Origin: Bacillota bacterium
GTDB lineage: Bacteria > Bacillota > Limnochordia > Darwinibacteriales > Darwinibacteriaceae
Direction of reading: 5' to 3'
Assembly (NCBI GenBank): GCA_012521465.1
Contig: JAAYMI010000189.1
Location: 1 to 36,995 of the forward strand
Length of the DNA: 36,995 nt
In this document: one piece after another, positions 1 to 36,995 of the stretch
Layout of the letters: every line of letters begins with the position of its first letter
Position numbering within the stretch: position 1 is the first letter of the stretch
Notes under the pieces: model-generated
What the model saw: only the letters and a program-made list of their open reading frames with translations
The model's database searches: none
What the model was told of the DNA's origin: nothing
Translations under genes and position numbers: made by a program

Positions 1-1106
1 ATCGCTTCTCTATTGCGTGGCCGCGGGTTTTTCCCACGGGAAAAGGCAAGGCCAATCCGAAGGGGCTCGACTTCTACAAGCGCTTGTTGGATGAGTTGGA
101 GGCAGCGGGAATCCGGCCGATGGCCACACTCTACCACTGGGATCTACCACAGGCACTGCAGGAAGAATGCGGTGGTTGGGTCTCCCGCGACGTAGCATTC
201 TACTTTAGGGACTACGCTGCCTACGTTTTCGAACAGATCGGTGACCGGCTGGGCTGGGTAGTCACCATCAACGAGCAGTGGGTGGCGGCCATGCTGGGTT
301 ACGGCTTTGGCACCCATGCTCCCGGTATTCGCGATTTCAAAGCAGCCCTGCAAGCGGGTCACTACCTCCTCTACGGTCACGGTTTGACAGTACAGGTCTT
401 CCGGGAGATTGGCCTGCCTGGGCAGGTGGGGCTAGCCTTGAATCTGACGCCCTATTACCCCCACCGTGACGCGCCCGAAGATTTGGCTGTTGCGCGGAGA
501 ATGGACGGCATAACCAACCGCTGGTATCTCGACGCAGTGCTGCGGGGCCAGTATCCTGAGGATGTGGCCGAGTGGTATGCCGAGCGTAAGGTGCTGCCGG
601 ACTTACCTCGGGAGGATCTGACCGTAATATCCCAACCCATAGACTTCCTCGGCATCAACTACTACACCCGGGGAATTGTGGGTCACAGTGATGAGGACCC
701 GTGTGGGCTCAAAGAATATCCTCCAGAAGGGCCCGTTACGGATATGAACTGGGAGGTTTATCCCCAGGGTCTATATGACCTGCTCACCAGGATCACGCGG
801 GATTATGGGTCTATTCCGCTGTATATCACAGAAAACGGAGCCGCCTTCCCAGATCAGGTGGAAGATGGGCGTGTGCGGGATACAGCTCGCACCGCATACC
901 TAGAGGCACACTTCCACCAAGCGGCAGAAGCCCTGGCCAAGGAAGTACCTCTGCGGGGATACTTTGTGTGGTCGCTGTTGGACAACTTCGAATGGGCCTT
1001 CGGTTACAGCAAGCGGTTCGGCATTGTCTATGTGGACTATCAGAGCCAAGAGCGCATAATTAAGGGCAGCGGGTTGTGGTATAGGGACTTTATCAGGAAC
1101 GGCTGA
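1..1106 (+). CDS. Glycoside hydrolase family 1 beta-glucosidase, 5' truncated by window edge
   Basis: The frame is open from base 3 (RFSIAWPRVFP...), so the gene begins upstream of the window. About 368 residues are present. Compared with ~445-residue GH1 enzymes, roughly 75 N-terminal residues are missing. GH1 enzymes are cytoplasmic retaining glycosidases that hydrolyse beta-glucosides or cellobiose-type disaccharides. Visible family marks are TLYHWDLPQAL, the acid/base region TINEQW (Glu codon 273-275), GINYYTR, the nucleophile region YITENG (Glu codon 831-833) and the C-terminal LLDNFEWAFGYSKRFG. One oddity is that the usual Asn-Glu-Pro at the acid/base reads Asn-Glu-Gln; the catalytic Glu itself is kept. 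A hairpin terminator follows the stop. The family is certain, the natural substrate is not. Confidence 0.95.
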   Translation, partial: RFSIAWPRVFPTGKGKANPKGLDFYKRLLDELEAAGIRPMATLYHWDLPQALQEECGGWVSRDVAFYFRDYAAYVFEQIGDRLGWVVTINEQWVAAMLGYGFGTHAPGIRDFKAALQAGHYLLYGHGLTVQVFREIGLPGQVGLALNLTPYYPHRDAPEDLAVARRMDGITNRWYLDAVLRGQYPEDVAEWYAERKVLPDLPREDLTVISQPIDFLGINYYTRGIVGHSDEDPCGLKEYPPEGPVTDMNWEVYPQGLYDLLTRITRDYGSIPLYITENGAAFPDQVEDGRVRDTARTAYLEAHFHQAAEALAKEVPLRGYFVWSLLDNFEWAFGYSKRFGIVYVDYQSQERIIKGSGLWYRDFIRNG

Positions 1107-1130
1107 ACCGCCGTCTGAGAAGGCTCAGCG

Positions 1131-1158
1131 AGACCGGCCCTGGGTGGTCGGTCTTGTT
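1131..1158 (+). terminator. Intrinsic terminator after the GH1 gene
   Basis: A 9-bp stem with one G-U pair (agaccggcc at 1131-1139, ggtcggtct at 1146-1154) closes a six-base loop and is followed by a short T-rich tail. It lies 24 bases after the beta-glucosidase stop. Confidence 0.6.
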
Positions 1159-1180
1159 ATATGCATTTCGCCGCAGAACA

Positions 1181-1220
1181 AACAAACCTTACCAGGCGGA
1201 CGACGTGGTAAGGTTCGTTT
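1181..1220 (-). terminator. Inverted repeat, probable terminator of the 69-residue minus-strand gene
   Basis: Arms of 14 bases with one mismatch (1181-1194 and 1206-1219) enclose an 11-base loop. Read on the minus strand, the hairpin lies just beyond the stop of the small gene and is followed by an interrupted T-rich stretch. It could also block readthrough from the beta-glucosidase side. Confidence 0.55.
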
Positions 1221-1231
1221 ACCGAAACGGA

Positions 1232-1441
1232 TTAATTGCTCTCTTGGACCAGAGCACGAACTTGCTCAACTACTTCCGTTGAGGTTAATCTCTCTATCTG
1301 TTCCCATGAACTAGGTGTGGCAGTATTAATAAACTCGCTGACTAACTTGGTGCCCGCCTTATTCCACACTGTTAGTTTGGGGCGATCTCCTTTATCTCTC
1401 AGTCTTACAAAGAAATCTCCGACCTGAAACATGGTATTCAT
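1232..1441 (-). CDS. Small protein of unknown function, 69 residues
   Basis: I do not recognise this protein. It starts at an ATG preceded on the minus strand by an SD-like AGAGGGGG about eight bases away and ends before an inverted repeat, which supports a real gene. The sequence MNTMFQVGDFFVRLRDKGD followed by KLTVWNKAG reads like a short beta-barrel, such as an SH3-like fold, then a C-terminal amphipathic helix (EVVEQVRALVQ). It has no signal peptide, membrane segment or cysteine. It is divergent from the GDT1-like transporter and shares a 168-base upstream region with it. Confidence 0.6.
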   Translation of the reverse strand: MNTMFQVGDFFVRLRDKGDRPKLTVWNKAGTKLVSEFINTATPSSWEQIERLTSTEVVEQVRALVQESN

Positions 1442-1510
1442 GGCGCATTCCCCCTCTGGTATTTGCTTAATAAATACCCGTTTCAGACAAGGAAATCCTG
1501 CCTGAGTTAA

Positions 1511-1546
1511 CCTTTTTCCCCAGAGAATTGTGGGGGGAAAACAAGG
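1511..1546. repeat. Imperfect inverted repeat in the divergent intergenic region
   Basis: A T-and-C-rich left arm (1511-1522) pairs with a G-and-A-rich right arm (1531-1546) around an eight-base spacer, with a two-G bulge. It lies between the divergent small gene and the GDT1-like gene. No T-tract follows on the plus strand, so it is more likely an operator or leader hairpin than a terminator. Confidence 0.35.
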
Positions 1547-1609
1547 TAATTCACACCCTATGGTTAAATACTAGGGAAGAGCTCTTGAGGATAGGTGGGA
1601 AAGCTAGAT

Positions 1610-2647
1610 ATGGTCCAGGAATTAGTGCAGGCGGCCTTTCTTATTTTTGTGGCCGAGATGGGGGACAAGACGCAGCTGTTGGCCATGGCCTTCGCTCTGC
1701 AGTTCAGCATTATCCAGGTCCTTGGTGGAGTGGCACTGGGCTCTTTTTTAAACCATGGTTTGGCCGTCGCTCTGGGTGCGTATGTATCACAGTTAGTACC
1801 CTTGGAATTAATCCGGCTCATTGCCGCCTGCGGTTTCTTGGGTTTTGGCTTGTGGACCCTGTACAACCGCCAAGAAGAGGAACACTTGCACACCCCTGGT
1901 CAGGGGCATCCTATCCTCGTGGTGGCTCTGGCATTTTTCATCGGTGAACTAGGCGATAAGACGCAGCTCAGCGCGATCGCCCTATCAAGTAGGGCCTTGT
2001 ATCCTGAAGCCGTCTTGGCGGGAACTGTGCTGGGCATGGTGCTCACCAGTTTGGTTGGCATAGGCGCCGGCATTAAGCTAGGGGAGAAGGTGCCTGAAAG
2101 AACCCTCAGGTTGATCTCGGCCTTTGTCTTTATCGGCTTTGGCGTTCTTGGTCTATGGCGTGCCGTTCCGCCGCATCTTCTTACGGCCCCTAATATTGCC
2201 GTATTCTTGGGGGCGCTGGCTGCGGCTATCATCTTGCTGATTGTACCGCCGCTTTGGAGAACGCGGCGCACCGAGGTTCAGGGTAAGTACACTCAGATGC
2301 AGCGGGTGGCTCGGGAACTGAAACGGCATTTGGCAGAGATTGAGGCTGCTGTAGATGATATCTGCTTGAGCGAAAAGCACTGCGGCGTGTGCCGAGGAAA
2401 AGACTGTCCAGTAGGCTACTGCCGCGATCTCGTAAGACAAGCACTCCGCGACCACCTCGCGGCAGAACCCCACGGCGTGATTCCCCGAGCCAGAACGGCG
2501 CAGCGCTTTGATGAGGCGAAGATCCGTCACGCTTTAGCCCTAGTTCGCCAAGAATACCCCGATTGCGAGAGTATGCCGGAAATCGAGACGATTATCAGGC
2601 GCACCGAAGCTGTTCTGCGGACCCTTGAAAGCCACCAGACTTCATAG
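1610..2647 (+). CDS. GDT1/TMEM165 (UPF0016) family cation transporter with Cys-rich C-terminal extension
   Basis: This is a membrane protein of the UPF0016/GDT1 family, whose studied members move Mn2+ or Ca2+. The family's two copies of the E-x-G-D-K-T-Q motif are at residues 16-22 (EMGDKTQ) and 113-119 (ELGDKTQ), each opening a three-helix repeat; six to seven hydrophobic segments extend to about residue 215. I chose ATG 1610 because the SD AGGTGGG lies ten bases upstream; an in-frame GTG at 1595 overlaps that SD. At 345 residues the protein exceeds the usual 190-240. The extra ~125 residues form a charged helix followed by a five-Cys cluster (C252, C258, C261, C266, C271) and more helix, probably cytosolic. 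I did not find a yybP-ykoY-type Mn2+ riboswitch upstream. The end overlaps murB, tail to tail, by 6 bp. Confidence 0.85.
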   Translation: MVQELVQAAFLIFVAEMGDKTQLLAMAFALQFSIIQVLGGVALGSFLNHGLAVALGAYVSQLVPLELIRLIAACGFLGFGLWTLYNRQEEEHLHTPGQGHPILVVALAFFIGELGDKTQLSAIALSSRALYPEAVLAGTVLGMVLTSLVGIGAGIKLGEKVPERTLRLISAFVFIGFGVLGLWRAVPPHLLTAPNIAVFLGALAAAIILLIVPPLWRTRRTEVQGKYTQMQRVARELKRHLAEIEAAVDDICLSEKHCGVCRGKDCPVGYCRDLVRQALRDHLAAEPHGVIPRARTAQRFDEAKIRHALALVRQEYPDCESMPEIETIIRRTEAVLRTLESHQTS

Positions 2648-3502
2648 CGATCCGAGGATACGGATCTCTGGTTCTAGGTCTACGTTGAACCGCTGTTTTA
2701 TTTCTCTTTGAATGTGCTGAATCAGCTGGAGGACATCGTCAGCCGTAGCGCCACCGCGGTTTATGATGAAGCCCGCGTGTTTGGTGGAAACCTCCGCCCC
2801 GCCGATACGAAACCCCTTCAGGCCCGCTTGTTCGATCATGGGTCCTACATAGTGGCCCGCCGGTCGCTTAAAGGTGCTCCCGGCACTGGGGAATTCTAAC
2901 GGCTGTCTGGCCCTCCTCCTCGCCTGGAGATCGTTCATTTTGGCCAGGATCTCTTCTCTGCTGCCCGGGCGCAGTTCCAGCTCCACTCTGGTGACTACGA
3001 TCTTTTCTTGCTGAACGCGGCTGTGGCGGTACGAGTAAGAGAACTCATCACGGGTCCATGAACCAGGACCAGCCGCAGTGGCAAAATGCACGCGGCGGAC
3101 GAGGGGGCCGATTTCCCCATCGTAGGCACCGGCATTCATAAAGACTGCGCCGCCGATACCTCCAGGTATGCCAACGGCGAACTCCAGCCCCGTGAGCCGA
3201 TGATAGGCAGCCAGTTTGCTGACGGCGCTGAAGAGGCAGCCAGCCGAAGCGGTAATAGTGGTCCCATCCACCTGAACGTGGGCGAAGTTGTCGGCCATCT
3301 GAATTACCAGGCCGCGGATCCCTGCACTTCTCACCAGGACATTTGTGCCGTAGCCCAGGACAATTACGTTGAGATCGTGCTGTTCAGCAAACTGGAGAGC
3401 GGATATGAGTTCGGCTTCAGTTGCCGGGCGGGCAAAGTAATCGGCCGGCCCACCCACGCCAAGCGAGGTTGCCTTGGCTAAAGGATAATTGCGGATAAAC
3501 AC
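2642..3502 (-). CDS. murB: UDP-N-acetylenolpyruvoylglucosamine reductase MurB
   Basis: MurB is an FAD enzyme of the cytoplasm that uses NADPH to reduce UDP-GlcNAc-enolpyruvate to UDP-MurNAc, the second committed step of peptidoglycan synthesis. The FAD-binding half is clear: GVGGPADYF (15-23), LGYGTNVLV (49-57) and GIPGGIGGAVFMNAGA (111-126). Catalytic residues are visible as Arg159 in YSYRHSR, Ser209 in AGSTFKRP and a C-terminal Glu in LEPEIR. The start is GTG at 3502 with a near-perfect SD (AGGAGGTGG) just upstream. At 286 residues it fits the shorter type II MurB seen in Gram-positives. It lies downstream of the M23 gene on the same strand but is separated from it by a terminator. Confidence 0.97.
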   Translation of the reverse strand: MFIRNYPLAKATSLGVGGPADYFARPATEAELISALQFAEQHDLNVIVLGYGTNVLVRSAGIRGLVIQMADNFAHVQVDGTTITASAGCLFSAVSKLAAYHRLTGLEFAVGIPGGIGGAVFMNAGAYDGEIGPLVRRVHFATAAGPGSWTRDEFSYSYRHSRVQQEKIVVTRVELELRPGSREEILAKMNDLQARRRARQPLEFPSAGSTFKRPAGHYVGPMIEQAGLKGFRIGGAEVSTKHAGFIINRGGATADDVLQLIQHIQREIKQRFNVDLEPEIRILGSL

Positions 3503-3533
3503 GGCCCCACCTCCTGATATCAGTACTACTATA

Positions 3534-3560
3534 ACACAAAAAGGGCGAGACTCCGCCCTT
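3534..3560 (-). terminator. Intrinsic terminator of the M23 lipoprotein gene
   Basis: On the minus strand a perfect 7-bp stem (3554-3560 with 3541-3547) closes a six-base loop and is followed by a run of T. The stem begins inside the TAA stop of the M23 gene. It separates this gene from murB downstream. Confidence 0.85.
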
Positions 3561-4188
3561 ATTGTTTTGTGTGATAGCGATTTTGCCAGATGAATTCACT
3601 CGGGTTCAACCAGTATTGCGCCACTCGCTCTTTCTCCCAGGCTGTACCGTTTGTGCGGGGCCAGGCGTTGGCAGGCAGATCTGCACTGCGGATCTCAAAA
3701 TGGAGGTGTGCGGCAAAGCGGTTATTGGGGCCGCGGCCCACAGTTCCGATCTGCTGGCGGCGCTGGACGAGTTCCCCGGTCCGGACATCTCGCCTGTCCA
3801 GGTGTGCATATTGGGACCACACATAGGTATCGTCAGGCAGCCGGTGTTTCACTAGGATGACATTCCCCAGTGCTGTGTTCCATCCCGAGAATACAACCTC
3901 GCCGTGAGCGATCGCGTAAACCGGCTCTCCCAGATCGCCATTGCCGGCTAGGGGAATGTTCCAGTCTTCTCCGGGGTGCCACGAATTGCTGACGCTGCTC
4001 CACTCTAGGAAGCCATAGCCAGTGATGTCCCATCCCTGCCCGTCCGGGCCGCCCACTGGGAAGTCGAACCCGTCCACGATAGGGAACAGACTGCCTTTCC
4101 CACCCGGTCCACTGCTTTCCATGGGACCGCAGCCGCTAAGGAGCAGCACGATCACAAGCCCCAACGCTGCTTGAACAGTCTTCTTCAG
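3559..4188 (-). CDS. M23-family peptidase, secreted lipoprotein, probable CTG start
   Basis: This is a LytM/M23-type zinc peptidase domain likely to cut peptidoglycan cross-bridges at the outer face of the membrane. Metal ligands are seen as HPGED (His71, Asp75) and HLHFEI (His161, His163), with YAHL at 127-130. Starting at CTG 4188 gives 209 residues beginning MKKTVQAALG with an ideal lipoprotein signal ending LLLSGC (Cys20 lipidated). The SD GGAGGAG precedes this CTG at normal spacing. The in-frame ATG at 4272 lies upstream of the promoter at 4225-4253, so it should not be transcribed. No ATG, GTG or TTG fits better: the only nearby TTG would leave too short a signal. The gene is divergent from the secreted unknown at 4344. 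The family is certain; the start codon is inferred. Confidence 0.88.
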   Translation of the reverse strand: MKKTVQAALGLVIVLLLSGCGPMESSGPGGKGSLFPIVDGFDFPVGGPDGQGWDITGYGFLEWSSVSNSWHPGEDWNIPLAGNGDLGEPVYAIAHGEVVFSGWNTALGNVILVKHRLPDDTYVWSQYAHLDRRDVRTGELVQRRQQIGTVGRGPNNRFAAHLHFEIRSADLPANAWPRTNGTAWEKERVAQYWLNPSEFIWQNRYHTKQ

Positions 4189-4224
4189 ATTACATCTCCT
4201 CCAAAGTTGACTAATTTCAGTAAT

Positions 4225-4253
4225 ATTGTACTGGGCAGGGAGGAAATGTTCAA
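4225..4253 (-). promoter_or_regulatory. Sigma-A type promoter for the M23 lipoprotein gene
   Basis: Read on the minus strand, TTGAAC (4253-4248), a 17-base spacer and TACAAT (4230-4225) give a good promoter. Transcription would begin near 4218, about 30 bases before the CTG start and downstream of the ATG at 4272. Confidence 0.65.
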
Positions 4254-4343
4254 TAATGGTAAAGTTCCCCAACGCGTTCTTACTGCTGCTTGGAGGAAGA
4301 GCTGCGCTGGCGGCGAATTACCAGGTTATTGGAGGGATAGGTT

Positions 4344-5156
4344 ATGGACCGCAGAATTATACTCGTTAGCTTAGTGGTGGTCATCCTAACCTGCACGGCT
4401 CCCCTTTGTGGAGCTTTTTACGGGGATGAAGTGGTCCTAGGTGGTGGAAACGAGTTTCGCTATGCCCTTGAGCTGGAGCCGGGTGAAAAATACAGCGTGG
4501 GAATTGCCGTGCAGAGCGACGAGCCCAATGCGCTGGTTAGTCTGTCTGTGCAGTTCCTCGGTGCCAGAGGTGACGTTGTGGAGTTTATCTCCACTGAGCG
4601 CGGCCTAGGTGCGGCTGGGCGCTGGACCCTATTGGGACTGGAGTTTACTGTTCCGCTAGATGAACTCCGCGCCGAACTGGTTCTGGCGGCAGACACCCCA
4701 GGTTTATACCGGTGGGACAGCCTGACAGTACAGCGGATTCAGAGTACTGCCCATGCGGTGCAGCAGTACTGGGAAGAGCGCTTTGCCAAGCACGGTCCCA
4801 TTTACACAGGCCTAGTTGTAGATGCCCGCCACCTGGATGTCCGCCGAGGGATCAGTCCCCGGGTATATTCAGAATCGGGTCAGCTCATCTATGGAGGGGT
4901 ACTGGCCTCGTCCGAGTATGTCCAGGGGGTAGGTGTGGTCGCCTACGGGAGCGAATTGGACCCAGAGCTGATTAAGCGCATTCAAGTGGACCCAGAATAC
5001 GGCTACGCGCTGCCGCTGACGGTGAAAGCTATTGGTACGATTGAGCCCGCCCGGACAGCGGTGTATATCAGTGATGCAGATGCGGAGCGCATCCTGCAGG
5101 CCCTATCACAATATGATTTTCTCGCTCGCTACGCGGTTATCTTTCTCATCGATTAA
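4344..5156 (+). CDS. Secreted two-domain protein: jelly-roll-like N-terminus plus LPP20/FlgT-like C-terminal domain
   Basis: I cannot assign a function. ATG 4344 follows the SD GGAGGG. Residues 1-24 are a signal peptide (basic start, hydrophobic core, likely cut after CGA). Residues ~30-132 look like a beta-sandwich of the CBM4/9/22 carbohydrate-binding type: alternating beta strands, a GRWTLLGLEFTVP-type strand, and a closing GLYRWDSLTVQRI strand. Residues ~152-270 (YTGLVVDARHLDV, SPRVYSESGQLIYGG, ending YAVIFLID) resemble the C-terminal domain I remember from LPP20-type lipoproteins and FlgT-like envelope proteins. The protein is extracellular or wall-associated. It lies opposite an M23 peptidase and upstream of a PfkB kinase with 65 bases between. 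The domain assignments are from memory and moderate in confidence. Confidence 0.7.
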   Translation: MDRRIILVSLVVVILTCTAPLCGAFYGDEVVLGGGNEFRYALELEPGEKYSVGIAVQSDEPNALVSLSVQFLGARGDVVEFISTERGLGAAGRWTLLGLEFTVPLDELRAELVLAADTPGLYRWDSLTVQRIQSTAHAVQQYWEERFAKHGPIYTGLVVDARHLDVRRGISPRVYSESGQLIYGGVLASSEYVQGVGVVAYGSELDPELIKRIQVDPEYGYALPLTVKAIGTIEPARTAVYISDADAERILQALSQYDFLARYAVIFLID

Positions 5157-5221
5157 GCGGCAGGAAAACGCCAAACCAAACAGAATAATGAGTAGATTCA
5201 TGATAATGGAGGTTGTCCCCA

Positions 5222-6361
5222 ATGAGTGATTTGAAGCAGAAACTGCAGCAGCTCCGACGCAATCTCGATCAGGTATCTGACCGTGAATTGTCGGCTGTAA
5301 TTGGATTTGATGGTTTTGTAGATACTATAGTAGAAGTGGTTGATAAGCGGCATTCGTTTGCAGAATATACGCGCATGCAGACCATTGCCGACTTTGGCGC
5401 CAGGATCTCGCGGGCTGCCGGGTTAAGCACAAACATCGAATTTGTACCTGTTGCTAAGAAACTAGGGGGCAATGGGCCGATCATGGCCAACGCCATGATG
5501 TCTCTCGGGGTAAACGTTTCTTATATCGGCGCGCTGGGCAAACCCACCATCAACCAGGTTTTCGACAGCCTTGTCCAAGGCTGTGCGCAGGTGGTTTCTC
5601 TCGCGGAACCTGGTCTCACTGATGCGGTGGAGTTCACCGACGGCAAGGTGATGTTGGGGAAAATCACTTCCCTCAATGAGGTAACGTGGGATGCACTGGT
5701 TGAGGCTGTAGGCGAAGACCGGATTCGGGAGCTTTTCACCAGCTGCGATCTGGTTGCCACGGTGAACTGGACCATGATGCCTCACATGAATGATATCTGG
5801 GAGAACCTGCTTCGGGTGCTGCCCCCTAACAGCGATCCTGACCGGCCCATTTTGTTCGTGGATCTGGCTGATCCTGAAAAGCGCAAATCAGAGGACATTC
5901 TGGAAGCAATGCGCCTCATCGGCAGGTTCAACTCTGTTTATCGAGTAGCATTGGGTCTAAACCGCAAAGAAGCAACTGAAGTGGCGGAGGTGCTGGACCT
6001 CAAGCTGAGTGCTCCTGCCGCGGAGGTTTCCTTGGAAGAAATCACTCGCGCCTTGGCTGACGCCCTGGACTTGTGGTGCTTGATGGTGCATCCCACGAGT
6101 GCTGCCGCGGCAGTAGTTGATGGGGTGTATGCCCACACCGTGGGGCCGTATACCTCCAAACCCCGCCTAACCACAGGAGCAGGCGATAACTTCAACGCTG
6201 GCTTCTGCCTCGGCCTGCTGCTGGGGCTTTCGCTGGAACAGTGTGTCATGTTGGGCACGGCCACATCTGGATTCTACGTGCGCAATATGCACAGTCCGTC
6301 CTTTGCTGAACTGAAGGACTTTGTGGAGTTGTGGAGCCAGCACGGAGAAGTAGAGTTCTAG
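5222..6361 (+). CDS. PfkB/ribokinase-family carbohydrate kinase
   Basis: This is a cytoplasmic ATP-dependent kinase of the PfkB fold, which phosphorylates sugars or nucleosides. Near the N-terminus is the substrate region VIGFDGFVDTIVEVVD. GGNGPIMANAMMSLG carries the family's Gly-Gly-Asn signature. The C-terminal GAGD anion-hole motif with the catalytic base Asp322 lies within TTGAGDNFNAGF. ATG 5222 (379 residues) has a GGAGG nine bases upstream; a TTG at 5213 sits too close to that SD. The length is above the typical 300-330, with extra sequence in the middle. The substrate cannot be read from the sequence. trpB follows after 62 bases, but no functional link is obvious. Confidence 0.85.
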   Translation: MSDLKQKLQQLRRNLDQVSDRELSAVIGFDGFVDTIVEVVDKRHSFAEYTRMQTIADFGARISRAAGLSTNIEFVPVAKKLGGNGPIMANAMMSLGVNVSYIGALGKPTINQVFDSLVQGCAQVVSLAEPGLTDAVEFTDGKVMLGKITSLNEVTWDALVEAVGEDRIRELFTSCDLVATVNWTMMPHMNDIWENLLRVLPPNSDPDRPILFVDLADPEKRKSEDILEAMRLIGRFNSVYRVALGLNRKEATEVAEVLDLKLSAPAAEVSLEEITRALADALDLWCLMVHPTSAAAAVVDGVYAHTVGPYTSKPRLTTGAGDNFNAGFCLGLLLGLSLEQCVMLGTATSGFYVRNMHSPSFAELKDFVELWSQHGEVEF

Positions 6362-6423
6362 GTTTTAGGGGATGCACTTTCCCTGGAGCATAGCAGAGCA
6401 GAGATAAGCAAAGGAGAGATGAG

Positions 6424-7617
6424 ATGAGAACAGAGTTGGCAGCAGCGAAGAAAGGGTATTTTGGCGAGTTTGGTGGGCGGTATGTACCGGCGGAGTTGGA
6501 AGCGCCGCTGAGTCACGTGGCAGAAGCTTATGAAGAGGTAAAGAACGATCCCAGCTTTCAAGAGGAACTTGATTACTATCTCAAAGACTATGCCGGCCGT
6601 CCCAGCCCCCTGTACCATGCTGAGCGTCTCAGCCGCGAGCTGGGGGGCGCTCAGATCTTCCTGAAACGGGAGGATCTCAACCACACGGGCTCTCACAAGA
6701 TTAACAACGTCTTGGGACAGGCGCTCCTCGCGAAGCGCATGGGTGCCAAGCGGGTTATTGCGGAAACGGGAGCCGGCCAGCACGGCGTGGCTACAGCCAC
6801 TGCCTGTGCTCTCCTAGACATGGAGTGTGTGGTGTACATGGGAGCCGTTGATGCGGCTCGCCAGAGTCTGAATGTCTTTCGTATGGAGCTCTTGGGTGCG
6901 AAAGTAGTCCGCGTCACTGCTGGTGGGCAGCGCCTGAAAGAAGCGGTTGATGCCGCGCTGGATGATTTTGCCCAGAACTATCGGACTACGTTTTACGTCT
7001 TGGGTTCGGCAGTGGGCCCCTACCCCTATCCTGATATTGTCCGGGATTTTCAATCGGTCATCGGCCGTGAGGCCCGGACTCAGATTCTAGAGAAGGTGGG
7101 CAGGCTCCCTGATTATCTCGTTGCATGTGTGGGAGGAGGCAGCAACGCGATCGGCCTGTTTGCGCCGTTCTATGGTGACGAAACGGTGCGCATGGTAGGG
7201 TGTGAGCCAGGAGGAACTGGTTCCGGTTTAGGCCAGAACGCCGCCGCCATCTCCTACGGTGTGCCTGCAATTATTCACGGCTTCCGGTGCTATGCACTCT
7301 TAGACGGTGATGGGGAGGTTGCTCCCACCAGTTCGATCGCCGCGGGACTGGATTATCCAGGAATTGGCCCAGAACACAGCTTCTACAAGGCAACAGGACG
7401 GGCTGAGTACGTGGCAGTTAGCGACCAAGAGGCCCTGGATGCATTCCAGGTACTCACTCGTACTGAGGGGATAATCCCGGCGTTGGAGAGTGCCCATGCC
7501 GTGGCCCATGCCATCAAGCTGGCGCCGCAGCTCAGCACGGATCAGATCATGATCGTGAATCTCTCGGGTCGAGGCGATAAGGATGCTGACCAAGTACTGC
7601 AGCTGCTCAAGCGTTGA
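6424..7617 (+). CDS. trpB: Tryptophan synthase beta chain, stand-alone
   Basis: TrpB is the PLP enzyme that condenses indole with L-serine to tryptophan. The PLP-lysine is Lys92 in HTGSHKINN and the catalytic acid is Glu114 in AETGAGQHG. The phosphate-binding loop is GGGSNAIG, and the C-terminus keeps the [13 protein letters not shown] and EGIIPALES blocks. ATG 6424 follows AAAGGAGAG at good spacing, and 397 residues is normal for TrpB1. No trpA or other trp gene is nearby. It may pair with a distant TrpA or act as an indole-salvaging enzyme. The segment after the phosphate loop ([16 protein letters not shown]) departs slightly from the usual G-V-E-A-x-G pattern. A short hairpin (7623-7638) lacks a T-tract, so I do not call a terminator there. 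Confidence 0.95.
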
Positions 7618-7649
7618 GCCCTCGAGGCTTGAGCCTCGGCCTGAGGTGG

Positions 7650-7678
7650 TTGCCGAACACTAAGCCGCATAGTATAAT
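7650..7678 (+). promoter_or_regulatory. Sigma-A type promoter for the FMN-binding protein gene
   Basis: TTGCCG (7650-7655), a 17-base spacer and a perfect TATAAT (7673-7678) lie just after trpB. The implied transcript begins near 7685, which rules out the longer reading frame starting at 7614. Confidence 0.75.
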
Positions 7679-7712
7679 AGGTGCGGAAATCTTGCAGAAA
7701 TGGGGTTATCTC

Positions 7713-8345
7713 GTGCTCACTCAACGCTTTCGGAGAAATGTTAGTTTAGTCTTGTTTATTGCTCTAATGCTCACTACCGCGTTGTTTTGGTCTCTGAGTT
7801 CTGCCACCGATGCCGGCCTGCGTGATGGGGTATTCACCGGCCGCGGAGCAGGCTTCGGCGGCGAAATGGTGGTAGCGGTCACTGTGGCCGGCGGCAGCAT
7901 AACCCAAGTCGACGTCGTAAGCCACAGCGATACCCCTCCTATTGCTGATCCCGCCTTGGAACAGCTTAAGGCGGCGGTTGTTGCCAACCAAAGCGCCGAA
8001 GTTGATACGGTTAGCGGAGCAACCTACACAAGTGCTGGTTTTCGGGCTGCCGTGGCGCAGGCTTTGGGCAAGGCTAGCGGAGAGCTCGCGGATGGCGAGT
8101 ATGTCGGGAGTGCCGAGGGCTTTAACGGTCCTCTCACCGTAAAAGTCACAGTCAGTGGAGGCACTGTTACCGACGTGGAAGTAACCGCACACAGTGATAC
8201 CCCTGGTATCTCTGACGGAGCGATCAAGGCGGTACCAGAGGCCATCGTGGCAGGCCAGACTGCTGACGTAGACGCAGTAAGCGGAGCAACTTACACGAGC
8301 AGAGGCATTATGAACGCGGTGAAGGATGCCATCGGCTGGGAGTAA
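7713..8345 (+). CDS. Membrane-anchored protein with two tandem FMN-binding domains
   Basis: An N-terminal membrane anchor (residues ~11-29) is followed by two copies of the FMN-binding domain known from NqrC/RnfG and fumarate-reductase-like proteins, about 37-115 and 126-205. Each copy has a flavin-attachment-type motif, SGATYTS at 101-107 and again at 190-196. In ApbE substrates the threonine of this motif carries covalent FMN. Each copy also has an HSDTP box (71-75 and 160-164). The domains should face outside the membrane and carry electrons. I chose GTG 7713 (210 residues); TTG 7692 is possible. Both lie after the promoter at 7650-7678, while the GTG at 7614 lies before it. The two copies are also alike at DNA level, suggesting a fairly recent duplication. 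Confidence 0.85.
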   Translation: MLTQRFRRNVSLVLFIALMLTTALFWSLSSATDAGLRDGVFTGRGAGFGGEMVVAVTVAGGSITQVDVVSHSDTPPIADPALEQLKAAVVANQSAEVDTVSGATYTSAGFRAAVAQALGKASGELADGEYVGSAEGFNGPLTVKVTVSGGTVTDVEVTAHSDTPGISDGAIKAVPEAIVAGQTADVDAVSGATYTSRGIMNAVKDAIGWE

Positions 8346-8360
8346 TCAGAGTGATTTCTC

Positions 8361-8394
8361 AGGAGCTTCTCACAATGTGGGGAAGCTTCTTTTT
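8361..8394 (+). terminator. Intrinsic terminator after the FMN-binding protein gene
   Basis: Arms 8361-8373 and 8377-8389 pair with one bulged base and some G-U pairs around a three-base loop. A T-rich tail follows to 8394. Confidence 0.75.
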
Positions 8395-8447
8395 CATGCC
8401 TAACTTGGTAATACTACCTCCAGACTAACCGGAAAGGAGGTAGACCC

Positions 8448-8618
8448 ATGCCCAGTTGGGAAGAGATGAGGATGGTTGGAGAGACCTGCTCTCAGTACGA
8501 GGCGGCCGATGATGGTCTGGAGCGGAGCTGTGGGAGCTGCGAGCATTGGGTGGATGACGAAGAAATGTGCGAGCTGGACATTTTTTTCGACCAACTCACG
8601 AGTTTAGACCAGACTTAG
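8448..8618 (+). CDS. Cys-rich miniprotein, 56 residues
   Basis: This is a short gene with a strong SD (AAAGGAGG) ten bases before ATG 8448 and a TAG at 8616-8618. The protein is acidic with four cysteines (C14, C29, C32, C41). The core SCGSCEHW...MCELD has the C-x2-C-x8-C spacing of small zinc-ribbon-like proteins that I recall as common, uncharacterised products in clostridia. It has no signal peptide or membrane segment. It follows a terminator and precedes sdaAB by 57 bases, so it may be its own unit or share a transcript with the serine dehydratase genes. The function is unknown. The SD and codon structure make it credible as a gene. Confidence 0.7.
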   Translation: MPSWEEMRMVGETCSQYEAADDGLERSCGSCEHWVDDEEMCELDIFFDQLTSLDQT

Positions 8619-8624
8619 GGATGC

Positions 8625-8653
8625 TGGTCAAAACCCTAGTTTCAGTGTAAGAT
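8625..8653 (+). promoter_or_regulatory. Possible promoter for sdaAB-sdaAA
   Basis: TGGTCA (8625-8630), a 17-base spacer and TAAGAT (8648-8653) match the sigma-A consensus at four of six positions each. The site is weak but correctly placed 22 bases before the sdaAB start. Confidence 0.35.
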
Positions 8654-8675
8654 AGAGGAGTGGGGAGGGAAAGGG

Positions 8676-9341
8676 ATGCCTCAGATCGGCGTGTTTGACG
8701 TTGTGGGGCCCATTATGGTGGGCCCTTCTAGTTCACATACAGCAGGGGCTGTGCGCTTGGGCTTTGCGGCCAGGAAGATTCTGGGGGAGGAAGTGCGCAG
8801 TGCTGAGATCGGCCTGCACGGTTCCTTTGCTGCTACCTACTGGGGACACCGCACTGATGTGGCCATATTGGCCGGCCTGTTAGGTATGGCCATGGATGAC
8901 TCACGCATTCCTGCAGCCAAGGAGCTGGCTGCTCAGGCAGGGCTGCGGTATGCCTTTCAAGTGGTGGACTTAGGCGATGTGCACCCCAATTCGGTGCTTA
9001 TGCGGGTGCAGGGCGATAGCCGGGCCGTGGAGGTGAAAGGCGCATCCATTGGCGGCGGACGCATTTCTATATACGAGATCGATCGGTTTCCTGTGTCAAT
9101 CGACGGTACGTACAGTGTTCTGCTGGCGCGGTACACGGATCAGCCTGGCATTGTGGCAGACATCACTCGCATCCTAGCCAGTTTTGGGATTAATATCGCA
9201 TTTATGGACGTCAGCCGCAAGATGCGTGGCTCGGAGGCCCTCTTGGTTGCAGAAACGGACGATCCCATCGCCAATGATGTACTAGACCTGGTGGAAAGCC
9301 TGCAGAAAGGAATCACGGCGCGGGTACTGCCCAGCTTCTAG
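8676..9341 (+). CDS. sdaAB: L-serine dehydratase, iron-sulfur dependent, beta subunit
   Basis: This is the smaller subunit of the two-chain [4Fe-4S] L-serine dehydratase, which deaminates serine to pyruvate and ammonia. The N-terminal domain has the signature VGPIMVGPSSSHTAGAVRLG. The last ~70 residues (from about 149, YSVLLARYTDQPGIVADITRIL) form an ACT domain, a common small-molecule-binding fold. ATG 8676 follows a G-rich SD (GGGAGGGAAAGGG). At 221 residues it matches the Bacillus SdaAB type. The alpha subunit gene begins 10 bases after the stop, so the two are translated together. Confidence 0.96.
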   Translation: MPQIGVFDVVGPIMVGPSSSHTAGAVRLGFAARKILGEEVRSAEIGLHGSFAATYWGHRTDVAILAGLLGMAMDDSRIPAAKELAAQAGLRYAFQVVDLGDVHPNSVLMRVQGDSRAVEVKGASIGGGRISIYEIDRFPVSIDGTYSVLLARYTDQPGIVADITRILASFGINIAFMDVSRKMRGSEALLVAETDDPIANDVLDLVESLQKGITARVLPSF

Positions 9342-9351
9342 GAGGGATAAC

Positions 9352-10239
9352 ATGGAAATAACATCTGCGGTGCAGCTCCTAGAGCTCTGTACAGCAAAGG
9401 ATAAAAGCATTCCTCAAATAGTGGCAGAATACGAAGCTTTCCGCTCCATGACAAGTACCCAGGCCGTGCGGGAGCAAATGGCTGCCACTTTGAGAGTCAT
9501 GCGGGAGGCAGTCCATGGAGGAATTGCGGACACAGGGGAATACGCCCATCTGGCAAAGGACTATGGCCAGAAGGTGTACCAAGCGCAAGCAGCAGGGCGG
9601 CTGTTTGGCGGACCGCTTTTGAATACTGTAATTCTGTATGCGCTGTCCGTCGCCCAGTACAACGCGAGCTTGGGGCGGATCGTCGCCTGCCCAACGGCGG
9701 GAAGCTGTGGCGTTGTGCCAGGTGCCGTGCTTCCGATTGCCGAAGAACTTGGCCTCGATGATGAGGAAGTGATCGACGCGCTGTTGGTGATGGCGGGTAT
9801 CGGCATCGTCAGTGCCTCACAGGGTCCGATCAGCGGCGCTGAGGGAGGCTGCCAGGCAGAGTGCGGCGTGGCTTCCGCCATGGCTGCGGGAGCGGTGGCT
9901 TACCTTGGCGGCGCATCGAATGAAACAGTGTTCACCGCGGCTTCCCTTGCCCTCCAAAGTATGCTGGGCTTGGTATGCGATCCCATTGCTTCCCTGGTAG
10001 AAGTTCCCTGTGTGACTCGGAACGCAACTGCTGCAGTAAATGCCATTACCGCGGCCAACATGGCCCTCGCGGGCATACCGGCAGTTGTTCCCTATGACGA
10101 GGTTGTCGTGGCCATGAAAGGGATCGGCCGGGCGATGCCCGAATCCCTGAGAGAAACGAGTATCGGCGGCCTAGCTGGAACACCCACGGGAAAAGGGATC
10201 TACAAGGAGATGCGGGCTCGCTACCGCTTGGATGGTTAA
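9352..10239 (+). CDS. sdaAA: L-serine dehydratase, iron-sulfur dependent, alpha subunit
   Basis: This is the catalytic subunit of the [4Fe-4S] serine dehydratase, completing the enzyme with SdaAB. Conserved cysteines are visible in CPTAGSCG (C113, C119), GGCQAECG (C167, C171), LVCDP (C209) and VEVPCVTRN (C220). The family uses a subset of these for a cluster whose unique iron polarises serine. GGPLLN and SASQGPISGAEGGC are further family blocks. ATG 9352 follows GGAGGG at ideal spacing, and 295 residues is normal. A strong bidirectional terminator follows immediately. Confidence 0.97.
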   Translation: MEITSAVQLLELCTAKDKSIPQIVAEYEAFRSMTSTQAVREQMAATLRVMREAVHGGIADTGEYAHLAKDYGQKVYQAQAAGRLFGGPLLNTVILYALSVAQYNASLGRIVACPTAGSCGVVPGAVLPIAEELGLDDEEVIDALLVMAGIGIVSASQGPISGAEGGCQAECGVASAMAAGAVAYLGGASNETVFTAASLALQSMLGLVCDPIASLVEVPCVTRNATAAVNAITAANMALAGIPAVVPYDEVVVAMKGIGRAMPESLRETSIGGLAGTPTGKGIYKEMRARYRLDG

Positions 10240-10240
10240 A

Positions 10241-10276
10241 AGAAAAACGACCCACACGAGTGGATCGTTTTTCTAA
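10241..10276. terminator. Bidirectional terminator shared by sdaAA and tRNA-Asp
   Basis: Arms of 14 bases (10241-10254 and 10261-10274) pair around a six-base loop and end in A- and T-runs on both sides. It therefore works as an intrinsic terminator for sdaAA on the plus strand and for the tRNA on the minus strand. Confidence 0.88.
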
Positions 10277-10282
10277 GAGTTA

Positions 10283-10359
10283 TGGCGGAACCGACGAGAC
10301 TCGAACTCGCGATCTCCGGCGTGACAGGCCGGCGTGTTAACCAGCTACACCACGGCTCC
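10283..10359 (-). tRNA. tRNA-Asp (anticodon GTC)
   Basis: The minus strand folds into a 77-base cloverleaf: acceptor GGAGCCG pairing with CGGTTCC, D-arm GTGTAGCTGGTTAACAC, anticodon stem CCGGC/GCCGG with loop CTGTCAC (anticodon at 10323-10325), a TTCGAGT T-loop and an encoded CCA. A promoter lies upstream and a terminator downstream, so it is a single-tRNA unit. Confidence 0.97.
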
Positions 10360-10370
10360 TAGCAAGGGTT

Positions 10371-10399
10371 ATTATACAATGAACCGCGGAGAATTACAA
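10371..10399 (-). promoter_or_regulatory. Promoter of tRNA-Asp
   Basis: On the minus strand TTGTAA (10399-10394), 17 bases and a perfect TATAAT (10376-10371) lie 11 bases before the tRNA 5' end. Confidence 0.8.
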
Positions 10400-10509
10400 G
10401 GGGTCTGGTAGACAATCTTGATGATTTAGATCAACCAAGCTTGATTTTTGGCCGCTTTTTGCAGTAAGGCGCGGTCACTCGCGGGTGCGGTTCAGAAAGG
10501 AGGATGAAG

Positions 10510-10929
10510 ATGAGACAGCTAGCAGAGGTTATCCGGAGGGAAGATGGCGCGGTGTGGGTTAGATTAGACAATCCCTCCAAAGAGTGCGGCAACTGTAAAG
10601 GCTGTGTGCGCTTAACGGGGGAGCGGAAGATTGAGGATGTGGTACTGCGCCTCAATGATCCAACAGGCGCATACCAGCCAGGCGACCGGGTGTTCTTAGA
10701 GACCGAAGGTAAGGAAGCGTTCAAAGCTGTCACAGTGCTGTACGGCATTCCCTTTGCAGCTCTGTTTGTGGGCTATGGAGTAACCTATGCTCTTATCGGT
10801 AGTGATGCCCTGGCCGGTTTAGGAGCGGTTGCTGGACTGATTCTTGGTGCATTCGTTTCTCGTCCCCTCGCCAGGAAGATTGCGGATCGGATGAAAGAGC
10901 CTTATATCAGTGCGCGGGCTTGCAGTTAG
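10510..10929 (+). CDS. RseC/MucC-family membrane protein
   Basis: The protein matches the RseC family: a small N-terminal domain with a Cys cluster (ECGNCKGCVRL; C26, C29, C32), a beta-rich stretch ending at PGDRVFLET, then two membrane helices (~72-95 and ~98-117) and a basic tail. Members are linked to SoxR reduction, Rnf-type electron transfer or sigma-E control in proteobacteria; the role in Bacillota is not settled. I chose ATG 10510 (139 residues), six bases after GGAGG; the ATG at 10504 abuts the SD. It is followed after 10 bases by an ABC transporter ATPase, suggesting one transcript. Confidence 0.8.
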   Translation: MRQLAEVIRREDGAVWVRLDNPSKECGNCKGCVRLTGERKIEDVVLRLNDPTGAYQPGDRVFLETEGKEAFKAVTVLYGIPFAALFVGYGVTYALIGSDALAGLGAVAGLILGAFVSRPLARKIADRMKEPYISARACS

Positions 10930-10939
10930 GGGGCCAAAT

Positions 10940-11836
10940 ATGGCACTAAGTGTATTGAACGTAACCAAACGGTTTCGCGATATCACTGCGGTAAAAGACC
11001 TCAGCTTCAAGGTGGATCGCGGACGCATCCTCGGGTTCCTCGGACCTAATGGGGCGGGCAAGACCACAACCATGCGGGTGATCCTAGGCATTCTGAAGCC
11101 TGATGCAGGTCATGTGAGCTGGGAAGGTCGTCCCCTATCTTACTGGGGTCCGGCACTGTTTGGCTATCTACCGGAGGAGCGAGGCTTGTACCCAAAGATG
11201 CACATGCACGAACATCTAGTCTTCTTGGGACAGCTCAACGGCCTGAGTTCTCGCGACGCCAAGGTCAGGGCAGATCAGTGGATTGAGCGGTTGGGGCTGG
11301 GGGAATATCGCGGGAAACGCATTGAGGAGCTGTCCAAGGGCAATCAGCAGAAGGTACAGGTCATTGGCGCGCTGCTGCACCAGCCGAAACTCCTAATCTT
11401 GGACGAGCCGTTCAGCGGGTTGGACCCTGTAAACACTGCCATGCTGAAAGAAGTCCTGCTGGAGCAGAGCCAGACAGGCTGTACCGTTGTCTTTTCCAGC
11501 CACCGCATGGACCAGGTGGAAGAGCTGTGCGAAGATATTGTGCTGATCCATCGGGGAGAGCTCGTGCTCAGCGGCAATCTCCAGCGGATTAAGAGTGCTA
11601 TGGGACGCCAGATCTTGCGGGTGGCTCTAGAAGGCAGGCGGGATTTTTGGCGCCGGATTCCCGGACTTACTCTCTTGGCAGATCGGCCAGACTATTTGGA
11701 GTTCCGCATTGATCCCAGCCTTGATCCTAACATCGTTTTGACCCAGGCGCTGCAGGCGGGTAAAGTGATCCGCTTTGAACTGATGGAGCCTTCCCTGGAC
11801 CAGATTTTCGTGGAAAGGGTAGGTGCAGGGGCGTGA
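10940..11836 (+). CDS. natA: ABC transporter ATP-binding protein, NatA type
   Basis: This is the ATPase half of an ABC-2 exporter. Walker A GPNGAGKT is at 35-42, the signature LSKGNQQK at 131-138 and Walker B LLILDEP at 151-157, followed by a switch-type histidine in FSSHRMDQ. The C-terminal ~85 residues match the accessory domain typical of NatA/YhaQ-type ATPases. ATG 10940 (298 residues) follows a G-rich SD; an upstream GTG at 10910 lies inside rseC. The gene overlaps the permease by 4 bp, so translation is coupled. Family members export Na+ or unknown substrates, so the symbol is by family only. Confidence 0.88.
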   Translation: MALSVLNVTKRFRDITAVKDLSFKVDRGRILGFLGPNGAGKTTTMRVILGILKPDAGHVSWEGRPLSYWGPALFGYLPEERGLYPKMHMHEHLVFLGQLNGLSSRDAKVRADQWIERLGLGEYRGKRIEELSKGNQQKVQVIGALLHQPKLLILDEPFSGLDPVNTAMLKEVLLEQSQTGCTVVFSSHRMDQVEELCEDIVLIHRGELVLSGNLQRIKSAMGRQILRVALEGRRDFWRRIPGLTLLADRPDYLEFRIDPSLDPNIVLTQALQAGKVIRFELMEPSLDQIFVERVGAGA

Positions 11837-13080
11837 AGATGATTCCCGTACTAGTCAAACGAGATTTTGCTTCCCGGGTTAGGGGGATGCCGTATGTCAT
11901 TACCACTGTGTTGGGCGTGCTGGTGTTTATCGGTCTGGGCTTTGCCCCGGTTTTGATGGAATACTTTGCTGCGGCTTTTGCCGAGGATACACTTGATATT
12001 CTGGTGGTGGACTACACCGGTGAATTTCTGCCGGTCCTCGCAGAAGTGGCTGCCGACAGTGGTGCAGAGGCTGTGCGCATTGAGGCCGTGCCGGTGGGCG
12101 AGGAAAGCACAGCGTTTCAGCGGGTGATTGATGAGGGGCGCGATGGTCTGTTATTGGTGGATCTTCCCGAGTTCGCCTTTACCACTCTGGATGCTGCCAA
12201 TTACGCGCAAAATTCTCGGTTGCAGAACCTGCTCGACCGAAGCTTGACTCGCCTGAATGCCCGCAATCTTGGGTTAGGTGCGGACGAATTGGCTAAGCTG
12301 TTTGCCGCCGCTGATCTGCAGGTTCGGCAGATTGGCGCCGGTGAGGATGGAGAGGAGGGCGGAGATTTCACCTCCTCGGCAGTGTTGGCCTATTTCATGA
12401 TCTTCATGATCTACACGTGTCTCATTATGTACGGCAATATGGTTGCTTCCGGTGTCGCCGAAGAAAAGAGTTCCCGGATCATGGAAGTGATGATCGCCAA
12501 GGTAAAGCCCACGGAGCTCATGTTCGGCAAGATTTTGGGCATAGGCGCTTTGGGTCTCATGCAGTTTGCGATTTGGGTCGCGGCGGCTCTGGCCACCAAT
12601 GCAGTGCGCCGGGCGGGCTTGTTCGGCCTTCCTTTTGATACGGGTATATCCTTGGGTAATGTCCAGCCAGTGCTTTTGGTCTGGTTCGCGGTCTTCTTTA
12701 TCCTTGGTTTCTTCTTCTACGCTTCTATCTATGCCGCCGGCGGGGCAGTGGTCAGCCGGGTAGAAGAGGTGAACCAAGTTGTCACAATCTTGACCATGTT
12801 GATTGTGGTGGGTTTCATCGTGGCCTTTATGTCGTTTACCAATCCTAACGGGCGTTTGGCGGTGATTGCCTCACTCATCCCCTTTACTTCGCCCATGGTT
12901 ATGTTTGCCCGCCTCACCTTGGGCAGTCCCCCAGCGGCCCAGGTAGCCGCGTCTGTAATCCTGCTTGTTTTAGCTGTTGTGTGCGGAGCTTGGCTGTCTG
13001 GCAGGATATATCGGGTGGGAGTCCTGCTGTATGGCAAGCGGCCCACATTCAGGGAAATCCTGCGCTACATGCGTGGTTGA
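11833..13080 (+). CDS. natB: ABC-2 type permease, NatB family
   Basis: This is the membrane partner of the preceding ATPase. An N-terminal helix (~20-45) is followed by an extracytoplasmic domain of ~130 residues and then about five helices at the C-terminal end. The hallmark is MVASGVAEEKSSRIMEVMIA, the NatB-type coupling segment between membrane helices. GTG 11833 overlaps the natA stop by 4 bp; ATG 11839 is an alternative. The length is 415 residues. The NatAB pair of B. subtilis exports sodium, but the substrate here is not visible from sequence. No terminator is evident before the tRNA-Met promoter. Confidence 0.88.
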   Translation: MKMIPVLVKRDFASRVRGMPYVITTVLGVLVFIGLGFAPVLMEYFAAAFAEDTLDILVVDYTGEFLPVLAEVAADSGAEAVRIEAVPVGEESTAFQRVIDEGRDGLLLVDLPEFAFTTLDAANYAQNSRLQNLLDRSLTRLNARNLGLGADELAKLFAAADLQVRQIGAGEDGEEGGDFTSSAVLAYFMIFMIYTCLIMYGNMVASGVAEEKSSRIMEVMIAKVKPTELMFGKILGIGALGLMQFAIWVAAALATNAVRRAGLFGLPFDTGISLGNVQPVLLVWFAVFFILGFFFYASIYAAGGAVVSRVEEVNQVVTILTMLIVVGFIVAFMSFTNPNGRLAVIASLIPFTSPMVMFARLTLGSPPAAQVAASVILLVLAVVCGAWLSGRIYRVGVLLYGKRPTFREILRYMRG

Positions 13081-13106
13081 GCGGGCAAAATCCAAGGAAA
13101 GAAGGC

Positions 13107-13134
13107 TTGACTTTCCCCCGAGCCATGGTATAAT
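13107..13134 (+). promoter_or_regulatory. Promoter of tRNA-Met
   Basis: TTGACT (13107-13112), a 16-base spacer and a perfect TATAAT (13129-13134) end 12 bases before the tRNA. Confidence 0.82.
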
Positions 13135-13146
13135 AATTCTTGGCTT

Positions 13147-13223
13147 GGCGGCGTAGCTCAGTTGGTCAGAGCATGCGGTTCATACCCGCAGTGTCGCTGG
13201 TTCGAATCCAGCCGCCGCTACCA
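13147..13223 (+). tRNA. Elongator tRNA-Met (anticodon CAT)
   Basis: The sequence folds into a 77-base cloverleaf with acceptor GGCGGCG pairing with CGCCGCT (first pair G-U), anticodon stem TGCGG/CCGCA with loop TTCATAC (anticodon 13181-13183), T-loop TTCGAAT and encoded CCA. The paired 1-72 position and lack of the three G-C anticodon-stem pairs exclude initiator tRNA. The TTCATAC loop fits elongator Met rather than the tRNA-Ile(CAT) that TilS modifies. A tRNA-Met upstream of spoIIE is also found in B. subtilis. Confidence 0.96.
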
Positions 13224-13237
13224 CTCCAAAAATTCCT

Positions 13238-13275
13238 AAGAAACCTTGCAAATTTAACGCGGGGTTTCTTTTTTA
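13238..13275 (+). terminator. Intrinsic terminator after tRNA-Met
   Basis: A perfect 8-bp stem (aagaaacc at 13238-13245 with ggtttctt at 13263-13270), extendable by weaker pairs, is followed by a run of T. Confidence 0.82.
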
Positions 13276-13315
13276 TGCCCTTTAGTGCGAAAATTATGAA
13301 TGGGTTAGTATGCTG

Positions 13316-13349
13316 ATCGACAGATTGCCCTTTCCAGCTCTGGTATGGT
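13316..13349 (+). promoter_or_regulatory. Candidate Spo0A box and promoter of spoIIE
   Basis: ATCGACA at 13316-13322 is the reverse complement of TGTCGAT, six of seven matches to the Spo0A box TGNCGAA. Exactly 21 bases later comes TATGGT (13344-13349), preceded by TGG as an extended -10. In B. subtilis, Spo0A-activated spoIIE and spoIIG promoters have an unusually long gap between the -35-like element and the -10, with 0A boxes near it. The assignment is inferred from this similarity. Confidence 0.4.
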
Positions 13350-13386
13350 AAATAAGAATCCATTTTTGGAGACTGGGGAGGTCACG

Positions 13387-15465
13387 ATGGCACGATTTCA
13401 GCTCTTTCCGGCGCGGCAGTACCGCGGTGGGCACTGGCGGGGAGCGTGGATCCTAGAGATAAACCCGCCTGAAGATGTTCCCTGGGCATTGGTGCTGGCT
13501 GGTCTTTTCCTAGGGAATACCGCTGTGTTTGGCGAGCTTTTTCCCATGGGGATCGCGTACATCGCTGCACTCCGAGCCGTAGGCCCCCGGGAATCGACGC
13601 TGCTGCCCCTAGCCGCCGTTATGGCAAGTACGATTTGGACAGTGGGCTGGTGGCCTGCACTGCCATACATACTGGCTCTGTTGTTCCTTGGTTTTGTACA
13701 GCTGAGCGCAACAAGACTTACACAGGCCAAGAAGCTCTGGCTTGTAGCCGCTTTAGCGGCCTTTACCGGCAAGACACTGCTGGCATTTTTGCTGCATCCT
13801 GCCTTCGGTGTACTTTTGACCGGTTTGACTGAAGCAGTGGTGGGGACGCTGGCCTATCTGATCGCGCACGCGCTGCTCCACGGTCAGGCGGAACACGATG
13901 TGGCCTATCGGGAGACGCAGTGGGTCCTTGTGATCTTGGCCGTTACGGCTGCGTTTGACGGCACTATCTTGGGAATATCAGTCCGCTTATTCTTATCCTT
14001 CTTTCTCATTGCTGCCTCTGCCCGCCTTGGGGGACTTACCGTATCTGTTCTTATGGGTTCTGGCTTAGGCTTAGCTGGTCTGTTGCTGGGCGAGTCTGGC
14101 CAATTCGTCGTCTTAACAGTCCTGTGTGCTGTTCTGACCGGGGTTCTGAGCGGCAGTCCACTTGGTTTGATTGGCGGTCCGGCCCTGGCTGCCCTGTTCT
14201 CTCGCGGAGGCATCATCGATGGGTCGGTGGTTAGGCTGGCGGCTATTTCTTTAGGTGCTGGCCTTAGTGCCTTAGTGGTGCCGTCGCGGTATGTGCGCCA
14301 TTTAGCACGTGTGATTCCTGGCACACCGTCCTTCCACCAGCGTCAGGCCAGTTATACCGAAAGGATCCGTGAACTGCTTAACGAGAGGATGAGCGAGCAG
14401 CTTACGGTATTCGAGGAACTAGCTCAGACCCTCAAAGACTGTAACGAGCAGCTCGTGGCTACACAGCTGCACGCCATGGCTGATGTGATTCGCACCATGG
14501 CGGAGGAATTCTCCCCTGGAGTCCGCCTCACTGGCAGCTTGGAAGACCAGATTTTGCGGGCTTTCCCTGATGCAGACTTCCGCTCCGTGACGGCGATCTA
14601 TACCAGTGATGGTTTTGAAATCAGCGGTCAGCGAGGGCGCTGCTGTTCTGATCGCAGCTTCTGCAAAGAAGTGGCTCAGTTATGTTCACGCATCAGCGGC
14701 GAGCAGACATACACGGTGCTGCACCGCCGCTGTGAGCCGAGCAGGATGGTGTGCGGATTCAAAGTGGGTCCTAATCCCAAATACCGCTTGCAGGTGGAAA
14801 CCGCCATGATGGCCAGGAGTATTGTCTCAGGCGACAATGAAATGGTGTTCCAGCTCTCCAAGAGCAAAATGGCGGTAGTCTTGAGCGATGGAATGGGTGT
14901 TGGGGCACGTGCCCACGCCGAAAGCCGAGTAGCGATTCGCCTGCTGCAGCGGATGATAACCGCTGGGTACAACCTGGAGGTCGCTGTTTCCCTCGTCAAC
15001 CAGGTACTGCTTTTGCGGAGCCGCGATGAAATCTTCGTGACCATCGATCTGGTGGTCGTTGACCTGCACACAGGCAGGCTCGACTTTGTGAAGATCGGCG
15101 CCGCACCCAGCTTTATCAAACGGGGACGGGACGTGGAGATCATTCACAATCAGTGCCTGCCTGTGGGTATACTCTCTCAAATTGAGGTAGAGACTGATAG
15201 GAGATTGCTTAAGGAAGGCGAAGTACTGTTTATGGTCACAGACGGCATCCTCGAAGCTCGCCGGCATGTGGAGCACAAAGAAGAGTGGGTTTCCCGCATG
15301 CTGCAGCGCATTGACCATAACCAGGACTTAAAGGAATTAGCGAAACAGGTGCTGACCCGCAGCATCGCTGCTGCCCACGGTCGAGTGGAAGATGATATGA
15401 TGGTAGTGGCGGTAAAGCTAGTGAGGGCAGCTGAGGAGATTGAAGCCTACAGGAGGATATCCTAG
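13387..15465 (+). CDS. spoIIE: Stage II sporulation protein E, PP2C-type phosphatase
   Basis: SpoIIE is a polytopic membrane phosphatase that dephosphorylates SpoIIAA in the forespore and so releases sigma-F; it also acts at the polar septum. Roughly residues 30-300 are about ten hydrophobic helices, followed by a linker and the PP2C-type domain at ~480-692. Metal-binding aspartates are visible as Asp501 in SDGMGVG, Asp619 in VTDGILEA and Asp669-Asp670 in VEDDMMVVA. ATG 13387 (692 residues) follows GGGGAGG; an upstream frame start at 13345 overlaps the promoter. It is shorter than the 827 residues of B. subtilis SpoIIE, mostly in the middle regulatory region. tilS begins one base after the stop. 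Confidence 0.95.
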   Translation: MARFQLFPARQYRGGHWRGAWILEINPPEDVPWALVLAGLFLGNTAVFGELFPMGIAYIAALRAVGPRESTLLPLAAVMASTIWTVGWWPALPYILALLFLGFVQLSATRLTQAKKLWLVAALAAFTGKTLLAFLLHPAFGVLLTGLTEAVVGTLAYLIAHALLHGQAEHDVAYRETQWVLVILAVTAAFDGTILGISVRLFLSFFLIAASARLGGLTVSVLMGSGLGLAGLLLGESGQFVVLTVLCAVLTGVLSGSPLGLIGGPALAALFSRGGIIDGSVVRLAAISLGAGLSALVVPSRYVRHLARVIPGTPSFHQRQASYTERIRELLNERMSEQLTVFEELAQTLKDCNEQLVATQLHAMADVIRTMAEEFSPGVRLTGSLEDQILRAFPDADFRSVTAIYTSDGFEISGQRGRCCSDRSFCKEVAQLCSRISGEQTYTVLHRRCEPSRMVCGFKVGPNPKYRLQVETAMMARSIVSGDNEMVFQLSKSKMAVVLSDGMGVGARAHAESRVAIRLLQRMITAGYNLEVAVSLVNQVLLLRSRDEIFVTIDLVVVDLHTGRLDFVKIGAAPSFIKRGRDVEIIHNQCLPVGILSQIEVETDRRLLKEGEVLFMVTDGILEARRHVEHKEEWVSRMLQRIDHNQDLKELAKQVLTRSIAAAHGRVEDDMMVVAVKLVRAAEEIEAYRRIS

Positions 15466-15466
15466 C

Positions 15467-16846
15467 GTGAAGCACAACCAAGATCCCTTTCCTGAGTTTC
15501 TCCAAAACCTCGAGCAGCACCAGATGGTAGGAGATGACAGCCAAAAAGTTCTACTTGCGGTGAGTGGAGGGCCGGATTCGATGGCTCTCCTTCACCTTTT
15601 TTTTCGCTGGAATCCCAGCCGGATCGGAGTGTGGCATCTCAACCATGGTTTTCGCCCAGCGGCTGCAGCTGAGGCGGAGATGGTGCGGCGCTACTGCCAG
15701 GATTTGGGTGTTCCTGTACAGATCTGCTGCTTTGACGTGACTGCGTTTATCCGCCAGGAGCGAGAATCAAAGCAGCAGGGGGCGCGGCGCATTCGCTATC
15801 AGCTGCTGGAGGAATATGCCAGAGACCGCGGGTATGACCGCATCGCCCTTGGCCACCATGCCGACGATCAAGCGGAAACGATTCTCATGCATTTCTTGCG
15901 GGGGAGCGGCTTATCGGGGTTGAAGGGCATGCTGCCCAAAAGAGGGATGTATATTCGCCCGCTGCTCACACTAAGTAAGGAAGTACTGGTACAGTACTGT
16001 GTTCACCACAGCATTCCATTTGCCATCGATGAATCTAATGTGGAGACTGTGTACTTGCGCAATAAGGTGCGCCATGAACTGATTCCCCTCCTCGAAAAGG
16101 AGTATAACCCGGGCCTGCGGCAGCATCTGCTGCATCTGAGTGAGATTGTGCAGGCTGAAGACGCCGAACTTGAGTCGAGTGCTGAGCGGATCGCAGGCCA
16201 GTACGCTGTTGTTCACGGTCAGCAGGTTGTATTCCCCAGGAAGGTTTTTGCCGCCCTTTCGCCCGCGCTGCAGCGGCGGGTGCTGCGGCGACTCTGGGCC
16301 CTGCACCGGGGAAACCTGCGCCGCCTCGAGTTTGAGCACGCGGAGAGGTGGCGTTGGCTGATTCTTTCTGGCAGAGCCTTTGAGTTGGAACTGCCCCAAA
16401 CATGGGCTGCCGGAACCACGAACCATATCTACGTGGGAGAATTTGAGCTGCAGGCGTGGGAAAGCGCTGTCCTGCCAATTCCTGGGGAGGTAGAAGCGGG
16501 CAGCTGCGTCATTCGGGCCGAAGTCTTTTCGGCCAAGGCGCTGCCTCCCTGCCCAGATAACAGCGAAGACTTCGCACTCGCCGCCTTGGCGCCGCCCCTG
16601 GTGGTGCGCCCCCGCCAGGAGGGCGATCGCATGGTACCTTTTGGCGGTTCTTCTCCAAAGAAAGTCAGCCGCCTAATGGTGGATGCCCACGTGCCGCGGA
16701 GCCTGCGCGATTATCTGCCGGTGGTCTGCGATCAGGCGGATATTCTGTGGATCCCAGAAGTAAAGCGCGCTGAAAAGGGACGCCTTTCCGCGGCGACGGA
16801 GCAAGTTGTCCGCCTTACCTGCGGTCTGCGGCAAACTTGTCGATAA
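15467..16846 (+). CDS. tilS: tRNA(Ile)-lysidine synthetase
   Basis: TilS joins lysine to the wobble cytidine of tRNA-Ile(CAT) using ATP, which changes its reading from AUG to AUA and is normally essential. The PP-loop ATP-binding motif SGGPDS is at 33-38, followed by GHHADDQAETILMHFLRG and a GMLP segment typical of TilS. The C-terminal part (VVRPRQEGDRMVPFGG...KKVSRLMVD) is the TilS C-domain that grips the tRNA. The start is GTG 15467 with AGGAGG ten bases upstream; the frame runs further up to a TTG at 15440, but the SD lies between the two. Length is 459 residues. It is coupled to spoIIE. In many relatives hprT follows; here ftsH is next. Confidence 0.95.
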   Translation: MKHNQDPFPEFLQNLEQHQMVGDDSQKVLLAVSGGPDSMALLHLFFRWNPSRIGVWHLNHGFRPAAAAEAEMVRRYCQDLGVPVQICCFDVTAFIRQERESKQQGARRIRYQLLEEYARDRGYDRIALGHHADDQAETILMHFLRGSGLSGLKGMLPKRGMYIRPLLTLSKEVLVQYCVHHSIPFAIDESNVETVYLRNKVRHELIPLLEKEYNPGLRQHLLHLSEIVQAEDAELESSAERIAGQYAVVHGQQVVFPRKVFAALSPALQRRVLRRLWALHRGNLRRLEFEHAERWRWLILSGRAFELELPQTWAAGTTNHIYVGEFELQAWESAVLPIPGEVEAGSCVIRAEVFSAKALPPCPDNSEDFALAALAPPLVVRPRQEGDRMVPFGGSSPKKVSRLMVDAHVPRSLRDYLPVVCDQADILWIPEVKRAEKGRLSAATEQVVRLTCGLRQTCR

Positions 16847-16849
16847 TCA

Positions 16850-16878
16850 TTGTCACAAGCATACCCCTGTGCTATAAT
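16850..16878 (+). promoter_or_regulatory. Promoter of ftsH-folB
   Basis: TTGTCA (16850-16855), 17 bases and a perfect TATAAT (16873-16878) lie right after tilS. The start of transcription near 16884 excludes initiation at the ATG 16885 in favour of TTG 16942. Confidence 0.82.
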
Positions 16879-16941
16879 TAAACAATGCATGAGTATCTGA
16901 ATTGGTATGCGTGCGCTCCGATTATGGAGGGGAGGATAGAT

Positions 16942-18876
16942 TTGAACAAATTCCTGCGAGGCATCAGCCTCTATTTGTTGATAGCCATTATCGTGGTCTC
17001 CCTTGCCAGCAGTCTATACTCGCCGCGCAGCTTTGAACGGGAACTGTACTACTCGGAACTGCTGCGGCTGATAGATCAAAACCAAGTGGTTTCAGTGCGG
17101 ATGGTGGGTGAACAGCAGATCAGCGGTGTTCTGCGGGACGGGACCCCCTTTGTTTCCCTTGTCCCCATGGGCACCATGCCTGACATTACTAAGCTTTTGA
17201 CTAACGCAGGTGTGCAGATCGCTGCCGAACCACCCCCGACGACACCCTGGTGGGTGGCGCTTCTACCCAACTTAATCTTCGTGGTTGTGCTGGCTTTGAT
17301 TTGGCTGTTTATCATGAATCAGATGCAGGGTGGGAACAACCGGGCTCTGTCCTTTGGCAAGAGCCGTGCCCGCCTCATTACCGAAGACAAGCCGCGGGTT
17401 GGGTTCAGCGATGTGGCTGGAGTTGATGAAGCGAAGCAGGAACTGCAGGAGATCGTAGAGTTCCTCAAGCATCCGAAGAAGTTTAACGAAGTGGGCGCCA
17501 AGATTCCCAAGGGAGTTCTCCTGGTAGGCCCACCGGGAACCGGAAAAACCCTCTTGGCTAGAGCTGTAGCTGGAGAAGCGGGCGTACCGTTTTTCAGTAT
17601 CAGCGGCTCGGAGTTTGTAGAAATGTTCGTGGGTGTCGGCGCTTCCCGGGTGCGGGACCTGTTTGAGCAGGCGAAAAAGAACGCTCCCTGCTTGGTGTTC
17701 ATTGATGAACTTGATGCGGTGGGGCGCCAGCGCGGCGCTGGCCTCGGCGGCGGCCATGATGAACGGGAGCAGACCCTCAACCAAATGCTGGTGGAGATGG
17801 ATGGGTTCGAAACCAACAGCGGGATTATCGTAATGGCAGCCACGAACCGGGCAGACGTTTTGGACCCTGCGCTTTTGCGGCCAGGGCGGTTTGACCGAAA
17901 GATCGTGGTGGATCGCCCCGATCTGGAAGGACGGAAAGCCATTCTCAAGATTCACAGCCGCAATAAGCCCTTAGCTCAAGATGTGGATCTGGACGTACTT
18001 GCTCGCCGCACTCCCGGATTTGCCGGTGCCGATTTGGAAAACCTGCTGAACGAAGCAGCAATATTAGCGGCCCGGGCTGGTCGGAAACAGATCCTTATGT
18101 CCGACACGGAAGAGGCCATCGATCGAGTGCTCATGGGGCCTGCCAAGAAGAATCGCATTTTAACGGAAGAAGACCGGCGAGTGTTTGCCTATCATGAGGC
18201 CGGCCACGCCGTGGCGGCATACTTCTTACCCCACGGCGACCCTGTGCACAAGGTTACCATCATTGGGCGCGGCTTAGCAGGCGGTTATACCATGACGCTG
18301 CCCGATGAAGAACGGTTTGTTACGACCCGTGCAAAGCTTTACGATGACTTAGTAGATCTCCTCGCCGGCCGGGCAGCTGAGGAAATCGCGATCGGCGAAA
18401 TCAGTACTGGAGCTCACAACGATCTAGAGCGAGTGACGAAAACGGCCCGAAAAATGGTGATGGAGTGGGGTATGAGCGATAGACTAGGACCCCTCACCTT
18501 TGGGCGTCCCAGCGGCGAGGATCTGGTGTTCCTCGGCCGTGATATTTCCCGGGATCGCAATTACAGCGAGGAAGTGGCTGCCGCGATTGACCAGGAAGTC
18601 CGGGAGATCGTGGACAATAGTTACCAACGAGCGATGGAAATCCTGACACAGCACCGCGACAAGCTTGATGCGGTTGCCCAAGCCCTGCTGGAAAAGGAAA
18701 CCTTGACCCGAGAAGAATTCGAAGCCATCATGGAAGGACGCGAATTGGAGAATATTGAGGAAGTAAAGGTTCCAGTCACCGAAGTCCAGCCTGAAGCATA
18801 TAAAGGGAAAGAAACCAATCGTGTCCGGGAACGGGGCGTTCAGCCCACAGGCGAACCGGTTATAGGCATGGAATAA
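16942..18876 (+). CDS. ftsH: ATP-dependent zinc metalloprotease FtsH
   Basis: FtsH is a membrane-bound hexameric AAA+ protease that degrades misfolded membrane proteins and short-lived regulators. Two membrane helices (residues ~8-25 and ~105-126) flank an extracytoplasmic loop. In the AAA domain are Walker A GPPGTGKT (196-203), Walker B LVFIDE (251-256) and the second region of homology with [20 protein letters not shown]. The zinc site HEAGH is at 418-422. The best start is TTG 16942 (644 residues), seven or fewer bases after the strong SD GGAGGGGAGG. The ATG at 16885 sits at the transcription start with no SD. folB follows after 18 bases. Confidence 0.97.
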
Positions 18877-18894
18877 CAAAGGGGGTCCGACACG

Positions 18895-19245
18895 ATGTCT
18901 GATCGGTTGATTCTCAAGAACATGGTGTTCTACGGGTATCACGGGGCGTATGCTGCGGAGAAGGAAATGGGACAGCGCTTCGAAGTCGACCTCGAGGTTT
19001 ACACAGATTTGCGTTACGGCAGTGATGATCCGGAACTGGCGTTCAGTTATGTAGACGCCTACACCTTGATCAAAGACATCGTGGAAGAGCGGGAATTTCT
19101 CTTGCCCGAGGTATTGGCAGAAACCATCGCTGAAGAACTCCTAGCCGCCTATGACGTGGAGAAAGTTGTGGTGCGGATTCGCAAGCCGTTTGTACCCCTG
19201 GGGGGCATCATGGACTATTTAGAAGTGGAGATCACTCGCCCCTAA
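18895..19245 (+). CDS. folB: Dihydroneopterin aldolase
   Basis: FolB converts dihydroneopterin to 6-hydroxymethyl-dihydropterin and glycolaldehyde in folate synthesis. The 116-residue length and the blocks FYGYHGAYAAEKEMGQRFEVDL, LLPEVLAETIAEEL and VRIRKPFVPLGGIMDYLEVEI are typical; the Lys of RKPF corresponds to the conserved catalytic lysine. ATG 18895 follows AAGGGGGT. It lies 18 bases after ftsH and before a strong terminator, so the two form an operon. folP and folK, its usual neighbours, are not in this window. Confidence 0.93.
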   Translation: MSDRLILKNMVFYGYHGAYAAEKEMGQRFEVDLEVYTDLRYGSDDPELAFSYVDAYTLIKDIVEEREFLLPEVLAETIAEELLAAYDVEKVVVRIRKPFVPLGGIMDYLEVEITRP

Positions 19246-19254
19246 GTCAGAAGA

Positions 19255-19292
19255 AAAATAAACCCCTTGCACCGTGCGGTGCAGGGGGTTTT
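19255..19292. terminator. Bidirectional terminator between folB and htrA
   Basis: A 12-bp stem with one G-U pair (19262-19273 with 19278-19289) closes a four-base loop. T-tails on the plus strand and a longer A-rich flank (T-rich on minus) on the other side let it end both convergent genes. Confidence 0.88.
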
Positions 19293-19311
19293 CCGTAATG
19301 CTTGGACTGTG

Positions 19312-20571
19312 CTATTCTTCGGTCCGCAGCTCGGCGGGCATGTTGCCCAGCGTGATAGAGATTAGGTCGGCCGTGCCACCGCGATAGACTGTCACCAGGA
19401 TCTCGTCACCAGGCTTAAGGCCGGTGAGCGCTTCCTTCATATCGTCCAGAGTGAAGATATCCCGATCGTTTACCCGGCGGATGATATCCAAGGACCTCAG
19501 TCCTGCCGCTTCCGCGGGGGAACCGCTGATCACGTCAACCACAATAACGCCTTTGCTGTCAGGCAGGCGGAGCTGCTTGGCCAGGTCTTCGGTAATCTCA
19601 CGGTAATAGATCCCGATCCAAGGCCGAGGTGGCAGTTCGTGTTTTACTCCGCCAGTCTCAATGAGTTCCTCCAGCACATCCTTGGCCACATTGATGGGAA
19701 TCGCAAACCCGATACCTTGGGCGGTGGCGTGCACGGCTGTGTTAATGCCAATTACCTTGCCCTCAATGTTCAGCAGCGGTCCACCAGAGTTACCAGGGTT
19801 GATGGAGGCATCTGTCTGCATCAGGTTCTCATAGCGCTGAATCCTACCGTCGGAACCCCGCACGCTGATGGCCCGGCCTTTTGCACTCAGCACACCGATG
19901 GTTACGGTGTGGTCAAAGGCTTGACCGTAGGGATTGCCGATGGCAATCACCCACTCGCCTGGACCAGCGGCATCGGAATCACCAAGTTCCAGATAGGGGA
20001 ACAGCGTATCCTCTTCTGCATCAATGATGCGGAGTACAGCTAGGTCAAGGGTAGCATCGGCGCCGATGATTTCGGCGTAGTACTCCTCCTTCAGACCTGG
20101 GACGTCCAGCGCTACTTTGATGGTCTGCCCTTCTCCTTTGTTGCCTACCACATGCTGGTTTGTGAGGATAATGCCCGACTCATCAATGAAGAAGCCTGTG
20201 CCTTGGCTCGTCTGACGCTGTGGTTCAGTGTAGAAGAACCACGGGTCAATGAAGAAGTCGAAGAACCCAAACGGATCCCGATAACGGGGAAACATCCCCC
20301 GATTAGGTGTTTCAGGTGCCGGCCACTCCACGGCCAGGAATACCGTAGCTGGACTAGCTACTTCCGCGATGTCGGCAATTAGATATGGGTTGCCCATTAG
20401 CAGAGGAAGTGGCTGAGCGGCTGCGGGTTCTGGCGGTGCCTGTTCAACGGCGACTTCTTCTGCCCGAACACTGGACACACTGCTGTGCGGCAGGCTCGCG
20501 TAAATTGCGCTGGCTGCCAAGAAGACAATTACCACAAAAAGCACAGTCGTAGAAAACTTCCTAAACCGCAT
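19312..20571 (-). CDS. htrA: HtrA/DegP-like serine protease, membrane-anchored, one PDZ domain
   Basis: This is an extracytoplasmic quality-control protease. An N-terminal membrane anchor (residues ~8-26) is followed by a Pro/Ala-rich linker, a trypsin-like domain and one PDZ domain (~310-410, with DIIRRVNDRDIFTLDDM). The catalytic triad is His140 (ILTNQHVV), Asp176 (ATLDLAVLR) and Ser262 (NPGNSGGPL). An aromatic-rich insert precedes the protease core (FGFFDFFIDPWFFY, ~101-114). ATG 20571 follows the SD AGGAGGAGG. It has its own promoter and is divergent from birA. The symbol is by family; B. subtilis has three such paralogues. Confidence 0.93.
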   Translation of the reverse strand: MRFRKFSTTVLFVVIVFLAASAIYASLPHSSVSSVRAEEVAVEQAPPEPAAAQPLPLLMGNPYLIADIAEVASPATVFLAVEWPAPETPNRGMFPRYRDPFGFFDFFIDPWFFYTEPQRQTSQGTGFFIDESGIILTNQHVVGNKGEGQTIKVALDVPGLKEEYYAEIIGADATLDLAVLRIIDAEEDTLFPYLELGDSDAAGPGEWVIAIGNPYGQAFDHTVTIGVLSAKGRAISVRGSDGRIQRYENLMQTDASINPGNSGGPLLNIEGKVIGINTAVHATAQGIGFAIPINVAKDVLEELIETGGVKHELPPRPWIGIYYREITEDLAKQLRLPDSKGVIVVDVISGSPAEAAGLRSLDIIRRVNDRDIFTLDDMKEALTGLKPGDEILVTVYRGGTADLISITLGNMPAELRTEE

Positions 20572-20611
20572 CTAAATCCTCCTCCTGTAAGAATGATTGC
20601 CTCCGAAGTAA

Positions 20612-20640
20612 ATTATACTGCTGCCATTTTCCCATTGCAA
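20612..20640 (-). promoter_or_regulatory. Promoter of htrA
   Basis: On the minus strand TTGCAA (20640-20635), a 17-base spacer and a perfect TATAAT (20617-20612) precede the htrA SD by about 20 bases. I found no CssR-like repeat that I could assign with confidence. Confidence 0.75.
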
Positions 20641-20655
20641 GGGGGTTGACAATAA

Positions 20656-21471
20656 ATGGAAACGACTCACACTGTGCTGCAGTGGGGATTACCCCACATC
20701 CAGACCATTCATCTGTACGCGTCACTACCTTCTACCAATACCTCCGCCAAGGACCAGATCTTCAGAGGCTGTGTACATGGTACCGTAGTTTGGGCTTTGG
20801 AACAGACTGCAGGCCGGGGACGCCGGGGGCGCCCCTGGTTCAGTGACAGTACTTCGCTCACTTTTAGTGTGATCTGGCGGTTACCAGACTATGCCAAGGC
20901 TGGTCTACTTCCCCTTGCACTCGGCTTGGGGCTCGTGCGGGAACTGCAGGTCTATTCGCCCCAGGTTAAACTAAAATGGCCCAACGATTTGTGGGCTGGG
21001 GAGCGCAAACTGGGAGGCATTCTGTGTGAGAGCACCAAGCATCAAGGGGAGATCTGGGTAGTGGCAGGCGTTGGCCTTAACATCAATCGTCCTATGCAGG
21101 CCCCTGACATCCCTGCCGTATCGCTGGCAGAATGCTGTGGGGTTCCATTAACCCGTTTTGAGGTCTTGACTCTGGCACTCGCGGGAGCCAACGCTGCCTT
21201 GGCGAGGCTTTTGGCGGATGACGTGGAGTGGTCGGAGGAATTTGAGCGCTTCGGAAACTTCCTGCACCGGTCCGTTTACCTGCTTGCCCAGGGGAAGGCG
21301 TGGCGGGCCATACCCCGCCAGGTCCTGCCTGATGGGAGGCTGCTGGTGGAGGCTGAGGATGGCAGTCTCCGAGCCGTGCTTGCGGAGGAAGTAAGTCTGA
21401 GGCCCGTTGGACACTACCAATCAGGTGAATACCGCGAAGGTGATAAAAATCGCGGCGATAAAACCAATTAG
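20656..21471 (+). CDS. birA: Biotin--[acetyl-CoA-carboxylase] ligase, no DNA-binding domain
   Basis: BirA activates biotin to biotinyl-AMP and attaches it to carboxylase carrier domains. The catalytic core shows LPSTNTSAKD, the adenylate loop GRGRRGRPW, KWPNDLW and the lysine of GGILCE, then AGVGLNINRP and the C-terminal SH3-like cap. The N-terminal helix-turn-helix of bifunctional BirA is absent, so this is a group I ligase that should not repress biotin genes. ATG 20656 follows AAGGGGG. The last ~17 residues beyond the family's usual end (VSLRP) are encoded antisense to spmB, with a 51-bp convergent overlap. I found no clear promoter. Confidence 0.93.
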   Translation: METTHTVLQWGLPHIQTIHLYASLPSTNTSAKDQIFRGCVHGTVVWALEQTAGRGRRGRPWFSDSTSLTFSVIWRLPDYAKAGLLPLALGLGLVRELQVYSPQVKLKWPNDLWAGERKLGGILCESTKHQGEIWVVAGVGLNINRPMQAPDIPAVSLAECCGVPLTRFEVLTLALAGANAALARLLADDVEWSEEFERFGNFLHRSVYLLAQGKAWRAIPRQVLPDGRLLVEAEDGSLRAVLAEEVSLRPVGHYQSGEYREGDKNRGDKTN

Positions 21472-21954
21472 ATCCGTCAGTAGACTCGTGACAAGCGTGT
21501 GGCGAATCTGCTTGATCCCCACTGCTCCCGTATATACCGTGAGTACATAGAAGGTCGTCTCAGTGGTGCCCATAATCGCGCTAGCCATGCGCCCGATCAG
21601 CGAATCAGGACCGTAATCAGCAAACAGCTGGGCAAGGACTCCCAGGGCACCCGACCCCGAAAGGGGCCGGACGAGGACCAGCGGGATAATCTCTTCTGGA
21701 ATCGCAAAGAAACTCGTCACTGGTCGGAGAATAGTCGTGACCAGCTCCAGGGCACCGGAGAGGCGGAAAATCTGGACCGCCACCAGCATGGCGACCAGGT
21801 TGGGTAAAATGCGCGCGGTGGTGAAGAGGCCGTTTTTCGCGCCCGCTACAAAGGCCTCGTACACAGCGACCCGCCCCTGGATGCCTAGGGACACCACCAT
21901 AAGGAAAATTGCGGGAATGGCAAAGCGCGAGATTTGGGTTAAGACGTTCAGCAT
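21421..21954 (-). CDS. spmB: Spore maturation protein B
   Basis: SpmB is a membrane protein needed, with SpmA, for full dehydration of the spore core. It is a nucleoside-recognition ('Gate') domain protein. The 177 residues match the length of B. subtilis SpmB. Motifs are ARILPNLVAMLVAVQIFR, PLVLVRPLSGSGALG and MGTTETTFYVLTVYTGAVG. Four or five hydrophobic segments are visible. ATG 21954 follows GGAGAG, and the gene begins 14 bases after spmA. Its 3' end overlaps birA. Confidence 0.95.
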   Translation of the reverse strand: MLNVLTQISRFAIPAIFLMVVSLGIQGRVAVYEAFVAGAKNGLFTTARILPNLVAMLVAVQIFRLSGALELVTTILRPVTSFFAIPEEIIPLVLVRPLSGSGALGVLAQLFADYGPDSLIGRMASAIMGTTETTFYVLTVYTGAVGIKQIRHTLVTSLLTDLIGFIAAIFITFAVFT

Positions 21955-21968
21955 GCTGGATCTCTCCT

Positions 21969-22544
21969 CTACCAGAAGCGGCGGAGAACTCGATCAATCA
22001 GAAAAGCAGCCAGGCTAGAACAGCTGGTCGCAAAGACGATGGTACCTACCACTTCCGCAGGGGCACTAGAGCCTTGGGCAGCCCTGAGGGCGATGATGGT
22101 TCCAGGTAGAATGGTCAAACTCGATGCAGTGAGGACTACGAAAGTACACATACTATTGCTGGCTGTATCTTTGGAGGGATTCAGTTTCTGCAGCTCTTCC
22201 ATGGCCTTGATCCCCAGAGGAGTGCAGGCATTGCCCAACCCAAGCACATTCGCGGCCATGGCAAGGAGCACCGCGCCCATGGCTGGGTGGTCTGGGGGGA
22301 CATCTGGAAACAGCTTCCGGCCTATAGGCCGCATAGTTCTGGCCAGCTGGGCCATTAGGCCGCTCTCCTGCGCGATCTGCATCATGCCAGACCAAAAGGC
22401 AATTAGTCCCGCGAGCCCCAGGGCAATAGTGATCCCTTGTTCAGCTCCTCTTACGATGGCTTCTGTCACAACTTCAATGCGCCCATCGAGGGCTGCCACC
22501 AGAATGCCGCTGGCGATCATGAAAAACCAGATGTAGTTGATCAT
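21969..22544 (-). CDS. spmA: Spore maturation protein A
   Basis: SpmA is the membrane partner of SpmB in spore core dehydration. The sequence begins MINYIWFFMIASGILVAAL, contains the Gate-domain block GLIAFWSGMMQIAQESGL, and has GNACTPLGIKAMEELQKLNP near the middle. I start it at ATG 22544 (191 residues; B. subtilis SpmA is 196), nine bases after GGGAGG; a GTG at 22550 is closer to that SD. In B. subtilis these genes follow dacB under sigma-E. No dacB is present here, and I could not identify a convincing sigma-E promoter. Confidence 0.95.
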   Translation of the reverse strand: MINYIWFFMIASGILVAALDGRIEVVTEAIVRGAEQGITIALGLAGLIAFWSGMMQIAQESGLMAQLARTMRPIGRKLFPDVPPDHPAMGAVLLAMAANVLGLGNACTPLGIKAMEELQKLNPSKDTASNSMCTFVVLTASSLTILPGTIIALRAAQGSSAPAEVVGTIVFATSCSSLAAFLIDRVLRRFW

Positions 22545-22677
22545 GGGCACTTCCCTCCCCTGTACATAGCTATGCTGGCGGTGCCTATTTTTAGTGCAAA
22601 AACGTCGTCTCAGGCGTTATTTCCGGAAAAAGGCCCTTCAGGTCGTTCTGATGTTCCCTGACGTACGAATTTGAGGT

Positions 22678-22708
22678 TTGCACCCACCCCGCGGGGATAT
22701 GCTATAAT
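22678..22708 (+). promoter_or_regulatory. Promoter of the ctsR-mcsA-mcsB-clpC operon
   Basis: A perfect TATAAT at 22703-22708 is preceded by TGC, an extended -10. The best -35, TTGCAC at 22678-22683, is 19 bases away, so the extended -10 probably compensates. The CtsR operator begins right after the expected start of transcription. Confidence 0.72.
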
Positions 22709-22716
22709 CTAGTCAA

Positions 22717-22733
22717 GGTCAGGGATGGTCAGA
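22717..22733 (+). promoter_or_regulatory. CtsR operator
   Basis: Two direct heptads, GGTCAGG (22717-22723) and GGTCAGA (22727-22733), are separated by GAT. The CtsR consensus is RGTCAAA-NAN-RGTCAAA, so spacing is exact and 11 of 14 heptad bases fit. It overlaps the initial transcribed region and the ctsR SD, as expected for autorepression. Confidence 0.75.
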
Positions 22734-22745
22734 GGAGGTGGATAC

Positions 22746-23210
22746 ATGGGTACACTTGCCGATCACATCGAAGCCTACATTAAGCAGATGCTGAGGGAGA
22801 ACCAAGGGCGAGCCATTGAACTGAGCCGGGCCCAGCTGGCCGATGTGTTTGCCTGCGTCCCCTCTCAGATCAACTATGTCCTGGCGACCCGGTTTTCCTT
22901 AGAACGGGGTTACATCGTGGAAAGCAGGCGGGGAGGCGGCGGGTATATCCGCATCGGCCGGGTGCAGGTTGAGGATGTGAGGCAGGATACCATTGAGCTT
23001 CTTAACCAGATTGGCCAGCGCCTCTCGGAGAGGCAGATGAACAATGTTCTGGCGCGGCTCATAGACCACCATGTACTCAACGCTAGGCAGGCGGGGATCA
23101 TCCGGGGAATCGTACAGCAGGAATGTGCAAATATTGGCGAGGGCAAAGATGTCCTCAGGGCCAGTCTTGTCCGGGCCATGCTGCTGCTCATTCTGGAGCA
23201 GGGCGTATAG
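22746..23210 (+). CDS. ctsR: Class III heat-shock repressor CtsR
   Basis: CtsR is a dimeric winged-helix repressor of clp genes that leaves DNA on heating and is then handled by the McsB-ClpC system. The N-terminal DNA-binding domain includes LADVFACVPSQINYVL and the thermosensing wing with RRGGGGYIRI. The C-terminal half is helical and includes LIDHHVLNARQAGIIRG. ATG 22746 (154 residues) follows AGAGGAGG. It is the first gene of the four-gene operon under its own operator. Confidence 0.97.
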   Translation: MGTLADHIEAYIKQMLRENQGRAIELSRAQLADVFACVPSQINYVLATRFSLERGYIVESRRGGGGYIRIGRVQVEDVRQDTIELLNQIGQRLSERQMNNVLARLIDHHVLNARQAGIIRGIVQQECANIGEGKDVLRASLVRAMLLLILEQGV

Positions 23211-23222
23211 GGAGGAGTAACT

Positions 23223-23747
23223 ATGCTGTGTGAGAAATGTGGACAGAACCCAGCGACAGTCCGGTTTGTCCATGTAGAGAACGGCCAGAAAACTGAAGTA
23301 AACTTGTGTCAGGCCTGTGCCCAGGGCTACAGCAGCGGTTTTGCCGTGGGCTTCGACTTACAGAACATCCTCGCTAACATGTTCGACTTACCAAAGATGT
23401 GGGGCGCCGTAGCAGCTCCCGACCAGCGCCGCTGCCCCACCTGCAACTCCAGCCTGGCGGACATTCAAAAACGGGCTCAACTTGGCTGCAGCGACTGTTA
23501 TACTGTCTTTCAGGGCGAGGTGGATACACTGCTGCGCCGCATTCACTCCACAAACCGGCACGTGGGCAAGATTCCAGCTACAGGCTACACCAAGATCCGC
23601 ATTCAGCGCCAGATCGAGGAGAAACGGCGAGCAATGGAAGAATGTGTGCGATCCGAGCGGTTTGAGAGGGCAGCTGAACTGCGGGACGAGGTGCGGCAGC
23701 TGGAAAGACTCCTTGCGGAAGGAGAAGATGGACATGAGGGACGTTAG
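23223..23747 (+). CDS. mcsA: McsA, activator of protein arginine kinase
   Basis: McsA is a zinc-binding protein that activates McsB. It has four C-x2-C pairs: CEKC at the start, CQAC, CPTC and CSDC. A C-terminal UVR motif (IEEKRRAMEECVRSERFERA, continuing AELRDEVRQLE) resembles the one in ClpC and UvrB. ATG 23223 follows GGAGGAG. The 174 residues and gene order are standard. The 3' end overlaps mcsB by 14 bp, so translation is coupled. Confidence 0.96.
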   Translation: MLCEKCGQNPATVRFVHVENGQKTEVNLCQACAQGYSSGFAVGFDLQNILANMFDLPKMWGAVAAPDQRRCPTCNSSLADIQKRAQLGCSDCYTVFQGEVDTLLRRIHSTNRHVGKIPATGYTKIRIQRQIEEKRRAMEECVRSERFERAAELRDEVRQLERLLAEGEDGHEGR

Positions 23748-24777
23748 TCAGGCCTTGAGTGCGTGGATGCGGGGTTCTGGTCCCGAGGGAGATATCGTGC
23801 TGGGGTCACGCATCCGCCTAGCCCGCAACCTGAAAGGGATCCCCTTTCCCGGCGCTGCGAGCCGCGAACAGTTGAAGCATGTGCTGCAGGTCTCCGAGTC
23901 GGCGAGCGCAGCGCTGAGCAGCTTTGGTCCAATGCGGTTTTTGAAGATGGCTGAGATCGAATCGCTGGAGCGGCAGCTCTTGGTGGAAGAACACCTGATC
24001 AGCCCAGAGCACACCAAGAATGCTCAGGCCAAAGGAGTGATTCTGGGCAAGCAAGATGAAATCAGTATAATGATTAACGAAGAGGATCATTTCCGCATCC
24101 AGATTTTCCACCCGGGGCTGCAGCTCGAGGAGGCATGGCGCCTAGCGGATACTGTTGATGACAGATTTGAGGCCCAGCTCGACTATGCTTTTGATCAGGA
24201 GCGGGGTTATCTCACAGCGTGTCCCACCAATGTAGGTACTGGGATGCGGGCCTCCGTTATGCTGCACCTGCCTGCCCTCAGGCTGGTTAAGCAGGTCAAC
24301 CAAGTGCTGGGTGCGGTGACGAAGTTCGGCCTGGCTGTGCGGGGCCTGTACGGCGAAGGGAGCGACAGCCAAGCCAGCATTTACCAGCTGTCCAACCAAG
24401 CAACCCTCGGCATGAGCGAGGAAGCCATTATTGAGCGGCTAAACCGTTTGGCGCACCAAGTCTTGGCCGGTGAACGCCAGGCCCGTGACTACCTGTTGAG
24501 CAGTAAGAACCGCTTGGCTACAGAAGATCGCCTCTACAGAGCGTATGGGATTCTCACCCATGCCCGTTCCATGACTGGTCAGGAAGCCATGGGTCTCCTC
24601 TCCGATGTGAAGCTGGGCGTGGAACTAGGCATCATTCTCGGCGTGGACCCTAATCTGTTAAAACAGCTGATTGTGTTGATCAGGCCAGCTCATCTGCAGA
24701 AGATCATGGGGCAGGAGCTTCCCCCCGAGGAGCGAGATCGACTGCGAGCTAGTTTAATCCGAGATATGTTGAAATAA
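23734..24777 (+). CDS. mcsB: Protein arginine kinase McsB
   Basis: McsB phosphorylates arginines of damaged proteins, marking them for ClpCP, and acts on CtsR. It is related to phosphagen kinases. Visible marks are [14 protein letters not shown] (ATP-phosphate-binding arginines), [20 protein letters not shown], which contains the conserved active-site Cys region, and [21 protein letters not shown] start it at ATG 23734, nine bases after AAGGAG (347 residues; B. subtilis McsB is 363). ATG 23728 is only three bases from that SD. It lies inside the class III operon, 28 bases before clpC. Confidence 0.96.
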
Positions 24778-24805
24778 CCTAGAAACGAAGAAAGAAGGTG
24801 GAGAG

Positions 24806-27217
24806 ATGTTTGGCCGTTTTACAGAACGGGCTCAGAGAGTAATCGTGCTGTCGCAGGAGGAAGCCCGGCGCCTCGGACATAATGTGGTGGGCACTGAACA
24901 CCTCCTGCTTGGGCTCATTGCCGAAGGCGAAGGTGTTGCCGCAAGGGCCCTTCAAACTCTGGACATCAGCATTGACAAAGTGCGTGCCGAAATCGAGCGG
25001 GTGATTGGCAGAGGAGAAGCGGGAGTATCGGGACCGAGCGGCTTTACCCCGCGCACCAAGCGCGTCCTCGAGCTAGCCTTTGATGAGGCTCGGCAGCTCG
25101 GGCACAGTTATATCGGCACCGAACATATTCTGCTTGGCCTAATTAGAGAAGGAGAAGGGGTAGCAGCCCAGGTACTGATCAACCTCGGCGCTGATTTGGA
25201 TAAAGTGCGCCGGCAGGTAGTTGAACTCTTGGGCGGCGCCGCTAAACAGGGACCACGGCCCCAGCGTAAGACGAAGACACCCACTTTGGATCAGTTCGGG
25301 CGCGATCTCACGGAAATGGCGCGAGAAGGCAAACTCGATCCAGTCATTGGGCGCGATAAGGAAATCGAGCGGGTAATCCAAGTTCTCAGTCGCCGCACCA
25401 AGAACAATCCCGTTCTCATAGGTGAGCCCGGTGTGGGCAAGACTGCCATTGCAGAAGGACTCGCTCAGAAGATTGTGGACAATGATGTTCCTGAGAATCT
25501 GTCCAGCAAGCGTGTCGTTACTCTCGATCTGGGAGCCATGGTAGCCGGCTCGAAATTCCGCGGAGAATTTGAGGAACGCCTGAAGAAGGTGATGGAAGAG
25601 ATCCGCACATCCGGTGATGTGATCTTGTTCATCGATGAGATGCACACGATTATCGGAGCAGGCGCGGCTGAGGGTGCGATTGATGCTTCGAACATCTTGA
25701 AGCCTGCCCTAGCTCGGGGTGAGCTGCAGGCCATTGGTGCAACTACCTTAGATGAATACCGCAAGCACGTGGAAAAGGATGCGGCCCTAGAGCGGCGCTT
25801 CCAACCAGTGATGGTCGATGAACCCACCGTCGATGAAACCATTGATATCCTAAAGGGCCTCCGGGATCGCTATGAAGCTCACCACAGGGTAAAGATTACC
25901 GACGAAGCCCTCGTGGCAGCTGCCCGGCTCAGCGCGCGGTATATCAGCGACCGCTTCCTACCAGATAAGGCCATTGACTTGCTGGATGAAGCAGGATCCA
26001 AGGTCAGGCTCAGCGGTTTGGTGATGCCGCCAGCCCTCAAAGAGCTCGAGGCTCAGATTGAGGAAATCAGGATCGAAAAGGAATCGGCAATTAAGAACGA
26101 GGAATTCGAAAAAGCCGCCGCACTCCGTGATAGGGAACAGCAGCTCCGGGATGAACTGGAAGCGAAGCGGTCCGACTGGAAGAGCAATCGCGGCCGGGCT
26201 GATGCGGTGGTAGATGAAGATGCCATCGCTGACATTGTCTCGAGCTGGACCGGGATCCCCGTCAGCCGACTCGCCCAGGAAGAGTCTGTGCGCCTGCTGG
26301 AGCTTGAGAAAATTCTGCATGAGCGGGTGATCGCCCAAGATGAGGCCATTGAGGCAGTTGCGAAGGCCGTGCGCCGGGCTCGCGCTGGACTGAAAGATCC
26401 TACCAGGCCCATTGGTTCTTTCATCTTCCTCGGTCCCACCGGTGTAGGCAAGACTGAGCTGGCAAGAGCGCTGGCCAGTGCCTTGTTCGGTGATGACGAT
26501 GCCATGATCCGCATTGACATGTCGGAGTACATGGAGCGCCATGCGGTGTCGCGCCTGATCGGCGCACCGCCAGGATATGTCGGGTACGATGAAGGCGGGC
26601 AGCTCACTGATGCCGTAAGGCAGCGGCCCTATTCGGTGGTACTCCTGGACGAAATCGAAAAGGCGCACCCAGAAGTGTTCAACATTCTCCTGCAGGTCCT
26701 GGAAGACGGGCGGCTGACCGACTCAAAAGGCAGAACAGTCGATTTTCGTAACACAGTGCTTATTATGACCTCTAACGTAGGTGCCCAGCAGATTCAGCGG
26801 GAATCCACCATTGGGTTCCGCATAGTAGTGGATGAGCGCAGTGAGTACGAGTCCATGAAGGAGAAGGTCACAGAGGAACTGAAGCGCACGTTCCGGCCGG
26901 AGTTTCTCAACCGCGTCGACGAGATCATCGTGTTCCACGCTTTGAACAAGGAACACATTAAGGAAATTGCCGATATCATGCTGACAGAACTCAGGAGTCA
27001 GCTGCAGGAGATGGATATGGAGCTGGAGGTCACGTCCGCCGCGAAAGATTTCATTGCCGAGAAGGGTTTTGACCCTGACTTTGGTGCACGGCCCCTGCGC
27101 AGAGCCATTCAGCGGTACATTGAGAATCCCCTGTCTGAAGAGATGCTCAAGGGACGTTTCAAGGAAGGGACTAAGGTCACAGTTGATCTGGCAGAAGGGG
27201 AGATAGTGTTCCGTTAA
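24806..27217 (+). CDS. clpC: ATP-dependent Clp protease ATP-binding subunit ClpC
   Basis: ClpC is the Hsp100 unfoldase that feeds arginine-phosphorylated proteins to ClpP. Order of parts: double Clp-N repeats (residues ~1-150), first AAA module with Walker A GEPGVGKT (206-213), a middle domain with UVR-like [19 protein letters not shown], a second AAA module with Walker A GPTGVGKT (543-550), and the small C-terminal domain. The 803-residue length is typical. ATG 24806 follows AAGGTGGAGAG. It closes the operon, followed by a strong terminator. Confidence 0.97.
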
Positions 27218-27230
27218 GCTGGGCAATTCG

Positions 27231-27270
27231 GGGCATACACTAGGTTAACTCTAGTTGTATGCCCTTTTTT
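27231..27270 (+). terminator. Intrinsic terminator of the clpC operon
   Basis: A 13-bp stem with a one-base bulge (27231-27243 with 27251-27264) closes a seven-base loop and is followed by six T. Its right arm also carries the -35 of the radA promoter. Confidence 0.88.
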
Positions 27271-27283
27271 CCAGTGTTATAAT
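27255..27283 (+). promoter_or_regulatory. Promoter of radA-disA, embedded in the clpC terminator
   Basis: TTGTAT (27255-27260) lies in the right arm of the terminator. It is followed by exactly 17 bases and TATAAT (27278-27283), with TGT before the -10 as an extended element. Confidence 0.65.
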
Positions 27284-27324
27284 TAAAATATACTGATTCC
27301 TGCGCATTTAGAAAGGAACTGCTT

Positions 27325-28686
27325 GTGGCTAAAACGACAATCCGCTACATATGTCAAAACTGCGGGGCGGAGAGTCTCCGTTGGATGGGAAAATGTGCCA
27401 ACTGCGGTGAGTGGAACACCTTGGTAGAGGAAACCGTCACTAAGCAGGAACAGCATAAGCGGACATGGGTGAAGCGATCAACCCCTCTGCGCCTTGCCGA
27501 GATCTCCACAGAAGACCAACCGCGCTTTTCCACTGGCAGCGGGGAGCTAGATCGCGTGATCGGCGGAGGGCTGGTACCAGGATGTTTGGGCCTGATCGGT
27601 GGTGATCCAGGTATTGGCAAGTCGACGCTGCTCTTGCAGGTGGCCGGTAAAGTCGCGGAAGAGTCAGGGCCAGTGCTCTACGCCACTGGTGAGGAGTCTC
27701 TTGCCCAGCTGAAGATGCGAGCGCAGCGGTTGGGAATCAACTCCCAAGAGCTCACCGTGGTCAGTGAATCCAGTGCAGATCAGATTGCCGATCTGATCAG
27801 GGAAAAGAAGCCCAAACTCGTGATTGTCGATTCCATTCAGACCATGTTTGTAGATGAAGTGCCTTCGCCGCCGGGAAGTGTAGGACAAGTCCGCGAGTCC
27901 ACCGGACGGTTTTTGCAGGCGGCGAAAGGCACGGGTACTGCCGTGCTGCTCGTCGGGCATGTGACCAAAGGAGGGAGCTTGGCAGGGCCCAAGGTACTAG
28001 AACATGCTGTGGATTTCGTATTATATTTCGAAGGAGAAACCCACACATCGTTTCGGATTATCCGTTCGGTGAAGAACCGTTTTGGCTCAACCCATGAGGT
28101 AGGCATCTTCGAAATGACGGAAACGGGCCTCCAGGAGGTGGCAAATCCGTCGCAAATGCTCTTGGCCCAGCGTCCTACGAACAGCTCTGGCTCGGTGGTA
28201 GTGCCCTGTTTAGAAGGTACTCGCCCACTGCTGGTCGAGGTGCAGGCCCTAGTTGCTCCCGCGCACTTTGGTGGGCCGCCTCGCAGGCAGACTACGGGTG
28301 TTGACTACCAGCGTTTTTCCATAATCCTGGCAGTCTTAGAGAAACGGTGCGGGTACGCTCTCCAGAATCAAGACGTATTTGTGAATGTAGCAGGGGGAAT
28401 CCGCCTTGAAGAACCCGCTGTAGACCTGGGTATTGCGGTGGCGGTAGCCAGCAGTGAGGTGAACCGCAGTGTGGATCCCTACTGTGCCGTGATCGGGGAG
28501 ATTGGGCTTTCTGGAGAGATTCGCGCGGTACGGGGCATAGGTCAGCGCCTGCAGGAACTAGCCCGCTTGGGGTTTGAGAAGTGTATCATCCCGAAACCAA
28601 ACGTGACAGGCAGCGAACCTCTGCAAGTTGTGGGTGTCAGCACAATTCAAGAAGCACTAGCTCAAACTATTGGATCTAGGAGGTGA
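27325..28686 (+). CDS. radA: DNA repair protein RadA
   Basis: RadA (Sms) is a RecA-like helicase that extends recombination intermediates. The N-terminal zinc ribbon has four cysteines (C10, C13, C24, C27). Walker A GDPGIGKST is at 93-101 and the RadA signature KNRFG at 250-254. The C-terminal ~150 residues form the Lon-protease-like domain (VAGGIRLEEPAVDLGIAVA) without protease activity. The start is GTG 27325, following AAAGGAAC. Length is 453 residues. disA begins four bases after the stop, the conserved pair of Bacillota. Confidence 0.96.
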   Translation: MAKTTIRYICQNCGAESLRWMGKCANCGEWNTLVEETVTKQEQHKRTWVKRSTPLRLAEISTEDQPRFSTGSGELDRVIGGGLVPGCLGLIGGDPGIGKSTLLLQVAGKVAEESGPVLYATGEESLAQLKMRAQRLGINSQELTVVSESSADQIADLIREKKPKLVIVDSIQTMFVDEVPSPPGSVGQVRESTGRFLQAAKGTGTAVLLVGHVTKGGSLAGPKVLEHAVDFVLYFEGETHTSFRIIRSVKNRFGSTHEVGIFEMTETGLQEVANPSQMLLAQRPTNSSGSVVVPCLEGTRPLLVEVQALVAPAHFGGPPRRQTTGVDYQRFSIILAVLEKRCGYALQNQDVFVNVAGGIRLEEPAVDLGIAVAVASSEVNRSVDPYCAVIGEIGLSGEIRAVRGIGQRLQELARLGFEKCIIPKPNVTGSEPLQVVGVSTIQEALAQTIGSRR

Positions 28687-28690
28687 ATAT

Positions 28691-29755
28691 ATGCGGGAAT
28701 TCGAGGAGCACTACCAAGAGCTGCGGTTGGTCGCACCTGGGACCCTGTTGTACGAAGGGTTGGAGAATATCCTGCGAGCCAGAACCGGAGCCTTAATAGT
28801 GGTGGGGGACACCCCAGAGGTCATGGCACTTGTAAACGGTGGTTTTAAGATTGATGCCGAGCTCCACCCGGCCGCCTTGTACGAGCTGGCGAAGATGGAC
28901 GGAGCTATTGTCTTGTCTGGTGATGCCAAGCGGATCCTAGCGGCCAACACCATGCTCACCCCTGATCCCATGATCCCCAGCAGTGAGACTGGTACGCGCC
29001 ACCGTACCGCGGAAAGGGTGGCCCGGCAGACCGGACAGCTGGTGATTTCCATTTCCCAGCGACGCAATGTAATCACGGTCTATAAGGGAAACTGGAAGTA
29101 TATCCTCCGTGACGTCAGCGTCGTGCTGGCCAAAGCAAACCAAGCGCTGGCTACTTTAGAGAAGTACAAAAGCGTCTTTCAGCAGTCTCTCACTAATCTA
29201 AGCGCTCTAGAATTTGAAGATCTAGTCACCTTGGGAGATGTTACCACGGTGCTGCAGCGCAGCCAGATGGTAAACCGGATTGCCAGCGAGATTTCCCGTT
29301 ATGTGCTGCAGCTGGGTTCTGAGGGCCGGCTTGTACATATGCAATTGGAAGAGCTGATGGTGGATATCAAAGATGAAGGACTGCTGGTATTCAAAGACTA
29401 CGTGCAGCTGCCAGACGTGAATCCAGTGGAAGCTTGGGCTGAAATGGAAGCGTGGGATTCGGAAGACTTGCTTAATTTGTCGCTCATGAACAAAGCCCTG
29501 GGGTACAGTGCAGGCATCAGCAGCTTTGAGCAGGCTGTAGTACCCAGGGGCTATCGTATCCTGGCAAAGATCCCGCGGCTGCCCATGCCGGTCATTGAAA
29601 ACCTGGTGCGGGAGTTCTCGAATCTGCCCGCTGTGATGGAGGCATCCATCGAGGAGTTGGATGATGTGGAAGGAATCGGTGAAGTGCGGGCTAAGGCCAT
29701 TAGAGAAGGCCTGCGCCGCCTGAGGGAGCAGGTCTTGATGGATCGCCAGCTGTAA
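28691..29755 (+). CDS. disA: Diadenylate cyclase DisA, DNA-integrity scanning protein
   Basis: DisA makes cyclic di-AMP from two ATP and slows or stops synthesis at branched DNA, delaying sporulation. The N-terminal DAC domain shows DGA (70-72) and RHR (103-105), both needed for catalysis. A helical spine follows. The C-terminal helix-hairpin-helix DNA-binding part ends with VEGIGEVRAKAIREGLRRL. ATG 28691 (354 residues) follows AGGAGGTG. Its stop directly abuts that of the convergent gene at 29756. Confidence 0.97.
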   Translation: MREFEEHYQELRLVAPGTLLYEGLENILRARTGALIVVGDTPEVMALVNGGFKIDAELHPAALYELAKMDGAIVLSGDAKRILAANTMLTPDPMIPSSETGTRHRTAERVARQTGQLVISISQRRNVITVYKGNWKYILRDVSVVLAKANQALATLEKYKSVFQQSLTNLSALEFEDLVTLGDVTTVLQRSQMVNRIASEISRYVLQLGSEGRLVHMQLEELMVDIKDEGLLVFKDYVQLPDVNPVEAWAEMEAWDSEDLLNLSLMNKALGYSAGISSFEQAVVPRGYRILAKIPRLPMPVIENLVREFSNLPAVMEASIEELDDVEGIGEVRAKAIREGLRRLREQVLMDRQL

Positions 29756-30157
29756 TCAGCGCAGATGGAACATGCCCAGTGTTTCTACTCGCTTACCTTC
29801 TTTGCCGATGATTTCCTCCAGCTCTAACCCAAGGGCATTGCAGATCCCGGTGAGATAGAAGATGTTCTGACCCATCTCCGCTTCAATAATCTCGCGGCAG
29901 TTTTCGCACAAGCTGCCTTCTACATGGGATTTTAGATACTGCTTGATGTCTGAAAAAGAGCAATCGCTCGGGAGTGTCTGCTTGCTCGACCGAATCTCGA
30001 TACAGCCGCAGTCGGTCACCGCACGAAAGATGGCACGGTTAACTCGAGCGTTAGACTCTTGGAACTTGGATACAAGGTCAAGAATGCTGTAATGCCGGAC
30101 CAGATTCTCTTGGACAATCGTTTGGAAATCACTGCAGGTCGTGTCAGACTTAGCCAT
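29756..30157 (-). CDS. MazG-like helical protein of unknown function, 133 residues
   Basis: I recognise this as a protein common beside disA/radA-type genes in clostridia, sometimes given only a DUF label. Its function is not known to me. ATG 30157 is preceded on the minus strand by GAGGAGGAG at good spacing; an in-frame ATG at 30202 overlaps the promoter -10. The C-terminal half, ENCREIIEAEMGQNIFYLTG followed by ICNALGLELEEII, reads like the second half of a MazG-type all-alpha NTP pyrophosphatase, but the ExxD metal motif appears degraded (EMGQN). Five cysteines (C50, C52 as CGC; C84, C87 as CENC; C106) could bind metal. It has the best promoter in the window, divergent from carD. Confidence 0.75.
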   Translation of the reverse strand: MAKSDTTCSDFQTIVQENLVRHYSILDLVSKFQESNARVNRAIFRAVTDCGCIEIRSSKQTLPSDCSFSDIKQYLKSHVEGSLCENCREIIEAEMGQNIFYLTGICNALGLELEEIIGKEGKRVETLGMFHLR

Positions 30158-30200
30158 TCTGGTCACTCCTCCTCCGCTGGTCGAGCCTAACTCTGGTCCC

Positions 30201-30230
30201 ATTATATGACTTCCGAAAATCGGTTGTCAA
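30201..30230 (-). promoter_or_regulatory. Consensus promoter of the MazG-like gene
   Basis: On the minus strand a perfect TTGACA (30230-30225), 18 bases and a perfect TATAAT (30206-30201) precede the start by about 40 bases. Full matches in both boxes suggest strong, housekeeping expression. Confidence 0.85.
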
Positions 30231-30263
30231 GGTATGGCCATAGTTGGGAAATCTGAACGTTAA

Positions 30264-30292
30264 TTGACTTTTCGCACAAAAAGTGCTAAATT
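30264..30292 (+). promoter_or_regulatory. Promoter of carD
   Basis: TTGACT (30264-30269), 17 bases and TAAATT (30287-30292) lie 30 bases before the carD start. The spacer holds a small GCAC-AAAAA-GTGC dyad. Confidence 0.65.
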
Positions 30293-30322
30293 AGGAGTGG
30301 GAACCTGAAAGGAGGTTTCTCC

Positions 30323-30799
30323 GTGTACAATGTTGGTGACAACGTGGTTTATCCGATGCATGGGGCAGGAGTGATCGAAGCCATCGAAGAGCGGGAGGTT
30401 CTGGGTGAGTGTAAGAAGTACTACATCATGGCTCTGCCCATTGGCGATATGAAAGTGATGATCCCCATGGATTCGGTTGAAGAGGTCGGCCTTCGTCAGG
30501 TAATTGATGACGAAGGCGTTCGGCGCGTATATGAGATCCTAGGCGGCGAAAAGACAGCTATGTCTTCTAACTGGAATCGCCGCTATCGTGCTAATATGGA
30601 AAAGATTAAGAGTGGGGACATCTTTGCCGTGGCAGAGGTGGTGCGGAATCTTACACTAAGAGACCAAGATAAGGGCCTCTCCACTGGTGAACGCAAGATG
30701 CTGGAGACAGCAAGGCAGATTCTCATCAGCGAGTTGGTGGTGGCATCGGGCTCCACCGAAGATGAGGTAAATGCTAAAATAGCTGAACTATTGTCCTAG
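30323..30799 (+). CDS. carD: CarD/CdnL-family RNA polymerase-binding transcription regulator
   Basis: CarD-family proteins bind the RNA polymerase beta subunit and the promoter fork to tune open-complex stability. The N-terminal RNAP-interaction Tudor-like domain is VGDNVVYPMHGAGVIEAIEE through KVMIPMDSVEEVGLR. The helical C-terminal domain (~70-158) includes NWNRRYRANMEKIKSGD, which holds the conserved Trp region, and RKMLETARQILISEL. The start is GTG 30323 after AAAGGAGG. At 158 residues the length is normal. It precedes yacL by 95 bases. Confidence 0.95.
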   Translation: MYNVGDNVVYPMHGAGVIEAIEEREVLGECKKYYIMALPIGDMKVMIPMDSVEEVGLRQVIDDEGVRRVYEILGGEKTAMSSNWNRRYRANMEKIKSGDIFAVAEVVRNLTLRDQDKGLSTGERKMLETARQILISELVVASGSTEDEVNAKIAELLS

Positions 30800-30805
30800 G
30801 AGGGA

Positions 30806-30877
30806 GGGATGCTGCCGGGCAGAAGGGTGCATAACAAATGGCAAGACGGAAATAATAGGGACAGTAAGCTGCATCCC
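30806..30877 (+). promoter_or_regulatory. Base-paired leader before yacL
   Basis: GGGATGC (30806-30812) and GCATCCC (30871-30877) pair perfectly across 58 bases. After one T-T mismatch the helix adds two more pairs. The closing arm ends immediately before the yacL SD (AGGAGG at 30878-30883). The enclosed sequence contains short possible stems. I could not match it to a riboswitch class I know. Confidence 0.4.
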
Positions 30878-30894
30878 AGGAGGTGAAGCAGAGT

Positions 30895-31959
30895 TTGGTG
30901 AAGTTTGTGAGGATATTGTCGGGCGCTCTTGGGGCGCTTCTGGGATATCAGGGTGCAGTTGCCCTATTAACTGTCAATGGTATCTCAGCGATCATAGATC
31001 CCCACTACCTCATGGGTATCTTGATCGGAGGCTGTATTGTGGCCGGTGTGTTTGTTGGGCCCATGATTGTTAATTGGTTGTGCTTAGTGATCCAGGCCCT
31101 GCACCGGACACCCGCCAGCGAGTTAGTGGGCGGAACACTAGGCCTTGTCATTGGATTGATTATCGCTATTCTTATCACCATACCTTTGCCTAGAGAGATT
31201 CCTATCATCGGAGTTTTTCTCCCAATCATTACAGGTCTAATTTTCGGTTACGTTGGCCTCGCCGTAGGGGTACGCAAGAAGGATGAACTGCTGAGTGTCT
31301 TTTCTCGCTCCGGCGACAAACCATTCAGCGGTCGCGGCGGGCGGTCGGGTGCCAGTCCCAAGATTCTGGACACGAGTGTTATTATTGACGGGCGCATTTC
31401 TGACATCACCAAATCTGGGTTTATTGAGGGCCCGTTAATTGTCCCAGGGTTTGTCCTTGAGGAGCTCCAGCATATTGCCGACTCATCCGACGTGCTGAAG
31501 CGCAATCGCGGGCGGCGGGGATTGGATATCTTGAATAAGATTCAAAAAGAGCCCTACGTAACGGTGCAGATCTTGGACAGGGACTATGAAGATGTCACGG
31601 AAGTAGATACCAAACTGGTGCGCCTAGCAAAGGACCTTGACGGCAAAGTCGTGACAAATGACTTCAACTTAAATAAGGTTTGCGAGCTTCACGGTGTTCC
31701 TGTACTTAACATTAATGAGCTGGCCAATGCAGTCAAACCGATTGTGCTCCCAGGCGAAGAGCTGAGGGTACATGTGATCAAAGATGGGAAAGAGCAGGGT
31801 CAAGGTGTAGCCTATCTCGATGACGGTACCATGATTGTGGTCGATGGAGGCCGTCGGTTTATCGGTGAGACCATTGGCGTGTTGGTAACCAGTGTACTCC
31901 AGACGGCTGCTGGGCGGATGATTTTCGCCAAGCCTAAGGCAATGGAAAGGGCATTATAA
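30895..31959 (+). CDS. yacL: PIN-TRAM domain membrane protein, YacL family
   Basis: This is a membrane-anchored putative ribonuclease. Four hydrophobic helices (first ~125 residues) are followed by a linker, a PIN nuclease domain starting KILDTSVIIDGRI with acidic residues (Asp of LDTS, later VTEVDTKLVRLAKDLDG and VVTNDFNLNKV), and a C-terminal TRAM RNA-binding domain (GEELRVHVIKDGKEQGQGVA). The start is TTG 30895, eight bases after AGGAGGTGA (354 residues); a GTG at 30883 is inside that SD. Gene order carD-yacL-ispD is common in clostridia. A terminator follows. Confidence 0.92.
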   Translation: MVKFVRILSGALGALLGYQGAVALLTVNGISAIIDPHYLMGILIGGCIVAGVFVGPMIVNWLCLVIQALHRTPASELVGGTLGLVIGLIIAILITIPLPREIPIIGVFLPIITGLIFGYVGLAVGVRKKDELLSVFSRSGDKPFSGRGGRSGASPKILDTSVIIDGRISDITKSGFIEGPLIVPGFVLEELQHIADSSDVLKRNRGRRGLDILNKIQKEPYVTVQILDRDYEDVTEVDTKLVRLAKDLDGKVVTNDFNLNKVCELHGVPVLNINELANAVKPIVLPGEELRVHVIKDGKEQGQGVAYLDDGTMIVVDGGRRFIGETIGVLVTSVLQTAAGRMIFAKPKAMERAL

Positions 31960-31981
31960 CCACATACTTTGAGGAAACTCT

Positions 31982-32004
31982 GAGCCCGGTCTCCGGGCTC
32001 TTTT
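31982..32004 (+). terminator. Intrinsic terminator after yacL
   Basis: A perfect 8-bp G-C-rich stem (gagcccgg at 31982-31989 with ccgggctc at 31993-32000) closes a three-base loop and is followed by TTTT. Confidence 0.85.
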
Positions 32005-32031
32005 GCTGGAGTGATGGGGAGGTTTGTTGTG

Positions 32032-33174
32032 ATGGGAGTTGGGGTAGTTTTGGCTGCAGCTGGCTCTTCGCAGCGCATGGGGGGAGGCAAGAACAAGGTG
32101 CTGCGTCTTGTAGAGGGCAGGCCGATTATCGCCCACAGCCTGGAAGCCTTCAGCACCTGCAGTCTGGTAGACCAAATCGTGATTGTCACGCGGCGCGAAG
32201 ATCAGGGGGAAATGGAACGGCTGGCCCGGGAATGCGGGGCAGAAGTCACAGTGGTGGAAGGCGGTCGGGAAAGGCAGGAGAGTGTCTACATTGGCCTTCA
32301 GGCTCTCAGGCCGGAAATCGAATGGGTGCTGATTCACGATGCTGCCCGCCCTTTTGTTTCGCAGGAGATGATTGAGCGAGCAGTGCAGGCCTCAAGAGCA
32401 CACGGCGCTGCCGCGGTTGGTGTCCCAGTCACGGATACCATTAAGGTTGTGTCGGAAGGCATCATTCAAAACACCCTTGATCGCAGCACGCTGTGGGCAG
32501 TGCAGACTCCTCAGGCCTTTGCCCGGGAGCTCATCTTGACCGCGCACGAGCGGGCCCGCGCAGAGGGTTTTATAGCTACAGATGACTGTGCGCTGGTGGA
32601 ACGCTTGGGTCACAAGGTGGTTATGGTTGAGGGCGACTACCGCAACATTAAGATCACAACTGCGGCGGACCTAGAGCGGGTGGGAGGCGAGGTAATGATC
32701 CCTTTAGTTGGGTATGGATATGATGTACACCGCCTAGTGGCGGGCCGCAAGTTGATTCTAGCTGGAGTAGAGATCCCGTATGACTTAGGGCTTTTGGGCC
32801 ACTCCGATGCTGATGTGGCCGCCCACGCAGTAAGCGATGCCCTGTTGGGAGCAGCAGCACTGGGAGACATCGGTGATTTGTTTCCTGATACGGATCCGCA
32901 GTACGCCGGGGCAGACAGTATCGCTCTACTGCGGGAAGTTGTGACTCTCGTCAAGGCGCACGGGCTGGAACTGGCCAATGTTGACCTGACCGTTGCCGCC
33001 CAAAAGCCGAAGCTCAGCCCCTGGAAGGCTCAAATGCGGGCAAATCTAGCTCAGGTTCTGGGCCTGCCAGAAAGCCGCGTTGGGGTGAAGTTTACCACTA
33101 CGGAAGGTTTGGGTTTTGTGGGCAGAGGAGAAGGGATCGCAGCCCAGGCCGTGGTGTCCCTAATAAAGATTTGA
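32032..33174 (+). CDS. ispDF: Bifunctional IspD-IspF, MEP-pathway isoprenoid enzyme
   Basis: This single 380-residue frame joins two MEP-pathway enzymes. IspD (residues 1-~218) makes CDP-methylerythritol: nucleotide loop [36 protein letters not shown] and ITTAADL. IspF (222-380) forms the cyclodiphosphate: metal ligands in YDVH (Asp231, His233) and GHSDADV (His257), then [12 protein letters not shown] and [18 protein letters not shown] 32032 follows GGGGAGG at nine bases. IspE acts between the two steps and is not in this window. The junction has almost no linker. The first IspF codon is an ATG (32695) with its own GGGAGG (32682-32687), so separate IspF may also be made. Confidence 0.95.
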
Positions 33175-33199
33175 CGGAAAAAGGGCCATTGCGTATAAT
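33171..33199 (+). promoter_or_regulatory. Promoter of the cysE-cysS-mrnC-rlmB operon
   Basis: TTGACG (33171-33176, overlapping the ispDF stop), 17 bases and a perfect TATAAT (33194-33199). Transcription should begin near 33206. Confidence 0.82.
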
Positions 33200-33205
33200 A
33201 GGATT

Positions 33206-33473
33206 ACATCTCAATAGAGACAGATGGAAATGAGAGGGAGAGTAGGCTGGCGGTCGCCTTGCAGAGAGTGGATGGCTTGGCTGCGACCATCCTAGGTAGA
33301 TGTCAGCTGAAGTGCACCCTTGATCCTCCAACCGATCCGTCATCTGGGGTAGGCTTGGACGGCGGCACCCGTTATCGTGCAGTAGAGTGCTTGTTCGCCC
33401 TTTTTAGCTGGGCCGAGCAAGAAACAGAGTGGAACCGCGGCTCTCGTCTCTGTCAGAGATGGGGGCCGTGTTT
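33206..33473 (+). promoter_or_regulatory. T-box leader, cysteine specific
   Basis: This fills the 321-base gap before cysE. The T-box sequence TGGAACCGCG (33430-33439) pairs with the acceptor end of uncharged tRNA and forms the antiterminator. Stem I shows the GAGAGTAG and GCAGAGAG elements near 33237-33271. The most likely specifier is TGC at 33313-33315 (context GAAGTGCACC), a Cys codon, which agrees with cysE and cysS downstream. When tRNA-Cys is uncharged, readthrough should rise. The exact 5' end and the specifier are inferred from pattern. Confidence 0.88.
33438..33473 (+). terminator. T-box terminator hairpin
   Basis: A 14-bp stem with several G-U pairs (33438-33451 with 33455-33468) and a three-base loop overlaps the end of the T-box sequence and is followed by TGTTT. 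It is mutually exclusive with the antiterminator. The T-tract is weak. Confidence 0.7.
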
Positions 33474-33495
33474 AGCGTTCAACGGGAGGTTTGCT

Positions 33496-34188
33496 ATGAC
33501 GGTCTGGGAACGGCTGAAACGTGATATTCAGGCCATTAAAGAGCGCGATCCTGCGCTGAAGAGCAGTTGGGAGATTCTGTTTGCTTATCCCGGTTTTCAC
33601 GCCATACAGGCCCACCGCATCGCCCATTTTCTCTACCGCCACAAGTTCTATGTCCTGGCACGGCTGATCAGCCAGATCGCCCGATTCTGCACGGGAGTCG
33701 AGATTCATCCCGGAGCTGAGATCGGCGCGGGAGTATTCATCGACCACGGCGCAGGCGTAGTGATTGGCGAAACGGCGGTGGTCAAAGACAACGTAACCAT
33801 GTACCAAGGCGTTGTCCTGGGGGGGACTGGCAAGGAAAAAGGAAAGCGCCATCCTACGATTGAAGAGAATGTGGTGCTGGCGGCTGGCGCCATGGTGTTA
33901 GGTTCTTTTACTGTGGGCGCTAATTCCCGGATCGGCGCGGGAGCTGTTGTTCTGCAGGAGATCCCGCCTAACTCCACAGCAGTGGGTGTGCCGGCGCGGG
34001 TAGTGCGGCTCAACGGCCGCAGGATCGATCCTCTCTGCCATGATCAGCTCCCTGATCCTATCGGAAAATGCATTGCCGAATTCAGAGAGCAGATTGCCGA
34101 GCTTGAAAGGCGCATTGCGCGTTTAGAAGCAGAAAAAGAAGCTGTTTGGGGGGCTCAACATGGAGCGAGTCGCGATCAAAGTCTATAA
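33496..34188 (+). CDS. cysE: Serine O-acetyltransferase
   Basis: CysE makes O-acetylserine from serine and acetyl-CoA, the first step to cysteine. The N-terminal helices (WERLKRDIQAIKERDPALKS) lead into a left-handed beta-helix of hexapeptide repeats. The catalytic region is FIDHGAGVVIGETAVV (His84), and GGTGKEKGKRHPTI holds the second active-site His119. The C-terminal ~50 residues form a charged helix. ATG 33496 (230 residues) follows GGGAGG; the frame is open further upstream, but that part is T-box leader. The 3' end overlaps cysS by 29 bp. Confidence 0.96.
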   Translation: MTVWERLKRDIQAIKERDPALKSSWEILFAYPGFHAIQAHRIAHFLYRHKFYVLARLISQIARFCTGVEIHPGAEIGAGVFIDHGAGVVIGETAVVKDNVTMYQGVVLGGTGKEKGKRHPTIEENVVLAAGAMVLGSFTVGANSRIGAGAVVLQEIPPNSTAVGVPARVVRLNGRRIDPLCHDQLPDPIGKCIAEFREQIAELERRIARLEAEKEAVWGAQHGASRDQSL

Positions 34189-35620
34189 CACCATGACAAG
34201 GCAAAAAGAGGAATTCATTCCGCAAGATGGCCGCCGCATCGGGATCTATGTGTGCGGAGTGACACCTTATTCCCATACCCATTTAGGCCATGCTCGGCCG
34301 AGCATCGTCTGGGACGTAGTGAAGAAATTCCTGCGCAGCCAGGGCTATGATACCTATCATGTCCAGAACTTCACAGACGTGGATGATAAGATCATTGCCC
34401 GGGCGAACGAGGCTGGTATGTCAGCCCTAGAGCTGGCCAAGGAGTTCATCGCGGAACATCTGGCCTGCATGGATGCCCTGGGGGTTGAGCGCGCCGATGT
34501 CTACCCCAAAGTGAGTGAACACATCCCCGAGATCATTGCCTTGGTGGAAAGGCTCATCGACAACGGTCACGCCTACGCTGCCGATGGGAACGTGTTTTTC
34601 GATGTATCATCCTTTGCCGAGTATGGCAAACTAAGCAATCAAAAGCGGGACGAGCTCTTGGAGGGTACCCGGTTTGATCCGGATCCAGCCAAGCGTTCTC
34701 CGGAAGATTTTGCCTTATGGAAAAAGGCCAAGCCGGGTGAACCGGCGTGGGACAGTCCCTGGGGGCCAGGCCGGCCCGGGTGGCACATTGAGTGCTCAGC
34801 CATGTCTCACAAGTACTTGGGCTGCGAATTCGACTTCCACGGCGGCGGCAGCGACCTGATTTTCCCGCACCACGAAAACGAGATCGCCCAATCAGAGGCC
34901 GCGACCGGAAAGACTCTGGCCCGCTACTGGGTGCACAACGGAATGCTGAATCTCCAGGACGCCAAAATGTCCAAGTCCTTAGGCAACATTGTCAATGTAC
35001 AGGATCTGGTAGCGCGCTACCCAAAAGAGCTGATTCGCTACTACATCCTCTCAACTCATTACAGGTCAGAGCTGGAGTACTACGAGGGCAAGTTAGATGA
35101 GATGAGCCGGGGCTGGAAGAGGATGAACCAGGCGGTTTTCAGTCTCCGCAGTCTCTTACGGGACGCGGAGCTGAGGGAAGAGGTTTCTGGGGAGGACGAC
35201 GCGGTATTGTCCCGCATTCGTCAGATCCGGGGCTGCATTGTGGCGGCCCTGGCTGATGACTTTAACACAGCTCAAGCCATCGGCCTGCTGTTTGATCTCG
35301 TGCGGGAGGTCAATGCATACAGCGGCCGCTCAGAGGCTCCCAGCCGCATCGTGCTGGAGGCGGCCCATGGGGTGTTTCAAGAGTACGGCCGCACGATATT
35401 AGGGATCATCCCGGACGAGCCGGAGGCAGAGGAATCGAGCCTGGTTGAGCCTCTTTTGGACTTGATCTTAAACATCCGCCAAGACCTGAGGGCGGGAAAG
35501 AACTTCGCTCTGGCGGACAAGATTCGCGATAGCCTCCAAGAACTAGGGATAGTTGTGGAGGATACACCTAGAGGGCCGCGGTGGAAGATAGAAGGTGTTT
35601 CTAGTGATGCAGATCTTTGA
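34160..35620 (+). CDS. cysS: Cysteinyl-tRNA synthetase
   Basis: CysS charges tRNA-Cys and is a class I synthetase. The HIGH-type motif is HLGH (41-44), the zinc-binding Cys32 is in [16 protein letters not shown] and [10 protein letters not shown] supply further zinc ligands, and KMSKS is at 269-273. The C-terminal helical anticodon-binding part follows. ATG 34160 follows GGGGGG. At 486 residues the length is normal. With cysE it forms a T-box-controlled unit joining cysteine synthesis to its use. It overlaps mrnC by 14 bp. Confidence 0.97.
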
Positions 35621-36002
35621 GGGAGACCCCAAGCAGCTATCCCCGCTGGTACTGGCCTATGTGGGTGATGCCGTATTTGAGCTTTACGTTCGCACGCACC
35701 TTGCAGGCCAGAAGGGGCGCCTCAATGAACTGCACAAGGCGGCAGTACATTACGTGCAGGCTAAATCCCAAGCTGAAATCATCCACCAGTGGGAACCACT
35801 CCTCACAGAGGAAGAAAAAGGGGTAGTGAAGCGGGGACGCAACACCCGCTCCACACCGCCCCGCAGTGCAGCTGTGGCTGATTACAGGTACAGCACCGGC
35901 TTTGAAGCTCTTTTAGGCTACCTATACTTATCTGGCCAGAAGGAGCGCCTTTTGGAACTTCTTTCCCATGTCCAGATTGAACTGAGGGATCACCATGACT
36001 GA
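35607..36002 (+). CDS. mrnC: Mini-ribonuclease III
   Basis: Mini-III is an RNase III catalytic domain without a dsRNA-binding domain; in B. subtilis it matures 23S rRNA ends. The signature LAYVGDAVFELYVR holds the catalytic Asp21, and the second acidic centre is Glu100 in STGFEALLGYLYLSG. RGRNTRSTPP is the conserved loop after the central helices. ATG 35607 (131 residues) follows GAAGGTG at nine bases. The gene overlaps cysS upstream by 14 bp and rlmB downstream by 8 bp, so the chain is translationally coupled. Confidence 0.94.
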   Translation: MQIFEGDPKQLSPLVLAYVGDAVFELYVRTHLAGQKGRLNELHKAAVHYVQAKSQAEIIHQWEPLLTEEEKGVVKRGRNTRSTPPRSAAVADYRYSTGFEALLGYLYLSGQKERLLELLSHVQIELRDHHD

Positions 36003-36756
36003 GTATGATTGGATTGAAGGACGGCAGCCTGTTTTGGAGCTGCTGAGGTCGGGTCAGCCCATCAATAAGCTCCTGCTTGTGAAGGGCGGGCGGGACAGGC
36101 CCCTGCAGCAGATTGTCCAATTGGCTAAGCAGCGCGGTGTGGTGGTCCAGGAGGTTGACCGCAGGTACCTGGATAAGCTGAGCGCCACCGGCCGCCACCA
36201 GGGAGTCGCGGCCCAGATCGCGGGCGTGGAATACGCAGAGCTGGACGATTTGCTTGCCGGTGCTCCAGACCCAGATTGGGCTCCTTTCCTGGTCGTTTTG
36301 GACGGTTTACAGGACCCCCACAACTTGGGGTCTCTGCTCCGCAGCGCCGAAGCGGCCCGAGTGGGGGGCGTGATTATCCCTAAACGGCGAGCCGTGGGGG
36401 TAACGCCAGTGGTGGCAAAAGTCTCGGCAGGTGCCTTAAGCTATGTGCCCGTGGCGCGCGTCGCGAACATCCCCCGCGCTATTGACGAGCTCAAAGCAGC
36501 GGGTTTTTGGGTGGTGGGCGCCGACATGGATGGGGAACTCTGCTACGAGCAGGATCTCACGGGACCGATTGCCTTGGTGATCGGCGCCGAAGGAGAAGGC
36601 CTGAGCCGCTTGGTGAAGGAGAAATGCGACTTTCTGACAAGGATCCCAATGCTTGGCCAGATTAGCTCCCTAAACGCCGGTGTGGCCGGAGCTCTGCTCA
36701 TGTTCGAAGTGGTACGGCAGCGCACCCAAAAGGGCGGCGGCAGTCCACTTGCTTGA
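35995..36756 (+). CDS. rlmB: 23S rRNA (guanosine-2'-O-)-methyltransferase RlmB
   Basis: RlmB is a SpoU/TrmH-family SPOUT enzyme that methylates the 2'-OH of a guanosine in 23S rRNA domain V. The N-terminal ~75 residues form the substrate-binding domain (IEGRQPVLELLRSGQPINKL, RHQGVAAQ). The trefoil-knot domain shows LDGLQDPHNLGSLLRSAEA, VIGAEGEGLS and IPMLGQISSLNAGVAGALL. ATG 35995 overlaps mrnC; the SD is a modest TGAGGG. The length of 253 is normal. The yacP gene that usually follows is missing, and sigH comes directly after. Confidence 0.94.
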   Translation: MTEYDWIEGRQPVLELLRSGQPINKLLLVKGGRDRPLQQIVQLAKQRGVVVQEVDRRYLDKLSATGRHQGVAAQIAGVEYAELDDLLAGAPDPDWAPFLVVLDGLQDPHNLGSLLRSAEAARVGGVIIPKRRAVGVTPVVAKVSAGALSYVPVARVANIPRAIDELKAAGFWVVGADMDGELCYEQDLTGPIALVIGAEGEGLSRLVKEKCDFLTRIPMLGQISSLNAGVAGALLMFEVVRQRTQKGGGSPLA

Positions 36757-36782
36757 CCCTGCGTTTACAGTTGGTGTATAAT
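36753..36782 (+). promoter_or_regulatory. Promoter of sigH
   Basis: TTGACC (36753-36758, overlapping the rlmB stop), 18 bases and a perfect TATAAT (36777-36782). A leader of about 60 bases follows before the start codon. Confidence 0.78.
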
Positions 36783-36850
36783 AAAGGCGTGAATTTTGGA
36801 CAAACTCGTTCTGTTCGGGCTTCCCAGAACTGTAGTGGAGGGGATATTGA

Positions 36851-36995
36851 GTGGGTGTGAATGCTCCGAGGAGGTACTACGAGGTGTATGAGAGTCTCAG
36901 CGATGAAGACATCGTGGAAATGGCCCGGGAGAACGACAATATTGCCCTTGAGTTTCTGATTAATAAATACAAGAATTTTGTCCGTGCTAAGGCTC
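36851..36995 (+). CDS. sigH: RNA polymerase sigma-H factor, 3' truncated by window edge
   Basis: Only the first 48 codons are in the window. GTG 36851 follows GGAGGGG at seven bases (36837-36843). The residues SLSDEDIVEMARENDNIALE and FLINKYKNFVRAKA match the start of region 2 of sigma-H (SpoIIAC/SigH type; B. subtilis has DALDYLITKYRNFVRAKA). Sigma-H drives early sporulation and post-exponential genes. Its place after rlmB is the conserved Bacillota order. Confidence 0.9.
   Translation, partial: MGVNAPRRYYEVYESLSDEDIVEMARENDNIALEFLINKYKNFVRAKA

Follow-up and report, generated by a model that had tools for sequence, protein, structure and literature searches.

The window analysed here is the whole stretch of 36,995 nucleotides from a Bacillota bacterium. 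On its minus strand it carries a gene for a 209-residue protein that matches the peptidase M23 profile PF01551 (E 8.4e-21; 74.4 bits against a curated cut-off of 28.7), and its best match in the PDB is TagE (5j1l; E 1.6e-11). The N-terminus in the window, MKKTVQAALGLVIVLLLSGC, has the features of a bacterial lipoprotein: a charged n-region, a hydrophobic stretch, and a lipobox with its cysteine. A preliminary description of this DNA had noted the minus-strand frame open over 3559-4272 and, in the form of the protein that starts at CTG, a lipobox LSGC at residues 17-20; the sequence bears out both observations. Downstream, beyond a terminator-like hairpin, lies murB (2642-3502, minus strand), and upstream lie a divergent gene (4344-5156, plus strand) and then a ketohexokinase-like gene. 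The divergent product has 270 residues and an N-terminal signal-like stretch, without a Pfam match; in a search of 46 loci, a relative of it turned up in 30, and one of murB in the same number; some of these loci are apparently one genome counted twice. The features of the locus are collected in Table 1.

Table 1. Features of the M23 lipoprotein locus (window coordinates)
Feature	Position	Strand	Basis
M23 lipoprotein coding sequence, 209 aa, stop included	3559..4188	-	PF01551 and orthologues
Peptidase_M23 domain, residues 85-172	3673..3936	-	Pfam match
Predicted lipoprotein signal peptide MKKTVQAALGLVIVLLLSG, residues 1-19	4132..4188	-	Lipobox cysteine register in orthologues
Lipobox cysteine codon, residue 20 (LSGC)	4129..4131	-	Sequence and orthologues
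Terminator-like hairpin overlapping the stop codon	3541..3560	-	Scan
Probable CTG start codon	4186..4188	-	CTG at the same register in G000, G001, and G005; strongest Shine-Dalgarno pairing there
Shine-Dalgarno sequence GGAGGAG, 7 bases before CTG	4196..4202	-	Sequence; duplex energy -9.3 kcal/mol
-10 box TACAAT	4225..4230	-	Scan; TANAAT in 20/20 family orthologues
Conserved CCATTA extension and -35 hexamer TTGAAC	4248..4259	-	CCATT[AC][TG]TG in 20/20 family orthologues
Long-frame TTG, probably unused (lies upstream of the promoter)	4270..4272	-	16 bases to the -35 hexamer; Shine-Dalgarno energy -1.1 kcal/mol

Orthologues of the M23 gene were sought in 72 genomes of the class at a threshold of E 1e-40 or better, and were found in 34 of them as 35 copies (genome G038 has two); of the 22 genomes from the family to which the window belongs, 20 carry the gene. 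The HxxxD and HxH motifs, which are the zinc/metal ligands of M23 peptidases, and a Y[AS]H motif are all present in 34 of 34 copies, HxxxD and HLHFE having also served as a filter when the copies were first read. A start was assigned to 34 copies; one of the two in G038 (G038a), in which neither the lipobox nor the start is clear, was left out. These starts are TTG in 16 copies, ATG in 11, GTG in one, CTG in three (G000, which is the window's own genome, G001, and G005), and, tentatively, ATC in three. Among the 20 copies of the family, the corresponding numbers are TTG 14, CTG 3, ATG 2 (G007 and G003), and GTG 1. The lipobox cysteine falls at residues 18-23 in all 34 copies, a narrow register that is partly a matter of choice, because the starts were picked by hand from the Shine-Dalgarno (SD) sequence, the register, and the codon. 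SD energies computed later for 15 of the 34 copies, including those with CTG and ATC, were strongest at the chosen codon in each, with a tie with the next codon in G024; at the canonical starts of nine orthologues they range from -10.7 to -12.2 kcal/mol. Lipobox-like residues precede the cysteine in 34 of 34 copies under a permissive pattern, and a stricter pattern missed three of the 35 copies: G016 (HTGC), G018 (STGC), and G038a.

The promoter that the preliminary description had proposed (-35 TTGAAC, a 17-base spacer, and -10 TACAAT at 4253-4225) is present as described and is conserved in the family: CCATT[AC][TG]TG, a spacer of 17 bases throughout, and TANAAT are found in all 20 family orthologues. 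From the end of the -10 box to the start there are 27-36 bases in these orthologues, and exactly 36 in each of the three CTG species. Outside the family, the string CCATT[AC][TG]TG is present in six of 13 further copies and absent from seven, and the -10 boxes of those six fit the consensus at three or four of six positions. We scanned the window together with 20 stretches each of G000 and G001 (1,234,668 strand-bases in all; L074, which holds G001's own site, was not among them) for CCATT[AC][TG]TG, 19-21 bases, and TA[ACT]AAT, and obtained one match, the window's own site; the string was derived from these same orthologues, and the scan is thus a measure of rarity and not an independent test. 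Transcription from this promoter, if it begins 6-7 bases after the -10 box, would give a 5' leader of about 30 bases. Single-sequence folds of the leaders of the three CTG species, judged by eye, revealed no shared hairpin. In five species of one genus (L067, L068, L069, L071, and L072), a palindrome-like stretch (roughly CTAACT, A plus two variable bases, TTAG) can be seen by eye after the -10 region, a few tens of bases upstream of the M23 start, and it looks like an operator.

The M23 lipoprotein gene very probably starts at CTG 4188, as had been suggested from the position of GGAGGAG at 4202-4196, seven bases before the CTG at 4188-4186. In the three CTG species the SD duplex energy at this codon is -9.3, -10.2, and -12.1 kcal/mol, and every other in-frame ATG, GTG, TTG, CTG, ATT, ATC, or ATA codon in the N-terminal stretch scanned reaches -6.2 kcal/mol or weaker. 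In other words, G000, G001, and G005 each have a CTG at a proper distance from an SD sequence and lack a usable canonical start. The preliminary description had also proposed an alignment with close relatives, and this comparison supports initiation at CTG 4188: ATG, GTG, TTG, or CTG is found at the equivalent position in relatives, and CTG itself in two other species. In G001, an in-frame TAG at codon -5 excludes the long frame, and no ATG, GTG, or TTG lies between this TAG and the CTG; its first canonical codons are two GTGs (+7 and +8) on the border of the hydrophobic stretch. Ribosomes would be positioned by GGAGGAG, the initiator tRNA would act at CTG 4188, and the first residue would be methionine (fMet at CTG). 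The precursor, MKKTVQAALGLVIVLLLSGC..., would then be lipidated at Cys20, and a predicted M23 zinc endopeptidase would be held at the cell surface.

Three other modes of initiation have to be weighed against CTG 4188. The long frame, which begins with TTG at 4272 and not with the ATG originally reported there, is open in the window and would add a 28-residue N-terminal extension, in which G000 and G005 share a few residues (FTIIE/VTIIE). However, these residues coincide with the conserved promoter DNA, the TTG lies upstream of the -35 box and has almost no SD pairing, and the G001 frame is closed five codons before the CTG; we give this start next to no chance. Translation might instead begin at an internal TTG or GTG (residue 9, 12, or 14), the CTG being untranslated or irrelevant. 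Downstream of the CTG, canonical codons first appear at these positions, and a gene caller that accepts only ATG, GTG, and TTG would be forced to an internal codon in G001. Against this reading, the SD energies at these codons of G000 are between -0.4 and -4.7 kcal/mol, the resulting protein would lack the lysines and have its N-terminus within the hydrophobic stretch, and the canonical starts of the orthologues sit at the CTG register, all of which makes an internal start very improbable. No more weight can be given to initiation at the ATG directly after the SD sequence, followed by termination (ATG-TAA) and a ribosome restart at the CTG one base later. The ATG-TAA is indeed present in the window, in another frame, as previously noted, but the ATG is zero bases from GGAGGAG, too close for an SD sequence, and it is absent from both G001 and G005, which have the CTG. 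The further suggestion that this ATG is a lost ancestral start is not supported, since it occurs in only one of the three CTG species (G001 has ATC at this place, and G005 has no ATG).

The midpoint-rooted RpoB tree (30 rows, among them 19 of the 22 family genomes) places the three CTG species, which span two genera, in one clade, G005 + (G000, G001), with support 100/99. Within its sister group, the first lineage to diverge is G007 and the second G003, both with ATG, and the TTG and GTG species follow; elsewhere in the order, the rows with the gene comprise seven that use ATG and one that uses TTG. Four start-codon changes suffice by parsimony over the rows counted. Since ATG is the start in both of the first-diverging lineages of that sister group, the likeliest history is that an ATG turned into CTG once, at this same codon, before the window's genus and its sister genus separated, and that the CTG has been kept since then. 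The three proteins are identical at 155/208, 147/207, and 147/206 positions, and only 9 of 62 four-fold degenerate sites are identical in all three species, and thus, on this comparison, the CTG codon, which is identical throughout, has outlived the near-saturation of silent sites. Being retained in two genera, the CTG has the look of a stable trait rather than a sequencing error, and the G001 and G005 sequences that carry it look like separate deposited assemblies. Taken as a whole, an account in which the promoter at 4253-4225, the SD sequence, initiation at CTG 4188, a lipidated M23 product, and a single ATG-to-CTG origin belong together is, in our judgment, highly probable.

We also asked whether unusual starts are common in this lineage, and on a small sample they do not look so. 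SD-supported CTG, ATT, ATC, and ATA codons were sought among the gene calls of G000 (168) and G001 (332), with a scan that is blunt by one codon and left the M23 gene itself unflagged. CTG was the codon with the best SD in 2/210 and 5/323 occurrences, respectively, rates similar to those of CTC (2/242) and CTT (2/213) in G001. Of 25 cases in which CTG or an ATH codon (ATT, ATC, or ATA) had the best SD, there are 17 in which a canonical codon comes within 1 kcal/mol, usually a neighbour sharing one SD sequence; the other eight include one ATT (in L110) and one ATC (in L128). Among 35 reciprocal-best gene pairs of G000 and G001, the best aligned SD-supported codon is canonical in 33, and the two exceptions are weak (ATC/ATC, -6.6 kcal/mol; CTG/CTG, -5.4 kcal/mol, in a frame that overlaps other genes antisense). 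The M23 pair is outside these 35, apparently removed by the overlap filter, and was judged separately. In the L110 gene call (G000:C1), the SD energy at ATT is -15.6 kcal/mol, against -3.0 kcal/mol for the best canonical codon, and it is possible that this gene starts at ATT, giving IKIGLTLPVSYL.... In infC of G000 (L079), IF3 appears by eye to start at ATT after GGAGGGGTGA / GGAGGGGTGACACC; ATT is the usual kind of infC start. A changed initiator tRNA was considered and rejected: the initiator anticodon stem-loop, with its three G-C pairs, has a single exact match in G000, which sits in a tRNA-Met gene, and this normal stem gives no sign of relaxed start selection in G000.

It should be mentioned that a further unusual start may exist in one genus of another family. 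In G036, G041, and G045 (start regions L064, L063, and L065, respectively), ATC is the only strongly SD-supported codon at the register, with energies of -9.8, -9.8, and -12.0 kcal/mol. G036 has no ATG, GTG, or TTG from the upstream stop to codon +31; G041 has a GTG at codon +4 and G045 one at -5. A small ATG frame with a strong hairpin runs into the ATC start in G036 and G041 (34 codons, the TAG lying 10 bases past the A of the ATC), and in G045 it stays open over the stretch read; its own SD pairing is poor in all three (-4.3, 1.2, and 0.6 kcal/mol, in the order G036, G041, G045). From these signals, initiation at ATC seems an even call, and translational coupling or another non-canonical start may operate instead.

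What the CTG does for the cell is a separate question. In E. coli, the output from CTG is given as 0.86% of that from ATG, and that from TTG as 29.8% (PMC11497404), so CTG should lower the yield here. A translational throttle is a plausible role for the codon: a weak start would keep the amount of a cell-wall hydrolase low. Whether such a low dose is the benefit of the CTG, or whether the codon is simply tolerated, we put at about even odds. The tolerance explanation, in which the CTG is used but is a slightly harmful change in a weakly expressed gene, without a regulatory role, comes only a little short of an even chance. It is consistent with the single evolutionary event behind the CTG in the three species, with an SD sequence at the CTG that is not stronger than at canonical starts (no sign of compensation), and with the ATG relatives (two of the 20 family orthologues), which show that the protein can do without a weak start. 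Moreover, neutral drift at the first position of the codon would leave all three species identical with a chance of about 0.15 (9/62), so that retention of the CTG alone is no proof of selection. Against mere tolerance, CTG to TTG is one transition, and it was made in none of the three lineages although TTG is far better in E. coli, by the values given in PMC11497404; furthermore, ATG is avoided by 18 of the 20 family orthologues, though few events lie behind this number. A broader proposal, that the lineage of this lipoprotein repeatedly evolves and keeps weak starts as a brake (CTG in one clade, TTG in another, and possibly ATC in a third family), strikes us as rather unlikely. It is also relevant that, as described for the IncFIB plasmid, the replicon still works when the CTG is replaced by ATG or TTG (PMC11983097); a CTG start may thus be dispensable even where it is proven.

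With respect to its product, the gene resembles LytM/M23 endopeptidases such as TagE (5j1l) and S. aureus LytM (2b44) in its M23 domain and its HxxxD and HxH motifs; the protein described here differs from both in its N-terminal lipobox, its short linker, and its length of 209 residues. Among the literature matches listed, no title concerns a CTG start in an M23 or lipoprotein gene, and two Corynebacterium transcriptome papers mention CTG starts. CTG accounts for approximately 0.024% of annotated bacterial starts by the count in PMC11497404, and Listeria core genes with rare or flexible starts are put at <0.3% in PMC13068326. In staphylococci, non-canonical starts are described for infC (AUA), ccpN (AUA), and cvfC1 (AUU), with reporter expression from AUA/AUU starts about 10% of that from AUG and in one case up to 30% (PMC13009471). 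As here, a rare start is combined with an SD sequence, and it is conserved among species in ccpN and cvfC1; the staphylococcal genes, as presented there, have AUA or AUU with extended SD sequences, whereas the gene in the window has CTG with an ordinary one. A close parallel is the Rep protein of IncFIB, whose natural CTG start, with a good SD sequence, is reported to be proven by N-terminal analysis and a CTG-to-CTC mutation (PMC11983097). According to the same source, most records misannotate Rep, placing its start at a GTG 14 codons downstream (PMC11983097). Gene callers limited to ATG, GTG, and TTG would in much the same way truncate the lipoprotein, which would lose its signal peptide. 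The two differ in that Rep belongs to an E. coli plasmid replication gene, whereas the present case is a chromosomal cell-wall lipoprotein of the Bacillota, known from its sequence only. Accepting it as a conserved chromosomal example of an already known kind, the natural CTG start, is well supported by the comparisons described above. Because CTG is both rare and weak in E. coli, as documented in PMC11497404, a chromosomal switch from ATG to CTG that has outlived the split of two genera would offer a rare natural test of whether selection favours weak starts.
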